Origin: Nitrospirales bacterium
Lineage (GTDB): Bacteria > Nitrospirota > Nitrospiria > Nitrospirales > UBA8639
Reading direction: 5' to 3'
Length of the DNA: 64,000 nucleotides
Assembly (NCBI GenBank): GCA_022828225.1
Contig: JAJEJG010000020.1
Span: forward strand, 1-64,000
Shown piece after piece: positions 1 to 64,000 of this stretch. Numbering within the stretch: position 1 is the first letter of the stretch; each line of letters opens with the position of its first letter. The position numbers and the translations under genes were made by a program. The notes beneath the pieces were generated by a model that was not told the DNA's origin, did not search any database, and saw only the letters and a program-made list of their open reading frames with translations.

Positions 1-507
1 GTCCCCTACGCTCACGTCCCGTTTCTTGAGCCGGCCCCGCCACGTCTCCAGGGTCTGCAGGGTCATGGGCATCCCCGCGATCGCCCGCGTCATTTCCTCT
101 TTCCCTTCTTCGATCTTCTTCGCCAGCTCGATCTCCCCTTCGCGGCTCAATAACGAGACACTTCCCATCTCTCGCAAATACAAACGAACGGGATCATCCG
201 TTCGACTCAAATCACCGGGAGTGAGATCGATTTCCGGGGCATTCTTTTCCAGCAATTCTTCCTGTTCCTCGGTCTTTTCGGAAATGGAATCCGTCTCAAT
301 CGGCGCTTCGATACGGGATTGAGCCTGTAACGTCCCGTTCTTCATCCGTTTCGGAACAGGGCTCCCGACGGTATCGAGCGACTTCCGGGGTTGAACTTCA
401 GGGGCGTGAATCCTCGCGGATGGAGTACGCGCCTTCTTGCCCCGTTGGCTCTGTGTTTCCACTACCAATTCTGTTTTCCGTAGTTTGGAGGCGATCGTCT
501 TTGCCAT
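1..507 (-). CDS. rpoD: RNA polymerase primary sigma factor RpoD, N-terminal part (cut by window edge)
   Basis: Only the first 169 codons are in the window; the rest lies beyond base 1. Residues 1-100 are a charged, low-complexity N-terminus in which I do not recognise a clear region 1.1. From residue 104 the motif DDPVRLYLREMG begins sigma region 1.2, followed by the SREGEIELAKKIEEG helix typical of primary sigma-70 factors. The ATG at 505-507 lies 9 bp after the dnaG stop, so it is the second gene of a dnaG-rpoD operon, a common bacterial arrangement. It directs core polymerase to housekeeping promoters. A group-2 sigma cannot be excluded without the C-terminus, but linkage to dnaG favours rpoD. 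Confidence 0.9.
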   Translation of the reverse strand, partial: MAKTIASKLRKTELVVETQSQRGKKARTPSARIHAPEVQPRKSLDTVGSPVPKRMKNGTLQAQSRIEAPIETDSISEKTEEQEELLEKNAPEIDLTPGDLSRTDDPVRLYLREMGSVSLLSREGEIELAKKIEEGKEEMTRAIAGMPMTLQTLETWRGRLKKRDVSVGD

Positions 508-516
508 AAAGGCCCC

Positions 517-2352
517 TTATGATGGAGCTAAGGTGGAGGAAGCTAACCCGGCTTTTCTCCCACGTAGCGTTTCGATTTGGGAATTCAGACAATCCACGTC
601 ATCCGCTCGTTGCTCTCGTTCGGCGATTCGAAGCTGAGCAATCAATTCGTCCAGCCGGGTTCTCAGATTTTTTTGTGTCAACGCTCTCAAACAACCCTGA
701 ATATACTCATCCCGGTCCTCAAAATGGGTCACGGACACCGCCAGCTCCGCAACCGCATCGCGACACGTCTCATCCATACCGGTCTCCGCGAAAAATCCCG
801 ATAAATCAATGCCGCCTTCCCTATCGAGATGTCGCATTCCTATTTCCACGAGCCGGCGATAGAGGGGGGACCGGAAATCCTCGGGCCGCAACTCCTTGAA
901 GTGTTCCGGATGTAAGCTCCCCTGCACCATGAACGAGACGATTTCGCGTTCCTCTCGAAATTCCTTCTTGTCAAGGCGTCGTTTGCCTCGCGTTGGCGTT
1001 TCTCCTTGAGATTGAGGACCACCCTGACGACGATCGAGCACGGCAGGATACCGATCGAGAAGCAACTGCGGCTTGACGCCCAGTCGCTCGGCGACGCGCT
1101 GGATCTGTTCATTTTTGGCAATAGGATTTGAGACTTTGGACAGGATGCGGAGTATGTCATCGACTCGCCGGGTTCGCTCTTCGATCGTCGCGTGGGCGGC
1201 CCCTTCCAGACGTTGAGCCACGGCGAACTCCAACAACGTCAGGGCTTGGTCCTGCAACGCGAGAAAATCTTCCGCCCCATGCGCCCGAACGTAGGAATCG
1301 GGATCATGCCCTTGAGGCATGACCACGACCTTGACGGTGATCCCACTCTCCCGAAACACGTCCAGCGCGCGTAGTACTGCGCCGGTCCCCGCGGCATCGC
1401 CGTCGAAGATCAGCACAACAGTGTTGACGAATCGACGCAGTAGGACGGCATGCTCGGATGTGAGCGCGGTTCCCAAGGGCGCGACAACCTGACGAATACC
1501 CGCCTGATGCAGTGCCAACACGTCAAAGTAACCTTCGACGAGCATCAGCGAATCAAGGTGCGGGGTCGTCTCGCGTGCCTTGTGCAACCCATACAACACA
1601 CGACCCTTCTGAAACAGCGCCGTGTCCGGAGAATTCAGGTACTTGGGAGTGCCCTCTTCAAACACCCGGCCGCCGAATGCAATCACCTTGGCGCCCAGGT
1701 CGTGGATCGGAATCATGACCCGGCCGCGAAACCGGTCATAAAATCTCGTGGATTTCGAGGAGCCTTGGGCATCCTTGGCCGCCACCAGACCCGACGCGAC
1801 CAGGTCGGACGGAGTCGCGCCCTGCCTGGTCAAGTAGTTGGTGAGTCCGTCCCACGAAGGCAATGCGTATCCCACGCCGAACTCTTTCAAGGTCGGTAAT
1901 TCAAGACCCCGTTCGGAAAGGTAAGCCAAGGCCGACCGGCCTTTGGACGGATCATGCAAATTCTGCTGAAACCACGTATTGGCCAGGGCATGGAGGCCTT
2001 CCAATCGTTTTCGCTGACCCGTTTGGGATTGCGAAAAGCCTTGCGACGCCGGAAGAGGGATTCCCGCCCGTTCGGCAAGGTCTCTCACCGCCTCCGGGAA
2101 CTCCAACCCTTCCTTCCGCATCAGGAAGGTAAAGACGTCGCCCCCGGTTCCACACCCGAAACAGTAAAACATCTGTCGTGCGGGGGTTACGGTAAAAGAC
2201 GGGGTCTTTTCCTGGTGGAACGGGCAAAGACCTCGAAAATTCTGACCCGTTTTCGACAACGTGACATAGCGGGACACCACGTCCACAATGTCAACGGAGT
2301 CACGGATTTGTTGAAGCGTAGCGGGAGGGATTCCAGCTCGTGCCGTTGTCAA
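517..2352 (-). CDS. dnaG: DNA primase DnaG
   Basis: 611 residues, normal for DnaG, which makes RNA primers at the replication fork. The N-terminal CHC2 zinc-binding domain shows C43, H46, C64 and C67 (CPFH and YCFGC). The catalytic core follows (RFRGRVMIPI near 208) with the TOPRIM glutamate in VEGY (E273) and the metal-binding DGD at 317-319. The C-terminal helicase-binding region is weakly conserved, as usual. The start is TTG at 2350-2352, preceded by GGAGAAG at good spacing; no ATG fits better. It is first in an operon with rpoD and is preceded by a near-consensus sigma-70 promoter at 2436-2464. Confidence 0.96.
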   Translation of the reverse strand: MTTARAGIPPATLQQIRDSVDIVDVVSRYVTLSKTGQNFRGLCPFHQEKTPSFTVTPARQMFYCFGCGTGGDVFTFLMRKEGLEFPEAVRDLAERAGIPLPASQGFSQSQTGQRKRLEGLHALANTWFQQNLHDPSKGRSALAYLSERGLELPTLKEFGVGYALPSWDGLTNYLTRQGATPSDLVASGLVAAKDAQGSSKSTRFYDRFRGRVMIPIHDLGAKVIAFGGRVFEEGTPKYLNSPDTALFQKGRVLYGLHKARETTPHLDSLMLVEGYFDVLALHQAGIRQVVAPLGTALTSEHAVLLRRFVNTVVLIFDGDAAGTGAVLRALDVFRESGITVKVVVMPQGHDPDSYVRAHGAEDFLALQDQALTLLEFAVAQRLEGAAHATIEERTRRVDDILRILSKVSNPIAKNEQIQRVAERLGVKPQLLLDRYPAVLDRRQGGPQSQGETPTRGKRRLDKKEFREEREIVSFMVQGSLHPEHFKELRPEDFRSPLYRRLVEIGMRHLDREGGIDLSGFFAETGMDETCRDAVAELAVSVTHFEDRDEYIQGCLRALTQKNLRTRLDELIAQLRIAEREQRADDVDCLNSQIETLRGRKAGLASSTLAPS

Positions 2353-2435
2353 GGCTCTTCTCCGAAGCCTCTGTCGATACCCTCTTTCTGGAAGAGCTAG
2401 GCGGTCAAAACTTGTTTGAAAACAATGCCTTCCGT

Positions 2436-2464
2436 ACTATACCAAGGATAGACCGACAAGTCAA
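2436..2464 (-). promoter_or_regulatory. Sigma-70 promoter for dnaG-rpoD
   Basis: Reading the minus strand, TTGACT (2459-2464) and TATAGT (2436-2441) are separated by exactly 17 bp, about 80 bp upstream of the dnaG start. Both hexamers differ from consensus at one position. This lets dnaG-rpoD be transcribed independently of the upstream his operon. Two small hairpins (CCGGT-loop-ACCGG overlapping the hisIE stop, and CCTGCG-TGTC-CGCAGG) sit just upstream but have no U-tract. Confidence 0.8.
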
Positions 2465-2490
2465 CCTGCGGACACGCAGGGCGCCGGTTC

Positions 2491-3189
2491 TTACCGGGAT
2501 TGCTCCGGCTCCCTGACACCCGATTTGCCGAAGCGTTTACCGAGTTCCTGCTGAATCGCCGTCATGGGAATATCACAATGTCCCAATGCCACGATGGTGT
2601 GAAAGAGCAGATCCGCCACCTCGTATATGATTTCTTCCCGGTGTTCCGTTTTGACGGCCAGCACGACTTCCCCGGCCTCCTCCACGACTTTTTTCAGGAT
2701 GCGGTCCGGCCCGTCTTTCATCAATGAGGACACATACGAATGTTCTTGTGGATGAGCCTTCCGTTGCCGGACCATTTCATACAGTCGATCGAGAATGCTT
2801 CCGTTCGCCTCTTCAGCGCCCTGCGTCGCCGTCACGCCCTGAGGCGTCACTTCCGCAAAAAAACACGTGCGGGCTTCCGTATGACACGCGGGCCCCGTGG
2901 GTTCGGCTTTGACCAGTAGCACGTCCCCGTCACAATCAAGAAAGACCCGTTTGCAGTGAAGAAAATTGCCGGAGGTCTCCCCTTTTTTCCAAAGCTGTTG
3001 TCTCGAACGGCTCCAGAAGTGCACATACCCGGTTTGCAACGTCCGGTCGAGTGCCGCTTGGTTCATATACGCCACCATGAGGACTGCGCCGTCACGCCAA
3101 TCCTGGACAACGGCAGGCATTAGCCCGCGCTCATCGAACTGCACCTTGAGGTCGTTAGGAGCCGCGCTCCCGTCAGATTCCACAGCCAT
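2491..3189 (-). CDS. hisIE: Bifunctional phosphoribosyl-AMP cyclohydrolase / phosphoribosyl-ATP pyrophosphatase
   Basis: 232 residues that fuse the two activities acting second and third in histidine synthesis. Residues about 15-120 are the HisI cyclohydrolase domain, with the aspartates of DCDGD and the cysteines of [10 protein letters not shown] as metal ligands. Residues about 128-225 are the HisE pyrophosphohydrolase, with the VVEEAGEV helix and the YEVADLLFH motif. The start overlaps the end of hisF by 17 bp, indicating translational coupling. It is the last gene of the his operon; a new promoter follows for dnaG. Confidence 0.95.
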
Positions 3190-3958
3190 TCACGATACGC
3201 ACGGGAAGCCCGTGTTCCTTGAGGTAGGTTTTTGCATCACCGATGCTGTAGGTTTGATAATGAAAAATCGAGGCCGCAAGTACGGCATCGGCCTTTCCCT
3301 CTCCCAGGGCCTCATACAGGTGAGCGACCGTTCCGGCTCCACCGGACGCGATGACCGGAATGGACACGGCTTCGGACACGGCCCTGGTCAACGGCAGGTC
3401 ATAGCCGTCTTTGGTGCCGTCCTGGTCCATCGAGGTCAACAGGATTTCCCCGGCCCCTTTTTCTTCCATGTGCCGGGCCCATGCCACGGCATCCAACCCC
3501 GTGGGGTTGCGTCCCCCATGGGTGAAAATCTCCCATCGCGCGGAGCCCGCTTCCTTGACCTGTTTCGCGTCGATCGCCACGACAATGCATTGGGAACCGA
3601 ATCGTCGGGCGCCGGCCGTCACGAACTCCGGATCCTTCACGGCGGCCGTATTGATACTGACTTTGTCCGCCCCCGCGTTCAGCAATTGCCGGATATTGTC
3701 GAGGGTACGAATCCCGCCACCCACCGTGAGCGGCATGAACACCTGCTCGGCCGTCCGGGACACGATGCCCAGCAGGGTGTCCCGATTTTCGTGAGAAGCG
3801 GTGATGTCCAAAAAACACAGTTCGTCGGCGCCGGCTTGATCGTAGATCTTCGCGACCTCGACCGGGTCGCCGGCGTCACGAAGATTCACGAAACTGACGC
3901 CCTTGACCACCCGGCCATCCTTCACGTCCAAACAGGGAATGATGCGTTTGGTCAACAT
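3173..3958 (-). CDS. hisF: Imidazole glycerol phosphate synthase cyclase subunit HisF
   Basis: 261 residues, a (beta/alpha)8 barrel that uses ammonia from HisH to form imidazole glycerol phosphate and AICAR. The catalytic aspartates are at the canonical positions D11 (in CLDVKDGR) and D130 (in VVAIDAKQ). The phosphate-binding TVGGGIR and VIASGGAGT loops are present. I chose the ATG at 3956-3958 (protein starting [12 protein letters not shown]) because it has a GAGG ribosome-binding site and matches family starts; a GTG five codons upstream (3973) overlaps hisA and is less likely. It lies between hisA and hisIE. Confidence 0.96.
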
Positions 3959-3965
3959 CCCCGCC

Positions 3966-4688
3966 TCACGCACGAGCCTCGGCCAACGCCGCGGTGAGGT
4001 CCAGCGTCCCCTCGTATAAGGCCTTGCCGACGATGACGCCGATAATCTTTTGTCCTAACCGCTTAATCGCACGAATATCCTCCACGCGCGTGACTCCACC
4101 CGAGGCGATCAGAGGAACCGGAGATGCCTGCATCGCGTCCTGCAGAGCCGACACGTTCGGCCCCTCCAACATCCCGTCACGACTGATTTCCGTAAAGATG
4201 ACTCCGGCGAGCGGATAGGCCTTCAAGGAAGCCAACACGTGCTCCGCCGTTGACTCGGAAAGATTCGTCCAGCCGTGCACCGCGACTTTTCCCTGCTTCA
4301 CGTCGACGCCGACGAAAATTTTCTCGGGGAAGCGTGCACAGGCGTCGTCGAGAAACGCCGGGTTTTCCAATGCGGCCGTTCCCAGCACCACCTTATCGAT
4401 GCCATAAGAAAAATATTCTTCCATGACCTCCAACGATCGTATCCCTCCACCCACTTGAATCGGGATGGAGACGGCGCCGGCAATCGCACGCACCTGCGCC
4501 ATGTTGTGAGGTTTCCCATTGACCGCACCATTGAGATCGACGACGTGTAATCGTTCGGCGCCCAAAGCTTCCCATTGCCGGGCCATTGCCGCGGGATCGT
4601 CCGAATAGGTCGTTTCCTGCGCCATGTCACCTTGACGGAGTCGTACGCACCGCCCGTCTTTCAAATCAATTGCAGGGATCACAATCAT
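3966..4688 (-). CDS. hisA: Phosphoribosylformimino-5-aminoimidazole carboxamide ribotide isomerase HisA
   Basis: 240 residues, usual for HisA, which carries out the Amadori-type ring opening of ProFAR to PRFAR. The half-barrel signatures D8 (PAIDLKDG) and D129 (GVDVKQG) mark the catalytic pair, and the two phosphate-binding glycine loops (VGGGIRS, ASGGV) are clear. No PriA-type tryptophan features were noted, so a pure HisA is favoured. It ends 7 bp before hisF and starts about 100 bp after the lipoprotein gene that interrupts the operon. Confidence 0.95.
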
Positions 4689-4790
4689 ATATTGAACGCC
4701 CTTCCGGGCTCGCGGCCCGAGACATTGCTTTGTTGGGTTTGTGCCTTGAAGAAGGCAATCCTCTCAGGTGAGGAGGGACGGAAACGTGCT

Positions 4791-5558
4791 CTAATCCGTA
4801 CCCAAGGGTAAGCTTTTCAACACGCGACCGACCCCTGTGCGCGCCAACTCTTCGGCCGTCACAAACGTTCCCCCTCGTTCGAGGAATCCCTTGAAATCAT
4901 GAGTCAGCGGCTTTTGCTCTTCGAAATAATCGCCCACCCACAAGACTTTACCGTCCTTGGTCCCGACCAACCGGATTTCGAATCCGACGGCCGCGGGATG
5001 CGCCGCGAACTTGGTGCCTTCCCGTTCACGGTACACGCGGACAACGCCCTCAAGGACCGCATCCACACCCAGCCGTTCTCCCAAGAGACGCACCGATTCC
5101 CGACTATTCCGGGCTTGGGCGGATCCCTCCGGGCTGTCAAGGATCTGTCCGACGCTTTCGGGCGGGATGACCTGAATCCGGGGTTTGAGACGTAACTGGG
5201 AATACACCATATGCCGGATCATGTCGGGAACGGAGTCCGGCACGGAAACCTGCACCGGGCGAGACCGGCCGGGAATCGATGAACCGCTGACGCTCCCCAA
5301 CGCCTGATGGATTTGGGGGTTAGCCAAGTCCGCCGGAGGGGATGTTCTGAAAGCAAGAGAGATTCCCTTCTTCGCTTTGACTACGTGGAACGGCGCGATC
5401 GCAATTTTCGTGATAGCCTGGGACGCCAGATGGGGATGCGATTTCACGGTGACCGGGTCCGCGGCACATGCCCCACACCCCCAAAGCAGAAGGCATGTCG
5501 CCGACAGCCAACGTGCCTGTCGCCGGTGCGCGGTGGTGATGAAAGCGTTCAATTCCAT
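4791..5558 (-). CDS. Putative lipoprotein embedded in the his operon
   Basis: 255 residues of unknown function. The N-terminus has a basic stretch (HRRQARW), a hydrophobic core and a possible lipobox around LLLWGC, so export and perhaps lipid attachment are likely. The rest resembles small outer-membrane lipoproteins of the kind that compute a capacity from tandem signals (segments KIAIAPFHV, LGVDAVLEGVVRVYRER and KVLWVGDYFEE), a pattern seen in GNA1162/LpoB-like families, but I cannot name a family with certainty. It overlaps the hisH stop by 10 bp and is followed by hisA, so it is co-transcribed with histidine genes although no role in the pathway is apparent. Confidence 0.75.
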   Translation of the reverse strand: MELNAFITTAHRRQARWLSATCLLLWGCGACAADPVTVKSHPHLASQAITKIAIAPFHVVKAKKGISLAFRTSPPADLANPQIHQALGSVSGSSIPGRSRPVQVSVPDSVPDMIRHMVYSQLRLKPRIQVIPPESVGQILDSPEGSAQARNSRESVRLLGERLGVDAVLEGVVRVYREREGTKFAAHPAAVGFEIRLVGTKDGKVLWVGDYFEEQKPLTHDFKGFLERGGTFVTAEELARTGVGRVLKSLPLGTD

Positions 5559-6169
5559 GCCCCGAAATTCTTGAGCAATTGAAGGCCGACCTGCTGACTT
5601 TTTTCCGGATGAAATTGACAGGCAAAGACCTTTCCCCTGGTCACGCTCGACACGAAAGGAACGCCGTACCGTGTTTCCGTACAGACCACGTCAGCCTCAT
5701 CCGGCTCCACGTAATAGGAATGGACAAAATAGACGTGGGCCTCCGGACTGATGCCCTCGAATAACGGCATGGGCCGCTTCACCTGGATCGTGTTCCATCC
5801 CATATGCGGAATCTTCAACGACGACGACTGAGCCGGTCCGGAAGGAAACCGTTTGACTTTACCTTTGAAAATATTCAACCCCTTATGCACGCCAAATTCT
5901 TCGCTTTCCGAAAAAAGGACCTGGAACCCCACGCAAATACCCAAGAACGGCTTGTCCTGAGCAATCGCCCGGCGTAGCGGCTCGACCAGACCGAACCGTT
6001 GGAGGTTATTCACGCAATCGCCGAAGGCCCCCACTCCGGGAAGCACGACATGGGTTGCCCGATCAATGACCGCAGGATCGCTCGTGACGACCGCGCGGTG
6101 TCCCACGGTTTCAAATCCCTTTTGGACGCTTCGCAAATTCCCTCTCTCATAATCGATGATGGCGATCAT
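5549..6169 (-). CDS. hisH: Imidazole glycerol phosphate synthase glutaminase subunit HisH
   Basis: 206 residues, a class I glutamine amidotransferase that supplies ammonia to HisF. The nucleophile is C79 in LGICVG, and the other triad members are H187 and E189 in FHPEKS near the C-terminus. The oxyanion motif PGVGAFG is at 44-50. The length and triad are complete, so it should be active. It lies 45 bp after hisB and overlaps the following lipoprotein gene. Confidence 0.96.
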   Translation of the reverse strand: MIAIIDYERGNLRSVQKGFETVGHRAVVTSDPAVIDRATHVVLPGVGAFGDCVNNLQRFGLVEPLRRAIAQDKPFLGICVGFQVLFSESEEFGVHKGLNIFKGKVKRFPSGPAQSSSLKIPHMGWNTIQVKRPMPLFEGISPEAHVYFVHSYYVEPDEADVVCTETRYGVPFVSSVTRGKVFACQFHPEKSQQVGLQLLKNFGAWN

Positions 6170-6214
6170 GCTTGCTTCATCACTCCTCGCTCCGAAAGCA
6201 CCCCTTCCGAATGG

Positions 6215-6820
6215 CTAGGCGAGCACCCCTTTTGTGGACGGGACTCCAACCACCCTGTCGTCCCGGCGTGTCGCCTGATCCATGGCTTTTGCAAAGGCCT
6301 TGAATACGGCTTCAATCATATGGTGAGGATTCCGGCCGTACCGGACGTTGACGTGCAGATTCAACCCGCCTTGAGTCGTCAGGGCCTGAAAAAAATCTTC
6401 GAACAAGCCGAGATCGAACCCTTTCACTTCCCGATGAGACAGCGTCACGTTATAGACCAGAAACGGCCGCCCGCTCAGATCGACCACGACTTCCGCCAGG
6501 GTTTCATCCAACGGGACGGTCGCCCACCCGAACCGGCGGATCCCGGATTTGTCTCCGAGGGCTTCCGTGATGGCGCTTCCCAACACCATGCCGATATCCT
6601 CAACCGTATGGTGATCGTCGATATGCGTATCGCCCTTGGCTTCAAGCACGAGATCGAACAACCCGTGTCGCGCGAAGGCATCCAACATGTGGTCCACGAA
6701 CGGCACGGGCGTGGCAATCCGGCGTTCACCCGTCCCATCCAATCCCAATTCCACATGAATGGCGGTTTCGGAGGTGGACCGGTCTACCGCCGCCCATCGC
6801 GATTTCCTTGTAATATTCAT
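6215..6820 (-). CDS. hisB: Imidazoleglycerol-phosphate dehydratase HisB
   Basis: 201 residues, the monofunctional form without the N-terminal histidinol phosphatase domain found in enterobacteria. Manganese-binding HHTVED lies at 70-75 and the second copy is [14 protein letters not shown] near the C-terminus. It dehydrates IGP to imidazole acetol phosphate. The start overlaps the hisD stop by 4 bp (ATGA). Because this HisB lacks phosphatase, a separate histidinol phosphatase is needed; the gene at 49816-50601 is a candidate. Confidence 0.96.
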
Positions 6821-8100
6821 GTTCCCCGGCTTTCTATGGAACGGGCATGGGCCTGCAGCCCCTCCATGGCAGCCAACCGCGTGACGTAGGGAGTGACGAC
6901 TTTCAACTGCGCTTTGTTATACGCCACCACGTTTGTTCGTTTCACGTAATCATCCAGGGACAAAGCCGAAAAAAACCGCGCGGACCCCCCGGTCGGCAGC
7001 ACGTGATTCGGACCGGCCACGTAATCCGCCACGGCCGGGGGAGTATACCTCCCCATAAATACCGCACCGGCATGCCGAATTTTCTTGACGTAGTCGAAGG
7101 GCCTGGGCAAGAGGACCTCCAAATGTTCAGGGGCCACGGCATTGGCCACCTCGAAGGCTTCGTCCAGATTCGACACGACGAAAATTTTACCATATTGGCT
7201 GACGGAATGTGTCGCAATATGTCGACGCGTCAGTTTCTTCAATTGAAGGCGAATCTCCCGCGCAACCTTCCCGGCAAACGCCGTTGAGGGCGTCACAAGG
7301 TAGACGCGGGCTTCTTCATCGTGTTCGGCTTCACAGAGCAGGTCGGCGGCGCAGTGGGCGGGATCCGCGGGTTCATCCGCAATCACCAGCAGTTCGCTCG
7401 GTCCGGCGATCATGTCGATGTCGACGGTCCCGTACACCGCTCGTTTGGCCGCGGCCACGTACATGTTACCCGGCCCCACGATTTTATCCGCCCGGGGAAT
7501 CCGCTTGGTGCCGTAGGCCAACGCTCCGATCGCCTGCACGCCGCCGATCCGGTACACTTCATCGACGCCGGCGAGGTCCGCCGCGACCAGGAGATAGGGA
7601 TCAATCGCCCCCGACGCGGTGGGACTGCACATGATGACCCGTGGCACCCCGGCCACTTTCGCGGGAATCGCGTTCATCAGGACCGTGGAGGGGTACAAGG
7701 CTTTGCCCCCGGGCACGTACAACCCCACGACGTCCAGCGGCGTGATGAGCTGCCCCAGCTTCACGCCTTTCTCTTCACTCACCCACGTCGATTTGCGTTG
7801 TTTGCGATGAAACGCGCGAATACGCCTGGCGGCGAATTGCAGGGCTTGCAGATCGGTTCGTTGCACGGCAGCATACGCCTGCCGAATTTCTTGCGAGGAC
7901 ACCCGAAACCGTTCTGGTGACAAGGCAAGCCCGTCGAATTTCTTGACGTAGCGCGCGACCGCGGCATCACCGTGTCGTTCGACGTTCTTCAGAATCCGTT
8001 TCACGCGGGTTTCGATCTCGGCGTGCTGCCGCGCACCTCGATTGCAGACTTCAGCCAGTGCCCGGGGATAGACTTTGGATTTTGAAGAAACAACCTTCAT
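6817..8100 (-). CDS. hisD: Histidinol dehydrogenase HisD
   Basis: 427 residues, typical for this NAD-dependent zinc enzyme that oxidises histidinol to histidine in two steps. Recognisable family blocks are the VVGLYVPGG segment, [11 protein letters not shown], the EAEHDEEA zinc/catalytic stretch and [10 protein letters not shown] chose ATG 8098-8100, which has GAGGG four bases upstream; a GTG codon just before it (8103) is the alternative. The gap to hisG is only a few bases and it overlaps hisB. Confidence 0.96.
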
Positions 8101-8107
8101 CACGCCC

Positions 8108-8758
8108 TCAGGCGCAGGCCGTCTTGGGACGACTCTTGCGCAGCCTGTTAATCATGGTGGTAATCGCCTGATGCTTCATTTTCAAACTGGCCCGGTTCAC
8201 GATCAAACGTGCCGTGGATTCCGCAATCGTTTCCATTTCCTTGAGGTTGTTGGCTTTCAGCGTCTCTCCGCTCGATACCAGGTCCACGATACGATCCGCC
8301 AAACCCACGACCGGCGCCAATTCGATCGACCCGTACAACTTGATAATCTCGACCGGAACGCCCTGCCGGTTAAAATGCCATTCCGTGATGTTGGGATACT
8401 TCGTGGCGATCCGGAGCTTCGACGATAAGCGCGTGCGCTCATCCAGTCCCGCCAAGGCCGCGACGGAGATCCGGCACCATCCGATCCGCAGATCCAGGGG
8501 TTCATACACGTCCAGTTGTTGCTCTAACAATAAATCTTTCCCCGCCACGCCCACGTCGGCGGCGCCATACTCCACGTACGTGGGTACGTCCGTGGGGCGG
8601 ACAACCAAAAAAGACAGCCCGGACTGCGGCACTTCGAAAACCAGTTTGCGATCGTCGGCGGACAATTCCGGGCTCAGATAGCCCGCTTTCTGAAACAAGG
8701 CCAGCGTCTGATCCAGGAGTTTTCCCTTCGATAGTGCGACGGTCACCATCTCACTCAT
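8108..8758 (-). CDS. hisG: ATP phosphoribosyltransferase catalytic subunit, short form (HisG_S)
   Basis: 216 residues. It catalyses the first, feedback-regulated step of histidine synthesis. The length and lack of the C-terminal ACT-like regulatory domain identify the short form, which in known systems needs the HisZ regulatory subunit; no hisZ is in this window. The family signature around LKIATKYPNITEWHF-like residues and the DRIVDLVSSGETLKANNL phosphoribosyl-pyrophosphate loop are present. Its ribosome-binding site AGAGG is contributed by the end of a 142-bp repeat that lies directly upstream (8761-8902). Confidence 0.94.
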   Translation of the reverse strand: MSEMVTVALSKGKLLDQTLALFQKAGYLSPELSADDRKLVFEVPQSGLSFLVVRPTDVPTYVEYGAADVGVAGKDLLLEQQLDVYEPLDLRIGWCRISVAALAGLDERTRLSSKLRIATKYPNITEWHFNRQGVPVEIIKLYGSIELAPVVGLADRIVDLVSSGETLKANNLKEMETIAESTARLIVNRASLKMKHQAITTMINRLRKSRPKTACA

Positions 8759-8760
8759 AA

Positions 8761-8902
8761 GGAACCTCTGATTTAATGCACTATCGGGCGCATGGCTGCG
8801 TTGTGTCCTCGCGCAACCCTCACCTATCTCTCTGATAAGCCTCGGGGTTCGCTCCGGGACGCCTTGCCTTGCATCCCGCTATCACAATAAATCAGAGGTT
8901 CC
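8761..8902. repeat. 142-bp inverted-repeat-ended element, copy 1
   Basis: The element begins GGAACCTCTGATTTA and ends with its exact reverse complement, giving 15-bp perfect terminal inverted repeats. A second copy of identical length is at 13914-14055; I count about nine mismatches between them. Here it lies between murA and hisG: the murA stop codon (8882-8884) and last residues are inside it, and its other end supplies the hisG ribosome-binding site. It has no coding capacity, so it resembles a MITE or large REP-type element. No obvious target duplication was seen. Confidence 0.85.
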
Positions 8903-10159
8903 ATACCCGGAGCCCTCTCGACGAACCGAAGCGCCCAAGCCTTGTAATTTATCTTCGATCCGCTCGTATCCCCGTTCCAAATGATAAATTCGGGAAATCC
9001 GCGTTTCACCCTCTGCCGCCAACCCGGCCAACAGAAGCGCGGCACTGGCGCGCAGATCCGACGCCATGACCGGCGCGCCCGTCAAACGACCTAATCCTTT
9101 CACAACCGCACGGTGTCCATCAACCGCAATCACCGCGCCCATGCGTCGCAATTCGGGGACGTGCAGAAACCGCCCCGCAAACACCGATTCGGTGATCACG
9201 CTGGTTCCTTCCGCCAAACACATCGAGGCCATCATTTGCGCTTGCAGGTCCGTGGGGAACCCCGGGTAGGGAAACGTTTGAACGTCTTGGGCCTGCAACC
9301 GGGAACCGGCTTCGATGGTGATCGACCGTGTCCCCTCCGACAGTCTGGCGCCGCATTGCTTGAGTTTGGAAGTCACGACCTCCAGATGTTGGGGCACGCA
9401 TTGATCCACTTCGACGCGCCCACCCGTCATGGCTCCGGCGATCACATACGTTCCGGCTTCAATCCGGTCGGGAATGACCTCGTGATCCGCGCCTCGCAAC
9501 GCCGACACCCCTTCGATGACCAGACGTCCTGATCCGGCCCCGGAAATCCTGGCCCCGCGTTTGATCAGGAAGTCGGCCAGATCGACAATTTCCGGCTCCA
9601 TGGCGGCATTGTTGATGACCGTGGTACCTTTCGCGAGACAGGCGGCCATCAATAAATTTTCGGTGCCGGTGACGGTCGGAATTTCGAAATCGATTCGTTG
9701 GCCTTCCAATTTCGCGGCATGGGCCCGGATGTAGCCGTAATCCACGGAGACGGTGGCCCCCAGCTGTCGCAGTCCTTGCAAATGGAAGTCGACCGGCCTG
9801 GGACCGATGGCGCATCCACCCGGGAGAGACACGACGGCTTCCCCAAACCGGGCCAACAACGGGCCCAATACCAGGATGGAGGCCCGCATGGTCTTGACCA
9901 GATCATACGGCGCCTCGAGTGATTGGACGTGAGTCGCGTCGATGACCGCCTGTCCCTCCTCCTGCTTGACGGAAACACCGAGCAAGCTGAGCAGCGTCAT
10001 CATGGTGGCGACGTCTCTCACCTGCGGCAGGTTGGAAATCGTGCATTCTCCTCCCCCTAACAGGGTCGAAGCCAAGATCGGGAGCGCCGCATTTTTGGCG
10101 CCGCCCGTCCGGACGCGCCCTTCCAGGCGCTGTCCTCCCGTGACGATCAAACTGTCCAT
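8882..10159 (-). CDS. murA: UDP-N-acetylglucosamine 1-carboxyvinyltransferase MurA
   Basis: 425 residues. It adds enolpyruvate to UDP-GlcNAc, the first committed step of peptidoglycan synthesis. The catalytic lysine is in GGAKNAALP, and the fosfomycin-target cysteine is present in PGGCAIGPRP. Start ATG 10157-10159 (MDSLIVTGG) overlaps prmC by 13 bp; a TTG eight codons upstream is possible. The C-terminal GTSDLL and the stop codon are encoded by the 142-bp repeat element, so the natural end of the gene has been replaced; the folded domain appears complete before that point. Confidence 0.95.
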   Translation of the reverse strand: MDSLIVTGGQRLEGRVRTGGAKNAALPILASTLLGGGECTISNLPQVRDVATMMTLLSLLGVSVKQEEGQAVIDATHVQSLEAPYDLVKTMRASILVLGPLLARFGEAVVSLPGGCAIGPRPVDFHLQGLRQLGATVSVDYGYIRAHAAKLEGQRIDFEIPTVTGTENLLMAACLAKGTTVINNAAMEPEIVDLADFLIKRGARISGAGSGRLVIEGVSALRGADHEVIPDRIEAGTYVIAGAMTGGRVEVDQCVPQHLEVVTSKLKQCGARLSEGTRSITIEAGSRLQAQDVQTFPYPGFPTDLQAQMMASMCLAEGTSVITESVFAGRFLHVPELRRMGAVIAVDGHRAVVKGLGRLTGAPVMASDLRASAALLLAGLAAEGETRISRIYHLERGYERIEDKLQGLGASVRREGSGYGTSDLL

Positions 10160-11067
10160 GTCGACGACGTTCGCTCCAGGCAAATCACGCGATCGATACC
10201 TGCCTGATCGCGCCGGATCGTTTTGACGGTGAACGCTTCGCCGGCTCTTCGACGAACGTCCTCGGACTGATGCATTCCCATTTCCATGACCAGAATCCCG
10301 CCCGGATGCAACAACGACGGACTCTCCGCAAGCAGGCGATCGTAGAACGCCAACCCGTTCGGACCGCCATCGAGGGCAGGAAGCGGCTCAAAGGCCCTGA
10401 CCTCTGGCGGCAGACGATCGCATTGATCAGCCGGAATATACGGTGGATTCGAGACAATGACCGACACCTTGCCCGCGAACGCGCCGGCGGCCAGCGGTGC
10501 GAGACATTCACCCTGGAAAAACCGGATCCTATCAGCCACGCCGTGACGCTGCGCGTTCTCGCCGGCCACTTGCAGGGCCGGAGCACTGCAATCCGTAGCC
10601 GAGACGGTGGCGCCCGGGCAGTCCAGAGCCAACGAGACGGCCAGGCAGCCCGACCCCGTTCCCATATCCACCATGTGACAGTCGATTGTCGAGAAGCGCG
10701 AGGCCAGGACTTCCTCGATGATCAACTCGGTTTCAGGCCTGGGAATCAACACGCTTGGATTCACGAGAAAGTCGCGTCCGCGAAAGGCCTGGGTGCCCAC
10801 GATGTATTGCAAGGGCTCCCGTGACGCCCGGCGCCGAAACAGCGACTCGGTTCTCGCCCAATCCGCCGGCCCGACCCGAGCGTTTGGGTCCGCATACACC
10901 CTGAGACGCGAAACGCCCAAACCGGCTTCCAGCAGCCAGAACGCTTCATTGTCCGCATTGACGACATCGGCGGCCTGAAGGATCGCCACGCCCCGTTGAT
11001 AGGCGGAGAGGAGCGTGGATGGGGATGGCGAGGAACTGTTCGGAGCCGCCATTTCAGTCTGCATCAT
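10147..11067 (-). CDS. prmC: Peptide chain release factor N5-glutamine methyltransferase PrmC
   Basis: 306 residues. It methylates the glutamine of the GGQ motif in RF1 and RF2. The signatures are PRPETE (109-114), the SAM-binding GTGSG (136-140) and the catalytic NPPY (207-210). The ATG overlaps the prfA stop by one base (TGATG), coupling it to its substrate gene, a widely conserved pairing. The first 20 residues are poorly conserved and a slightly later start is possible. Confidence 0.95.
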   Translation of the reverse strand: MMQTEMAAPNSSSPSPSTLLSAYQRGVAILQAADVVNADNEAFWLLEAGLGVSRLRVYADPNARVGPADWARTESLFRRRASREPLQYIVGTQAFRGRDFLVNPSVLIPRPETELIIEEVLASRFSTIDCHMVDMGTGSGCLAVSLALDCPGATVSATDCSAPALQVAGENAQRHGVADRIRFFQGECLAPLAAGAFAGKVSVIVSNPPYIPADQCDRLPPEVRAFEPLPALDGGPNGLAFYDRLLAESPSLLHPGGILVMEMGMHQSEDVRRRAGEAFTVKTIRRDQAGIDRVICLERTSSTWTV

Positions 11068-12185
11068 CAGTTGTTGGACGCGATTTCAGCCCTACGACTC
11101 TCCGGCTCACGAGCATCGTGCAACGCCTTCACCAATTCCTCAAGGTCTCCGTCCAGGATCGATTCCAGCTTATGCAAACTCAACCCTATCCGATGATCCG
11201 TGACGCGATTTTGCGGATAATTGTACGTGCGGATCTTCTCACTACGCTCGCCCGTCCCGACCTGGGAACGACGATGCTCGGCAATCGAGGCTTCCTGTTT
11301 TTCACGTTCGGCGTCGCCGATGCGGGTTCGGAGGGTGCGCATGGCTTTTTCACGATTCTTGAGTTGCGACCGCTCATCCTGACACGTCACCACCATGCCG
11401 GTGGGAATGTGGGTGATACGCACTGCCGAGTAAGTCGTATTGACGCTCTGGCCTCCCGCGCCCGAGGAACAGAACGTATCGATGCGAAGATCCCTGGGAT
11501 CGAGATGCACGTCGACGTCTTCAACCTCCGGCATCACCGCCACGGTCGCCGTGGACGTATGAATGCGGCCGCTCGCCTCCGTACTCGGAACTCTTTGGAC
11601 ACGGTGCACCCCGCTCTCATATCGAAAGGCGCCGTACGCGCCCTTGCCCTCGACGAGAAAAATGGCTTCCTTGATCCCGCCGATGCCCGTCTCGTTCGCG
11701 TCAATCATCTGCACCCGCAACCCGCGGTTCTCGGCATAACGCATGTACATGCGCAACAACTCACCGGCGAACAGCCCGGCCTCTTCGCCGCCGGTCCCGG
11801 CGCGTATTTCGACGAATGAGTTTTTATCATCTTCGGCATTTCGAGGATGCAGGAGTTGCAGCGCGCGTTCCTCAACCCGTGTCCGTTGTTCCTGCAGCGC
11901 CCCCAATTCATCGGTGGCCAACGCCTTGAGTTCCGGATCCAGTTGTGGGTCATCCAGCATCCGCGAGGTATTGGCTATTTCCCGGAGCAGGCGCCGGTAG
12001 TCCGCAAACAACTGGCTGACGTCTTCAAGGTCGGCCCGCTCCTTGTTGTAGGCAATCACCACCGGCGGTTGGCTGAGAACCGCCGGATCGGCCAAGCGAT
12101 GAGTCAATTCGTCGTAACGATGCGCCGCGGCTTCCCATTGGGCAAGCCACCCCTCAAACTGGTTTTCCATCTTGTCGCCGGACAT
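11067..12185 (-). CDS. prfA: Peptide chain release factor 1
   Basis: 372 residues. It recognises UAA and UAG stop codons. The GGQ hydrolysis motif is at 244-246 and the codon-recognition tripeptide of the RF1 type is PST at 200-202 (RVPSTEASGRIHTS context), which separates it from RF2 (SPF). The first ATG has AGGGTGA upstream; another ATG at codon 6 is the alternative. It is followed by prmC and preceded by rpmE, as in many bacteria. Confidence 0.96.
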   Translation of the reverse strand: MSGDKMENQFEGWLAQWEAAAHRYDELTHRLADPAVLSQPPVVIAYNKERADLEDVSQLFADYRRLLREIANTSRMLDDPQLDPELKALATDELGALQEQRTRVEERALQLLHPRNAEDDKNSFVEIRAGTGGEEAGLFAGELLRMYMRYAENRGLRVQMIDANETGIGGIKEAIFLVEGKGAYGAFRYESGVHRVQRVPSTEASGRIHTSTATVAVMPEVEDVDVHLDPRDLRIDTFCSSGAGGQSVNTTYSAVRITHIPTGMVVTCQDERSQLKNREKAMRTLRTRIGDAEREKQEASIAEHRRSQVGTGERSEKIRTYNYPQNRVTDHRIGLSLHKLESILDGDLEELVKALHDAREPESRRAEIASNN

Positions 12186-12261
12186 AGGTCACCCTGCTCT
12201 ACCATTGAACGAAAGTCTGCGAGAAAAATCGAGGAGTGCGAGATCGCGTCGAGCGGGGAGG

Positions 12262-12471
12262 CTAGGCTTTGGACTTCTTGGCGTATTTCTTCCTGAATCG
12301 TTCCACACGCCCTTCGGTGTCAACGATTTTCTGCGTGCCGGTGAAGAAGGGATGACAGGCAGAACAAATGTCCACCTTGATATCGCCCACGGTAGAACGG
12401 GTTTGGAATTTCATGCCGCATGCGCAACTGACCGTCGCCTCGGAATATTCGGGATGAATGCCTGCTTTCAT
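12262..12471 (-). CDS. rpmE: 50S ribosomal protein L31, zinc-binding type
   Basis: 69 residues. The cysteines C16, C18, C37 and C40 (CAC and CSAC contexts) make this the zinc-containing C+ form, the usual housekeeping paralogue. A strong AGGAGG ribosome-binding site precedes the ATG. It sits between rho and prfA, a conserved neighbourhood. The lysine-rich tail (KKYAKKSKA) is typical of rRNA contact. Confidence 0.96.
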
Positions 12472-12552
12472 GATGCCGATGTCCTCCTGAAAACTGTTCC
12501 AAAGCCCATATTTAGCATGAAAGACCGGTCGTTGGCAAAGCGAACGGGAAAG

Positions 12553-13803
12553 TTACCGATTCATGGACTGGAGAAAGTCCTGATTATCCTTGGTCCCGGC
12601 GATCTTATCCATGAGAAACTCCATGGCTTCCATCGTCCCCAATGGACTCAATACCTTCCGTAACACCCACATTTTATTCAACCGGTCCCGGTCAACCAGC
12701 AACTCTTCTTTCCGGGTGCCTGATTGACTGATATCAATGGCCGGGAAAATGCGCTTGTCGGCCAAACGGCGATCCAAATGGACTTCCATGTTCCCCGTGC
12801 CCTTAAACTCTTCGAAAATCACGTCGTCCATCCGGCTGCCCGTATCCACCAGCGCCGTGGCCAGAATCGTGAGGCTTCCGCCATCCTCGATGTTTCGAGC
12901 CGACCCGAAGAACCGTTTGGGCCGTTGCAGCGCGTTGGAATCCAGTCCGCCGGACAGCACTTTGCCGCTCGGAGGCGCGATCGTATTGTAGGCGCGAGCC
13001 AGCCGGGTAATACTGTCCAACAGGATGACGACGTCGCGTTTATGCTCGACCAACCGCTTGGCCTTTTCCATGACGATCTCGGCCACTTGCGCGTGACGTT
13101 GGGCCGGTTCATCGAACGTGGAACTGATGACCTCGGCGCTTTTGACCTGGCGCTGCCAATCCGTGACTTCTTCCGGGCGTTCGTCAATGAGCAGGACGAT
13201 GAGCAGGGTCTCCGGATGATTGTGCAGGATCGCACGGGCAATCGCTTGAAGCAGCATGGTCTTTCCCGTTCGCGGGGCAGCCACGATAAGCCCGCGTTGT
13301 CCCTTCCCGATGGGCGTGGTCAGTTCCATGACCCGTGTGCAGTATTCCTCCTGATCAAACTCCAGGGAAATGCGCTCCTCGGGATACAGCGGCGTCAAAT
13401 TGTCGAACAGAATTTTGTCCCGCTGCATTTCCGGTTCGTCATAGTTGATCTTTTCAACCTTCAATAAGGCAAAATACCGCTCCCCACCTTTGGGCGGACG
13501 AACCTGACCGGAAATGATGTCGCCCGTTCGCAGGCCAAAACGACGGATCTGAGAGGGCGATATATAAATATCATCGGGACCCGGAAAATAATTCGAATCC
13601 GGCGCACGCAAAAACCCGAAGCCGTCGGAAAGGGTTTCCAGAACCCCTTCACCAAAAATGACTCCGTTCTTCTCCGCCTGCCCTTGCAAGATGGCAAAGA
13701 TCAGTTCCTGTTTCCTCAGATTCGCACACCCTTCGATCTTCAATGAACGGGCCAAATCCGCAAGGTCGCCGATGGATTTTTGTTTCAATTCCGCAAGATG
13801 CAT
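12553..13803 (-). CDS. rho: Transcription termination factor Rho
   Basis: 416 residues, close to the usual 419. The N-terminal Rho-N helix domain (1-45) is followed by the cold-shock-like RNA-binding domain with GFGFLR at 61-66. The ATPase domain carries Walker A APRTGKT (176-182), Walker B ([16 protein letters not shown]) and the Q/R-loop regions. The hexamer unwinds RNA and terminates untranslated transcripts. It heads the minus-strand run; upstream is a 760-bp non-coding gap that includes the second 142-bp repeat. Confidence 0.97.
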
Positions 13804-13913
13804 AACCTTCTCCTAAAGGTGGGTGATCATTGAGCCGCAAGGTCGTGAAACCCCTCCCGGCCTTTCAGCACATGGAGCCTGACACAAGAGACAAGCACCT
13901 CCCATTGTGTTCC

Positions 13914-14055
13914 GGAACCTCTGATTTCTTGCACTATCGGGCGTATGGCTGCGTTGTGTCCTCGCTCACCCCTCACCTATCTCTCTGATAAGCCTCGGGT
14001 TTCGCTCCGGGACGCCTTGCCCTGCATCCCGCTATCACAATAAAGCAGAGCTTCC
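13914..14055. repeat. 142-bp inverted-repeat-ended element, copy 2
   Basis: Same length and orientation as the copy at 8761-8902. The left end GGAACCTCTGATTT is intact; the right end carries two changes (AAGCAGAGCTTCC), so its terminal repeat is imperfect. It stands upstream of rho, in non-coding DNA, and does not touch a gene. Confidence 0.85.
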
Positions 14056-14082
14056 TTCTCTCTTCTCTTCCTTCGCCACGTC

Positions 14083-14143
14083 AGACCGACAACTGCCAAC
14101 GCCCAAGCCGTGGCTTGGATAAGGCAGGAAAGGAAGTCGGTCT
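14083..14143. other. Nested hairpin, possible structured RNA
   Basis: Three stems nest in 61 nt: AGACCGAC (14083-14090) with GTCGGTCT (14136-14143), CTGCC (14093-14097) with GGCAG (14123-14127), and CCAAGCC (14103-14109) with GGCTTGG (14112-14118) around a two-base loop. All 20 pairs are Watson-Crick. No U-tract follows on either strand, so a plain terminator is unlikely. It could be a small RNA, a leader element or another repeat family. Confidence 0.5.
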
Positions 14144-14562
14144 AGACAACCTTCCTCCTTGCCGAAATCGCGGCGTGACGACGAGCCGTAACGTGTCTTC
14201 CTGGAGACCGACGGATTCGCAAACTATTTACACGTGGTGAACAGACCGTCCTGCTTGTGTTCCGGAACAGTCATTCAGACAATTCCGCCGTTGCAATAAA
14301 TGAAGGGAACCTATTCATTATGTATTGGACAGAAGGGTGTTGGCGTTACGAAAAATTGATTTGCAATTTTGGGACTTGAAAACTCATGTAGGGAGAAGTA
14401 ACTGTCTCTTCAATCTGGAAGGTATATTTGTTTTGTATAACATGCATCTCCTGATTGTCAATAGCTACTTTCAACCATTGTTGGTTTGCGATGCCACGAG
14501 CGTTGTGATAAATGAACGGAAGCAGGAGAAAACTTCTCAACCTAGAAAATTTATTGCACAAA

Positions 14563-14979
14563 ATGGCCAAGCCCGACGAGCCTTTTTCACATGGACGGAT
14601 TTTCTCCTTTGCCGAGGCGACGGAACTGATCCCGAAGCTGGCGACGCATCTGACCAAAGCCAAAGCCGGCAAGACGATCCTGCAGCAAACCAAAGAAGAA
14701 ATCAAAAAAGCAAGCGCCAACGCTCAGTATGGAGGCGGGAGTTGTGAGGGGCCACGCTACATCAAAGCACTCGAAACGATATATGAAAACCTCAACAGCG
14801 TCAATGAAATGGGAGTGATTGTCAAAGATCTGGACATGGGTTTGTGCGACTTCCCGTATCTCATGGAAGGACGGGTGGTCTATCTCTGCTGGAGGCTTGG
14901 CGAAGAAACCATTGACTGGTGGCATGAGATCGACGACGGATATAAAGGGCGACAAACCCTGCCCAAGGGAATCACGTGA
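14563..14979 (+). CDS. DUF2203 family protein
   Basis: 138 residues. It matches the DUF2203 pattern: an FSFAEATELIPKL helix near the N-terminus, a middle helical region rich in lysine, and the conserved block GVIVKDLDMGLCDFPYL, VYLCWRLGEE, WWHEIDDGY and a final GRQTL. Function is unknown; the conserved acidic and tryptophan/histidine residues suggest a binding role. I chose ATG 14563 (MAKPDEPF); the frame is open 17 codons further upstream but that part is unlike the family. Confidence 0.85.
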   Translation: MAKPDEPFSHGRIFSFAEATELIPKLATHLTKAKAGKTILQQTKEEIKKASANAQYGGGSCEGPRYIKALETIYENLNSVNEMGVIVKDLDMGLCDFPYLMEGRVVYLCWRLGEETIDWWHEIDDGYKGRQTLPKGIT

Positions 14980-15025
14980 GAAACAATCTTGAATCACTTG
15001 TCCGTTTTGTGCGGAGGCCGAGTGC

Positions 15026-15310
15026 ATGACGTACGTGATCATTGGATGGGACGGGCCCGAAGGGCAAAGCAAGCGGCCGCATCATAGACCCGCCCACTTG
15101 GACTATCTTGAGCGCTTGCAGCAACAGAGCCGATTGATCAGCGCCGGCCCCTTTACCGATAAAGCCGGAAGCCTGGTCATCATCGAAGCGGACACCATGG
15201 AGCAGGCCGAAAGCATTGCCAACGGCGATCCCTACGTCACGCACGGCATATTCGAACGAGTCGAAATCCATCCGTTTAAACGAGTCTTCCCCCGGCCACA
15301 AGAAGCATGA
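15026..15310 (+). CDS. YciI-like protein
   Basis: 94 residues with the ferredoxin-like YCII fold pattern: a conserved histidine in RPAHLDYLERL, the AGPFTDKAGSLVIIEADTMEQAESIANGDPYV core and the ERVEIHPFKRVF strand. In the family a His-Asp pair is thought to be catalytic, but substrates are mostly unknown. A GGAGG ribosome-binding site precedes the ATG. It follows the DUF2203 gene by 46 bp and precedes a PpiD-like gene. Confidence 0.88.
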   Translation: MTYVIIGWDGPEGQSKRPHHRPAHLDYLERLQQQSRLISAGPFTDKAGSLVIIEADTMEQAESIANGDPYVTHGIFERVEIHPFKRVFPRPQEA

Positions 15311-15406
15311 CCGCACGTTCTATCGGCTTGGCAGTCATCAATTTGAAAGGGCGGCATCCTGCGTGTTACAAATTTTTGTTCATGATTTTACACGTATGGC
15401 GATCCA

Positions 15407-16117
15407 ATGATTAAGTTAATCCGCGAAGGTTCAGCGAAATACCCCTGGCTACTCAAGATCATCATGTTGGTGATCGCGGTCACCTTCACCATCGGAATGG
15501 GGTGGTTCGGGTATGAAACCGCACAACAACCCAACGTGGTGGCTGTGGTCGGGGCGTATCAGGTGGAATTGGAAGAATTCCGCAGAGCATACAACAGGCT
15601 CGATGCCTTCTATAGAAATCAGCCGCAGCAAGAAGCCCCGGACAACAAAGAACTCAAGCAAACCGCCATCGACTCTTTAGTCAACCGGAAACTGTGGCTC
15701 GTGGCTGCCGATGATCTCAATCTGGAAGTGCACCAGGACGAACTGCGAGACGCCATCATGAAGCGCGATGAGTTTCAGAAGGATGGGGCCTTCGACCCGG
15801 AAACCTACCATCGCCTCCTGGAGCTCAACCGGATTTCTCCGGCGAAGTTTGAAGAGGGCCTGGCCAAGGATCTTCGCATACAAAAAGTTCAGTCCCTTGT
15901 TCAAGACGTGGCGACCCTCAACCCGGTTGATGAGGACTTGGTGAAGGAACTCGCCGCGGGGCAAACCGCAGGGCTCGAAGATGAAAAAGAGATCGAAAAG
16001 GTCAATAACCGCATCAGGCTCCAACTCCTGATTCAAAAGAAACAGCAGTCACTCCAAGCCTTCCAACAGGCCCTGCGGGCTTCCTCCACCGTGGAGATCC
16101 GGCAGGAATTCCTCTAA
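15407..16117 (+). CDS. PpiD/SurA N-terminal-domain protein lacking the PPIase domain
   Basis: 236 residues. Residues 1-15 are cytoplasmic, about 16-38 form a transmembrane anchor (IIMLVIAVTFTIGMGWFGY), and the rest resembles the SurA_N chaperone domain of PpiD (VELEEFRRAYNRLD, AIDSLVNRKLWLVAADDLNLEV, KFEEGLAKDLRIQKVQ). The parvulin prolyl isomerase domain that should follow is absent and the protein ends in a charged helix. It may be a periplasmic chaperone only. There is no sign of a frameshift extending the gene downstream. Confidence 0.75.
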   Translation: MIKLIREGSAKYPWLLKIIMLVIAVTFTIGMGWFGYETAQQPNVVAVVGAYQVELEEFRRAYNRLDAFYRNQPQQEAPDNKELKQTAIDSLVNRKLWLVAADDLNLEVHQDELRDAIMKRDEFQKDGAFDPETYHRLLELNRISPAKFEEGLAKDLRIQKVQSLVQDVATLNPVDEDLVKELAAGQTAGLEDEKEIEKVNNRIRLQLLIQKKQQSLQAFQQALRASSTVEIRQEFL

Positions 16118-16187
16118 ACTCCACATCCATTCCCATACGTGCCTGTATTCAGTTGCAGAGGAAAGGGCTGTAGCTCGTCCCCTTCGG

Positions 16188-17210
16188 CTATTGAATCAAC
16201 ATGGCGTCGCCGTAGCTGTAGAAGCGGTACCGTGCGGTGATGGCTTCCGCGTAGGCCGCGCGCAGTTGGTCGAGGCCTCCGAAGGCGGAGACGAGCATGA
16301 GCAACGTCGTGCGCGGGAGATGAAAATTGGTCAGCAGAGCATCGACCATGGCGAAACGAAACCCGGGTGTAATGAATAACCGGGTCTCACCCGGACCGGA
16401 CCTGATTTGTCCGGCTTCGTTGACCGCCGATTCCAGGGTGCGCACCGACGTGGTTCCGACTGCCACGATTCGCCGTCCTTCAGCCTTTGCCGCATTGAGG
16501 CGCTGCGCCGCCGCCTCGGGAATGTCAAACCATTCGGCGGCCATATGATGATCTTCGATCCGGTCAACGGTGACGGGACGAAACGTCCCGGGGCCCACGT
16601 GCAGCGTGACGGTCACAAGTTGAATGCCCTTTTGCTCGAGGGCGGCGAATAATGGTTCCGTGAAATGTAACCCCGCGGTCGGGGCGGCGACGGCCCCTTC
16701 TGATTGCGCAAAGACCGTTTGGTAGGCTTCTTTATCACGCTCATCCGCCGGTCGTTTGATATAGGGCGGGAGCGGAACTTCTCCTATTTTCTCCAGGAGG
16801 TCCTTGATGGAGCCGTGGGTGTCGATTCGAAGAACCGTGCGCTCCTGACTCCGTTCCAGAACCTCGGCGGTCGCTTCCTCCTGAAACTCGAGAATCTGAC
16901 CAACGTCAACGTGCCCTTTCAGCAAGACCTCCCAACTCGCTTCCTTCAGGGGCCGTACCAGCAATGCCTCGATTTTCCCGCCGGTGGACCGTTTGGTGCC
17001 GTGGAGCCTGGCGGGTATCACCTTCGTGTCGTTCAACACCACCACGTCATCGGACCGCAACAGGTTCGGCAGATCGTTCACTCTGGCATGTTGAAACGCG
17101 GGTTCCCCCTTACGCGGCACAACCAACAGACGCGCGTGATCTCTCGGAGAAACCGGATAGTCGGCTATCAGTGATTCGTCGAAAGGAAAGTCGAACTCGG
17201 ACAATCGCAT
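16188..17210 (-). CDS. queA: S-adenosylmethionine:tRNA ribosyltransferase-isomerase QueA
   Basis: 340 residues. It transfers and isomerises ribose from SAM onto preQ1-tRNA to give epoxyqueuosine. Family blocks are the start MRLSEFDFPFDESLIADYPV-like segment, RDHARLLV, VVLNDTKVIPARL, APTAGLHF and the C-terminal NFHLP and YRFYSYGDAMLI. I chose ATG 17208-17210, which matches family starts; the frame stays open 64 codons upstream but that stretch is not conserved. Confidence 0.96.
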   Translation of the reverse strand: MRLSEFDFPFDESLIADYPVSPRDHARLLVVPRKGEPAFQHARVNDLPNLLRSDDVVVLNDTKVIPARLHGTKRSTGGKIEALLVRPLKEASWEVLLKGHVDVGQILEFQEEATAEVLERSQERTVLRIDTHGSIKDLLEKIGEVPLPPYIKRPADERDKEAYQTVFAQSEGAVAAPTAGLHFTEPLFAALEQKGIQLVTVTLHVGPGTFRPVTVDRIEDHHMAAEWFDIPEAAAQRLNAAKAEGRRIVAVGTTSVRTLESAVNEAGQIRSGPGETRLFITPGFRFAMVDALLTNFHLPRTTLLMLVSAFGGLDQLRAAYAEAITARYRFYSYGDAMLIQ

Positions 17211-17275
17211 GCGGATACCTACGTCGACATCATTGAAGCCGGACCAGCAAGAACGGGGGGAACTGTACGAATCAG

Positions 17276-18457
17276 TTATGAAGACGGTAAGGTCATGACC
17301 ACCTGATCGCGCGGCAGGATTTCCGTTCCCGGATAGTAATAGCGCAGGATGGATTGATAGGGGTACCCTAACTCGGCCATTTCCTTGGCGCCCCATTGAC
17401 ACAAGCCGACCCCGTGACCTGCACCTTTTCCCGCAAACACGACGTCTCTCTCAATGCGTTCGATGGAAAACCGGGTACTGCGTACTTTGCTATACCCGAG
17501 GACCCGCCGAAATTCCTGTCCCGTGATAACGAGTTCTCCCCGGGAATGCAGGATCCTGATATCCTTGACCCGACCGGCGGTGGTCATGCCATAGGGCGTG
17601 AGCGTCGCGAGCCAGCCAATGGGATACCCTTCTTCCTTGAGCCGGGCTTCGACCACGTCAAACGGAATGGTCGATCGCCATTCGTACCAGGGCGACTTTC
17701 GATCAAACGGACAAGCCACCCCTTTGAGATAGGGCAAGTCTTTGGCCCACACGTTCATGGCGTCTTCCGTGGGCCCGGCGGTCGTGGATGAATACACGGC
17801 GAAAATGGGACGGCCTTCATAGGTCAGGACCTGTCCGCGCGTCCGGTTGACGGCATCGAGCACGGCGCGATTGACCTTTTGACGGCCCGTATAGACCTGA
17901 TCCTGCACGCTCGCATACACGTCGAACGGTTGGGCTGCGTTCTCGAGTTTCTTGTACAACACGTAGGTCCTTGCCGCCACGGCCTGCGTCCGCAAGAGTT
18001 CCTCGTGCCAACCGGGATTGACTTCCGAACTCACGACGCCCGCCACGTACTCTTCGAGATCAACCACGTTCACGATCAGCAGGTGTTCGTCCCGGACCGT
18101 TATTGCGAGATCCCCGTACACCGCCCAATGTTGGCTCACCGAATCAGGGGATGATCCTTGAATGGTGACTTGCAGTTCATTGTGTGTCCCGTGAATGGCG
18201 AGACCGTTGCCTCGGACCAGGTTTCCATCGACTTGCAACTCATGCCCCTTCAGAACAACCGTTGCCTCGGACGACGCGTCGATGTGGTCTTCCGGAGACG
18301 TTTCGAAACGCAAATCTCCGGCGGAGGCGACCGTGACACGGCCGGCCTGTTCGGCCAAGGCAACCCGTACCTGATCCGCTGCGTGAACCCAAGGCAGCGT
18401 CCCCACCCCAATGAGCAGCAAGAGGATTCCGACCGGAAAGGAGATGAACCTAGTCAT
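17276..18457 (-). CDS. SpoIID/LytB domain protein (peptidoglycan-associated)
   Basis: 393 residues. An N-terminal signal peptide (hydrophobic 5-22, cleavage likely after VHA) is followed by a SpoIID/LytB region from about 130: VVDLEEYVAGVVSSEV, QAVAARTYVLYK and, near the end, GAGHGVGLCQWGAKEMA. In sporulators SpoIID is a lytic transglycosylase; in non-sporulating diderms such proteins are presumed cell-wall remodelling enzymes. It overlaps the DUF2905 gene by 4 bp and is followed by queA, an order also familiar from other diderm genomes. Confidence 0.9.
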   Translation of the reverse strand: MTRFISFPVGILLLLIGVGTLPWVHAADQVRVALAEQAGRVTVASAGDLRFETSPEDHIDASSEATVVLKGHELQVDGNLVRGNGLAIHGTHNELQVTIQGSSPDSVSQHWAVYGDLAITVRDEHLLIVNVVDLEEYVAGVVSSEVNPGWHEELLRTQAVAARTYVLYKKLENAAQPFDVYASVQDQVYTGRQKVNRAVLDAVNRTRGQVLTYEGRPIFAVYSSTTAGPTEDAMNVWAKDLPYLKGVACPFDRKSPWYEWRSTIPFDVVEARLKEEGYPIGWLATLTPYGMTTAGRVKDIRILHSRGELVITGQEFRRVLGYSKVRSTRFSIERIERDVVFAGKGAGHGVGLCQWGAKEMAELGYPYQSILRYYYPGTEILPRDQVVMTLPSS

Positions 18458-18693
18458 CGTTTCAGGAAGAAGTAAAGAAGGAGACTGCCCACCACGCTGA
18501 TGACGATACTGGTGCCCAATGGGAAGAAAAAGGTGAAATTGTCTCGCTTGATGAAAATATCACCCGGCAGCTTTCCCAGCCAGCCGAGCCCGGTCCCCTC
18601 ACCCGGCCACTTGCCGAGCAACGAAACCACGATGCCGAGAACGACAATGCCCAAACCCAGAATGATGAGCGATTTTCCGATGAACTCCGGCAT
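18454..18693 (-). CDS. DUF2905 small membrane protein
   Basis: 79 residues with two hydrophobic segments (about 7-27 and 58-77). The intervening LGKLPGDIFIKRDNFTFFFP is the DUF2905 signature. The function is unknown. The ATG has AAGGTG upstream, three bases after the asd stop, and the end overlaps the SpoIID-like gene by 4 bp (ATGA). Confidence 0.9.
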   Translation of the reverse strand: MPEFIGKSLIILGLGIVVLGIVVSLLGKWPGEGTGLGWLGKLPGDIFIKRDNFTFFFPLGTSIVISVVGSLLLYFFLKR

Positions 18694-18696
18694 GGC

Positions 18697-19707
18697 TCAC
18701 CTTGCCAATGCCTCGGCAATCTGGACGGCATTGAGCGCGGCCCCTTTGCGCAGGTTATCCGCCACCACCCACAAATTGAGCCCATTGGGAATGGAGTCAT
18801 CCTCACGAATCCGTCCCACGAACACCGCATCCGTTCCCACCGCGTGGATCTGCAGGGGATACAACTTCCGCGACGGATCGTCGTACAGTTGCACGCCCGG
18901 CGCGGTCGAGAGAATGGCCCGGGTTTCCTCCACCGACAATTTCTGTCTGGTTTCGACGTTGATGGATTCCGCATGGCCGACGAATACGGGCACGCGCACC
19001 GTCGTTGCGGAAATCCCGATCGAATGGTCACCGAGAATCTTCCGGGTTTCGTTGACCATCTTCATTTCTTCACCGGTAGACCCCGAGGATAAAAAATCGT
19101 CGATATGCGGCAAACAGTTGAACGCGATCTGGTGCGGATATACCGTGGACGTCACGTCGCCGAAGCTCAACAACTGCCGGCACTGCTCCGCCAACTCGTC
19201 CATGGCCTCTTTCCCGGTACCGGAAACCGATTGATAGGTGGAGACGACGACACGGGTGATCGTGGCCTGATCATGTAACGGTTTGAGTGCCACCACCATT
19301 TGAATGGTGGAACAATTCGGGTTGGCGATAATACCCTGGTGGGTTTCCAGATCGTGCGCGTTCACTTCAGGGACGACCAGCGGAACCTTCGGGTCCATGC
19401 GCCAGGCCGAACTGTTGTCGATCACCACCGCCCCGGCTTCGACGGCAGCCGGCGCGTACTCCTTACTCACGGAGGCGCCGGCGGAGAACAACGCGATATC
19501 GATCCCTTGAAACGATTCCCGTGTGAGCAATTTCACCGTGACGTCGTCGCCGCGAAACGACACGGTCCCGCCCGCGGACTTGGAGGACGCCAGCGGACGC
19601 ACCTCGTCCACGGGAAACTTGCGTTCCTCCAAAACCGAAAGCATCTCCGTGCCGACGGCGCCGGTGGCCCCGACCACGGCAACGGTATAAGCCGATTTCT
19701 TCTTCAT
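18697..19707 (-). CDS. asd: Aspartate-semialdehyde dehydrogenase
   Basis: 336 residues. It reduces aspartyl phosphate to the semialdehyde, the branch point for lysine/diaminopimelate, threonine and methionine. GATGAVG (13-19) binds NADP and C132 in NPNCSTIQ is the nucleophile; the later EMKMVNETRK and RVPVFVGHAE blocks fit the family. I chose ATG 19705-19707; the frame is open 28 codons upstream, but those codons are simply translated intergenic repeats (around 19768-19805). It lies downstream of leuB, a common arrangement. Confidence 0.95.
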   Translation of the reverse strand: MKKKSAYTVAVVGATGAVGTEMLSVLEERKFPVDEVRPLASSKSAGGTVSFRGDDVTVKLLTRESFQGIDIALFSAGASVSKEYAPAAVEAGAVVIDNSSAWRMDPKVPLVVPEVNAHDLETHQGIIANPNCSTIQMVVALKPLHDQATITRVVVSTYQSVSGTGKEAMDELAEQCRQLLSFGDVTSTVYPHQIAFNCLPHIDDFLSSGSTGEEMKMVNETRKILGDHSIGISATTVRVPVFVGHAESINVETRQKLSVEETRAILSTAPGVQLYDDPSRKLYPLQIHAVGTDAVFVGRIREDDSIPNGLNLWVVADNLRKGAALNAVQIAEALAR

Positions 19708-19767
19708 CTCTACGAGTCTGTCATTCCCGCAGTTTCCAGCGGGAATCCACGTCTTTCTCTTCTTTCC

Positions 19768-19805
19768 CCCCTCACCCCGGCCCTCTCCCACCAGGGGAGA
19801 GGGAG
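19768..19805. repeat. Intergenic CCCTCACCCC/CCCTCTCCC palindrome
   Basis: One of the short hairpin-forming repeats (CCCTCTCCC pairs with GGGGAGAGGG) that recur between genes of this window. It falsely extends the asd reading frame upstream. Related copies are at 22127-22164, 24122-24158, 32141-32177, 37732-37793, 49761-49795 and 55754-55794. Confidence 0.7.
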
Positions 19806-19809
19806 TAGG

Positions 19810-21024
19810 TCACGGGTTCCCATTTACGACGACACGGATACGGTGGCTGAAGGTATCCGCGATGTATACGTGCCCTGGGGAGTCCAGAGCAACTCCGAAC
19901 GGATAGTTTAGACTGCTCTGCAAGGGATCCTTCCCGTCGCCGGAAAATTCCGCTTTCCCGTTCCCGGCCAGGAGCGACATTTCCTGTTTCTGCAGATGCC
20001 ACACCCGAATCAAGTGGTTGTCGCTGTCCGTAATGAACAGGCGACCGTCAGGATGCAGGGCAATGGCATACGGTCGGGACAGGTTGGGAGAGGATTCATT
20101 TTCACCCGGCGTGAATTGAAACGCATCCATTCCGCCGGTCACCGTCTCCACCGTCCCGGCCTGTCGATCCCACTTCCGAATGCGACTATTGAACGTATCC
20201 GCAATGTACAGGTTCCCGTCCTGATCCACGGCAAGCCCGCTGGGACCGGCCAACGCGGTTTCAGGGCCGGCGGCCCCATCGCCGTTGTATCCCGACTCCC
20301 CGGTCCCGGCGACCGTCGTGATGACGCCGGAAGGCACGTCGAGTTTGCGGATCCGGTTGTTGCTTTGATCGGCGATGTACAAACAATCAGGTCCGTCCAG
20401 AACCAGGGCCACGGGTTCATTCAGCGCCGCTTTTGCGGCAGGGCCATTGTCGCCGTAAAATTTCGCCTGGCCCGTTCCCGCGATGGTGGAGATGACTCCG
20501 GTGGCGGGATCAACCCGGCGAATCCGATGATTCCAGGTATCGGCAATGTACACGGTGCCATCTTCGGCCACGGCCACGGCCGAGGGAAAATTGAGCGCGG
20601 CTTCGGTTGCCGGACCACCGTCGCCTGCAAACCGCTGATCCTTTGATTGGGTTCCGGTCACGTAGCGGACCATGCCACTCAAATCGGGGGTTTGCGCGTA
20701 GGCGTCACCCGGTTTGTTCACCGGATCCGCCAATGGATCTTCATCGTCCTCCTGGCGCTCGGGCACAGGCTCGACAGACATCGACGCATGGGCATCAGGC
20801 TCACAGGTTCCGGCTATCGTCGTGATGAACCCGGTTTGCGCATCAACCTTACGCACCAGATGATTTTCCGAATCGGCGATATAGAGATTGCCGGCGGCGT
20901 CGAGAGCCACCGTTTTCGGTTCGTTCAACGTGGCCGCGGTGGCCGGACCGGCATCTCCGCCGCAGCCGGGCTCCCCGCTTCCGGCGATAGTCCCGATCGT
21001 GCCGGCTTGAATGGCGTCCAACAT
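19810..21024 (-). CDS. NHL-repeat beta-propeller protein
   Basis: 404 residues made of about six tandem NHL-type units. Each has the pattern NEP/NFPSAVAVAxDGxLYIADTxNHRIRKVD followed by GxITTIAGTG and FxGDGGPAxxAxL. There is no clear signal peptide from the chosen start, so location is uncertain. Such propellers are binding scaffolds. ATG 21022-21024 starts the first unit; upstream codons overlap leuB and look artefactual. An acidic insert (PERQEDDEDPLADP) separates units one and two. It sits between leuB and asd and probably does not take part in amino-acid synthesis. Confidence 0.85.
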   Translation of the reverse strand: MLDAIQAGTIGTIAGSGEPGCGGDAGPATAATLNEPKTVALDAAGNLYIADSENHLVRKVDAQTGFITTIAGTCEPDAHASMSVEPVPERQEDDEDPLADPVNKPGDAYAQTPDLSGMVRYVTGTQSKDQRFAGDGGPATEAALNFPSAVAVAEDGTVYIADTWNHRIRRVDPATGVISTIAGTGQAKFYGDNGPAAKAALNEPVALVLDGPDCLYIADQSNNRIRKLDVPSGVITTVAGTGESGYNGDGAAGPETALAGPSGLAVDQDGNLYIADTFNSRIRKWDRQAGTVETVTGGMDAFQFTPGENESSPNLSRPYAIALHPDGRLFITDSDNHLIRVWHLQKQEMSLLAGNGKAEFSGDGKDPLQSSLNYPFGVALDSPGHVYIADTFSHRIRVVVNGNP

Positions 21025-21047
21025 CTTTCTCTTACCTCTCCTTATGC

Positions 21048-22118
21048 CTAACCGATGCTTTGAAGAATACGATCGCTCATCTCCTTGGTACCCACGAGGG
21101 TGGTTCCCGGAGCCGCGATGTCTCCGGTTCGGCACCCCTGGCCCAACACGGCCTGAATGGCGTTCTCGATGAGGTCCGCTTCCTCGCCCATGCCGAACGA
21201 ATACCGGAGCATCATCGCACCGGAGGCGATCATGCCGATGGGGTTGGCCGCATCCTTGCCCGCAATATCCGGGGCGCTCCCGTGAATGGGTTCATACATG
21301 CCGACGGACGCGCCGACGCTGGCCGACGGCAACATCCCGATCGACCCGGTCAACATGGCGGCTTCGTCACTCAAGATGTCACCGAACAGGTTCGTGGTCA
21401 GGATCACGTCAAACTGCCCGGGATTCCGGATCAACTGCATCGCGCAATTGTCCACGTACATGTGTCGCAGTTCCACGTCCTGATAGTCCTTGTGGACCTC
21501 GATGACGACCTTCCGCCACAACTCCGAGGATTCCAGCACGTTTGCCTTGTCCACGGAAGTGACGAGTCCCCGGCGTTTGCGTGCCACGTCGAAGGCGATT
21601 TTGGCAATCCGCGTAATCTCTTCCGTCGTGTACACTTCGGTATTGAATCCGCGATGTCCGGTCGGCGTCGCCTCCACGCCCTTGGGTTTCCCGAAATAAA
21701 TGCCGCCCGTCAGTTCACGCACCACCAGCACGTCAATGCCCTCGATGACCTCGCGCTTGAGGGTCGAGGCATCGGCCAATTCAGAATACAGTTTGGCCGG
21801 CCGGAGATTCGCAAACAGCCCGAGTTGTTCCCGCAGTCCCAGCAACGCCCGTTCCGGCCGCCGCTCATAGTCGAGGCCTTCCCATTTCGGTCCGCCCACC
21901 GCCCCCAACAGGACCGCGTCACTCGTTTTGGCCAACTGAAGCGTGTCGTCCGGGAGCGGCCATCCCGTGTCGTCAATGGCCTGACCGCCGACCGGAGCGT
22001 GTACAAACTCAAACGCATGACCACCGCGTTTCCCGACCGCTTCCAACACCGCCACCGCCGCCGGCACGATCTCCGGACCGATGCCGTCCCCTGCCAATAC
22101 TGCGATCTTCTTGTTCAT
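21048..22118 (-). CDS. leuB: 3-isopropylmalate dehydrogenase
   Basis: 356 residues. It oxidatively decarboxylates 3-isopropylmalate, the third step of leucine synthesis. The start [13 protein letters not shown], the substrate loop [37 protein letters not shown] and the metal-binding [14 protein letters not shown] are all intact. I chose ATG 22116-22118; twelve codons upstream in frame are translated repeat. It is separated from leuA by the dual-OB/DUF488 cassette. leuC and leuD are not in the window. Confidence 0.96.
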
Positions 22119-22126
22119 ATTATCTT

Positions 22127-22164
22127 CACCCTCACCCTGGCCCTCTCCAGTCAAGGAAGAGGGG
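22127..22164. repeat. Intergenic CCCTCACC/CCCTCTCC palindrome upstream of leuB
   Basis: A copy of the same short family as 19768-19805, with a CCCTCTCC arm and an AGAGGGG-like arm. The 200 bp between it and the DUF488 gene (22165-22369) contain nothing I recognise. Confidence 0.6.
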
Positions 22165-22369
22165 AATATCTGCCGCCTTCTTGTGATTAGTCAACAGAAG
22201 TTGCTGCACAGGTTCGGATCAGAACCACTCTTTGCAGAAGCTACTGTATTGAACAGTGAAGAAGGCGGTGCGAAAAATGTTATCGCCATCAATCGTTGAG
22301 ATGGCCCCAACTTATCACTTTCTTTTGCGCCACAACTCCCCATTTATTGCCAAGGATACTTTGCTCCCC

Positions 22370-22807
22370 CTATCCGAGGTGCGCGATTTCGATATCGCCC
22401 CAGTGCTGCTTCAAGTACCCCGCGACGAGCCGCCGATGGCAGTAATGCGGCTTGTCCTCGCTGCACAGCAGGCAGGCATCAGCAATGATCTCCCTAGAGA
22501 CAGTCTCCTCGATGCGACGCTGTCTCATGAGTTCCAGAAAACGTGTCTCGTAAGTAGCCCAATCGCTACGCCGTTTCTTGTAGTCGTCCAGCATTTCCTT
22601 TGTGGGAGCCAGTTCGAGCGCATGAACATACTCCATACCGCAAATCTCCTGCAGAAACCAAGTGAGGTCGTCCTGCTTCGCGAAGCCTGCGAGTTGGGAC
22701 ACGTTGTTGAGCCTCACGTCCACGACTCGCCTGGCACCGGACTCACGCAAGAGATCGAAAAACCGACGGGCCGGTTTCTTCGTGAACCCAATCGTAAAAA
22801 CCTTCAT
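22370..22807 (-). CDS. DUF488 family protein (second of pair)
   Basis: 145 residues. The N-terminus KVFTIGFTKKPARRFFDLL and VVDVRLNN, and the C-terminal CSEDKPHYCHRRLVAGYL, fit DUF488; the cysteine-histidine-arginine motif is the conserved putative active or binding site. Biochemical function is unknown. It overlaps the upstream DUF488 gene by 4 bp, so the two are translationally coupled. The two paralogues are clearly different (this one belongs to the shorter YeaO-like branch). Confidence 0.85.
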   Translation of the reverse strand: MKVFTIGFTKKPARRFFDLLRESGARRVVDVRLNNVSQLAGFAKQDDLTWFLQEICGMEYVHALELAPTKEMLDDYKKRRSDWATYETRFLELMRQRRIEETVSREIIADACLLCSEDKPHYCHRRLVAGYLKQHWGDIEIAHLG

Positions 22808-23409
22808 GACGTCTCCACTTCAACGTCTTGCCTGACATAGGAGATCTGTTCTTCCTGTTTAGCCAAGGCTTCCGCGAGCCGATCTTCCCTGGAGAGAAAA
22901 AGATCTTCCTGGTTAGGCGTATCGAGCAATCTCTCAAGTGTAGCCTCGTGCGGCTCCAAGCGTCCGTCGGGTAAAATATGCTCAATCACTACCCCACGTG
23001 CTACCAGCACGCAAGCTACCAAAAGCGTACGGTGACAGTCCAAGGGTTCCTGCTCGGCGCACATCAAGGCGACACGATAATCTCTTGTGCTGCTGACGAC
23101 GCGCTCAATGCCTCCGCGGAACAAGTCCGTTCTCGCCAGACGCGCATACCGTATGCGGCCATTCTCGTAGCACGAATAATCATCCGATCTCGCGCCAAGC
23201 TCGCGCCCGAGAAATATGTACTCGATTCCATACGTCTTCAGTATTTTTTCAAGCGACTCACGATTGAACTGAGGGTTATGTCGACTGTAGGGGGCCGAAC
23301 GCACGTCTGCCACAGCCGTGACCTCGTGTTTCCGCAGAAGCTTCAAAAAGACATCCAATGGATGATTGGAGTGTCCTATCGTCAAAACGATGCTCTTTTC
23401 GGAGATCAT
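22804..23409 (-). CDS. DUF488 family protein (first of pair)
   Basis: 201 residues. VLTIGHSNHPLDVFLKLL, the catalytic-looking VADVRSAPYSRHNPQFN and CAEQEPLDCHRTLLVA are DUF488 hallmarks. The C-terminal 40 residues are acidic and helical. It starts 20 bp after the dual-OB gene and overlaps the next DUF488 gene by 4 bp. The three genes form a unit of unknown function placed between leuA and leuB. Confidence 0.87.
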   Translation of the reverse strand: MISEKSIVLTIGHSNHPLDVFLKLLRKHEVTAVADVRSAPYSRHNPQFNRESLEKILKTYGIEYIFLGRELGARSDDYSCYENGRIRYARLARTDLFRGGIERVVSSTRDYRVALMCAEQEPLDCHRTLLVACVLVARGVVIEHILPDGRLEPHEATLERLLDTPNQEDLFLSREDRLAEALAKQEEQISYVRQDVEVETS

Positions 23410-23429
23410 AACGCCTTTGCTTCTGCGGA

Positions 23430-24109
23430 CTAGCTAACCTGGATCACAGTGGCAATCAGTTTGTAGCAGGCTTCGTTGAACGGCTCTCCCAGACTGATGG
23501 TCAGGAAACTCTCACCGATTTCATATTCGCCATCCGGTTCTGAAAGATACTTGCTTTCATAAACGGGGTCGGTGATCCAGAGTGCGTAGTCTTGTCCTGC
23601 GTACGAAAACCTTCCCTGCACCCGCCGTTTCGGATTGCCGAACGCCTCGCCAGGCCTGAAGACGGACAATTGCACACGATCTACGTGAATCAGACGAAGC
23701 GAACTGTCCAAAGACTTCGCTCGTGCTAGTGGAACCTGATCGTTGAGGCCACGGTAGGTGTTGTTCCCGTCGATCCACAACGGCGCAATCGGATCGACGA
23801 GTTGTTGCAAGCTATCCCGGGAAAGAACGTCCATCTTGACCCAGTAGCAATCGGAATTAAGAAGCCAGTTTTCCTGCTGATGATTATTGGGCCTGGGAAA
23901 CAGTAAGGGTACATCGATGATGTCCAGCACTTCAGGCTCGCGACCATCCTCATACCGGCGTTCATCTTCCGAGACTTCTTCGCCTTCGCGATCGCTGACA
24001 GGTCGAATCCACTTTCCTAGCGGTTTCCATCCCACACTTTGCCCGCGATACAACGTCCGCTCCGCCTACGGGCGTTGGCGAGGCAGACGATGCGTTTGAC
24101 GGTCTTCAT
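23430..24109 (-). pseudogene. Dual OB-fold (DuOB-like) protein with apparent frameshift
   Basis: The main frame (TTG at 24053 to 23430) encodes GKWIRPVSDREGEE, LDIIDVPLLFPRP, QQENWLLN, DPIAPLWIDG and a C-terminal ESFLTISLGEPF, which I recognise as the dual OB-fold family often found beside DUF488. Its true N-terminus lies in another frame: ATG 24107-24109 with a GTGAAAGTAGG leader encodes 30 residues (including RIVCLANARRRSGRCIAG) and then meets TAG at 24017-24019. Adding one base near 24018-24024 would join the two frames. Either the gene is broken or the assembly has a one-base error. Confidence 0.65.
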
Positions 24110-24121
24110 GGCCTACTTTCA

Positions 24122-24158
24122 CCCTCACCCCTGACCCTCTCCCGTCAAGGGAGAGGGG
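24122..24158. repeat. Intergenic CCCTCACCCC/CCCTCTCCC palindrome after leuA
   Basis: Same family as 19768-19805. It fills the gap between the leuA stop and the dual-OB gene and could act as a 3-prime hairpin on the leuA transcript. Confidence 0.6.
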
Positions 24159-24185
24159 ATTATTGAGGAGAGGGGATTCTTTTGA

Positions 24186-25733
24186 TCAACAAAGCCTGAT
24201 TTTATCGCCTTGGTTGGCGCGGCGCTCCAACTGCGACGCCAGTTTATTCAGGGCATTCAGATAGGCTTGGGCCGAAGCCACGATGATATCGGTATTCGCC
24301 CCGTTCCCGGTGACGATTTCGCCGTCCTGTTCGACCCGCACCGACACTTCGCCTTGCGCGTCCGTTCCACCGGTAATGGCTTTGACCACGTAGGCCAATA
24401 ATTTGCTCTTGGTTTGGGTGATCCCGGCAATGGTTCGATACACCGCGTCGACCGGACCATCGCCGGTGCCCGTTTCCTTCATCACTTGGCCATCCACCGC
24501 CAACTCCACGGTCGCCGTCGGCAACTGATTCGTCCCGCTTTGCGTATTCAGGGACTTTAACGAATACCGCTCAGGCACCTTGGTGACGGCTTCGGACACG
24601 ATCGATTCCAGATCTTCCTCGAACAATTCCTTTTTCTGGTCCGCGAGCCGTTTGAATCGCTCGAACGCCGCGTTCACTTCTTCGTCCGAAAGCGTATAGC
24701 CCAACTTCGCCAATTCCGCCCGAAAGGCGTGCCGACCGGACAGCTTCCCCATCACCAGCCGGCTTTGAGTCAGCCCGATGGAATCCGGCTGCATGATTTC
24801 ATACGTGTTCTTATCCTTGAGCAACCCGTCCTGGTGAATCCCGGATGTATGCGCAAACGCGTTCGCCCCGACGATGGCTTTATTGGGTTGGACGACCATT
24901 CCCGTGATCTTGCTGACCAGCCGGCTGGTCTTGGAAATTTCTTCCGTGCGAATTTGCGTCCCGGCGTCATAAAAATCCTTGCGGGTCCGCAGCCCCATCA
25001 CGATCTCTTCCATTGACGCATTGCCGGCCCGTTCGCCGATTCCGTTGATGGTACATTCCACTTGCCCGGCCCCGGCGTGGATGGCCGCCATGGAATTGGC
25101 CACGGCCAACCCCAGATCATTGTGGCAATGGACGGAGATCACCGCCCGATCGCAGTCACGCACCCGCGTCCTGAGCGTTCGGATAATATCTTCAAATTCC
25201 TTGGGGGTCGTGTACCCCACGGTATCGGGAATATTCACCGTACCCGCACCCGCGTCCACGACCGCCTCCACGACTTCGCACAGGTAGGAGACGTCCGACC
25301 GCGTCGCGTCCATGGGAGAAAACTCAACGTCATCGACGTAGCTGCGCGCGTGCCGGACCATCTCGACCGCGCGCTGAAGCGCTTCCTCTCGCGTCATGCG
25401 GAATTGGTGTTTCAGGTGAATGTCCGACGTGGACAGGAAGGTATGAATGCGCGGTTTGGGCGCCCCTTTCAATGCCTTCCACGCCGAATCAATGTCCGCA
25501 GGCTTGGCTCGCGCCAGGCTACAGACAGTCGGGCCTTCCACCTCCTGCCCGATACGCTGCACCGCCTCGAAATCGCCGGGGGAACTGAAGGCGAACCCGG
25601 CTTCAATAATATCGACGTTCAAGCGAGCCAGTTGTTTGGCGACCAGCACTTTTTCTTCCACGTTCATGCTGGCCCCCGGAGACTGTTCGCCGTCGCGCAA
25701 AGTGGTGTCGAAAATTCTGATGTGTCGCTTCAT
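24186..25733 (-). CDS. leuA: 2-isopropylmalate synthase
   Basis: 515 residues. It condenses 2-ketoisovalerate with acetyl-CoA, the committed step of leucine synthesis. The catalytic barrel begins FDTTLRDGEQSPGASM, with metal-binding HCHNDLG and a GERAGN motif. The C-terminal 120 residues are the LeuA dimer/allosteric domain that binds leucine, so feedback control is expected. The ATG has AGGAG nine bases upstream. Expression is probably also controlled by an attenuator in the 280-bp leader after pssA (25861-26011). Confidence 0.96.
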   Translation of the reverse strand: MKRHIRIFDTTLRDGEQSPGASMNVEEKVLVAKQLARLNVDIIEAGFAFSSPGDFEAVQRIGQEVEGPTVCSLARAKPADIDSAWKALKGAPKPRIHTFLSTSDIHLKHQFRMTREEALQRAVEMVRHARSYVDDVEFSPMDATRSDVSYLCEVVEAVVDAGAGTVNIPDTVGYTTPKEFEDIIRTLRTRVRDCDRAVISVHCHNDLGLAVANSMAAIHAGAGQVECTINGIGERAGNASMEEIVMGLRTRKDFYDAGTQIRTEEISKTSRLVSKITGMVVQPNKAIVGANAFAHTSGIHQDGLLKDKNTYEIMQPDSIGLTQSRLVMGKLSGRHAFRAELAKLGYTLSDEEVNAAFERFKRLADQKKELFEEDLESIVSEAVTKVPERYSLKSLNTQSGTNQLPTATVELAVDGQVMKETGTGDGPVDAVYRTIAGITQTKSKLLAYVVKAITGGTDAQGEVSVRVEQDGEIVTGNGANTDIIVASAQAYLNALNKLASQLERRANQGDKIRLC

Positions 25734-25860
25734 TGCCCATGCTCCTCACTAAAGAATCACGGCCTTATGGCAAGGCCTTACCCAAACGCTCATCTTGCCC
25801 TGCTTCCGGCCTTTCTCAATCATACCCCAATCGTTCACCCAAGCATAACCAGCCCCCCAT

Positions 25861-25898
25861 AATAAAAAAGCCTTCACCCCGAAGAGGTGAAGGCTTTC
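25861..25898 (-). terminator. Intrinsic terminator (attenuator) upstream of leuA
   Basis: On the minus strand AAAGCCTTCACC pairs with GGTGAAGGCTTT around a short TCTTCGG loop and is followed by a TTTTTTATT tract. It lies 130 bp before leuA and 18 bp after the leader-peptide stop. The loop and 3-prime arm contain TTCGGGGT (complement 25876-25883), which can pair instead with the ACCCCGAA (complement 25906-25913) directly after the leader peptide. Confidence 0.85.
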
Positions 25899-25905
25899 GA
25901 CCTGT

Positions 25906-25913
25906 TTCGGGGT
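25906..25913 (-). promoter_or_regulatory. Antiterminator arm of the leuA attenuator
   Basis: ACCCCGAA on the minus strand, two bases after the double stop codon of the leader peptide. It is perfectly complementary over 8 nt to 25876-25883 inside the terminator. A ribosome finishing the leader peptide would cover this arm and allow termination; one stalled at leucine codons would leave it free to block the terminator. Confidence 0.65.
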
Positions 25914-25915
25914 CA

Positions 25916-26011
25916 TCAGGGGGTTACTGCTATTTTGAGCAGACTTGCCAGCGTCAGTGTCGCATCACCTAAAAGAAGGGGGGCTCTGCCTTTTCCTTGC
26001 CATTGATCCAT
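25916..26011 (-). CDS. Putative leucine leader peptide (leuL-like)
   Basis: A 31-codon open frame starting 4 bp after the pssA stop, with AAAGGA eight bases before its ATG. It encodes seven leucines among residues 12-25, including Leu12-Leu13-Leu14 and Leu24-Leu25, followed by Ile27 and Val29, and ends in tandem TGA codons. Position, ribosome-binding site, codon content and the downstream terminator match classical amino-acid attenuators. The sequence has no similarity to known leader peptides that I can state; the assignment rests on architecture. Confidence 0.75.
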   Translation of the reverse strand: MDQWQGKGRAPLLLGDATLTLASLLKIAVTP

Positions 26012-26015
26012 GCGA

Positions 26016-26807
26016 TCAGTCCTTTGACTCCGACGACACGGGCGCCCGAACCGGCGTCTCCCGCGTCGTTGGTGCGGTGAGAACGGTCCAGCCCTTTTCC
26101 AACAAACCGGAACTCACGTATACCAAACAAATCACAAACAACATCAATTCAGGATAGGCCATGACGGACACCAGAATCAAGACGGCCCAGACCAAATACA
26201 TGAAATGATTGTGGCCTGCAAACTTCAACTGTTTCACGCTACGGTATTTCACCGTGCTCACCATGAGGAACCCCATCAGCAGGCTCAAGGCGATAACCAC
26301 CGAGGGAAGCACGCTTGCAGGCAGATGGCTGATGTGCACGTCGAAAATATAAAACGTCACGATAAACCCGGCGGCCGCCGGAATGGGCAACCCCGTAAAA
26401 AACCGACTTTCCGCACTGCTTGCCATGACGTTGAACCGCGCCAGGCGTAATGCGCCGCAGGCCACGTACGCAAACATGATCGCCGCACCCAACATGCCCG
26501 GGGACTTCAGCGCCCATGCATAAATCAAAAACCCGGGGGCGAGCCCGAATGAAATCAGATCCGACAGGGAATCGTATTCCACGCCAAACTCGCTCGTACT
26601 GTTGGTCAAACGGGCGGACGTGCCGTCCAGGACGTCGAAGACCATCGCAATCAGGATCGCAATCGCCGCCGCTTCCAAGCGACCATGGTACACAAACACC
26701 ATCGCGGCCAAACCGCTGAACAGATTGCCGGTGGTGAGGATGTTTGGGATCAGGTGGACGCCCCGCCGGCGAGCCCCTTCCTTATTTTTGAATATCCGTC
26801 CCTTCAC
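26016..26807 (-). CDS. pssA: CDP-diacylglycerol--serine O-phosphatidyltransferase
   Basis: 263 residues, an integral membrane enzyme making phosphatidylserine. The CDP-alcohol phosphotransferase signature DVLDGTSARLTNSTSEFGVEYD continues to LSD, giving D-x2-DG-x2-AR-x8-G-x3-D-x3-D. Several hydrophobic helices follow. The start is GTG at 26805-26807, overlapping the psd stop by 4 bp. It is followed at 4 bp by the leuL-like leader, so leuA is probably read from the same transcript when the attenuator is open. Confidence 0.94.
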   Translation of the reverse strand: MKGRIFKNKEGARRRGVHLIPNILTTGNLFSGLAAMVFVYHGRLEAAAIAILIAMVFDVLDGTSARLTNSTSEFGVEYDSLSDLISFGLAPGFLIYAWALKSPGMLGAAIMFAYVACGALRLARFNVMASSAESRFFTGLPIPAAAGFIVTFYIFDVHISHLPASVLPSVVIALSLLMGFLMVSTVKYRSVKQLKFAGHNHFMYLVWAVLILVSVMAYPELMLFVICLVYVSSGLLEKGWTVLTAPTTRETPVRAPVSSESKD

Positions 26808-27454
26808 GTGAACTCCGCGAGTATGGATTCTCCACCCTTCACTTGGTCTCCGACCCTGACGCGGACCCGGCTCTCGACGTCGAAATACGTATCCATCCGG
26901 GATCCGAACCGGATCAGACCAAAGCGTTCACCGGGCACGGCGTCATCGCCCGGCTGTACCCAGCACACGATCCGCCTGGCCACGAGCCCCGCAACCTGGA
27001 CACAGAGCACCTTGTTCTTCGACGGCGTTTCAATCATCAATGCATTCTGTTCATTATGCACCGTGGCATCCTGATTGCTGGCATCGAGAAACCGCCCCGG
27101 CTGGTAGGCCATGTCCATCACGGTGCCTGCGCACGGCATTCGATTGATGTGCACGTCGAAAATATTCAGAAAGATGCTGATCCGGATACTTTGCTCTTTC
27201 AAATATCTCGGTTCAAATTCCTTCCGGATCGCGATCACTTTCCCATCCCCGGGTGCAAGGATTAAGTCGTCACCCCGCGGGGGCGTGCGCGGCGGGTTCC
27301 GAAAAAACCAGCCGGTAAAACACGCGAGGGCCCCAAAGGCCATGGCGGTTTTTCGCAAACCCAGCAACCTGGCCAGCAGAGCCGGCGTCGCCGCTCCCAG
27401 GACATAGGGGATCCCTTCCGGCGCAATAGGGAGATCTCTCGCACGATCGGTCAT
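26804..27454 (-). CDS. psd: Phosphatidylserine decarboxylase, short type
   Basis: 216 residues. It converts phosphatidylserine to phosphatidylethanolamine after self-cleavage into two chains. A membrane segment near the N-terminus is followed by RNPPR, LAPGDGKV, ISIFLNIFDVHINR and the pyruvoyl-forming serine in RFGSRMD near residue 184. The short length places it in the archaeal/epsilon-type PSD group common outside enterobacteria. Translationally coupled to pssA, giving a two-gene PE pathway. Confidence 0.94.
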   Translation of the reverse strand: MTDRARDLPIAPEGIPYVLGAATPALLARLLGLRKTAMAFGALACFTGWFFRNPPRTPPRGDDLILAPGDGKVIAIRKEFEPRYLKEQSIRISIFLNIFDVHINRMPCAGTVMDMAYQPGRFLDASNQDATVHNEQNALMIETPSKNKVLCVQVAGLVARRIVCWVQPGDDAVPGERFGLIRFGSRMDTYFDVESRVRVRVGDQVKGGESILAEFT

Positions 27455-27497
27455 ACGAATCCATTTCCCGTAAGGAACAAGATCGTTGTTTCCTCCC

Positions 27498-28526
<1,029 letters not shown>

Positions 28527-29588
28527 CTACTTCTTTTCTTCAGGCATCAGAGGTTCTTTTTGTGCGAGCTTTTCTTGCACTTCCTGCACAGCCGCTTCAA
28601 TTTTCACAAACCTTTCCGCTGACCCCGGATGGGTGCTCGAATAAATTGCAACCTCATTCGTCTGGCCCTGACTCTCCTGAGCCATCTTGCGCCAAAGATT
28701 CGCAGCATTTGTGACATCATATCCGGCACGAGCGGCGTAATAAACTCCAAGATAGTCGGCTTCCAATTCAAAGTCTTTAGAGTACACCGACTGACCTGCC
28801 TGCATTCCAGCTCGCATTCCGGCTGCTTGTGTATTAACTCCAGCAGCGGCTGCTGCAACATCAAGCAACAATCCGGCAAAGCCGCCAATCATTTGATTTG
28901 CCATACTCCGAGTAACATGGCCGAGGATATTGTGAGCCATCTCATGGCCGATCACTAAAGCCAATTCATCATCATCAACAAAACGCATCATCCCGGTCGT
29001 CACAATGATTTGACTGCCGTCTGCAAATGCATTGATTGTGGAATCTTCCTCAATGCTGATCGGCATGTCGCAAACTTGAACCGCATCGATTTCAAAAAAC
29101 GAGCGAATTCCTTCCGGATCAATCAACTCAAATCTCGAATGAGGTTTACTCCCCAACGATTCAATTACATCTTCTTGACTTCCAAAATCTTTAGTCTCGT
29201 TAATGCTCAAAATCGTAGATCCTTCAACGACTCCAGCCTTCGCCATAGGACTTCCGGGAGTTACTTCAAAAATTGTCCACTGATCCCCATAAAGATTAAG
29301 GACCGTTTGACGATAGTCTTCAGCAAACATCTTAGGCGAAGTGAAATGAAATCCATAATAAGGAACACTATCCTCGCAAGACTCCTCATTCTCAGTAATG
29401 AGAGGAAACGATACCTGACCAAGTCTTTTATGTCGGTCTAGCAATCTCTCAATGTAAAGACGTTTCTGTTTTTCTTGTTCTTGTGCAACAAGTTTAGAGT
29501 CAACCTGGGGGACAGCAAGCTGCGTCCCACAGGCCGAAGTCATTAAAATTGAGAAAGCGATGGATAGCCCAACGAGAACTTTTCTCAT
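28527..29588 (-). CDS. M48-family metalloprotease lipoprotein with PDZ-like domain
   Basis: 353 residues. A signal peptide ends in the lipobox TSAC (Cys near 19). A PDZ-like stretch (TPGSPMAKAGVVEGSTILSIN) precedes the M48 catalytic region with zinc motif HEMAHNILGH and the downstream glutamate in ELEADYLGVYYAARAGYD. It is thus probably an inner- or outer-membrane-attached periplasmic protease for envelope quality control. I took ATG 29586-29588; 74 upstream codons in frame overlap ilvN and are not protein-like. Codon use is visibly more A+T-rich than ilvN and ilvC on either side, suggesting insertion into the operon. Confidence 0.9.
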   Translation of the reverse strand: MRKVLVGLSIAFSILMTSACGTQLAVPQVDSKLVAQEQEKQKRLYIERLLDRHKRLGQVSFPLITENEESCEDSVPYYGFHFTSPKMFAEDYRQTVLNLYGDQWTIFEVTPGSPMAKAGVVEGSTILSINETKDFGSQEDVIESLGSKPHSRFELIDPEGIRSFFEIDAVQVCDMPISIEEDSTINAFADGSQIIVTTGMMRFVDDDELALVIGHEMAHNILGHVTRSMANQMIGGFAGLLLDVAAAAAGVNTQAAGMRAGMQAGQSVYSKDFELEADYLGVYYAARAGYDVTNAANLWRKMAQESQGQTNEVAIYSSTHPGSAERFVKIEAAVQEVQEKLAQKEPLMPEEKK

Positions 29589-29625
29589 TGCCAACACATT
29601 TTTTACTTTTTTGCCTTGAAAGGCC

Positions 29626-30147
29626 CTAGTTGGCTTTGGCAAGCGGACGCGACTGAGTCGCCACCGTGCGAACGGGTTCGCGTGCGATGGCAATCCGGCC
29701 GGTCCTGACGATTTCCTTGATGCCGAGGGGTTGGAGCAACTGGATAATGGCGTGAATCTTCTGCACGTCACCCGTGACTTCGATCGTATAGGACGTTGGA
29801 GAGGAATCAATCACGTTCGCTCGAAAGATATCGGCAATCCGCAAGGCCTCGGCCCGATCCTCCGACCGGGCGTGCACTTTAATCAAGGCGCTCTCACGGC
29901 TCACGGCGTCACTTTCATTGAGGTCCACCACCTTGATGACGTCGATGATTTTGTTCAATTGCTTGAGGATTTGCTCAATGATGCGCTCATCCCCGTTGGT
30001 GACCACGGTCATCATCGACACGCTCGGGTCGAGCGTGGGCGCCACCGATAAACTCTCGATATTGAAACCCCGCCCGCTGAACAGGCCCGCGACCCGTGAC
30101 AAGGCCCCGGATTTATTTTCCAACGTCACCGAAATGATGTGTTCCAC
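29626..30147 (-). CDS. ilvN: Acetolactate synthase small (regulatory) subunit
   Basis: 173 residues. The N-terminal ACT domain (HIISVTLENKSGALSRVAGLFSGRGFNIESL) binds valine or leucine for feedback inhibition; the C-terminal domain (ALIKVHARSEDRAEALRIADIFRA) activates the large subunit. The start is GTG at 30145-30147 with GGGTAGAG upstream, 22 bp after the ilvB stop. Confidence 0.96.
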   Translation of the reverse strand: MEHIISVTLENKSGALSRVAGLFSGRGFNIESLSVAPTLDPSVSMMTVVTNGDERIIEQILKQLNKIIDVIKVVDLNESDAVSRESALIKVHARSEDRAEALRIADIFRANVIDSSPTSYTIEVTGDVQKIHAIIQLLQPLGIKEIVRTGRIAIAREPVRTVATQSRPLAKAN

Positions 30148-30169
30148 GAATGCTCTACCCTTTAGCCGT

Positions 30170-31942
30170 TTATGCCGTCAAAATAGTATCTTTGCTCTCC
30201 GCTTTGCCCGTCGCCCCTTGTCGCTTCTGCAACTCCGGCGGATCTTCCAGAATCATTTCATGGTTGCAGCCACCGGCCGGAATCATAGGATAACAATTCT
30301 CGAATTGATACACCGGCACGTCGATGAAGACCGGCTTGTCAATGGCCATGGCCTCTCGAATCCCGTCATCCACTTCACTGACCTTTTGCACGCGAAGCCC
30401 GGCGGCGCCGTAGGCTTCCGCGAGTTTCACGAAATCCGGTGATTGATCCAAATAGCTGCACGCATAGCGGCCTTCATAGAACAGATCCTGCCACTGCCGC
30501 ACCATGCCATGGAACCGGTTATTGATGATAAACACCTTGACCGGCAGCTTTTCGATCACGGCCGTCGCCAATTCCTGGGTATTCATCTGGACGCTGCCGT
30601 CACCCGCAATACACAACACGAGTCGATCACGATAGGCCGCCTGCGCCCCCAGAGCCGCGGGGAATCCAAAACCCATTGTCCCCAACCCGCCGGACGTGAG
30701 CCACGTATTCGGCTTGGTGAGATGAAAGTATTGCGCCGCCCACATCTGATGCTGTCCCACGTCGGTGGACACGACCGGGTCGCGGTCCTTCGTCAGTTGA
30801 TAGATCCGGTCGATGAGATACTGCGGCTTGATCAATTGATCCGGCTCCTGCCGGTAGCTCAGGGGGTGAGCGGTTTTCCACTCAGTCAATTGATCCCACC
30901 ACGGCTTGCGCAATTCTTTCTGGTCGCCGTTCACCGTCGCGCGCAACACGTTGTTCAATTCCTGCAAGACGCATTTACAATCACCCACAATGGGAACATC
31001 CACGTGAATGTTCTTGCGAATCGACGTCGGATCGATGTCGATATGAATGATCTTGGCACTCGGACAGAACTCGGACACTTTGCCGGTGACGCGATCATCA
31101 AACCGGGCACCGATTGCAACCACCAGGTCGGAATAGTGAATAGCCATGTTGGCCACGTAGGTCCCGTGCATCCCGAGCATCCCCAGGGACAACGGATGCT
31201 GACCGGGGAATGCGCCCAAGGCCATCAAGGTCTGGTTCACGGGGATCTGGGTCATCTCGGCCAATTCGCGAACCTCCGCAGAAGCGCCGGACAACTGCAC
31301 GCCCCCGCCGATGTAGATGACGGGCCGGCGCGCCTTCATGATGGCATCGGCAGCTTGCTTGATCTTCCACTTGCTTCCTTCATAGGTCGGGTTGTAGCCG
31401 CGAATCGAGACGGAGTCCGGGTACTTGAACTCGGCCTTCTCCATGGAAATATCCTTGGGAATATCCACCAACACGGGACCGGGTCTGCCGGTGGACGCGA
31501 TGTAGAACGCTTCCTTGATGGTCTGCGCCAAGTCATTCACGTCCTTCACCAGGAAATTATATTTCGTACACGGGCGGCTGAGCCCGATGTTATCGGCCTC
31601 CTGAAAGGCATCGTTCCCGATGAGCGCCGTGGGGACCTGACCGGAAAAGCACACCATGGGCACGGAATCCATGTAGGCATCGGCCAACGCGGTGACCACG
31701 TTGGTCATGCCGGGACCCGACGTAATCAAAGCCACTCCGGGTTTGCCCGTGGCTTTTGCATAGCCTTCCGCCATATGGCCGGCCGCTTGCTCATGCCGGG
31801 TCAAAATGACTTCGATGTCTTTCTGTTGATGCAGGACGTCGAAAATTTTCAGGACGACCCCGCCGGGAAGAGCAAAAATCGTTTTCACTCCTTCGCGCTT
31901 CAAGGCTTCCACAAAAATTTCGGCTCCTGTAAGCTGTGCCAT
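30170..31942 (-). CDS. ilvB: Acetolactate synthase large (catalytic) subunit
   Basis: 590 residues. It forms acetolactate or acetohydroxybutyrate with thiamine diphosphate, Mg and FAD. The catalytic glutamate is in TRHEQAAGHMAEGYA; the ThDP motif runs from GDGSVQMN to IINN. I chose ATG 31940-31942 (MAQLTGAE) with GAGGGAG upstream; an in-frame ATG 13 codons earlier is less family-like. It is first in the ilvBN-C-psd-pssA-leuA run and is preceded by a good promoter at 32083-32111. Confidence 0.96.
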   Translation of the reverse strand: MAQLTGAEIFVEALKREGVKTIFALPGGVVLKIFDVLHQQKDIEVILTRHEQAAGHMAEGYAKATGKPGVALITSGPGMTNVVTALADAYMDSVPMVCFSGQVPTALIGNDAFQEADNIGLSRPCTKYNFLVKDVNDLAQTIKEAFYIASTGRPGPVLVDIPKDISMEKAEFKYPDSVSIRGYNPTYEGSKWKIKQAADAIMKARRPVIYIGGGVQLSGASAEVRELAEMTQIPVNQTLMALGAFPGQHPLSLGMLGMHGTYVANMAIHYSDLVVAIGARFDDRVTGKVSEFCPSAKIIHIDIDPTSIRKNIHVDVPIVGDCKCVLQELNNVLRATVNGDQKELRKPWWDQLTEWKTAHPLSYRQEPDQLIKPQYLIDRIYQLTKDRDPVVSTDVGQHQMWAAQYFHLTKPNTWLTSGGLGTMGFGFPAALGAQAAYRDRLVLCIAGDGSVQMNTQELATAVIEKLPVKVFIINNRFHGMVRQWQDLFYEGRYACSYLDQSPDFVKLAEAYGAAGLRVQKVSEVDDGIREAMAIDKPVFIDVPVYQFENCYPMIPAGGCNHEMILEDPPELQKRQGATGKAESKDTILTA

Positions 31943-31999
31943 GATCTCCCTCATCGGTTTCAACCATCCATGCCGAACCATGCATGAAAGGTTCAGTTA

Positions 32000-32057
32000 A
32001 AAATAATTGCGGCCCACCCGACGACGCTTCGCGTCGGCCAAGAAACCTAATGGTTTC
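32000..32057 (-). promoter_or_regulatory. Structured ilvB 5-prime UTR
   Basis: Downstream of the promoter the transcript can form GAAACC-ATTA-GGTTTC (32042-32057) and then CGACGC-GAA-GCGTCG with flanking GGC/GCC pairs (32011-32038), followed by TTATTTTT. The second hairpin is separated from the T-rich run by bases that weaken it as a terminator. Attenuation is possible but not shown. Confidence 0.4.
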
Positions 32058-32082
32058 GAGGAGTTGTAGACCTAAATGAGTC

Positions 32083-32111
32083 ATGATAAACCTGCGTTAT
32101 CCACAAGTCAA
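32083..32111 (-). promoter_or_regulatory. Sigma-70 promoter for ilvB
   Basis: Minus-strand TTGACT (32106-32111) and TATCAT (32083-32088) are 17 bp apart, 140-170 bp before the ilvB start. The expected transcription start is near 32076. Confidence 0.7.
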
Positions 32112-32140
32112 CTCAAACCTAGTCACTCCCCGCACCCAAC

Positions 32141-32177
32141 ACCCTCTCCCTTGGAGGGAGAGGGCTGGGGTGAGGGA
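32141..32177. repeat. Intergenic CCCTCTCCC/GGGAGAGGG palindrome
   Basis: Copy of the family at 19768-19805, between the divergent ilvB and bioF genes. Confidence 0.6.
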
Positions 32178-32192
32178 GTAAAAGTCTTGGAG

Positions 32193-32242
32193 GTCGGGGT
32201 AGCGTAGCCCTTCGACTTCGCTCAGGACAGTCGTAACCCGAC
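32193..32242. repeat. 50-bp GTCRGGTTA palindrome with 24-bp insert, copy 1
   Basis: Ends GTCGGGGTA and TAACCCGAC (one mismatch) enclose a core; bases 32209-32232 are the 24-bp unit beginning CCTTCGACTTCGCTCAGG. It lies 48 bp before bioF. Confidence 0.75.
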
Positions 32243-32289
32243 AATGAAACCGAACACACACACAAACATACGCACCCGGACGTCGCCTC

Positions 32290-33459
32290 ATGGCACGCGA
32301 CTTTGAACAAGAGATAAAAGAATTGGAAACCCGCCACCTGCGCCGGCAACTCCGGATCGCGGAGTCCCCGTCGGAGACGACCATCACCATCGAAGGCCGC
32401 CGGTTCATCGCCATGGCCTCGAATAATTATCTGGGGTTGGCCAATCATCCCGCGGTCAACCGGGCGGCTATCGACGCGATCGAACGATGGGGCGTCGGGG
32501 CCGGCGCCGCGCGCCTCATTTCCGGCACCATGACGCCGCACCACCAACTGGAACAGGATCTCGCCCGATTCAAACAAGTCGAAGCCGCCCTGACCTTCGG
32601 CACGGGCTACACGACGAATCTGGGTCTGATCCCGGCACTTATCGACCGGGACGGCCTCATCCTGGCCGACCGCTACTGTCACGCCAGCCTCATCGAAGCC
32701 TGCCGGTTGGCCAAAGCCACACTACGCGTGTTTCACCACAACGACGTCGAGCACCTCGAAAAACTGCTCAAGAAACGGGAAAAAGCCCAGTGTACCCTAG
32801 TCATCACCGAGGGCGTCTTCAGCATGGACGGCGACCTCGCGCCACTCCCGGAATTGCTGACGCTCTGCCGGCAGCATGAGGCCACACTGGTTATCGACGA
32901 CGCCCACGGCACGGGCGTTATGGGGGCAAACGGGCGAGGAACAATCGAACACTTCGGGTTGAACCCACAAGACGTGATGCAAATGGGAACGCTCAGCAAA
33001 GCCATCGGCACCGGCGGCGGCTACGTCGCGGGAACGGCTGCCCTCAAAGAATATCTGATCAACACCGCAAAGGCCTTTATCTATACCACCGCCCAACCAC
33101 CCGCCATCGCCGCCGCCGCATCAGCCGCGATCCGAATCATCCAACACGAACCCGCTCGCCGGGAACGTCTTTGGAAGAACCGAAACCATCTCCATGCCGC
33201 CCTGACGAATCTGGGCTTTCAACTCACCGACACGCAAAGCCCCATCCTGCCGATCATCGTCAAGTCATCGGAGACGGCCTTGAAGATGTCGCAAGCCCTG
33301 TACGAAGCCGGCATCTACGTCCCGGCGATCCGTCCGCCCACCGTCCCTAAAGACAGCAGCCGGCTACGCCTCACCGTGAGTTCGGAACATACGCAGGAGC
33401 AGTTGGAAACAGTGGTGACCGCGTTTCGAGAAGCGGGGAAAGAAATGCAGGTTATTTAG
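32290..33459 (+). CDS. bioF: 8-amino-7-oxononanoate synthase (or 2-amino-3-ketobutyrate CoA ligase)
   Basis: 389 residues, an alpha-oxoamine synthase. The PLP lysine is K237 in TLSKAIGTGG; the cofactor-stacking histidine is near H132 and the DDAHGTGV motif is at 203-210. Members make biotin precursor AON from pimeloyl thioester and alanine (BioF) or act on glycine (Kbl). Length and the SNNYLGL start fit both; no other biotin gene is nearby, so BioF is favoured only on overall look. There is no strong ribosome-binding site before the ATG. Confidence 0.8.
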   Translation: MARDFEQEIKELETRHLRRQLRIAESPSETTITIEGRRFIAMASNNYLGLANHPAVNRAAIDAIERWGVGAGAARLISGTMTPHHQLEQDLARFKQVEAALTFGTGYTTNLGLIPALIDRDGLILADRYCHASLIEACRLAKATLRVFHHNDVEHLEKLLKKREKAQCTLVITEGVFSMDGDLAPLPELLTLCRQHEATLVIDDAHGTGVMGANGRGTIEHFGLNPQDVMQMGTLSKAIGTGGGYVAGTAALKEYLINTAKAFIYTTAQPPAIAAAASAAIRIIQHEPARRERLWKNRNHLHAALTNLGFQLTDTQSPILPIIVKSSETALKMSQALYEAGIYVPAIRPPTVPKDSSRLRLTVSSEHTQEQLETVVTAFREAGKEMQVI

Positions 33460-33465
33460 AGGTAG

Positions 33466-33515
33466 GTCGGGTTAGTATAGCCCTTCGACTTCGCTCAGGA
33501 CAGGCGTAAACCGAC
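33466..33515. repeat. 50-bp GTCRGGTTA palindrome with 24-bp insert, copy 2
   Basis: Directly after the bioF stop. GTCGGGTTA faces TAAACCGAC (one mismatch); the 24-bp unit is 33482-33505. Confidence 0.75.
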
Positions 33516-33563
33516 AATCAGTCTGCATGACCCGAGATACAGTCACACAGATCAAGCGATCTT

Positions 33564-33794
33564 TCAGGTGAAGAAAGTCTTAACGACGAGACTGACCACG
33601 CCGGTCAGCACAATGGTGATCAGGACTTCAACTCGGATGAGCCGGTTCTCAATGCTCGCTAAGCGGTTCTCGAACCCGGCAATCTCTTCTGCCGCCTCGC
33701 GCGCCTTCTCGTCCGACGCGCCGGCATCTTTGAACGCTTCATAGGTTTTGGCGAGCATCACGGCCATGCAAACAGGATACCTTTCATGAGTCAC
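33564..33794 (-). CDS. Small coiled-coil protein with C-terminal membrane anchor
   Basis: 76 residues, unknown function. Residues about 14-57 are predicted helix with heptads (ASDEKAREAAEEIAGFENRLASIENRLIRVE), and residues 57-75 form one membrane helix ending at the C-terminus. This resembles small DUF1640/CCDC90-like coiled-coil proteins. ATG 33794 has GGGGGTG upstream; ATG at codon 10 is the alternative. It is flanked on both sides by 50-bp palindromes. Confidence 0.6.
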   Translation of the reverse strand: MTHERYPVCMAVMLAKTYEAFKDAGASDEKAREAAEEIAGFENRLASIENRLIRVEVLITIVLTGVVSLVVKTFFT

Positions 33795-33832
33795 CCCCGC
33801 AAGGCAAAAGCGACTGACCTATAAGTCGGTCG

Positions 33833-33882
33833 GTCGGGTTAGCGTAGCCCTTCGACTTCGCTCAGGACAAGCGTAACCCGAC
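33833..33882. repeat. 50-bp GTCRGGTTA palindrome with 24-bp insert, copy 3
   Basis: GTCGGGTTA and TAACCCGAC are perfect 9-bp inverted ends; the 24-bp unit is 33849-33872. Confidence 0.8.
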
Positions 33883-33957
33883 AGCCAAGAACTATCACCT
33901 CTTCAACAGGCTTACGGCAAAATTACAACGCATTCCATTTCCCTTTTTGAAGCCTGA

Positions 33958-34821
33958 TCACTGTCCAGGTTTCCACTCGCGCGCCAGTTGTCGGGCCTCG
34001 ACGATCTGATCCGGGGTCATTTTCGACTCAACCTTCTTGAGGAATTCCACCGCCCTTTCCTGCGAGTCCCGCTCAAAACTCGAAAACCGGGAAATCGCCA
34101 GACTGAACCACTTGTGCGCCTGAACGTAGTCTTGCGAAACGCCTTTGCCGAGATAATGCATGAACCCTAGACTGGCCTGAGCGAAGGCATTGTCCTGTGC
34201 GGCCGCCTGACGATACCAGCGTAGCGCCTCGGCGTAATCCTCAGGCACACCATACCCCTGCTCGTACATGATACCGAGCCTGGTCTGACCTTTGGCATTG
34301 CCCTGCTCCGCCGCTCGGCGAAACCAACTCAACGCCTCAGTGTAGTCCTGCGACACCCCCCTGCCTTGGGAGTACATGTACCCGAGATTGACTTGGGCAC
34401 GGGCATCGCCTTGCTCCGCGGCGAGACGATACCAGCGTGCAGCCTCGGCATAATCCTGCGGCACACCTTGTCCGGAGTCATACATGGTCCCGAGCAACAA
34501 CTGGACGCCGACCAACCCCTCCTCCCCGGCCCGACGATACCAGCGCACGGCCTCCGCCTCGTCCTGAGGCACACCTTTTCCTTCAGCATACATGGACCCG
34601 AGAGCGAACTGGGCACGGGTGTCGCCCTGCTCCGCAAGATTGCGGAACGCCTCCAAGGCAACGGCATAGTCGCCACGTTTATAGGCAGCCTTGGCTTCAT
34701 CAAACGTCTGCGCCACCACGGCCTGTGCGCCGAGCAACACAAGCGCCATGAGCGCTGAGGCAATCATGCGCTGCACCCCAATGCGGTGGATGTTCAATAT
34801 TCGTAAGAAGGCTGAAGACAT
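33958..34821 (-). CDS. Sel1-repeat (TPR-like) secreted protein
   Basis: 287 residues from the chosen ATG 34819-34821. A signal peptide (MIASALMALVLLGAQAVVAQ region) is followed by five to six Sel1 repeats of about 36 residues, each with the pattern AxxxLGxMYxxGxGVPQDYAEAxRWYRRAAEQG. Such repeats are helical protein-binding scaffolds, in bacteria often for envelope or stress signalling. Two further in-frame starts exist (34881 and 34767). The final 40 residues depart from the repeat and may cap the solenoid. Confidence 0.85.
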   Translation of the reverse strand: MSSAFLRILNIHRIGVQRMIASALMALVLLGAQAVVAQTFDEAKAAYKRGDYAVALEAFRNLAEQGDTRAQFALGSMYAEGKGVPQDEAEAVRWYRRAGEEGLVGVQLLLGTMYDSGQGVPQDYAEAARWYRLAAEQGDARAQVNLGYMYSQGRGVSQDYTEALSWFRRAAEQGNAKGQTRLGIMYEQGYGVPEDYAEALRWYRQAAAQDNAFAQASLGFMHYLGKGVSQDYVQAHKWFSLAISRFSSFERDSQERAVEFLKKVESKMTPDQIVEARQLAREWKPGQ

Positions 34822-34897
34822 TCTGTATCTACTTTCTCCATGCTGTAAAAAATTCTTTGTTCGCAATCCGACCGCGCTCAATTTGTTCTCGGCTCCT

Positions 34898-35332
34898 TCA
34901 CACCGGAATGACGCACAAGAAGGAACGTTGATTCTCTGTCACCAACCCTTCTATGCCTCCGTCCAGCGTGGCCAGTTGGCCATGACGTTGCATGGCGGCG
35001 GCCAGCAATACGGCATCAGTAATCTGCCGGTATCCCTGAAGACGGACGCCAAGTGAATCAGGCAGGCGCACGATGGACTGGTCCAGCGGCCAGAATATAT
35101 GGGAACCCAATTGCGTGAGTCTTTCCAAGACCCCGATGGCGTCAAAAGGAGTGACGGTGTGATGGACCACCGATGGGTTGCAGGAGACTCGGACGAACCC
35201 CGCCTCCGTCAGGGGACAAGTTGCCCAACCCTCCTCCTGATGATCCTCAAACCACGCCCAAGTCGCAGAATGGTGTACGTGGTTGGGCCAGGCAAGAGCG
35301 ATGAGGACGTTCACGTCCGGTAGGGAAGTCAC
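34898..35332 (-). CDS. VapC-type PIN-domain toxin
   Basis: 144 residues. The PIN acidic residues are visible in LPDVNVLIALAW (D near 6), TEAGFVRV, ITDAVLLAAA and LATLDGG. PIN toxins are RNases. It overlaps the preceding ribbon-helix-helix antitoxin gene by 4 bp, forming a VapBC-like pair. Confidence 0.88.
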   Translation of the reverse strand: MTSLPDVNVLIALAWPNHVHHSATWAWFEDHQEEGWATCPLTEAGFVRVSCNPSVVHHTVTPFDAIGVLERLTQLGSHIFWPLDQSIVRLPDSLGVRLQGYRQITDAVLLAAAMQRHGQLATLDGGIEGLVTENQRSFLCVIPV

Positions 35333-35556
35333 GGCCAGTCGCTCAAGGACCGCTGGACGTCCTCGCTGGTAATGGGGGCGGCATCGGAGTCAACGGTAAA
35401 GACGGCGCTTTTCCATTGCTCCACCGCGCCGGGCGCGCTTCTGAAACCGCGCCTGGCCAACTCAGAAATGGCATGGCCAAGGCTGGTCCCGTTCTGCTCG
35501 GCAAGCGCTCGAGCGACCGCCAGTACGTCGTTATCGATGGTAACAGTTGTTCGCAT
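35329..35556 (-). CDS. Ribbon-helix-helix antitoxin of a VapBC-like pair
   Basis: 75 residues. The N-terminal MRTTVTIDNDVLAVARALAEQNGTSLGHAISELARRG is a CopG/Arc-like ribbon-helix-helix DNA-binding domain; the C-terminal tail (SEDVQRSLSDWP) probably wraps the toxin. The pair is likely autoregulated through the RHH domain. Confidence 0.87.
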   Translation of the reverse strand: MRTTVTIDNDVLAVARALAEQNGTSLGHAISELARRGFRSAPGAVEQWKSAVFTVDSDAAPITSEDVQRSLSDWP

Positions 35557-35738
35557 GACAACATCATCGCATCAATGCATCTTTGAGTCAACCGAGCTTT
35601 CACACATTCAGCAGAGGTTTCGCAAGGACAAAGATCAGGACAGGGCAAGACGAATTTGCAAAGAGATCAACGGCTTGAGACACCTGTTGATGGCTTTTTC
35701 CTTTTGGCATGTGTTACAGCTAGGCTACGGAGGATGTT

Positions 35739-35975
35739 GTGAGCCCTGAACGATACGTCAAGCTGTTCAAGTACGGACGGAACCAGGCGGTGCGGATTCC
35801 TCGCAAATTCGAGCTTCCCGGTGAGGATGCCCTCATGCGGAAGAAAGGCGAACGGCTGATCATTGAACCTGCTAGGCCGAAATCCCTGCTGGCGGTACTG
35901 GCAACGCTACGTCCACTGGATGAGGAATTCCCGCCGATCCCCGAGTTGCCCGTCGATTCCGTCGCGCTTGTATGA
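35739..35975 (+). CDS. Orphan VapB/AbrB-type antitoxin
   Basis: 78 residues with the SpoVT-AbrB swapped-hairpin pattern VKLFKYGRNQAVRIPRKFELPGEDALMRKKGERLIIEP. The start is GTG with GGAGG nine bases upstream. A VapC gene would normally start at the overlapping ATGA (35972), but the frame found there reads into gamma-glutamyltransferase. So the partner toxin appears to be lost. Confidence 0.8.
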   Translation: MSPERYVKLFKYGRNQAVRIPRKFELPGEDALMRKKGERLIIEPARPKSLLAVLATLRPLDEEFPPIPELPVDSVALV

Positions 35976-37723
35976 CTCTTCACGATGATCCCCTCAAAAT
36001 CCAGGGCATGATTCCTCTCCTCGCAGCCTTTCTGTTTGTGACGCCTGCCTTCGCCCAGACGAAGGCGGAACCGCAGAACAACCTCGGTTTCGCCGCAAAG
36101 CCGCTCATGGCGGCGCACGAACACATGATCGTCGCAGCTCATCCTTTGGCGGCGCAGGCAGGGGACCGGATTATGGCCGGCGGCGGGTCGGCGGCGGATG
36201 CGGCGATTGCCGCGTTGCTGGTCCTGAATGTGGTCGAACCGCAGTCCAGCGGGATCGGCGGCGGCGGTTTCGCGCTCGTCCACGGGCCGGATGGGCTCAC
36301 GACTTGGGACGCGCGGGAAACCGCGCCTGCAAGCGCCACGCCTGACATGTTCATGGAGAACGGCGAGCCTCTGCCTTTTCGCACGGCGGTGGCATCAGGA
36401 CGTTCCATCGGCGTGCCGGGTCTCGTTCGCCTGATGGAGGCGCTGCATACACGCCACGGCAAGCTCCCCTGGGCCGATCTGTTCCAGCCCGCGATCATGT
36501 TGGCACGCAACGGGTTCGAGGTAAGCCCGCGTCTGGCAAGGATGCTGGCTCGATACGCGGATCTCTTGACAGAAACGGACGCCGCGGCGGTCTTCCTGAG
36601 CGATGGAAAGCCACTGGCGGCGGGCACGATCCTGAAGCAACCACGACTCGCCGAGACGTTAGACAGCATCGCCAGGCACGGCGGAACCGTCTTCTACACC
36701 GGCTTCCTGGCTGAACGAATCGTCGCGGCGGCACACCGCATCCCGCGACCGGGCACGCTCAGCCTGCATGACCTCTCCACCTACCGGGTCATCGAACGTC
36801 CTGCGGTCTGTCATCGTTACCGGCGCTATCGCGTCTGCGGCATGGGACCGCCTTCGTCGGGGGCGACCACGGCCGGGCAAATCCTGATGCTCCTCGACCG
36901 GTTCAAACTGGATGACCTCAAGCTGGACGGGCCACGGCTCTGGCATCTTTTCGCAAGCGCTTCGCGGCTGGCCTACGCGGATCGTGCCCGCTATCTCGCG
37001 GACAGCGATTTCGTAAGAGTACCCGTCGAGGGCCTGCTCGATCCCGCCTACATGGACTCTCGCGCGGGTTTGATCAATCCGTTCGAAGCCGCAAAGAATA
37101 AAGCCGCCGCCGGTGATCCTCCGGGACGCGCGGAAGGACTCCACGCACCGGACGTGCGGGAAGATCTGCCGGGCACGACCCACCTCTCGGTCGTTGACAA
37201 GGAGGGGCTTGCGATCAGCCTCACCGCGTCGATAGAGAGCCCTTTCGGATCGGGCCGGATGGCCGGAGGATTCCTGCTCAACAACCAGTTGACCGATTTC
37301 TCATTCCGCCCGACGGATGCCGACGGTGTCCCCATCGCCAATGCGCCTGCGCCGGGGAAACGTCCTCGTTCGTCCATGGCGCCGACTATCGCCTATCTGG
37401 ACAACAAGCCGGTCGCATTGACCGGTTCGCCGGGGGGCGGGCGCATTCCGGAATACGTCGCGCAGAGTCTCGTCGCCATGCTGGCTTTTGAAGCGGACCC
37501 GGCCACGGCTGCGGCTTTGCCGCACGTCTCGCAGCGCAATCGCGGGACCGTCGCTCTTGAGCCCGGCATGCAGGCCACCGTGGTCGAGAGCCTCAAGGCT
37601 CTGGGCCATGAGATCGAGGAGGCGGAGATGACCTCCGGGCTGCACATCATTCGCATCCTGCCGGACGGGACGCTCGTGGGAGGCGCCGATCCGAGGCGGG
37701 AAGGCGCGGCCATCGGCCGCTGA
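35972..37723 (+). CDS. ggt: Gamma-glutamyltransferase
   Basis: 583 residues. It hydrolyses or transfers the gamma-glutamyl group of glutathione, probably in the periplasm: a signal peptide (LLAAFLFVTPAFAQ) follows the ATG at 36008, which may be the real start; the earlier ATG at 35972 overlaps the antitoxin stop. The autocleavage and catalytic threonine is T402 in GTTHLSVVD; other blocks are GGGSAADAAIA, SSGIGGGGF, MGPPSSG and the GSPGGGRI oxyanion loop. Both subunits are intact. Confidence 0.94.
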   Translation: MTLHDDPLKIQGMIPLLAAFLFVTPAFAQTKAEPQNNLGFAAKPLMAAHEHMIVAAHPLAAQAGDRIMAGGGSAADAAIAALLVLNVVEPQSSGIGGGGFALVHGPDGLTTWDARETAPASATPDMFMENGEPLPFRTAVASGRSIGVPGLVRLMEALHTRHGKLPWADLFQPAIMLARNGFEVSPRLARMLARYADLLTETDAAAVFLSDGKPLAAGTILKQPRLAETLDSIARHGGTVFYTGFLAERIVAAAHRIPRPGTLSLHDLSTYRVIERPAVCHRYRRYRVCGMGPPSSGATTAGQILMLLDRFKLDDLKLDGPRLWHLFASASRLAYADRARYLADSDFVRVPVEGLLDPAYMDSRAGLINPFEAAKNKAAAGDPPGRAEGLHAPDVREDLPGTTHLSVVDKEGLAISLTASIESPFGSGRMAGGFLLNNQLTDFSFRPTDADGVPIANAPAPGKRPRSSMAPTIAYLDNKPVALTGSPGGGRIPEYVAQSLVAMLAFEADPATAAALPHVSQRNRGTVALEPGMQATVVESLKALGHEIEEAEMTSGLHIIRILPDGTLVGGADPRREGAAIGR

Positions 37724-37731
37724 GGGTACTG

Positions 37732-37793
37732 CCCCTCACCCCAGCTCCTTCGACAAGCTCAGGACAGGCCCTCTCCCGCCTTGGGGCGAGGGT
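37732..37793. repeat. CCCTCACCCC palindrome interrupted by a 24-bp unit
   Basis: The usual CCCCAG-CCCTCTCCC sequence of this family is split after CCCCAG by exactly 24 bp (37745-37768) beginning CTCCTTCGACAAGCTCAGG. It lies between the convergent ggt and cytochrome genes. Confidence 0.75.
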
Positions 37794-37799
37794 GTTGAA

Positions 37800-38327
37800 T
37801 TACTGCACTTCCTCGATCTTCAGAAGATAGGTGATGATCTTGTCCAGGGCCCCGGCGGTGAGTTTCTGGCCGTACCACCGCGGCATGACGTTGTCGGGAT
37901 ACCCCTGGACAATATAGGCGCCCGGATTCAGGATGGATTCCTGCACGTATTCCCAATCGGTTTTGGCTTGCCCGTGATAGTTGGGGTCGGCCAGGCGCCG
38001 GCGGGCGGTCGTGCCCAATTCCAGCTTCGGGCCCTCCCGCCCCTTGGCGACGCGAATACCCGGAATCATGTGACAGGCGGTACACCCGGACTGGACGAAA
38101 ATTTTGTCGATGGGCTCTTTCCCCGTGGCCAAGGGCACCAGGGCTTTCTCCACCACCTTCGCGGTTTCTTCTTTGGGTTGTTCAACCTGTTCCTGTTCAA
38201 CCGCTCCCCCCTGAGGCTGATCATCCAGACCGATGCGTTGAAGCGTCCACAAGAACACCACGCACATGAGCAGAAAAATGATGATCGTTTCTTTATTCAA
38301 CTGAACCGATTTCTTCTTTGCAGCCAC
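37800..38327 (-). CDS. Membrane-anchored monoheme cytochrome c
   Basis: 175 residues. A transmembrane anchor at about 14-31 precedes a proline- and glutamate-rich linker and a class I cytochrome c fold with CTACH (C82, C85, H86) and a likely axial methionine M148 in NVMPRW. It would face the periplasm and carry electrons. Such small anchored cytochromes are common in nitrite- and sulfur-oxidising Nitrospirota, but the redox partner cannot be told from this context. Confidence 0.9.
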   Translation of the reverse strand: MAAKKKSVQLNKETIIIFLLMCVVFLWTLQRIGLDDQPQGGAVEQEQVEQPKEETAKVVEKALVPLATGKEPIDKIFVQSGCTACHMIPGIRVAKGREGPKLELGTTARRRLADPNYHGQAKTDWEYVQESILNPGAYIVQGYPDNVMPRWYGQKLTAGALDKIITYLLKIEEVQ

Positions 38328-38464
38328 GGGCCTTCTCTTTCGGCAGGAGTCGAACTGATGGCGTGTAACCGCGTAGTTCTAGCACATGCCGAAGGGTCCC
38401 ACCAACCGGGGCAGCATTCTGATACGCGTTTTTGGTAGGCTGATGACCGGGAAGACGAATATCC

Positions 38465-39451
38465 ATGCCGACCAATCCTGTTTCTCGACCGTTCACGCCT
38501 CAGCCCTGGCTGACGAATCCTCACCTCCAGACCTTGGTGGCCAGGTTTCGACGCCGGCCCCACCTGCTTGCCGATGCGCCTAGTGAGGAACGTCTGTTCC
38601 GAGTCGATCCCCAATCGCAGATCAAAGGCCTGTGCAGTTGGCAACCGGACCGTCAGGCTCCCGGTCTCGTTCTGGTTCACGGGTTGGAGGGATGCCATGA
38701 TTCGCCCTATATGCAGGGCATCGCCCACAAGGCCTGGCACTCGGGAATGCACGTCGTCCGCTTGAATCAGCGCAATTGCGCGGGGACCGAGCACCTGACT
38801 CCCACGCTCTACAACGCGGGATTGAGCCGGGACATTCGGGCCGTGGTGGACGAGCTTGTCGGAAAGGACGGCATCAGGGCTATCTGGGTCGCCGGGTATT
38901 CGATGGGTGGGAATTTGGTGTTGAAAATGGCTGGGGAGGCCGGGGAGACCTGTCCCGGTCTGCGAGGCGTAGCCGCCGTCTGTCCCAACGTGCATCCCGC
39001 GCCCTGTGTGGCGGCTCTGGAGCAACGGCGGAACTGTATCTATCATCAATATTTTCTGCGCAAACTCAAGGCGCGAGTCGAACGTAAAGCAACATTCTTT
39101 CCGGGGAAATGGGACCTGTCCCTTTTGAACGACATCAGGACCGTGACTCAATTCGATGATGCCTACACCGCGCCCGATGGGGGCTACCGGAACGCGGCCG
39201 ACTACTATGAACGCTCGGGCGCGCGGCACGTGCTCGAATCGATTCGCGTCCCAACCTTACTCATTACCGCCGAGGATGATCCCTTTATTCCTTTTGCCTC
39301 CTTCGACCTGCCACGCATCCGGGCCAATGCCTGCATTCAGCTCGTCACCGCCGCCAAAGGCGGACACTGTGGCTTTCTCCAACGAGCACGTGCGAACGAA
39401 GATGAACGCTGGGCTGAAAACCGAATCATCGAGTTTGTTCAACGAAGCTGA
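38465..39451 (+). CDS. YheT-family alpha/beta hydrolase
   Basis: 328 residues. The start region PWLTNPHLQTL, VHGLEGCHDSPY, RLNQRNCAGTE and the nucleophile elbow GYSMGG (S146) define the YheT/ABHD family; the acid lies in AEDDPFIP and the histidine in GGHCGF. Physiological substrates are unknown, with esterase activity on short acyl groups reported for the family. It is divergent from the cytochrome gene. Confidence 0.92.
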   Translation: MPTNPVSRPFTPQPWLTNPHLQTLVARFRRRPHLLADAPSEERLFRVDPQSQIKGLCSWQPDRQAPGLVLVHGLEGCHDSPYMQGIAHKAWHSGMHVVRLNQRNCAGTEHLTPTLYNAGLSRDIRAVVDELVGKDGIRAIWVAGYSMGGNLVLKMAGEAGETCPGLRGVAAVCPNVHPAPCVAALEQRRNCIYHQYFLRKLKARVERKATFFPGKWDLSLLNDIRTVTQFDDAYTAPDGGYRNAADYYERSGARHVLESIRVPTLLITAEDDPFIPFASFDLPRIRANACIQLVTAAKGGHCGFLQRARANEDERWAENRIIEFVQRS

Positions 39452-39455
39452 CTGA

Positions 39456-40367
39456 TCAGGGATTCAGGAACCGTTCCAGGGCTTCACGGTACTTCGCGCT
39501 CGTCTGCGCGACGACTTCATCGGGCAAATGGGGCGGGGGCGGAGTGTGATCCCAGCCCACGGAGTCCAGGTAATCCCGGACGAACTGTTTGTCGAAACTG
39601 GGTTGCGACTTCCCGGCGGCATACTGCTGCTTGGGCCAAAACCGTGACGAGTCCGGGGTGAGTAATTCATCGATCACCAGCAACTGCTTCGTGTCCCGGT
39701 GCAACCCGAATTCAAATTTCGTATCCGCAATGATAATGTCGCGCTCCTCGGCCAGGGCCGCCGCGCGCTGGTACAGCGTGATGCTGACCGTCTTGACCTG
39801 TTCCGCCAGATCCTCGCCGATCAGGTCTTTCATGGTGTCGTAAGAAATGTTTTCGTCGTGCCCTTCGGTGGCCTTCGTCGACGGGGTGAACAGCGGCTCC
39901 GGAAATTTGTCGGATTCCCGCAACCCCGCGGGGAGGGGCTGCGAGCACACGGTGCCCTGCTTCTTGTATTCCTTCCATGCCGACCCGGACAGGTAGCCGC
40001 GCACGATACATTCCACGGGCAGCGGCTCGGCTTTCTCCACGATCATACTGCGACCGGCCAGGATATCCTCGTGAGGCCGGCACGATTCGGGGAATTCCTC
40101 GGGGTTCATGGTCCGCAGGTGATGCGGCACCAGGCCGCCGTCCCGCCACAGGCGATCAAACCAGAATTTCGACAGTTGCGTGAGCACGTAGCCTTTGCCG
40201 GGGATCCCTTCCGGTAAGACCACGTCAAAGGCCGAAATCCGGTCACTGGCGATCAACAGCAAGCTGTCGCCCAGGTCGTACATGTCCCGGACCTTGCCCT
40301 GGCGTTTCCGGCCAAGGTCCGCAAGGTTCGTTTCAAACACCGCCGGCGAGGTCCACACGTCACTCAT
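39456..40367 (-). CDS. purC: Phosphoribosylaminoimidazole-succinocarboxamide synthase
   Basis: 303 residues, the longer type of SAICAR synthase. It joins CAIR and aspartate with ATP in purine synthesis. Diagnostic blocks are GKVRDMYDLGD, ASDRISAFDVVLPEGIPGKG, VRGYLSGSAWKEY and IADTKFEFG. The stop lies 4 bp from the stop of the convergent yheT-like gene. AAGG precedes the ATG. Confidence 0.96.
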   Translation of the reverse strand: MSDVWTSPAVFETNLADLGRKRQGKVRDMYDLGDSLLLIASDRISAFDVVLPEGIPGKGYVLTQLSKFWFDRLWRDGGLVPHHLRTMNPEEFPESCRPHEDILAGRSMIVEKAEPLPVECIVRGYLSGSAWKEYKKQGTVCSQPLPAGLRESDKFPEPLFTPSTKATEGHDENISYDTMKDLIGEDLAEQVKTVSITLYQRAAALAEERDIIIADTKFEFGLHRDTKQLLVIDELLTPDSSRFWPKQQYAAGKSQPSFDKQFVRDYLDSVGWDHTPPPPHLPDEVVAQTSAKYREALERFLNP

Positions 40368-40585
40368 GGTAGGCCTTCTTTCTTCAAGGACCGCAACAAT
40401 GGAGAAGTATGCACTCTAATCAGATCGATTCCATGCGTCAACGGTCTTCACCCGCCCAAGGCTCTCTCTCACAGACAGGGGAACACTTCGGCAGACGTGA
40501 CGAAGGGTTCCCTTGCCGCCCGTATGAAGGATTCGGTATAACACGACGGGAGACGCAACCAGCCGTCATCCCTTGAACAACGACC

Positions 40586-41989
40586 ATGAGCCAGAACCTT
40601 CCTGCTTCCGACCAAGGCTTTTTGCGGCATCTGCACGCGCGTTCCAAAAAGAAATACCTGGAAGAATGGCTGGACGTCCCGGCGCACGTTCATCATGTTT
40701 CCCATCACATGGCGAACCCGCCGTTGGACCGCCCGCAAAGCCGTCAAGAGTTTCAACACCTCCTCCAGTGCCTGGAGGTGCCCGACGATCAGACCGTCGT
40801 TCGTGAGAAATTCGGCTATGGCGCCAAAGTCGCACCTAACGGGGACCGCTTGCTCGTCACGTGGGAAACCCACACCGAATACTACAGTTACCAGGTGTGG
40901 CACATCCCCGATGACAAACTCACGCCGCCCGAATTCGGCCCGCTTCGCTTCCCCGGCTATGTCATGCCTTTGTCTCCATTGGGCGTCCAGATCAATGCCT
41001 TGGATATTCTGGTATTGCCGCACACCACACCGGACGTCGATGAAGTCAAAAACATGATGCCCGGTCCCCAGGTCTATGGGAGCCAGGTCTTTGGACAGGG
41101 CATTGCGATGATGACGACCTTTACCCCGGACGAGTATGACCGCGAACGCTATCTCATCCTCGCTCCTTCGTACGACGTCTTGCTCAGGCACGTGGCCCAT
41201 GCCGTCGATACCCTCGTGGCCATTGAAAACTATACGCACCTGATCCTGTTTCCGTTTCACGCGTTTGCCAAAGCCGTGGACCAGGTCCAACAATATGAAC
41301 GGCAACATCTGGATCAACGCGGCCTCATTGCCGCGGAAATCGACGCCGCCACGCCGCAGAAGCTCCAACGTTGGCTCACGGCCATGACGCAGGACTTCAT
41401 GCACGTCAGTCGGATGGCCGAATCCATGCGGTACAAGCTATCCGCGTCCGTACCCTATGACCGGATCATCCGGGCAAACCTGGCATTGCTGCACGAACAA
41501 CCCGTCGAAAACTGTCGGCAAATTTCCGAATACGTAGACGGGAAAACCGTCGGAGTCGCCGATGGGTACCAGCAATTCATCAGGCGAATCAATGCGCTGG
41601 TGAACGATTTTCAAGGCTCCATTGCCGTGATCCGCACCAAGGTTGAACTCCAACTGCAAGACCAGAATCTGGCACTGGAAAACCAGATTCTGAAGCTCTT
41701 GCACAGCATGGATAAGACGACCCGCCGGCAGGCCATTCTCCAGCACACGGTCGAAGGCTTATCCGTCATCGTCATTTCATATTACCTGAGCGGCCTCGGC
41801 AGTTACGTGTTCAAGGGGATGAAAACCCTGGGGTGGATTGACAACCCCGACCTGTTCTCGGGCTTGTTCGTCCCCATTTCCCTGGGAATCGCGTTCGGAC
41901 TCATCCTGTTCGGCCGAAAATTTATCTACAAACGCCGCTTCGAGGGTTTTGATCCCGACGGAACCCCGTCCGACCCGTCAAACCAATGA
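40586..41989 (+). CDS. DUF3422 family membrane protein
   Basis: 467 residues. It matches DUF3422: an N-terminal domain with HARSKKKYLEEW, HTEYYSYQVW, a central helical region, and two C-terminal membrane helices (about 390-412 and 432-452, YYLSGLGSYVF and LGIAFGLILFG). Function is unknown; the middle coiled region (RTKVELQLQDQNLALENQ) suggests oligomerisation. It stands alone between purC and a toxin gene. Confidence 0.88.
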   Translation: MSQNLPASDQGFLRHLHARSKKKYLEEWLDVPAHVHHVSHHMANPPLDRPQSRQEFQHLLQCLEVPDDQTVVREKFGYGAKVAPNGDRLLVTWETHTEYYSYQVWHIPDDKLTPPEFGPLRFPGYVMPLSPLGVQINALDILVLPHTTPDVDEVKNMMPGPQVYGSQVFGQGIAMMTTFTPDEYDRERYLILAPSYDVLLRHVAHAVDTLVAIENYTHLILFPFHAFAKAVDQVQQYERQHLDQRGLIAAEIDAATPQKLQRWLTAMTQDFMHVSRMAESMRYKLSASVPYDRIIRANLALLHEQPVENCRQISEYVDGKTVGVADGYQQFIRRINALVNDFQGSIAVIRTKVELQLQDQNLALENQILKLLHSMDKTTRRQAILQHTVEGLSVIVISYYLSGLGSYVFKGMKTLGWIDNPDLFSGLFVPISLGIAFGLILFGRKFIYKRRFEGFDPDGTPSDPSNQ

Positions 41990-42364
41990 CAATCGGAGAG
42001 AAGTCTTTTCAGCGATCTTGAAAAAGACGTGATCTTCACTCAGCAGGTCGGCTTTCAAATCAAGCGCGCATTGAGCAATGTGGGCATCAGGAGTCGAGAC
42101 ACTGATTCCCTTCAAAAACAACTGCGCCCGCAACCGTCCCACGCGCATCCAGTGCCCTAAATCATGCTCGCACACGGGCAGGTCAAGAAGAAAAGATTCC
42201 AATTGCGCGCGTTGCCGGGCATTCATCTTCCCGCTCAGCAATTCAGCGGCGACAATGGGGGGAAGGTATACGCGGCCTTCAGCCAAGGCCTCGTCAATCA
42301 CCGAAGGAGCGATATGGGCAAAGTAGGTCACCCAACTGGAGGTATCAACGACGAGGGCGCTCAC
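41978..42364 (-). CDS. PIN-domain toxin
   Basis: 128 residues from GTG 42362-42364. PIN acidic residues appear in LVVDTSSWVTYF, IVAAELLSG, TPDAHIAQCA and LLSEDHVF. The start overlaps the preceding antitoxin by 20 bp. The end overlaps the DUF3422 stop on the other strand by a few bases. Confidence 0.83.
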   Translation of the reverse strand: MSALVVDTSSWVTYFAHIAPSVIDEALAEGRVYLPPIVAAELLSGKMNARQRAQLESFLLDLPVCEHDLGHWMRVGRLRAQLFLKGISVSTPDAHIAQCALDLKADLLSEDHVFFKIAEKTSLRLSLV

Positions 42365-42587
42365 GAGATACCCGAAGATCAACGTCAAGCTTGAGCCGGC
42401 CACGCAAACGCGAGGCCTTGGTGAGGGCCGCCCCCCGTTTGACCAAATGCAATCCTCGTGTGAGGGTTTCAGTCACGCCCGCGCCGGACACGCGGCACGC
42501 TTCCTTCAAAAGGTCGGCGGGCAAATTGGACGTCACCCGGCGGATCTTAGGTTTCTGATGCATACAGGCATACATATCATAGTCCAT
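42345..42587 (-). CDS. Antitoxin partner of the PIN toxin
   Basis: About 80 residues. KIRRVTSNLPADLLKEACRVSGAGVTETLTRGLHLV resembles a short DNA-binding antitoxin related to the RHH/DUF2191 group. Three closely spaced in-frame ATGs (42587, 42575, 42563) make the start uncertain, and none has a strong ribosome-binding site. The reading frame stays open upstream only because a dispersed repeat is translated. Antitoxin role is inferred from linkage. Confidence 0.65.
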   Translation of the reverse strand: MDYDMYACMHQKPKIRRVTSNLPADLLKEACRVSGAGVTETLTRGLHLVKRGAALTKASRLRGRLKLDVDLRVSRERPRR

Positions 42588-42682
42588 ACGTTCTGACAAG
42601 CGGCTGGGCGATGGGCACCCTCGAATGTTTTTTTCAATCCCCGCCCTATCCCTCTGTCGTTGACGCGAATATAGCCCCCCTT

Positions 42683-42720
42683 CTGTCATCCCCGACCTGA
42701 TCGGGGATCCAGCGTCTTTT
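42683..42720. repeat. Dispersed repeat containing CCCCGACCTGATCGGGG
   Basis: The inverted core CCCCGA-CCTGA-TCGGGG is followed by ATCCAGCGTCTTT. A near-identical copy is at 54632-54675, and degenerate relatives occur near 56531-56603. Confidence 0.7.
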
Positions 42721-42869
42721 GTCTTCACGAATGAAGGAACAAACAAAGATACTGGATCCTCGATTAAAAATGTCGAGGATGACGGATTGAAGAGAGACGT
42801 CCCCATTTTCTTTATCTCTTCCGATAACAAACCTCGTCGTTCCAATAATTTACGGCTGGTTGATACCTC

Positions 42870-42887
42870 TGTAACGCCGCCGTAACG
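42870..42887 (+). promoter_or_regulatory. Putative PhoB box before the OprP-like porin
   Basis: Direct repeats CTGTAAC (42870-42876) and CCGTAAC (42881-42887) are spaced exactly 11 bp, the spacing of PhoB half-sites, 94 bp before the porin ATG. The same NNGTAAC motif at the same spacing precedes pstS. Confidence 0.6.
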
Positions 42888-42980
42888 AAACTTCTTTACA
42901 TCCCTTCTTGAACGTAGTGGCATCAGGCGCAAGTCGAGAGTTCCATGCCATTGACCATTCATTCGAAGGGAGATTTTCTC

Positions 42981-44432
42981 ATGTGCAGTCAGCGATGGAT
43001 TGTTGGAATTACGGCACTCTTTGTCATGCTGGCCCCGATGACGTTTCCGGCGGCGGCAATGGACGGGGACTTACTCCTGGAAATTTTGCTGGAAAAAGGC
43101 ATCATCACAAAGGACGAGTTGACTCAGATCAAAGCCGAAGAAAAAAAACGGGAAGCCGCAAAAGCCGCTGTACAAGCCACGAAAAAACCTGAAGTCGAGG
43201 TCAGTGTCGAACAAGAGAAGCAGCTAGTCGCCAAGGCGTCGGAACCATCCAAGAAGAAATCAGGGGTGGAAGTCGGCTACGGGAAAAAGGGATTTACGTT
43301 GGCCACCACGGATGGGTTGTTCAAAACCAAGATCCAATGGCGGACGCAAGCCCGGTACAGTTTTCCCGAACGATCAGATCCACGCAGTAAAAGCGCGTTT
43401 GAAGATAACGAAGAAAGTACGTTCGAGCTTCGTCGGATACGGTTGAAGGTCGGAGGTCACGGATACCGGCCTTGGCTCAAATACTATCTTGAGGTGGATT
43501 GGCAGCCCGGCCGTGATTTCGACGATGACTCGGAAGCCGCTTCCGCCAGAATGATCGATTGGCGCATCATGTTGGAGAAATATCCATGGGCCAAGTTGCG
43601 GATCGGTCAATGGAAAATCAACTACAACCGTGAGCGGGTCGACTCCTCGGGGAAACAGACCATGGTGGAACGGTCAATCATGAATCGTATCTTTACCATT
43701 GACCGGCAAATTGGCGTGATGTTGTACGGCCGCGTGAATCCCGGGACGATCCTCGATGCGAACTATTACCTGGGAATCTTCTCCGGCGGCGGTCGGGGCA
43801 TGGCCAAAAACGACGACGACAATATGATGTACGTGGGCCGACTCCAGTGGAACGTATTCGGACGGGAACTCAAATGGCGGCAAAGCGACGTCAAGTTCCA
43901 CAAGAAACCCACGGCCAGCATCTCGTTCGGCGCGTATACGAATAAGGGAAAATGTACCCGATGGTCATCCGGCGGTTGCGGATACCTGAGTGGTTTTGAC
44001 AAGCCGGCTCACGTCAAAAATGGCCGATACCAAGTCAGCGGCATGCAGGTCGGGTCGGCGATGAAGTATCGCGGGTTCGCCTGGCAACATGAAACGCACT
44101 GGAAAAGAGTCAAGGATACGGAAGCGACGGCCGGAAATAAAGTAACAAAACTGTTCGGTGGCTATTTGCAGGCCGGCTACTTCCCCCACTACCTCATTCC
44201 GTTCGTCCCCAAGCCATTGGAAATGGCATTCCGGTATTCACACGTCGATCCGAACACCGATGCAGGCGGCGATATGCGCCAGGAATTTACTGCGGGCTTC
44301 AACTGGTTCTTTGCCGGACACCGCAACAAGCTCACGCTCGACGTTTCGCACCTGACACTTGAGCAACCAACTCCCAGCTTGCCGGCCTACGCTGAACAAC
44401 GCGTCCGTCTTCAATGGGACGTGTCCTTCTGA
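42981..44432 (+). CDS. Phosphate-selective porin O/P family protein
   Basis: 483 residues from ATG 42981, which has GGGAGA upstream. A signal peptide (ends near FPAAA) precedes a coiled N-terminal segment rich in Lys and Glu (ILLEKGIITKDELTQIKAEEKKRE) as in OprP/OprO trimerisation regions, then a beta barrel with alternating residues and a final phenylalanine (WDVSF) recognised by the BAM machinery. OprP relatives carry phosphate or polyphosphate across the outer membrane; specificity here is inferred. A Pho-box-like repeat lies upstream. Confidence 0.88.
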   Translation: MCSQRWIVGITALFVMLAPMTFPAAAMDGDLLLEILLEKGIITKDELTQIKAEEKKREAAKAAVQATKKPEVEVSVEQEKQLVAKASEPSKKKSGVEVGYGKKGFTLATTDGLFKTKIQWRTQARYSFPERSDPRSKSAFEDNEESTFELRRIRLKVGGHGYRPWLKYYLEVDWQPGRDFDDDSEAASARMIDWRIMLEKYPWAKLRIGQWKINYNRERVDSSGKQTMVERSIMNRIFTIDRQIGVMLYGRVNPGTILDANYYLGIFSGGGRGMAKNDDDNMMYVGRLQWNVFGRELKWRQSDVKFHKKPTASISFGAYTNKGKCTRWSSGGCGYLSGFDKPAHVKNGRYQVSGMQVGSAMKYRGFAWQHETHWKRVKDTEATAGNKVTKLFGGYLQAGYFPHYLIPFVPKPLEMAFRYSHVDPNTDAGGDMRQEFTAGFNWFFAGHRNKLTLDVSHLTLEQPTPSLPAYAEQRVRLQWDVSF

Positions 44433-44685
44433 TCGATCTCTTGTCCTGTGAGGAGCTTTGACTCCTCCTGTAGGGGAAGCTCTCTGGAACCGTGATTCTG
44501 GGGAGCTTCCTCCCCCCTTAAGCCCCGTTCTTGGGTAGCGACGGACCGATTCATTCCCGGGGACGGGTTCTCGGGAGTAAACGTCATTTCGATTCTCTCA
44601 GAAACAACTCCATCCCATCTTGACAAAGTGACGACTTCTCTTCCATAGTTTCCAAAAAGGAAACCCGCTGCAACGAGAAAAACCA

Positions 44686-44991
44686 TTGCACGTACTATCC
44701 AGAAAACCTTTTCGCGATGCTGCAGCAAGGTATCCGAATGATGCCGCAGCTATTGACCGAACATATAAGGTTTTATGTAACGGCACTTTTAAGCGTCCGG
44801 ATGACCTGAGAAAAGTATTTCCATCACTGGATAACTTTACGCACAAAGACAAATGGTGGGTCATTGATATAGGTGGGAACAACCTGCGTCTGATTGCCTT
44901 CATCAATTTCAAAGACAACCGCCTGTACGTCAAGCACATTGTGAACCATGCTGAATATGACAAGCTTTCCAGACAATACGAAAGGAGGTAA
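44686..44991 (+). CDS. higB: HigB-type mRNA interferase toxin
   Basis: 101 residues. The HigB (RelE superfamily) pattern is clear: HVLSRKPFRDAAARYPN, WWVIDIGGNNLRLIAFINFK and VKHIVNHAEYDKL. The start is TTG at 44686 with GAGAAA upstream. It precedes a helix-turn-helix antitoxin by 94 bp, toxin first, as is usual for HigBA. The pair and its flanks are more A+T-rich than the surrounding genes. Confidence 0.85.
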   Translation: MHVLSRKPFRDAAARYPNDAAAIDRTYKVLCNGTFKRPDDLRKVFPSLDNFTHKDKWWVIDIGGNNLRLIAFINFKDNRLYVKHIVNHAEYDKLSRQYERR

Positions 44992-45085
44992 TCACGGGAA
45001 AATAAATTTGGATCGTTACTCAATCCCATATTCACACATACAATAAGCAACAAAGAATACAATACCGTAAAGGAGACCAATTGGT

Positions 45086-45523
45086 ATGGGATTTACAGCC
45101 ATTAAAGAGAAGGCCTCTGCGCTTTTCAATGAGGCGTCTTTTATCAGTCAGATCAGGAATAAACGCGACTATGAACGGGCCCTGACCCTCATGGATGAAT
45201 TGATCGAAGATTACGACAACCAAAAAGCATTGATTGACGTGCTTTCCGGTTCAATCGCGAGGTGGGAGAATACGTCTCCTGAATTCAACGCGTTCAATGA
45301 CCGCATCGAAAGACTCGATAGCGGCATCGCGACGCTGAAAGTCATCATGGAGCAACATCACCTGGGGGTTGCCGACCTGCCGGAGATTGGCAGCAAATCG
45401 CTGGTGTCCAGAATATTACGCGGCGATCGCCGTCTGACGCGCGATCACATCGAGGCATTGAGTCAACGATTCGGCATCAGTCCCGCGTTATTTTTTCAGG
45501 CGAATCGGGGCCGGGACAATTGA
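45086..45523 (+). CDS. higA: HigA-type helix-turn-helix antitoxin
   Basis: 145 residues. The N-terminal half (YERALTLMDELIEDYDN) is the toxin-binding region of the HigA/COG5499 type and the C-terminal half is a helix-turn-helix (SKSLVSRILRGDRRLTRDHIEALSQRFGISPALFF). It probably neutralises the upstream HigB and represses the operon. Confidence 0.86.
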   Translation: MGFTAIKEKASALFNEASFISQIRNKRDYERALTLMDELIEDYDNQKALIDVLSGSIARWENTSPEFNAFNDRIERLDSGIATLKVIMEQHHLGVADLPEIGSKSLVSRILRGDRRLTRDHIEALSQRFGISPALFFQANRGRDN

Positions 45524-45570
45524 GAAAGGCACTGCTGCAATGAACGAGCGTGCCAGTGTCGTTCCATTTA

Positions 45571-46233
45571 TTACCGCAATTCCCTAAAACGGACCCCGAC
45601 TTGCAAGGGCTTCCCCGTGGCGATGGTGCCGAAGGATTCTTTTTGCGGCGTGACCATGAATTGAGGCGGATCAAACACCAATCGGCCGGGTTGCGGCTCG
45701 AGTTGCTTGAGAGGCTGGAGTCTCACGGGTGAATGGTATTCTTCAACGTCCTGCCAAATTTCGGTCTGGGCCGCATGATTGCTGAGGATCACGTACAGGA
45801 CGTTCTCCTGTAGAAATATCCCTCCTGACGTAGTCAATTGATGCACGTGGGAAATCTCCCCGCGCTCATAAAAGGTCACCACTTCGTTCGGCTGCGCTTG
45901 CCCGAGCCCTTGAGCCAGCAGGGGCGCAAAAAATCCGATTTCGTTTGGACTGAAGACCGGATAACGGTCTGCCTCGCCCTTATCCAGCAACGGCAGGGAG
46001 AGGGCAGCGCTTTGACGCTCCACGTACAGCCCATTCATCACGTTGGCAATATCGGACTCCTTGAGATAAGCCGGATGTGAAAACGTCTGTCCCCGGCTGC
46101 TCTCGGAAACAATTTGAAGACCGACCTCCCGATTGGGATCTTCATAGACTTTCTGGGTCACGACGTGGGGAGTTCCGCCGCACGCAACGAGCAGCCACAC
46201 CATACAAAATCCAAGTCCTGCCAAGACTTTCAT
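45571..46233 (-). CDS. Hypothetical lipoprotein
   Basis: 220 residues from ATG 46231-46233. The signal ends in lipobox LVAC-GG, so it should be a lipoprotein. No domain is recognised. Ordered segments such as HPAYLKESDIANVMNGLYVE, FFAPLLAQGLGQAQPNEVVTFYE and ENVLYVILSNHAA suggest a globular beta-rich fold. A GTG four codons upstream is an alternative start. Confidence 0.75.
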   Translation of the reverse strand: MKVLAGLGFCMVWLLVACGGTPHVVTQKVYEDPNREVGLQIVSESSRGQTFSHPAYLKESDIANVMNGLYVERQSAALSLPLLDKGEADRYPVFSPNEIGFFAPLLAQGLGQAQPNEVVTFYERGEISHVHQLTTSGGIFLQENVLYVILSNHAAQTEIWQDVEEYHSPVRLQPLKQLEPQPGRLVFDPPQFMVTPQKESFGTIATGKPLQVGVRFRELR

Positions 46234-46487
46234 CCTTCCTCTCACTCCTTTCTTGAGAAAACGCGTTTTTCCGTGACGGATGGATGACGCATGCTCCCTC
46301 TCACCCGGCCCTCTCCCTCCAGAGACGAAGGTTTTCTGGGGCGAACTCTAGCATAACGTCACGGCGAATTTCCCTGTTCCTCCCATGGTGTTAAAGCAAA
46401 CTCGGCATTGTTTACTCATTCCTAACGCCAAGGACATCTTCCGTTTACATTGCATGGCTACGCTATCATGGGACAGAAAGGAAAACC

Positions 46488-46871
46488 ATGCTTCGCATCG
46501 AAAGACTCATGAGACGGAATCTGATTTCCGTTCAGAGCGATGAAACCGCGTTCGGGGTTAGCCTGCTCATGCGCGTCCTGAACGTCGGCAGCGTATTCGT
46601 GCAAGAGCAAGGTGACATCATCGGCATCGTCACCGAAACCGACATCGTCAAGAAGGTGGTGTCGATGAGCCGGATTCCCGAACACATACCGGTCACCCAA
46701 ATCATGAGCGCGCCGGTCATCGGCATCGACCAGGATCGCCCGGTCTTCGAAGCCGCCGAGATGATGCAACAACACGGCACGCGCCACTTGGCCGTGACGC
46801 GGGAAAACGAGATCGTCGGGGTTCTGTCCGTTCGAGACATGCTGCATCCCGTGGCCGTCGATGACCTCTAA
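46488..46871 (+). CDS. Two-CBS-domain protein
   Basis: 127 residues made of two CBS motifs (about 6-58 and 68-124). VFVQEQGDIIGIVTETDIVKKVV and HLAVTRENEIVGVLSVRDML are the typical adenosine-ligand-binding strands. There is no fused enzyme, so it is a free-standing sensor of ATP/AMP or similar. AAGGA precedes the ATG. Confidence 0.92.
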   Translation: MLRIERLMRRNLISVQSDETAFGVSLLMRVLNVGSVFVQEQGDIIGIVTETDIVKKVVSMSRIPEHIPVTQIMSAPVIGIDQDRPVFEAAEMMQQHGTRHLAVTRENEIVGVLSVRDMLHPVAVDDL

Positions 46872-46918
46872 CGACCGGGCTTCCGTTGTCCACCGCATCC
46901 AACTTGAGGTGTTATTTT

Positions 46919-47401
46919 ATGTCTTTTCTGACGCGCACGTTCTTTTCCGACATGACGACGATCTGGACGCACGGCACGAGAGTCGTGCTGAGTTTATTGA
47001 TTCTGACGCTCCTCATGGCGCTGACCGGCGGAGTCGTGAAAACCTTTATCGACCTCTATCTGCTGGTCTCCCAACCTTTGGAAGTGGTGTTCAGAAAAAT
47101 CATCGTGAATACCTTGCTGCTTCTGGCGATCGTCGAGGTGCTGAAAACAACCGTCACGTATTTTTCCGAAGGACGAGTCAAGGTGACCTTTATCGTCGAT
47201 ACGATTCTGGTGGTCATGTTGACCGAGGTCATTTCACAATGGTTTAAGGACGCCTCGCTCGATCGATGGCTGACCCTGGGAGGCATCTTGTTGGCACTTG
47301 CCATACTCCGAATTGTCGCGGTTTTGTGGTCCCCGACGAAATCCGATTCCATGCCGGAAGGCTTGCCGTCTCCGAAGACCCTCTCCATATCGGGGACCTG
47401 A
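46919..47401 (+). CDS. PsiE-like (phosphate-starvation-inducible) membrane protein
   Basis: 160 residues from ATG 46919 with GAGGTG upstream. Four membrane helices are visible, including VVLSLLILTLLMALTGGVV and IVNTLLLLAIVEVLK. The pattern with FSEGRVKVTFIVDTILVVMLTEV fits the PsiE/DUF2321-like phosphate-starvation-inducible family of unknown function. The neighbourhood of phosphate genes agrees, but no Pho box was seen directly upstream. Confidence 0.78.
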   Translation: MSFLTRTFFSDMTTIWTHGTRVVLSLLILTLLMALTGGVVKTFIDLYLLVSQPLEVVFRKIIVNTLLLLAIVEVLKTTVTYFSEGRVKVTFIVDTILVVMLTEVISQWFKDASLDRWLTLGGILLALAILRIVAVLWSPTKSDSMPEGLPSPKTLSISGT

Positions 47402-47495
47402 CCAGAGGAAGCGAGGTACTCCATAACGGGGCGTTGCTACCTTTCGCTTTTTTCCTTCAGCATCCTCTGTTAGAATTTTGCCTTGAGGTTCGCCC

Positions 47496-47999
47496 ATGGA
47501 GTGTATTTTATTCAGACACGGCATTGCCGCCGACTGGCGAGACTGGCAACGGGAGGATCACTCGCGTCCCTTGACCGATGAAGGCATCGAGAAAACGGAA
47601 AAGGCGGTAAAAGGTCTTATCCGGCTTGGCGTCAGCCCCACGCACCTCCTCTGCAGCCCCTACCTCCGGACCCGGCAAACCGCCGACATTGTCAAAAAAA
47701 CGCTGGAGTTCACCAGTCGCCCCCAATTGTGCCCCGAACTGCGACCGGACGCCTCACCGGAAGATGTCCTCAACGCGCTGACCTCGTTTTCCGAGGATGA
47801 CTGCGTGTTCTGCGTCGGCCATGAACCGCTTCTTGGGCATACCGCCGGAGCCATGGTGTTGGGCCAGCCCGTTTCAGGATTATCGTTTAAAAAAGCCGGA
47901 GCATGTTGCATCCGGTTTCACGGAAAGCCCCGAAGCGGAAACGGCGTGTTGTACTGGTGGCTGGAACCCGCCCAACTCAGGAAACTGGCGAAAAGTTAA
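47496..47999 (+). CDS. sixA: Phosphohistidine phosphatase SixA-like
   Basis: 167 residues of the histidine phosphatase superfamily. The catalytic RHG is at 7-9, the second histidine is in CVGHEPLLG, and SPYLRTRQTA holds the supporting arginines. SixA proteins remove phosphate from phosphohistidine or related substrates. It converges on the ppx gene, with a composite inverted repeat between them. Confidence 0.9.
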   Translation: MECILFRHGIAADWRDWQREDHSRPLTDEGIEKTEKAVKGLIRLGVSPTHLLCSPYLRTRQTADIVKKTLEFTSRPQLCPELRPDASPEDVLNALTSFSEDDCVFCVGHEPLLGHTAGAMVLGQPVSGLSFKKAGACCIRFHGKPRSGNGVLYWWLEPAQLRKLAKS

Positions 48000-48025
48000 T
48001 CGCTCCGGGGGCAAGACCTTTTTCG

Positions 48026-48124
48026 TTCCCCTCCTTTGTAAGGAGGGGTAGGGGAGGTAGAGGCCTGGGAGCCCCATGGACAGCCAGTTCTACCCCTCCT
48101 GGCCTCCCCTTACAAAGGGGAGGA
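48026..48124. repeat. Composite inverted repeat between sixA and ppx
   Basis: Two arms, CCCCTCCTTTGTAAGGAGGGG and CCTCCCCTTACAAAGGGGAGG-like, each form their own hairpin and together with flanking CTACCCC/GGGGAGGTAG form a larger one. It lies between convergent genes. Confidence 0.7.
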
Positions 48125-48163
48125 AAGAGGAGAGCCGTTTTGTTCTTTCGGGCTGGTGTTGAC

Positions 48164-49729
48164 TCATTCCGCCGCGTTTGTAGAAAGCCCGGGTTCCACC
48201 TCAACGGTGAACGTGACCTCCCGCCCGAATACTTTCTGAAACAGGTCCGCTCGTGATTGCGCGGTCCAGATTTCCAACTCGGAGTCGGCAAGGGCCTTCA
48301 AGTCGATGTTCACTTTTTTCCCGAGCGTCACGTTTACGTCCCGGATTATGGAAAAATGACTGCGATCCAAGCCATCAGCAATGCGCAAGAACGCGCTGAG
48401 CGCCTCCAGGACCCTTCGCTTGCCGGGTGAAAGGACTTTGTAAGGCAGGTGTTGGGGCCCGGGTAATGAGCGACGGTGATACCGGGCCACGTTGGCGATC
48501 ATCTCGATTTCTTCGACCGTAAAACCGGCCAAGTCGCTGTTCGTAATCAGATAATAACTGTGCTTGTGGTGTTGGCGCGGATTGATGGCGTACCCCACGT
48601 CGTGAAGCAATGCAGCATGTTCCAGACACTCGCGTTCCTGGTCGGCCATGCCGTGCAGGGATTGGGTTTGATCAAACAGCGACAGAGCCAATTTCGCCAC
48701 GTGATGGGAATGCGTCTGGGGATAGTGACAGCGTCTGGCCAAGGCCACGACGTTGCGCAATCGAAAATTCGGAATTTCCTGCTCGATCAGCAGGCCTTCC
48801 TGGTTCTTCTGGATAAAATCGTACACCAAGCCTTCACGCATGGCTTTGTCGCTGATTGTCACCTCCTTATGCCCAACGGCTTCGAGACAGTGGCGAACCA
48901 CCGACGTCGCCGCCAGCAGCGTATCCACCCGTCGCGGGTCCAGACCCGGAACCCTAAGCCGCGTGTCCACGTCGCTCGTCGCGAGCCGTTGCTCGACGGC
49001 ACGAATCTCTTTCAGGGTAATGGTCGAGAGATTGATCTGGGGAATGGGATAACCGGTCCGTTCCAGATAAATGATTTCCGCCAGGTTCGACGCCATGCCG
49101 GAAGAAATCACGATTCGATCAAACTCAGGCTGACGAAATCGCTCCAAGGCGGCTTCCAGTTCCTTTGCGATCATGTCGTGCATGGCCCGCAGTTTGGCCT
49201 TTGGAGGCGGCGCTTTGGTCAAGAACAGATCTTTCAGGCGAATGGCACCGAGCTTGAGACTCTCGGCGTGCAGCAGACGCTTCCTATTTCCCGCGATGAT
49301 TTCGACCGAGCCTCCACCCACGTCCACCAGGAGCGTCGGCCGGTCCGTCAAATCCATGCTCTGACGCACACCCAGGTAAATGAGGCGGGCTTCTTCCTGA
49401 CCCGTGATGACTTTGACGCGAACACCCGTGTTCTCGGACACCTCCTCGACAAATTGGCCGCTGTTGCGCGCTTCACGAACCGCGCTGGTCGCCGCCATCA
49501 GGATGCGATCAAATCCTTTATTCCGTGCCAGCGTCGTCAGGTTCTTCAGGACTTCAACCCCTCGCGCTCTCGATTCCGCGGACAAACGCCGCTGGCGAAA
49601 CGTCCCATCGCCCAGACGGGTCATATCCTTGAACCGGTCCAGAATCTTGTAGGAGCCATCAGGTTCGGCTTCCGCCAACACCATGTGGATCGAATTGGTC
49701 CCGATATCTATGACGGCGATCTTCGACAT
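48164..49729 (-). CDS. ppx: Ppx/GppA family exopolyphosphatase
   Basis: 521 residues from ATG 49727-49729. The ASKHA fold shows AVIDIGTNSIHMV near the N-terminus and the second phosphate-binding DVGGGSVEI; a C-terminal HD-type domain carries HAALLHDVGY. The enzyme removes phosphate from polyphosphate or pppGpp; context with ppk and CHAD genes favours polyphosphate. Upstream in-frame codons are translated repeat. Confidence 0.92.
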   Translation of the reverse strand: MSKIAVIDIGTNSIHMVLAEAEPDGSYKILDRFKDMTRLGDGTFRQRRLSAESRARGVEVLKNLTTLARNKGFDRILMAATSAVREARNSGQFVEEVSENTGVRVKVITGQEEARLIYLGVRQSMDLTDRPTLLVDVGGGSVEIIAGNRKRLLHAESLKLGAIRLKDLFLTKAPPPKAKLRAMHDMIAKELEAALERFRQPEFDRIVISSGMASNLAEIIYLERTGYPIPQINLSTITLKEIRAVEQRLATSDVDTRLRVPGLDPRRVDTLLAATSVVRHCLEAVGHKEVTISDKAMREGLVYDFIQKNQEGLLIEQEIPNFRLRNVVALARRCHYPQTHSHHVAKLALSLFDQTQSLHGMADQERECLEHAALLHDVGYAINPRQHHKHSYYLITNSDLAGFTVEEIEMIANVARYHRRSLPGPQHLPYKVLSPGKRRVLEALSAFLRIADGLDRSHFSIIRDVNVTLGKKVNIDLKALADSELEIWTAQSRADLFQKVFGREVTFTVEVEPGLSTNAAE

Positions 49730-49760
49730 CGCGTGACCTGCAGTTAGATTCCGATTTGCT

Positions 49761-49795
49761 CCCTCACCCCAGCCCTCTCCCGCGTGGAGAGGGAG
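49761..49795. repeat. CCCTCACCCC/CCCTCTCCC palindrome before ppx
   Basis: Copy of the family at 19768-19805, between the inositol-monophosphatase-like gene and ppx; it explains the false upstream extension of the ppx frame. Confidence 0.6.
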
Positions 49796-49815
49796 CAAGA
49801 AGTCTCAATCTCCTG

Positions 49816-50601
49816 CTAGAAATGCAGTAAGGCAACCAGTTGTTCGACCAGTTTCGGCGCTCCGAACAGGGCATCAATCTTGTGCTCCACGCGAGACGGA
49901 CGAGTGATGACCATCCCGCCGGCCTCTTCAATCAGAACTTGGGTGGCAGCAGCGTCCCAGGGATTGAGAGACGGGTCGACCATGGCGCCGACTGATCCGT
50001 CGATCACCAGCGTATGGCCGAAACAATCCGTATAGCCACGAAGGTACGGGCACGTGCCGGCCAATTGCCGGAACATCTCTTCGCAACCCGCACTGATGAA
50101 TTGGGCAATATCTCCTGTTGCAATAATACTGGTTGCAAGCTCCGTTTCCCCGGAAACCGAAACGGCCGTCCCGTTACAGAAACTTCCCAAACCTCGAGCT
50201 GCACTATAGGTCCGGTTCAGCGTGGGTAAATGGATCACCCCGATCAACGCCTTGTCGGTTTCCCGGTCCTCCAACGCCACGATCGTGCCGAATAAAGGGA
50301 TCCGGTTCACGAACGAGCGTGTGCCATCGATGGGATCGATCAACCAGCGATAGCGCGCCTTGCTTCCTTTCTCGCCAAACTCTTCGCCCAGAACGTCAAA
50401 ATCCGCGGCGACCGGGTCCCCCTGCAACACGCTCCGAATCGCGGTTTCCGCTTCGCGGTCCGCAACGCTTACGGGAGAGCCATCGTCTTTCCGTTCGACG
50501 TGAAGGGCGCGATCCGCAAAATAGTCGAGCAGCATCCCAGCCGGCGTTTGCGCAGCACGGATTGACAGATCCAGCAGGCGTTTTAGTTCGGCGGTGTCCA
50601 T
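49816..50601 (-). CDS. hisN: Inositol monophosphatase family, probable histidinol-phosphatase HisN
   Basis: 261 residues. Metal ligands are in GEEFG (E73, E74), DPIDGT (D89, D92) and NPWDAAA. The family includes inositol phosphatases, CysQ and the histidinol phosphatase HisN. Absence of the phosphatase domain in HisB here, and the sequence around YRWLIDPIDGTRSFV, make HisN likely, but inositol or PAP phosphatase remain possible. It stands upstream of ppx on the same strand. Confidence 0.78.
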   Translation of the reverse strand: MDTAELKRLLDLSIRAAQTPAGMLLDYFADRALHVERKDDGSPVSVADREAETAIRSVLQGDPVAADFDVLGEEFGEKGSKARYRWLIDPIDGTRSFVNRIPLFGTIVALEDRETDKALIGVIHLPTLNRTYSAARGLGSFCNGTAVSVSGETELATSIIATGDIAQFISAGCEEMFRQLAGTCPYLRGYTDCFGHTLVIDGSVGAMVDPSLNPWDAAATQVLIEEAGGMVITRPSRVEHKIDALFGAPKLVEQLVALLHF

Positions 50602-50650
50602 AAGAGTCTCACGTTCGGGTCGTAGCGTCGGTTTTCATGAACTCGTGACA

Positions 50651-50679
50651 ATGTAACACCGGGGCCACGGCAATGTAAC
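50651..50679 (+). promoter_or_regulatory. Possible PhoB half-sites before the CYTH-CHAD gene
   Basis: Two ATGTAAC copies (50651-50657, 50673-50679) are 22 bp apart, twice the 11-bp Pho-box spacing; the expected middle half-site is weak. They lie between hisN-like and CYTH-CHAD genes about 140 bp from the latter. A promoter-like TTGTTT-N18-TATTTT is at 50752-50781. Confidence 0.3.
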
Positions 50680-50815
50680 CCTCAGATTTTACATTGTCCC
50701 GAACAACCATGAATAAGGCTTTTCAAGTAAGTACACGCGTTCAATCTCCCTTTGTTTTTCTATCAACCGTCGTGCTATTTTAGAAGATTCCCCGTATCGT
50801 TAATTGTTACACACC

Positions 50816-52264
50816 ATGGAAAGCGCTCTACGGCAAACTCCTGAGCGGGAAGTCAAGCTCAAGACGAACCACCCGTTTCGCTTGCCCCATTTTCCGGGCG
50901 AGCCGCTGCCGCCTCGCCTGTTCACCTCCACCTATTTCGATACCGTTGATCACAGACTGGCCCAACTTGGGATGACGCTCTGTCGCAGAACCGAAAACCA
51001 CCGGGTCTTGTGGCAACTGAACCTCCCGAGATCCGCCGCCCGGTTGGAAGTGAAGATGGCATCAGGCCGCTCGACCCCGCCGGCACCGTTGGAAGATCTA
51101 CTGTTTGCCTTGTTACGACGCGAACCATTGACGGCCGTTGCAAAACTCCGGACGCGCCGCTCCGGCATCAGGATTCAACCTCTTGATAGGCCCATCGCCG
51201 ACGTGATTATCGACGAAGTCAGGATTCTCAATGGCCGGCGAGTCGTCGGACATCTGAACGAGATCGAAGTCGAACGCCGCTCGGGCAAGGACAAGGAACT
51301 TGCCGCGGTCGTGACGGCCCTTCGCCAAGCAGGAGCGTACGAGGGAGATGGCCGTCCTCAAGTCGTTCAGGCCTTGAATCTGATTGTTTCGAGTCCCTCC
51401 CCTTCTATCTCAGCGCCCCTATCGGAACGATTCAAAACCATTCTGCAAACACAGCTTCGGCATATCCTGCTCCACGACCCCGGGACGCGACTCGGCAAAG
51501 ACTCGGAAGAACTTCACCAGATGCGCGTCGGGATCAGAAGGTTTCGCGCAATACTCCGCACGGCGAGGGCCTTACTGGAACCGGAATGGTATGCATCTCT
51601 GCAAGAGGAACTCCTATGGCTGGGTACGAGGCTGGGAACCGTCCGGGACCAGGATGTCCTGCTCGACCGGCTGTATACGGAAGCCGACGTCCTTTCTCCG
51701 GCTGAAAGAAAAATTTTCGAACGACTATTGACCACGTTCGAAACTCATCGCTCCCAAGCCCGCATGCAATTACTCGACACCCTTCGCAGCGATCGCTACC
51801 TGAATCTCTTGAGACGCCTGGAAGAGGCGACCCAAGCTCCAGCCTTGCGTGAGGCGCCCGAGAGTTCCCTGATACACTTGGCTGCCCAAGAATTCAAACA
51901 ATTGATCAAAGCAGGCAAGCGTGGGAATGCCGAACCCTCAGACCAGGAACTTCATCAATTGAGAATCCGTACCAAACGGACCCGATATGTTGCCGAACTC
52001 GCTCTTGAACCCATGGGGAAACCCGCGATACGGTTCGTCCGCCAAACCAAACGGAACCAGGATCTTCTGGGTGATCACCAGGACGCCGTCTTTACGGAGG
52101 AGAGACTCCGGCAATTGCTCCAAACGACCCGTGGCGTGAAGACCGCGTTTGCAATCGGGCAGATCATCGAGCGCCTCCGGGCTCGCCGACGCCGGACAAG
52201 AGCGATGTTTCCACGAGAATGGGCCAAACTCAAAAAGCGCGGCCGTGAGGTCTTTGCCCTATGA
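50816..52264 (+). CDS. CYTH-CHAD domain polyphosphate-associated protein
   Basis: 482 residues. Residues about 1-185 are a CYTH (triphosphate tunnel) domain with EREVKLK and EVKMASG and EIEVERRS; residues about 200-480 are a CHAD domain with the conserved histidine-arginine clusters HQMRVGIRRFR and HQLRIRTKRTRY. CHAD domains bind polyphosphate and CYTH enzymes hydrolyse triphosphates. It is directly upstream of ppk, so a role in granule formation or short-chain polyphosphate hydrolysis is likely. ATG 50816 was preferred over TTG 50804. Confidence 0.9.
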   Translation: MESALRQTPEREVKLKTNHPFRLPHFPGEPLPPRLFTSTYFDTVDHRLAQLGMTLCRRTENHRVLWQLNLPRSAARLEVKMASGRSTPPAPLEDLLFALLRREPLTAVAKLRTRRSGIRIQPLDRPIADVIIDEVRILNGRRVVGHLNEIEVERRSGKDKELAAVVTALRQAGAYEGDGRPQVVQALNLIVSSPSPSISAPLSERFKTILQTQLRHILLHDPGTRLGKDSEELHQMRVGIRRFRAILRTARALLEPEWYASLQEELLWLGTRLGTVRDQDVLLDRLYTEADVLSPAERKIFERLLTTFETHRSQARMQLLDTLRSDRYLNLLRRLEEATQAPALREAPESSLIHLAAQEFKQLIKAGKRGNAEPSDQELHQLRIRTKRTRYVAELALEPMGKPAIRFVRQTKRNQDLLGDHQDAVFTEERLRQLLQTTRGVKTAFAIGQIIERLRARRRRTRAMFPREWAKLKKRGREVFAL

Positions 52265-52298
52265 CATGCTTGAGCAGATATGACAAACGTCAAACCCT

Positions 52299-52415
52299 CT
52301 ACCTCCCCTCGCCCCTCCTTACCCTTCGACTGCGCTCAGGGCAGGCAAAGGAGGGGAACAAGAAAGCATTGGCCGTCTTTTCCTCCCCTTTGTAAGGGGA
52401 GGTTAGGAGGGGTAG
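52299..52415. repeat. Composite inverted repeat interrupted by a 24-bp unit
   Basis: Left module CTACCTCCCC...CCCCTCCTTAC-AAAGGAGGGG and right module CCTCCCCTTTGTAAGGGGAGG as at 63654-63745, but the left palindrome is opened after CTCCTTAC by exactly 24 bp (52323-52346) beginning CCTTCGACTGCGCTCAGG. Confidence 0.8.
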
Positions 52416-52455
52416 AACCGCACCCGCATGACGCAATACACCCGAGGTAACTGCC

Positions 52456-54606
52456 ATGACAATCGGTTCCGCTGAAACCCAATACCCAGCCGCTTCTTCT
52501 ACGCCGGACTTTGATGACCCCAAGCTGTATTTAAATCGTGAACTGAGTTGGCTCCAATTCAACGCACGAGTACTGGAGGAAGCGGAAGATCGGCAGAACC
52601 CGCTGTTGGAGCGGGTCAAGTTTATGTCGATTTTTTCGAGCAACCTGGATGAATTTTTCATGATCAGGATCTCCGGACTAAGGGAACAGTTATCGGGGGG
52701 AGTGCGTGAAGGTCCTCCGGACGGCATGACCACATCAGAACAATTGGCGGCCATTCGGCAGGAGGTCCTCTGTCAACTGGCCAGGTTTTCAGACTGCTGG
52801 CAGAACGACATCCTGCCTAAGCTCAACACCCAGGACGTGTACGTTCTTCGCTACCACCAACTGAAACCGAAACAACAACAATTATTGCGCGGGTATTTTT
52901 CCAAAGAAATCTTTCCTGCACTCACCCCCTTGGCTTTCGACCCTTCCCATCCGTTCCCCCATATTTCCAACCTGAGTTTGAATCTGGCCGTTGTGGGGAA
53001 GGATCCCGAGCGGGGAGACTGTTTCGCCCGCGTGAAGATTCCAAATGTTTTCCCGCGTCTTGTCCGCATTCCCAACGAAGACATGGTGGATGAGTCTGAG
53101 CAATTGGGCCTGCCCGACTCAGGAGCCGACAATTTCGTCTGGCTCGAAGACGTTGTCGCCGCCAATCTCGACCTGCTGTTCCCGGGAATCACCATTATCG
53201 CTGCCTACGTCTTTCGTGTGACACGCGATGCCGATTTCGAAATCGAAGAAGATGAGGCAGACGATTTGTTGGCTTCGATAGAAGAACAAGTGGACAACCG
53301 TCACTTCGGCTCTGTGATCAGGCTGGAAATCGATCAGGCGACGCCTGATCACATCCGGGACATCCTGATCAGGAATCTCTCTCTGGCTCCGTACCAGGTT
53401 TACACGCAGGACCTGCCGCTGGGCCTGTCCAGCCTCATGGAGCTCACTAGGATTGAGCATCCGGATTTGAAATATCCACCGTTCGTTCCGGAGATCCCGG
53501 AGGCCCTCAGCAAGAAGGAAAACCTGTTCGCAATCATCCGGCGTGGTGACGTCGCGTTGTACCATCCCTACGACAGTTTCACCCCGGTTGTTGATTTCGT
53601 GCGCGAGGCGGCAAGCGATCCCAACGTGCTGGCCATCAAACAGACTCTCTATCGGGTGGGAGCCAACTCCCCGATCGTGGAGGCGTTAATGGACGCGCGA
53701 GTGAACGGGAAACAGGTCGCGGTCCTGCTGGAGCTCAAGGCGCGATTCGATGAAGAGAACAACATCGAATGGGCCCGGAAACTGGAAGATGAGGGCATCC
53801 ACGTGGTGTATGGGGTCTTCGGGCTGAAAACTCACGCCAAGATGTGCCTGGTCATCCGGCGCGACGAGGACAGCATCCGGCGGTACGTCCATCTGGGCAC
53901 GGGCAACTATAATCCGGTGACGAGCCGGATGTATACCGATCTCAGCTTCTTGACCTGCGACGCAGCCATGGGGGCGGACGTGGCCGATCTCTTCAACTCG
54001 TTAACCGGTTACTCCCGTAAGAATTCCTATGCCAAACTGCTCGTGGCGCCCCAATTGATGCGGGAACAAATTCTGGAACGGATCGAGCGGGAGATTCAAC
54101 GGCACAAGGACAAGGGAGATGGATACTTGGCGTTCAAAATGAACGCGCTCGTGGACACACAGTGTATTCAAGCGCTCTATCGGGCGTCCCAAGCCGGTGT
54201 CAAGATCGACCTGCAAGTTCGAGGAGTCTGCGGGCTTCGTCCGGGAATTCCCGGGATCAGTGAAACGATCGCCGTCACCTCGGTCGTCGGACGATTCCTG
54301 GAACACGCACGGCTTTATTATTTCCGCAATGGCGGACAGGAAGAACTCTTTCTCGGGAGCGCCGACCTCATGCCCCGCAACCTGGACCGGCGCGTGGAAC
54401 TCCTGTTCCCGATCGAGTCACCGCACCTGCGGAAAATCCTGGTAGAGGACCTCCTTCAAGTTGCTCTTCACGACAACGTCAAGGCCCGCCAACTGCTGTC
54501 GAACGGGGACTATACCCGTCTCCAGCTCGCCCCCGAGCATGCCCCCCTCGGCTCTCAGGATTGGTTTCTGGAAAATTGGAAGAGCCGCGGCACGGGTGCC
54601 TTGTAA
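52456..54606 (+). CDS. ppk: Polyphosphate kinase 1
   Basis: 716 residues. PPK1 reversibly polymerises the gamma-phosphate of ATP into polyphosphate. The N-domain begins YLNRELSWLQFNARVL; YHPYDSF and the first catalytic histidine region GLKTHAKMCLVIRR lie in the C1 phospholipase-D-like domain, with GTGNYNP following, and the second histidine in the C2 domain. Length is normal. It is downstream of the CYTH-CHAD gene with a repeat between them. Confidence 0.96.
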   Translation: MTIGSAETQYPAASSTPDFDDPKLYLNRELSWLQFNARVLEEAEDRQNPLLERVKFMSIFSSNLDEFFMIRISGLREQLSGGVREGPPDGMTTSEQLAAIRQEVLCQLARFSDCWQNDILPKLNTQDVYVLRYHQLKPKQQQLLRGYFSKEIFPALTPLAFDPSHPFPHISNLSLNLAVVGKDPERGDCFARVKIPNVFPRLVRIPNEDMVDESEQLGLPDSGADNFVWLEDVVAANLDLLFPGITIIAAYVFRVTRDADFEIEEDEADDLLASIEEQVDNRHFGSVIRLEIDQATPDHIRDILIRNLSLAPYQVYTQDLPLGLSSLMELTRIEHPDLKYPPFVPEIPEALSKKENLFAIIRRGDVALYHPYDSFTPVVDFVREAASDPNVLAIKQTLYRVGANSPIVEALMDARVNGKQVAVLLELKARFDEENNIEWARKLEDEGIHVVYGVFGLKTHAKMCLVIRRDEDSIRRYVHLGTGNYNPVTSRMYTDLSFLTCDAAMGADVADLFNSLTGYSRKNSYAKLLVAPQLMREQILERIEREIQRHKDKGDGYLAFKMNALVDTQCIQALYRASQAGVKIDLQVRGVCGLRPGIPGISETIAVTSVVGRFLEHARLYYFRNGGQEELFLGSADLMPRNLDRRVELLFPIESPHLRKILVEDLLQVALHDNVKARQLLSNGDYTRLQLAPEHAPLGSQDWFLENWKSRGTGAL

Positions 54607-54699
54607 CGTTTTCAGTCGTCTTTGCTTTTTTCTGTCATCCCCGACCTGATCGGGGATCCAGCGTCTTTGTCTTCATCTCCCTCTCCCCTTGCCCTTCCT

Positions 54700-54816
54700 C
54701 TACCTCCCCTTTGTAAGGGGAGGATAGGTGGGGTAGAGCCGAAGCGTACCCGGAGCAGGGTTCGCCATGATAGCCTCAAGCTCTACCTCCCCTCGCCCCT
54801 CCTTACAAAGGAGGGG
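54700..54816. repeat. Composite inverted repeat between ppk and PIN gene
   Basis: Two palindromic modules, CCTCCCCTTTGTAAGGGGAGG and CCCCTCCTTACAAAGGAGGGG, in opposite order to 52299-52415; here neither is interrupted. Confidence 0.7.
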
Positions 54817-54919
54817 AATTTAAGAATGACCCCTCGCCCTTGGTGGGAGAGGGCCTGCCTCAAGTCTGTCATTCCCGCAAGTCGTTAGCGGGAATGACCG
54901 AATGTGAAGAACCCCGTAG

Positions 54920-54945
54920 GTCAAGGTAGGGTAGCGTAACCTGAC
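54920..54945. repeat. 26-bp GTCRGGTTA element without insert, copy 1
   Basis: GTCAAGGTA-GGGTAGCG-TAACCTGAC. This is the 50-bp family minus exactly 24 bp after GTAGC. Confidence 0.65.
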
Positions 54946-54978
54946 AGCCTTGCTTTTGCTCAGCGTGCGGCAAAAATC

Positions 54979-55383
54979 TCACCGAAAGAGATCCAGAAAC
55001 TCCCGCGGCGATACAATCCGGATTTCACGGAAAAGAGCAAGCGGCAACAGATCTTTCTTGTCACCCGTCACAAGAAACTCCGCCTCGGCCGCGACTGCGC
55101 ACTCTAGGATGCGATGATCGTCATCATCACCGACAACGCCTGCCAGTTTAATGGTGGGGTAAACCAGAGAGGTGAGGGTTTCAACTTCCGTGAGGGCTAC
55201 TCGGACTTGTGCTTCGGTCCACTGGAAGCCGGTACGCAGCACCCGCCGTAACTCGCGTTGAATGGCGGGTGAAATGTTGATTTTCACAATACCGGATCGA
55301 GCCAGTGCAAGGATTTCTTCACAAGTACTTCCGAACACGATGGCCGACACATAGACGTTCGTGTCGGCCACGATGCGAATCAC
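54979..55383 (-). CDS. PIN-domain toxin (COG1569-like)
   Basis: 134 residues from GTG 55381-55383. VADTNVYVSAIVFGS, SPAIQRELRRVL, DDDDHRILECAVAAEA and FLVTGDKKDLL supply the PIN acidic quartet. It overlaps the RHH antitoxin gene by 4 bp. Upstream in-frame codons overlap the antitoxin and are not used. Confidence 0.88.
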   Translation of the reverse strand: MIRIVADTNVYVSAIVFGSTCEEILALARSGIVKINISPAIQRELRRVLRTGFQWTEAQVRVALTEVETLTSLVYPTIKLAGVVGDDDDHRILECAVAAEAEFLVTGDKKDLLPLALFREIRIVSPREFLDLFR

Positions 55384-55637
55384 GCCCGGTTCTTTCCAAC
55401 TTGAGCGCGCACGCGATCTAGGAGATTTTGCAGGTCTTCTTCCGTCTTGAGTTCCAGTCGTTTGGCCGTCTGCGCTCCCCATTGACGAAGGCGTTGCCAT
55501 CGACGTGAGGCCACGTACTGATTCAAGGCCTCGCGAATGACGTCCGTTCGCGTCCGCACCTCTTCCTTGGCGATCCGTTCGGTTTCGCGCAGGATATTGG
55601 TCGGCAGGGAAATCGTGATGGGTTTGGTCGTGCGCAT
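55380..55637 (-). CDS. Ribbon-helix-helix antitoxin
   Basis: 85 residues from ATG 55637 with AGAGGTGG upstream. TKPITISLPTNILRETERIAKEEVRTRTDVIREALNQYV is a ribbon-helix-helix DNA-binding domain; the C-terminal helix probably contacts the PIN toxin encoded next. Confidence 0.88.
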   Translation of the reverse strand: MRTTKPITISLPTNILRETERIAKEEVRTRTDVIREALNQYVASRRWQRLRQWGAQTAKRLELKTEEDLQNLLDRVRAQVGKNRA

Positions 55638-55753
55638 GGCCACCTCTTTTTGATATGACAGAGTCATACTCTAGGGAATGAACGAAGCCGCGTCAAGGCT
55701 TCCAGGGCCGTAGGGAACAACGATCGTGGTGCCCTGCAAGGATATGGCAATTC

Positions 55754-55794
55754 CCCCTCACCCCAGCCCTCTACCACGCTACGAGGAGAGGGGG
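55754..55794. repeat. CCCTCACCCC/CCCTCTACC palindrome
   Basis: A member of the family at 19768-19805, upstream of the RHH-PIN pair. Confidence 0.55.
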
Positions 55795-55878
55795 ACAGAA
55801 CTCTGGATTCCCGATAGCCTGTCCCTGAGGTTCTTAAGCGGGGATCGAGGATGACAGGAGAGGCAGTCGGGGAGTCAT

Positions 55879-56139
55879 TTATGCAGCTTCCTTGCGGGCC
55901 ATATAGAGTTCCCATTTCGCTTGCATTGTCACCCAGAACTCGGCACTGATACCGAATACTTCTTCAAGTTGAAGGGCAAAGTCCGCAGAAATTCCTCTCC
56001 TGTTATTGCAAATCTCAGAGATCTTTCTTTCTGCACAGCCAATTTTTTTCGCTAACCATTTTTGGGTCAACCCTCTTTCTTCCAGCACCATTGTTTTTAA
56101 AAAATCGCCTGGCGAATATCTGATTTTCAGTTCAACCAT
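55879..56139 (-). CDS. higA: HigA-type helix-turn-helix antitoxin (second HigBA)
   Basis: 86 residues. A single HTH (LTQKWLAKKIGCAERKISEICNNRRGISADFALQLEEVFG) followed by AEFWVTMQAKWEL is characteristic of HigA/VapI antitoxins. The partner toxin gene ends 34 bp upstream. Confidence 0.9.
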   Translation of the reverse strand: MVELKIRYSPGDFLKTMVLEERGLTQKWLAKKIGCAERKISEICNNRRGISADFALQLEEVFGISAEFWVTMQAKWELYMARKEAA

Positions 56140-56173
56140 AAACCGTTCCCTTTTTTGTTTATTTCATTGAAAG

Positions 56174-56476
56174 TTAATCATGGTAATCTGTGATCTCAAC
56201 GTTGACAAACTCACCTTGCTGATACTTAAAAATAATACACCAAGGTTTTTCTATCGTGATTGACCAAAAATCTTTCATGTCCCCCTTTAACTTGTGTAAT
56301 TTTAAAGTGGGGGGTTCGCAAATTCTCCTTAAATCACCAAAATTCGATACATCACTCAACGCTTGCAGAAGCAGAACGGCTCTCTTGTTGATTCGGTCGT
56401 GAAACCTCCTATATGCACCTTTGTTAACAATATCTTTGACAATTTTACCTTTAACCGATTTTATCATTGTTTCCAT
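56174..56476 (-). CDS. higB: HigB-type RelE-family toxin (second HigBA)
   Basis: 100 residues from ATG 56474-56476; an ATG three codons later is also possible and has GGAAAC upstream. IKSVKGKIVKDIVNKGAYRRF, KLHKLKGDMKDFWSITIEKPWCIIFKY and VNVEITDYHD match HigB. The unit is strongly A+T-rich compared with its surroundings. A TTGACA lies about 20 bp before the start, so the transcript may have a very short leader. Confidence 0.88.
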   Translation of the reverse strand: METMIKSVKGKIVKDIVNKGAYRRFHDRINKRAVLLLQALSDVSNFGDLRRICEPPTLKLHKLKGDMKDFWSITIEKPWCIIFKYQQGEFVNVEITDYHD

Positions 56477-56795
56477 ATTGCCACATTCTGTAAATATGTC
56501 AACAGGAATGCCTCGGACGGAGGCGGTTTGACGACAGGAACCTGGATTCCCGCTTAGATCCCCGATTAAGAACGTCGGGGACAAGCCTGCGGGAATGACA
56601 GAAGGAGAAGCCCTGTGTCAGGTTAGGGTAGCATAACCTGACATTTCTGCCGTTCGACGAGGACGGAATTGTCGGATGACGTTACGCGAATCCGACCTAC
56701 AGGTGCATCTCCTATGGACAGGCACGGGGGCCTGTCCCTACACAAAAAGAAAGGCAGGAAAAGGCAGAAATGTTCAACGAATGGTAGGGACGGCC
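56477..56795. other. Repeat-containing gap before higBA
   Basis: No gene seen. It contains degenerate copies of the dispersed repeat (about 56531-56603), the 26-bp element at 56617-56642, and a GGACAGGC/GCCTGTCC hairpin (56716-56737). Confidence 0.6.
56617..56642. repeat. 26-bp GTCRGGTTA element without insert, copy 2
   Basis: GTCAGGTTA-GGGTAGCA-TAACCTGAC, with perfect 9-bp inverted ends and no 24-bp unit. Confidence 0.75.
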
Positions 56796-57473
56796 CTACG
56801 TGTCCGTCCCCTCTTGCGGGGGGATGGTGTGGCGGATGATTTTGCCTTCCACCAGGTACACCACGAGTTCCGCGACGTTCGTCGCGTGGTCGCCGAGCCG
56901 TTCGATGTATTTGGCAATGAAGGAGAGCCGGATGGCGCGGCTGATCGTCTTGGGATTTTCCATCATGAAGGACAGGAGTTCCCGGAACAGTTGTTCCGTG
57001 AGATTGTCGACGAAGTCGTCATCATGAATGACTTTCCGGGCCAGCGTCGAATCCATTTTGACAAAGGCGTCCAACGATTCTTTCACCATGATGCGGGCGC
57101 GCTCGGCCATGTGCGGAATGTCGATATAGGGCTTCAACTGGGGCTCTTCATTGAGTTCGATCGCCCGCTCGCAGATGTTTTCCGCCAAGTCGCTCATCCG
57201 CTCCAATTCAGTGGAAATTTTCATGGCGGTGGTCACAAAGCGTAAGTCTCTGGCAACGGGCTGATACCGGACCAACGCGTCAAGCGCCAACTCGTCGATT
57301 TCCACGTCAAACGTGTTCACTTTGTGATCGTTCGCGATCACCTGCCGCGCCAGGACTTCATCGCGTTCCACCAACGCGGTCAAGGCGTTCCTGATCTGCT
57401 CTTCGACCAGGGAGCCCATCATCAGAATTTTGCCTTTGATCCGGTTAAAGTCTTCTTCGAAGTGACGTTCCAT
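56796..57473 (-). CDS. phoU: Phosphate transport system regulator PhoU
   Basis: 225 residues in two three-helix bundles, with the metal-site motifs near ERMSDLAENICERAIEL and ERLGDHATNVAELVVYL. PhoU links the Pst transporter to the PhoR-PhoB phosphate response and to persister/polyphosphate control. Last gene of the pst operon, 26 bp after pstB; GGAGAG precedes the ATG. Confidence 0.96.
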   Translation of the reverse strand: MERHFEEDFNRIKGKILMMGSLVEEQIRNALTALVERDEVLARQVIANDHKVNTFDVEIDELALDALVRYQPVARDLRFVTTAMKISTELERMSDLAENICERAIELNEEPQLKPYIDIPHMAERARIMVKESLDAFVKMDSTLARKVIHDDDFVDNLTEQLFRELLSFMMENPKTISRAIRLSFIAKYIERLGDHATNVAELVVYLVEGKIIRHTIPPQEGTDT

Positions 57474-57499
57474 GCTTGCTCAATTTCTCTCCGGCACCA

Positions 57500-58282
57500 T
57501 CATCCGAAACGTCCGGTGACGTAATCTTCGGTCCGACGGTCCGACGGATTGGTAAAGATGGTTTTGGTCTCGGCGTATTCGATCAATTCCCCCATGAGAA
57601 AAAAGCCCGTCAGGTCGGAGATGCGCGCGGCCTGCTGCATGTTATGCGTGACAATAACCACGGTGAGTTGCTCTTTCAAGGAATGCAACAATTCTTCGAT
57701 CTTCGCGGTCGAGATGGGATCAAGCGCCGAACAGGGTTCGTCCATCAGGAGGACTTCAGGATTGACGGCCAACGCCCGCGCAATACACAAGCGCTGCTGT
57801 TGCCCGCCGGAAAGACCCAGCGCGCTCTGATGCAAGCGATCCTTGACCTCCTCCCAGAGGCCCGCGCCCTGGAGGCTTTCTTCGACGATACCGTCGAGCA
57901 CGGAACGACGCCGGACACCCTGGAGTTGCGGCCCATACACCACGTTCTGGTAAATCGATTTGGGAAAGGGATTCACCTTTTGGAAGACCATACCGACCTT
58001 CGTCCGCAAATCGGTCACGTCCACCGACGGGGCGTAAATGTCCTTGCCGTCAAGACAAATCTGGCCGGTGATGCGGGCCCCCTCGACCAAATCGTTCAGC
58101 CTATTGAAACATCGTAACAACGTGGATTTCCCGCAACCCGACGGACCGATAAATGCCGTGACGTGATAAGCCGGAACGGTCAGAGCGACTTTGAACAGCG
58201 CCTGCTTCTCCCCGTAAAAGAAGTCGGTATTCTCGACCGTGATTTTGGGCTTGATGTCTTGAGAGCGTTGGGTAGAGGCCAT
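57500..58282 (-). CDS. pstB: Phosphate ABC transporter ATPase PstB
   Basis: 260 residues. Walker [10 protein letters not shown], signature LSGGQ, Walker [13 protein letters not shown] and the H-loop THNMQQ are present. I chose ATG 58280-58282 because it matches family starts and has GCGGAAAC upstream. The frame stays open to an ATG at 58375, but that extension translates a GGCGGAC/GTCCGCC hairpin repeat (near 58317-58336), so it may be an insertion within a longer coding sequence. Confidence 0.94.
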
Positions 58283-58397
58283 GGTTGTTTCCGCCGTCTG
58301 CATTTTTGTTGCGTAGGGGCGGACCTGCGTGTCCGCCTGATGATATTCCGATAATACGTCAATCCGTGAACTCATGATACCTGAAACCCGTTGGACC

Positions 58398-60032
58398 TTA
58401 CACCGCCGATGCCTTGAACTTTTTCTGCATGTAATTACGGAGAGCCACGGCGCTGAGATTCAAGCCAATGACCACCATCACCAGGATCAGGGTGGTGACG
58501 TACACCATCGGTTTCGCCGCTTCCACGTTGGGGGATTGAAAGCCCACGTCGAAGATATGGAAACCCAGGTGCATGAATTTCCGTTCAAAGTGCAGAAACG
58601 GGAAATGGTGGTCCAAGGGCAGCGCCGGGGCCAATTTGACCACCCCTGTCAACATCAAGGGAGCCACCTCGCCCGTGGCACGGGCCACCGCCAGGATCAA
58701 CCCCGTCAAAATACCCGGCAAGGCACAGGGCAGAATCACCCGAAGCATGCTTTCAAACTTGGTCGCGCCCAAAGCCAGGGATCCTTCCCGGTATTCCTGG
58801 GGCACGGCGGACAGCCCTTCTTCCGTGGAAACAATCACGACCGGCACCGTGAGCAGGGCCAAGGTGAACGACGCCCACAGAATGCCGCCCGTGCCGAAGG
58901 TCGGCGTGGGCAAGGCTTCGGGGTAGAACAGGGTATCGATGGTTCCGCCGACCGCGTAGACGAAGAATCCCAACCCGAAGACCCCGAACACAATCGACGG
59001 CACGCCGGCCAAGTTGTTGACGGCAATGCGGATCACGCGAACGATCAGCCCTTGCCGGGCGTACTCCCGCAGGTAAAACGCGGCCAGCACGCCGAACGGG
59101 ACCACGGCCACGCTCATGATCAACACCATCATGACCGTGCCGAAGATCGCCGGGAAAATGCCCCCCTCGGTGTTGGCTTCCCGTGGTTCTTCGCTCAGCA
59201 CGGACCAAAAGTTCACGAAGTATCTGAGAATCTTTTCGATGAGGCCCATGTCATTGGGACGAAGGGCTTTCACGATTTGACCGACCGCAAGACGCTTTTC
59301 ACTGCCGTTTGTCTCGACAAGGACCACGGAATATTCGTCGAGTTGACGACTCAATGCCCGAAGGGTCGCAACGTGCTTCCGGTATTGGGTTTCTAACTGT
59401 TTGGTGGCGGCTTGAAGCTCGGACACCTCCGGGGCTTCACGCTGCCCTCGTAATTCCAACTCACGGATTCGCAAACGGGTCCCTTCGATTTCAAAATTAA
59501 TGTCGCCGATGACGTCTCTTTGCAGGTGTTCAATCTCGTCATGCAGGTCATTGGCCCGCTCGATCAGGGGCTGTAACGCCTTCCATCCTTCCTGATTGCC
59601 CGTGGCGACGACGTCATCGCCGCGCGCGACTTCACGAATCCGGCCGTAAAAGTTGCCCCATTCTCTCCGTTCAAACGCGGCCACGTCGTTCGGGGAATCG
59701 GCCGTTGCGATCCGGTCGGTATCCACCCACCTGAAGTCCAGACCGTAGAGATCACGATTCCCGACTTTCAGCCTGACCCGGGTTCTCCCTTCGGGAAATT
59801 CCGGCGTCTGCGAATACGGGATGACCTCTTCGCCTTTCAGTTCTCCGAGGACGCGCGTGCCGTCCGTGAGCGTCATTTCCACCAAGGCATGCGGCCAGAA
59901 AAACCCGAGGCCGTTGATCATGATCAGAAGAAGGACGCCGCCGACCATGAGCAGCGAGGCAGCCACTGCGGTGCCGCAAAACCAGATGAACAACGCCCCC
60001 GAGTCGAGAAATTTTTTGATCCTGTCAGGCAT
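58398..60032 (-). CDS. pstA: Phosphate ABC transporter permease PstA (long form)
   Basis: 544 residues, about twice the E. coli protein. The first membrane helix is followed by a large periplasmic domain (about 40-270, with a coiled stretch around 160-240) and then the permease domain with EAA-loop [23 protein letters not shown]. The long form is also known from pseudomonads. AAGGGAA precedes the ATG, 9 bp after pstC. Confidence 0.94.
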
Positions 60033-60041
60033 GGATTCCCT

Positions 60042-62363
60042 TTAGAATTGACTGTAGCGCGCCCGAAGCCGCTGCCGGACGATTTCGGCCAGGGTGTTCA
60101 CGATGGACGTAAACACGAACAGGAGGAGGCCGGCCAGGAACAACAACCGATACAGCGTGCCCCCATGCGGGGCCTCGGGCATTTCCACGGCAATGTTCGC
60201 CGATAAGGTTCGGAATCCGTTGAAGAGGTTCATGTCCATCACCGGGGTGTTACCGGTCGCCATCAGCACGATCATGGTTTCTCCCACGACCCGCCCCAGG
60301 CCGATCATGAGAGCGGAGAACACTCCCGGGCTCGCGGAAATGATGACCAACTTCGTCAGGGTCTGCCACGGAGTGGCCCCGAGTGCCAATGACCCGGCAA
60401 TCAGGTGGGGCGGCACGTTGCTCAATGAATCCTCACTGATGCTGAAAATGGTGGGGATCACGGCCATACCCATGGCAAAGGCGATGACCAAGGCGTTCCG
60501 CTGGTCATACGCCAACCCGAACGAGGCCTGTAACCATCCCTTATAGTCGGAATCGAAGAGCCAGGTTTCGATCTGGTGATTCAACTGGAGACAGAAACAC
60601 ACCGTGCCCACAAGGACCAGCACGAACGCGACCAATTCCGTCACGTTCCCCGGCTGGCCCTTGAGGCGTGAAGGCAGGAATTGCCAACCGATGCAGACCA
60701 ACACCACGGCCAAGGGGATCAGGAGAAACATGGCCACGACGGCGGGAAAGATTTGTTCCAATAACGGCGCGAACCACAACCCGGCCAGGAACCCCAGGAC
60801 AACCGTGGGGAACGCCGCCATCGTCTCCACGACCGGTTTGACTACGGCTCGAATATTCGGGCGCATGAACATCGCGGTATAAATCGCACCCAATACGGCA
60901 AGCGGCGTCGCCAGGAACATCGCGTAGATCGTCCCTTTCAACGTGCCGAACATGATCGGCCAGAGGCCGAACTTCGGCTCGAACGCGTCGGACCCGCCGG
61001 TCGATTGCCAGATATGGTGAGGCTCTTCGTATCCTTCATAGAGCACGGGAAAGAACAAGGATGAAAACGTGGATTCGGGATGCTCGTTCTCAATGTCATA
61101 GGCGATCAGACGTCCCGAGTCATCGAGCACCAAGGCGCCGTCGGTTTTCGGTGCAAACATCGCCGCCCGGATGGCGGCACCGTTCCCCGGGATTTGGATG
61201 AGCGTCTGGCCGGAGGTCGAATGGTGAACGGCAACCCCGCCGGAGGCGTCTGTCGTGAGAAACCCTTTATCCCGAAGCGAGGGGGAAATGGCAGTCACAA
61301 CCCCGTCATGCGAGGCAAAGTCCCGAATTTTTTGAAGACGCGGATCGCCTCCGACGTCAGGATCGATCACGGACATCCAGACGCTGACCGCCCCTCTTTC
61401 CGTACCGACCACGATGGACCGATCCCCGATGAGCCAGGAAAGGGCGGTGATGGCTGTCCCCGCGGAATACATTCCCATCAATCTGGGGTTCCGGATATCC
61501 TGAATATCCCAATACAACAACCTGCCGTTTTTCGTGCCGCCCAACAAGGTTTCGCCCAAATCGTCCAGGAGCAGCACGGACAGCGCCTCCACGCCTTCAT
61601 CGATGACCTCGGCCTGGAGAAGTTCCGTTTCCGTTTCAAGCGCAAACAGCCCGCCTGCTTCCGATTCCTGCATCTTCGTGAGAAATAATCGTCCCGACCC
61701 GGTCAAAGCCGCGGCAATGGGTCCGCTATCCGTCTCCCGGTAGGCCAGTCTCGCAATGGGTTCGCCGGTCGGCACGGCCTCGAACGGCTCGCCCGAGGTC
61801 ACCACCGGGTTGATGGTTCGGACGTCATCGTCGAACGTCACTCGAAACGACACGTAAAAAGGAATGACCCGGCCGGTCTCCGTCCCTAAACCATAGGTAT
61901 GGGTTTTCCCCGGAGATCGGGCCAGCGCGGTAATTTCCCCGTTCTCGAATTCCGGCATCCTTCGACTTCGCTCCGCTCCGCTCAGGACCGACGGGTCGAG
62001 AAGGACGGGAGTCCCCGCAGGCAACGCATAAAACGCAATGTCACCCTTTCGAAGCACGTACCCCACTTCCATGTATTCATCGATCCCCACGGCGACGGTT
62101 TCCGGCTCGGCGGCATCGACCGGATCGACGTGCACGGAAGCGGATTCGGTCCAGGAAGCGGCGTCAAACAAGGGAGCCACTTCGATAAACAGGTAGGCAA
62201 AAATTCCAAAGATGCTGACAAACGTTGCCCAGCCCCCAAGGGTGATCACGACGCGTGCGCTCGAATCCACCCAACGCCGCCACGCCCGTGAAGACACCCG
62301 CAACGACGGCGCAGGCGGAGACGTCGGTTCAACCTGATTCGCTGGAAGGTCAGCCTGGTTCAT
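60042..62363 (-). CDS. pstC: Phosphate ABC transporter permease PstC (long form with beta-propeller-like insert)
   Basis: 773 residues. After the first membrane helix (about 38-60) comes a periplasmic region of about 380 residues with WD40-like stretches (ITALSWLIGDRSIVVGTERGAVSVW, GVVTAISPSLRDKGFLTTDASGGVAV), then the permease with [26 protein letters not shown]. Residues about 125-136 (SVLSGAERSRRM) translate a relative of the 24-bp intergenic unit, in frame. Otherwise the gene is intact. Confidence 0.94.
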   Translation of the reverse strand: MNQADLPANQVEPTSPPAPSLRVSSRAWRRWVDSSARVVITLGGWATFVSIFGIFAYLFIEVAPLFDAASWTESASVHVDPVDAAEPETVAVGIDEYMEVGYVLRKGDIAFYALPAGTPVLLDPSVLSGAERSRRMPEFENGEITALARSPGKTHTYGLGTETGRVIPFYVSFRVTFDDDVRTINPVVTSGEPFEAVPTGEPIARLAYRETDSGPIAAALTGSGRLFLTKMQESEAGGLFALETETELLQAEVIDEGVEALSVLLLDDLGETLLGGTKNGRLLYWDIQDIRNPRLMGMYSAGTAITALSWLIGDRSIVVGTERGAVSVWMSVIDPDVGGDPRLQKIRDFASHDGVVTAISPSLRDKGFLTTDASGGVAVHHSTSGQTLIQIPGNGAAIRAAMFAPKTDGALVLDDSGRLIAYDIENEHPESTFSSLFFPVLYEGYEEPHHIWQSTGGSDAFEPKFGLWPIMFGTLKGTIYAMFLATPLAVLGAIYTAMFMRPNIRAVVKPVVETMAAFPTVVLGFLAGLWFAPLLEQIFPAVVAMFLLIPLAVVLVCIGWQFLPSRLKGQPGNVTELVAFVLVLVGTVCFCLQLNHQIETWLFDSDYKGWLQASFGLAYDQRNALVIAFAMGMAVIPTIFSISEDSLSNVPPHLIAGSLALGATPWQTLTKLVIISASPGVFSALMIGLGRVVGETMIVLMATGNTPVMDMNLFNGFRTLSANIAVEMPEAPHGGTLYRLLFLAGLLLFVFTSIVNTLAEIVRQRLRARYSQF
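61959..61990. repeat. 24-bp-unit relative inside pstC
   Basis: CCTTCGACTT is followed by three CGCTC units and AGGAC, where the intergenic form has one CGCTC. It is read in frame as part of PstC. Confidence 0.7.
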
Positions 62364-62366
62364 GAT

Positions 62367-63389
62367 TTATTGCGTATCGCCCAATTTTTTGGTGATGATG
62401 GTCTGCGGCAAGGGGAAATAGCCGTCCTTGATCACGATTTTCTGCCCCGCCTTGCTGTACACGTATGTCAGGAATTGCGCGACCAACGGCGGTAACGGTT
62501 TCCCCGGGGCCTTGTTCACGTACAGGTAGAGGAATCGCGCCAACGGATATTTGCCGGCGGAGGCATTGGCAAAGGTCGGGTCAAAACACCCTTCACCGCT
62601 CTTGGCCGACAATGGAATAGCCCGGACGCCCGACGTGCGATACCCGATGCCACTGTACCCGAGACCACCCCGGTCTTCCGTCACGCCCTGAACCACCGAA
62701 GCCGAGCCCGGTTGTTCCTTGACCTCATCTTTATAATCGCCTTTCTTCAAGACCTTTTTCTTGAAAAACCCGTAAGTCCCCGAGGCTGAATTTCGACCGT
62801 ACAGGCTCACCCTCGTGCGTTTCCAGTTCCCATCAAGCCCCGCTTTACCCCACGCGTCAATGTCCACGGAATGCCCGCGCCGCCGGGTTTTAGAAAAGGC
62901 GGCATCCACTTCTTCCATGCTCATGCACTTCACGGGATTGTCTTTATTGACGTACACGGCCAGCGCATCGACAGCTACGGGGAAATTGGTCGCTTTATAA
63001 CCGAATTTCGCCTCGAACTTGTCCATCTCTTTCGCTTTCATTTGCCGCGACATCGGGCCGAGTTGAGCCGTCCCTTCAATCAACGCCGGAGGAGCCGTGC
63101 TGGAGCCTTTCCCTTCGATTTGAATTTTCACGTTGGGATATTCTTTTCTGAACCCTTCGGCCCACAGGGTCATGAGATTGTTGAGGGTGTCGGACCCGAT
63201 GCTGTTCAAGTTCCCGGACACCCCGCTCACTTGCTTATAGTCCTTCCAAGCGGGGTCCACCATCGAGTCGGATGCCGCCCAACTTTGGATTGAACTGCCA
63301 ATGCTAATCGCCAGGAAAAGGGAACACAGGAATACGATCCTGTTACCGCACAACCGGCTTGTCACGTTTGCGAATGCGAACCGTCCCAT
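62367..63389 (-). CDS. pstS: Phosphate ABC transporter substrate-binding protein PstS
   Basis: 340 residues. A signal peptide (cleavage likely after SWA) leads to a periplasmic binding fold with the phosphate-contact segments GSDTLNNL, GKGSSTAPPALIEG, GRNSASGTYGFF and DRGGLGYSGIGY. First gene of the pstSCAB-phoU operon; GGGAGGG lies before the ATG and a triple Pho-box-like repeat lies about 90-115 bp upstream. Confidence 0.96.
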   Translation of the reverse strand: MGRFAFANVTSRLCGNRIVFLCSLFLAISIGSSIQSWAASDSMVDPAWKDYKQVSGVSGNLNSIGSDTLNNLMTLWAEGFRKEYPNVKIQIEGKGSSTAPPALIEGTAQLGPMSRQMKAKEMDKFEAKFGYKATNFPVAVDALAVYVNKDNPVKCMSMEEVDAAFSKTRRRGHSVDIDAWGKAGLDGNWKRTRVSLYGRNSASGTYGFFKKKVLKKGDYKDEVKEQPGSASVVQGVTEDRGGLGYSGIGYRTSGVRAIPLSAKSGEGCFDPTFANASAGKYPLARFLYLYVNKAPGKPLPPLVAQFLTYVYSKAGQKIVIKDGYFPLPQTIITKKLGDTQ

Positions 63390-63475
63390 AATGTCGCAAC
63401 CCTCCCTCTGAAAGAAGTATTTGATGCGCCGTTCCCTGGCAGTTACCTACTCTAAAGGCTGAATGTTTCCCGGAC

Positions 63476-63504
63476 GTAAAAAGTAGGTTACGAACGTGTT
63501 AAGC
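63476..63504 (-). promoter_or_regulatory. Putative PhoB box before pstS
   Basis: Minus-strand half-sites GCTTAAC, TCGTAAC and TTTTTAC (63498-63504, 63487-63493, 63476-63482) are each exactly 11 bp apart. PhoB binds tandem 7-bp repeats at 11-bp spacing, and pst is the classical target. A clear -10 hexamer downstream was not found. Confidence 0.7.
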
Positions 63505-63653
63505 AACAGGGACTGCCCGGATCCGATCCCCTGCTCCGGCTTCGCCGGAGTGCCGAACGGAACGGTCGAGTTTACTGACAATCGACGATTACACTATAGG
63601 GGAAGCGTATTGCGGTCTCGTATGATCAGGGTTACGCGTCCGTAAATTTTCTT

Positions 63654-63745
63654 CTACCTCCCCTCACCCCTCCTTACAAAGGAGGGGAACCTAGGGGTAC
63701 GCCGTCTTTTTCCTCCCCTTTGTAAGGGGAGGTCAGGTGGGGTAG
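63654..63745. repeat. Composite inverted repeat upstream of pstS
   Basis: CTACCTCCCCTCACCCCTCC faces GGTCAGGTGGGGTAG through two inner hairpins centred on TTACAAA and TTTGTAA. It is the intact reference for the interrupted copy at 52299-52415. Confidence 0.75.
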
Positions 63746-63789
63746 AGTCCAACAGCCCGAGAACCTCGGGCTTCGTCTGGCAGGGCTAG

Positions 63790-63839
63790 GTCAGGTTAGC
63801 GAAGCCCTTCGACTTCGCTCAGGACAGGCGTAACCTGAC
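63790..63839. repeat. 50-bp GTCRGGTTA palindrome with 24-bp insert, copy 4
   Basis: GTCAGGTTA and TAACCTGAC are perfect 9-bp ends; the 24-bp unit is 63806-63829. Compared with the copy at 33833 both arms changed together (A for G and T for C). Confidence 0.8.
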
Positions 63840-63867
63840 ATCTTCGCTGAGAAGGTTTGGAAAAGAT

Positions 63868-64000
63868 CTATGCGTGCAATAAGCGTCGCTGGAGCAACGC
63901 CTGCATGTCACGCCGTCCATCGGCGATCACGAGCACGTAGACGTTCTTTCCCATCACGCGGTAGATGATGCGGTAGGGCTTGAAGAAAATTTCGCGGTAC
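63868..64000 (-). CDS. RelE/ParE-family toxin, C-terminal fragment (cut by window edge)
   Basis: The last 44 codons of a gene that begins beyond base 64000. REIFFKPYRIIYRVMGKNVYVLVIADGRRDM is the characteristic C-terminal strand pair of RelE/ParE toxins. Its antitoxin is outside the window, presumably upstream. Confidence 0.8.
   Translation of the reverse strand, partial: YREIFFKPYRIIYRVMGKNVYVLVIADGRRDMQALLQRRLLHA

Follow-up and report, generated by a model that had tools for sequence, protein, structure and literature searches.

Introduction

T-boxes and leader-peptide attenuators both ask whether Leu-tRNA is charged, by unrelated means. Leader-peptide attenuators of leu and ilv genes are represented by the enterobacterial leuL (RF00512), the ilv-leu leader of S. 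aureus (PMC5794164) and leuS of Streptomyces (PMC1262725), the last source also describing leucine leader frames in Actinobacteria, and leucine T-boxes stand before leuA in Geobacter and Pelobacter (PMC2494555). Exchange between the two kinds of sensor has been reported between distant groups and at hisS/hisZ in Firmicutes (Naville and Gautheret 2010, PMC2965389). A literature search, with most subscription journals outside its scope, returned no paper joining T-box, leuA and Nitrospira, and no report of leader-peptide control in Nitrospirota.

Here, we describe the gap between pssA and leuA in a window of 64,000 nt from a Nitrospirales bacterium (genome G000). The gap very probably holds a ribosome-mediated transcription attenuator for leuA, which appears to replace an ancestral leucine T-box and to keep its terminator. 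The element is like the leu/ilv attenuators in its short frame rich in cognate codons, its mutually exclusive antiterminator and terminator, and its position before a biosynthetic gene; unlike them, it shows no sequence kinship to known members, lies inside an operon where it is coupled to pssA, apparently lacks a conserved 1:2 hairpin and has an antiterminator strand that starts at the stop codon. No Rfam family matched the window at its gathering score, and Leu_leader (RF00512) gave no match even at E 10, a threshold at which only chance-level matches appeared (the best, Phe_leader, at 23.1 bits against a cut-off of 55).

The actinobacterial LEU element (PMC1262725) likewise places a frame with consecutive Leu codons upstream of leuA. 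In that element, the Shine-Dalgarno sequence of leuA is paired with the Leu codons, a pseudoknot forms and there is no terminator, whereas at the present locus a strong terminator, well away from the leuA start, stands between that start and Leu codons some 180-240 nt away. The leucine T-box (RF00230) shares with our element the gene, the place past pssA within the phylum, a similar terminator and, as predicted for the window, the outcome of read-through when Leu-tRNA is uncharged. However, the T-box senses tRNA directly and without ribosomes, and the window's family has none. At hisS/hisZ (PMC2965389), one sensing system likewise gives way to the other at related genes; that exchange takes place between paralogues, emergence from random sequence or transfer is proposed for it, and the sections consulted do not mention that an earlier terminator was kept. 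The kind of attenuator is already known, and the part of interest is the apparent in-place exchange of sensors around a retained terminator.

A leucine-rich frame between pssA and leuA

All parts of the attenuator lie on the minus strand (Table 1). The final codons of pssA, whose stop codon is at 26018-26016, contain the ribosome-binding site of the leader frame, which opens after a gap of 4 nt and has sense codons down to 25919. Leu occupies positions 12, 13, 14, 19, 21, 24 and 25, that is, seven of 14 positions with a run of three and a run of two, and is followed by Ile27 and Val29; the first TGA of the tandem stop is at 25918-25916. AAGGA is kept at identical spacing in most relatives, and TGATG or TAATG at the leader stop is kept in the genus. 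The leuA ATG at 25733 lies 130 nt past the U-tract. An earlier, sequence-only reading had placed a leucine attenuator at 25861-26011, with a 31-codon frame and ribosome-binding site 4 bp past pssA, a tandem TGA, this same array of Leu, Ile and Val codons, and, 130 nt before leuA, a strong U-tract terminator with a complement of ACCCCGAA in its loop and 3′ arm; the coordinates and each of these parts were correct.

Table 1. Positions of the proposed leuA attenuator and adjoining genes in the window
Feature	Position	Strand	Basis and remarks
pssA, CDP-alcohol phosphatidyltransferase family	26016..26807	-	Pfam PF01066, E 5.5e-21; directly upstream of leader
Ribosome-binding site AAAGGA	26020..26025	-	sequence; overlaps pssA end, 8 nt upstream of ATG
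Leader frame MDQWQGKGRAPLLLGDATLTLASLLKIAVTP, 31 codons + TGA, 7 Leu codons	25916..26011	-	sequence, conservation in 13 genomes
Second TGA of tandem stop	25913..25915	-	sequence
ACCCCGAA, outer antiterminator strand	25906..25913	-	perfect complement of 25883-25876; folds
AGGT, inner antiterminator strand	25900..25903	-	growing-transcript fold; pairs with ACCT 25888-25885
Intrinsic terminator stem-loop GAAAGCCTTCACCTCTTCGGGGTGAAGGCTTTT	25866..25898	-	folding; matches Nitrospira T-box terminator model
TTCGGGGT, terminator loop and 3′ arm, common to terminator and antiterminator	25876..25883	-	folding
U-tract of terminator, six T	25864..25869	-	sequence
leuA, 2-isopropylmalate synthase, predicted controlled gene	24186..25733	-	Pfam PF00682, PF08502
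leuB-like gene	21048..22154	-	Pfam PF00180; three small genes downstream, same strand

Pfam searches around the locus confirmed leuA, pssA, psd, ilvC, ilvB, ilvN and leuB, and pssA and leuA are syntenic in all relatives examined, save one T-box locus (L122) with no pssA match. The sequence-only reading took leuA alone to be tuned; co-transcription would extend control to the genes downstream of leuA, and the leuB-like gene is probably also affected by the switch. An M48-peptidase-like gene, recognized by eye, lies between ilvN and ilvC (29810-28527, minus strand); judging from the position of ilvB, several relatives seem to lack this gene in the operon.

The leader frame is conserved as a coding sequence

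We collected pssA-leuA gaps from relatives found by PssA and LeuA. In 13 distinct sequences from as many genomes of the family (f1), with LeuA 87-100 % identical, the gene is preceded by a short frame with its ribosome-binding site (AAAGGA, ATG) and exactly 31 codons, without a single indel. The terminator follows approximately 116 nt after the ATG and approximately 23 nt after the stop, and leuA lies at a variable distance beyond it, from approximately 18 to 200 nt and more. Column 12 is Leu in all 13 leaders, columns 13, 14, 19, 21 and 25 in 12 and column 24 in nine. The codons in the first six of these columns are interchanged, with CTT, CTC and CTA in column 13, CTG, TTG, CTT and CTC in column 19, and TTA/CTA exchange besides, so that Leu is kept as an amino acid and not as DNA, L013 and L094 excepted.

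The ratio pN/pS is 0.27 in Leu columns as against 0.70 in the other columns of the leader, and 0.62 in the reading frame as against 0.84 and 1.22 in the other two frames. Shuffles of nucleotide columns, which act on the same columns and ignore the kinship of the sequences, never reached six columns with Leu in at least 12 of 13 leaders (0/5000; mean 0.45, maximum 3), and left all 13 frames open in 18 of 5000 cases. Conservation of the in-frame Leu codons, the frame length and the stop position, which the sequence-only reading had proposed as a check, thus holds in 13 genomes.

Some leaders depart from this pattern. In two (L001 and L008), the second half holds an insert with CAGGGGCCTGTCCCTAC; the frame is still open, the stop falls 8 nt earlier, and five and seven Leu codons are kept, respectively. 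The motif recurs 15 times in the genome of L001 and eight times in that of L008. Leaders L014 and L038 have four Leu codons. L013 (G002) retains the terminator with two Leu codons, as does L094 (G007) with three in its best frame, the start lying outside the contig; both also keep the CCC-rich strand despite the few Leu codons. Loss of Leu codons beside a kept terminator was named by the sequence-only reading as evidence against it, and it occurs in this minority only. As L013 and L094 form one divergent pair on the LeuA tree (LeuA 81-82 % identical), their leaders are best read as decayed.

As a separate observation, a short palindromic repeat with CAGGGGnnTGTCCCTAC is present in 15 copies in G001, eight in G006 and one in G000, and has entered the leader in two separate branches (L001, L008), where the frame is still open.

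Two exclusive folds and their order

The terminator precedes leuA as an intrinsic stem-loop, and the 99-nt stretch folds at z = -3.8, with none of 200 shuffles as good, mostly through the terminator's contribution. ACCCCGAA starts 2 nt past the first stop codon, shares the A of the second TGA, and is expected to be covered by a ribosome that has reached the stop codon; an 8 bp antiterminator of this kind was matched by 1.2 % of spacer shuffles (p = 0.012). Folds of the growing transcript from the stop codon onwards form a two-part antiterminator, with an outer helix ACCCCGAA:TTCGGGGT and an inner helix AGGT:ACCT that is longer in relatives (AGGTGGx : xTTCACCT). This structure holds at -18 to -19 kcal/mol until GGGGT and a few more bases are made, and the terminator wins (-28.1) once GAAGGC is made. 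The antiterminator is therefore exclusive with the terminator and formed earlier, and when the stop codon and 12 nt are masked, the terminator alone remains. Because the full RNA, standing free, prefers the terminator, the switch needs kinetic, co-transcriptional folding.

The same order of folding was found in L004, L006, L011, L012, L013, L038, L074 and L075, and, with different sequences, in genera g4 and g3. Genus g4 differs in both leader and antiterminator (CGATCGGG:CCCGATCG), and its frame likewise has Leu-Leu just ahead of the stop; its leaders are less alike, and some start with GTG or TTG. Across sequences, the two strands of the outer helix change together (ACCCCGA:TCGGGGT, CCCCGAAG:CTTCGGGG, TACCTCGT:ACGGGGTG and ACTCTGG:TCGGGGT). 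Counted sequence by sequence, several outer helices were significant against single-sequence shuffles (0.002-0.02); those of L011 and L013 were not, the L011 helix being weak (5 bp, p 0.29). Covariation of the two stems had been proposed as a further check, and here the alternative stems are conserved and show some compensating change. A GACC..GGTC hairpin in the window's leader is, by eye, not kept in relatives, in which we likewise saw no conserved 1:2 hairpin of the trp type.

A model for control by Leu-tRNA supply

The computations show the parts and how they are conserved, as well as two mutually exclusive folds and which of them forms first; for stalling, ribosome masking and the leucine response we draw on known attenuators. 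Transcripts of the ilv-psd-pssA operon would run into the leader, where a ribosome starting at 26011 would translate the Leu-rich frame. With sufficient charged Leu-tRNA, the ribosome would reach the stop codon and cover ACCCCGAA, the terminator at 25898-25866 would form, and transcription would end before leuA. When Leu-tRNA is short, the ribosome would stall at the Leu codons between positions 12 and 25, leaving ACCCCGAA and AGGT to pair with TTCGGGGT and ACCT as soon as these are made; the antiterminator would pre-empt the terminator, and leuA would be transcribed. Frame conservation, stem conservation and folding order all support the leucine-attenuator interpretation originally given to this gap. 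The model predicts leucine control of leuA in relatives of Nitrospira, and extends predicted leader-peptide control to the Nitrospirota.

A leucine T-box occupies the same site elsewhere in the phylum

The interest of the case lies in what occupies this site in the rest of the phylum, which is not visible from the window alone. Nitrospira itself (family f3, with N. moscoviensis as L015) has a T-box between pssA and leuA: GGGTGGTACCACG is readily seen in L015-L036, L098-L108 and L125-L127, and Infernal searches with RF00230 assigned a single T-box to each of the 11 f3 genomes in the first set. The stem I codon GAACTC, read by eye, suggests a Leu (CUC) specifier. Across the phylum, T-boxes were found in 94 of 296 Nitrospirota genomes, with families f6, f9, f14, f15 and f18 among those represented. 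At thirteen fetched loci among these 94, the T-box lies directly before leuA, with pssA upstream in all except L122.

The Infernal search that covered those 11 f3 genomes, with stricter filters that lose weak matches, found no T-box in 37 genomes of the window's family, nor in f2 or f4; the window gave no RF00230 match even at E 10, and its own genome gave none. A specifier stem with a GGTGGTACC antiterminator was found neither in the window nor in its genome nor in f1. In the LeuA tree, a single-gene tree with a midpoint root that leaves room for transfer, f1 is one clade (100/100) grouped with f3 (92/89), f2 groups with f4 (94/86), and the other T-box families fall outside both pairs, so that f1 is nested within the spread of T-boxes. 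Most simply, the T-box would be ancestral, with losses in f1 and in f2/f4.

Within the Nitrospirales, the site has a T-box (f3), a terminator only (some f2), a leader attenuator (f1) or nothing (f4 and the f1 genus g9). As both sensors are found at one syntenic site in one order, with terminator-only and empty states alongside, the succession of sensors can be traced stepwise. Two f2 loci (L110, L112) have a T-box-type terminator, GCAGCCTTCCTCCC..GGG..GAAGGCTG, alone in a gap with room for neither T-box nor leader frame. At L097/L146 (G014, genus g2), the terminator lies behind a strong stem, ATCCAATATTCTGTA..TATAGAGTGGATGGAT, with no clear leader frame or T-box, and L005 has approximately 200 bp extra right after the terminator, MITE-like with inverted ends GGGAACCTCTGATTTATTGCAC...GGGGATCAGAGGTTCC.

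Origin of the proposed attenuator and competing explanations

A plain, unregulated partial terminator could lower leuA expression while the small frame is translated and senses nothing. The sensor-less terminators of L110 and L112 and the Leu-poor leaders of L013 and L094 fit such an explanation, which we nevertheless consider improbable, because it accounts neither for the stronger purifying selection on Leu columns than on the rest of the frame nor for the antiterminator strand kept beside the stop codon. More improbable still is a degenerate T-box that continues to read tRNA-Leu directly. The shared site, the likeness of AACAGGTGG to AANCAGGGTGG and the match to the f3 terminator model would all be expected of one; however, the tRNA-end-binding bulge GGTGGTACC and stem I with its specifier are gone, a reading frame fills the space, and the T-box searches of the window (at E 10) and of the f1 genomes were negative. 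In several g1 and g7 sequences, which are related and not independent, the resemblance of AACAGGTGG to AANCAGGGTGG is above shuffles (p 0.003-0.02); no such remnant rose above shuffles in g4, g3, g2 or f2. That AACAGGTGG in g1/g7 is a remnant of the T-box antiterminator strand is suggestive only.

Whether the attenuator arose in place, as a ribosome-based sensor added to the terminator of a lost T-box, turns in part on that terminator. A model built from 24 f3 T-box terminators only was run on whole genomes, and the leuA terminator was the genome's best match in 11 of 15 (nine from f1, namely G001, G005, G010, G014, G015, G016, G019, G023 and G026, and two from f2, G040 and G049, in which neither T-box nor leader was found). 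It ranked second in G000 (29.1 bits) and third in G024, and was not among the matches listed for G009 and G002; in genomes without such a terminator (G018, G028, G039, G037), the best matches lay elsewhere or there were none. Unrelated terminators reach into the same range of scores (17.6-40 bits), so the argument depends on rank and position and not on the score. The top match in G000 (C13:15331) was set aside as a GC-rich terminator between convergent genes, unrelated in sequence. The form GCCTTCGTCCC..GGGAGGAAGGC, with the mismatch at its centre, is common to f3 (L125/L126) and genus g4 of f1; searched for as a 30-base pattern, it occurs in f1 genomes nowhere but before leuA.

These data also bear on an independent origin of T-box and leader at one site, the terminators being alike through convergence, an alternative that we regard as possible but rather unlikely. 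The GCCTTC..GAAGGC stems are simple, scores of 28-40 bits only slightly exceed those of unrelated terminators, the best of which reach 30.9 bits, one unrelated terminator outranks the leuA site in the window's own genome, and G009, G002 and G024 lack a leading match. However, convergence predicts neither the first rank at a syntenic site in most of the genomes, sensor-less f2 included, nor the same mismatch kept in the g4 form. Phylogeny and terminator match are together best read as loss of the T-box, retention of the terminator and a ribosome-based sensor in its place. We lean slightly towards a direct conversion, in which the terminator would have been kept, perhaps together with the antiterminator strand CAGGGTGG (now CAGGTGG), while the tRNA-binding part was lost and the Leu-rich frame gained.

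The region before ilvB

A second attenuator before ilvB was considered and rejected: the Leu-rich frame at 32082 lacks a start codon in most relatives (ATC for ATG), and no conserved leader frame was found in the ilvB upstream regions compared (L168-L176). In the same regions (32150-31960, minus strand, in the window), a promoter-like TTGACTTGTGGATAAYGCAGGTTTATCAT is strongly conserved in the genus and g7, together with a conserved 5′ stretch, ACAACCCnTGGAAACnATTGGGTTTCTTGG, that has an AACCC..GGGTT hairpin. The sequence upstream of ilvB is possibly the operon promoter followed by an undescribed ilvB leader RNA.
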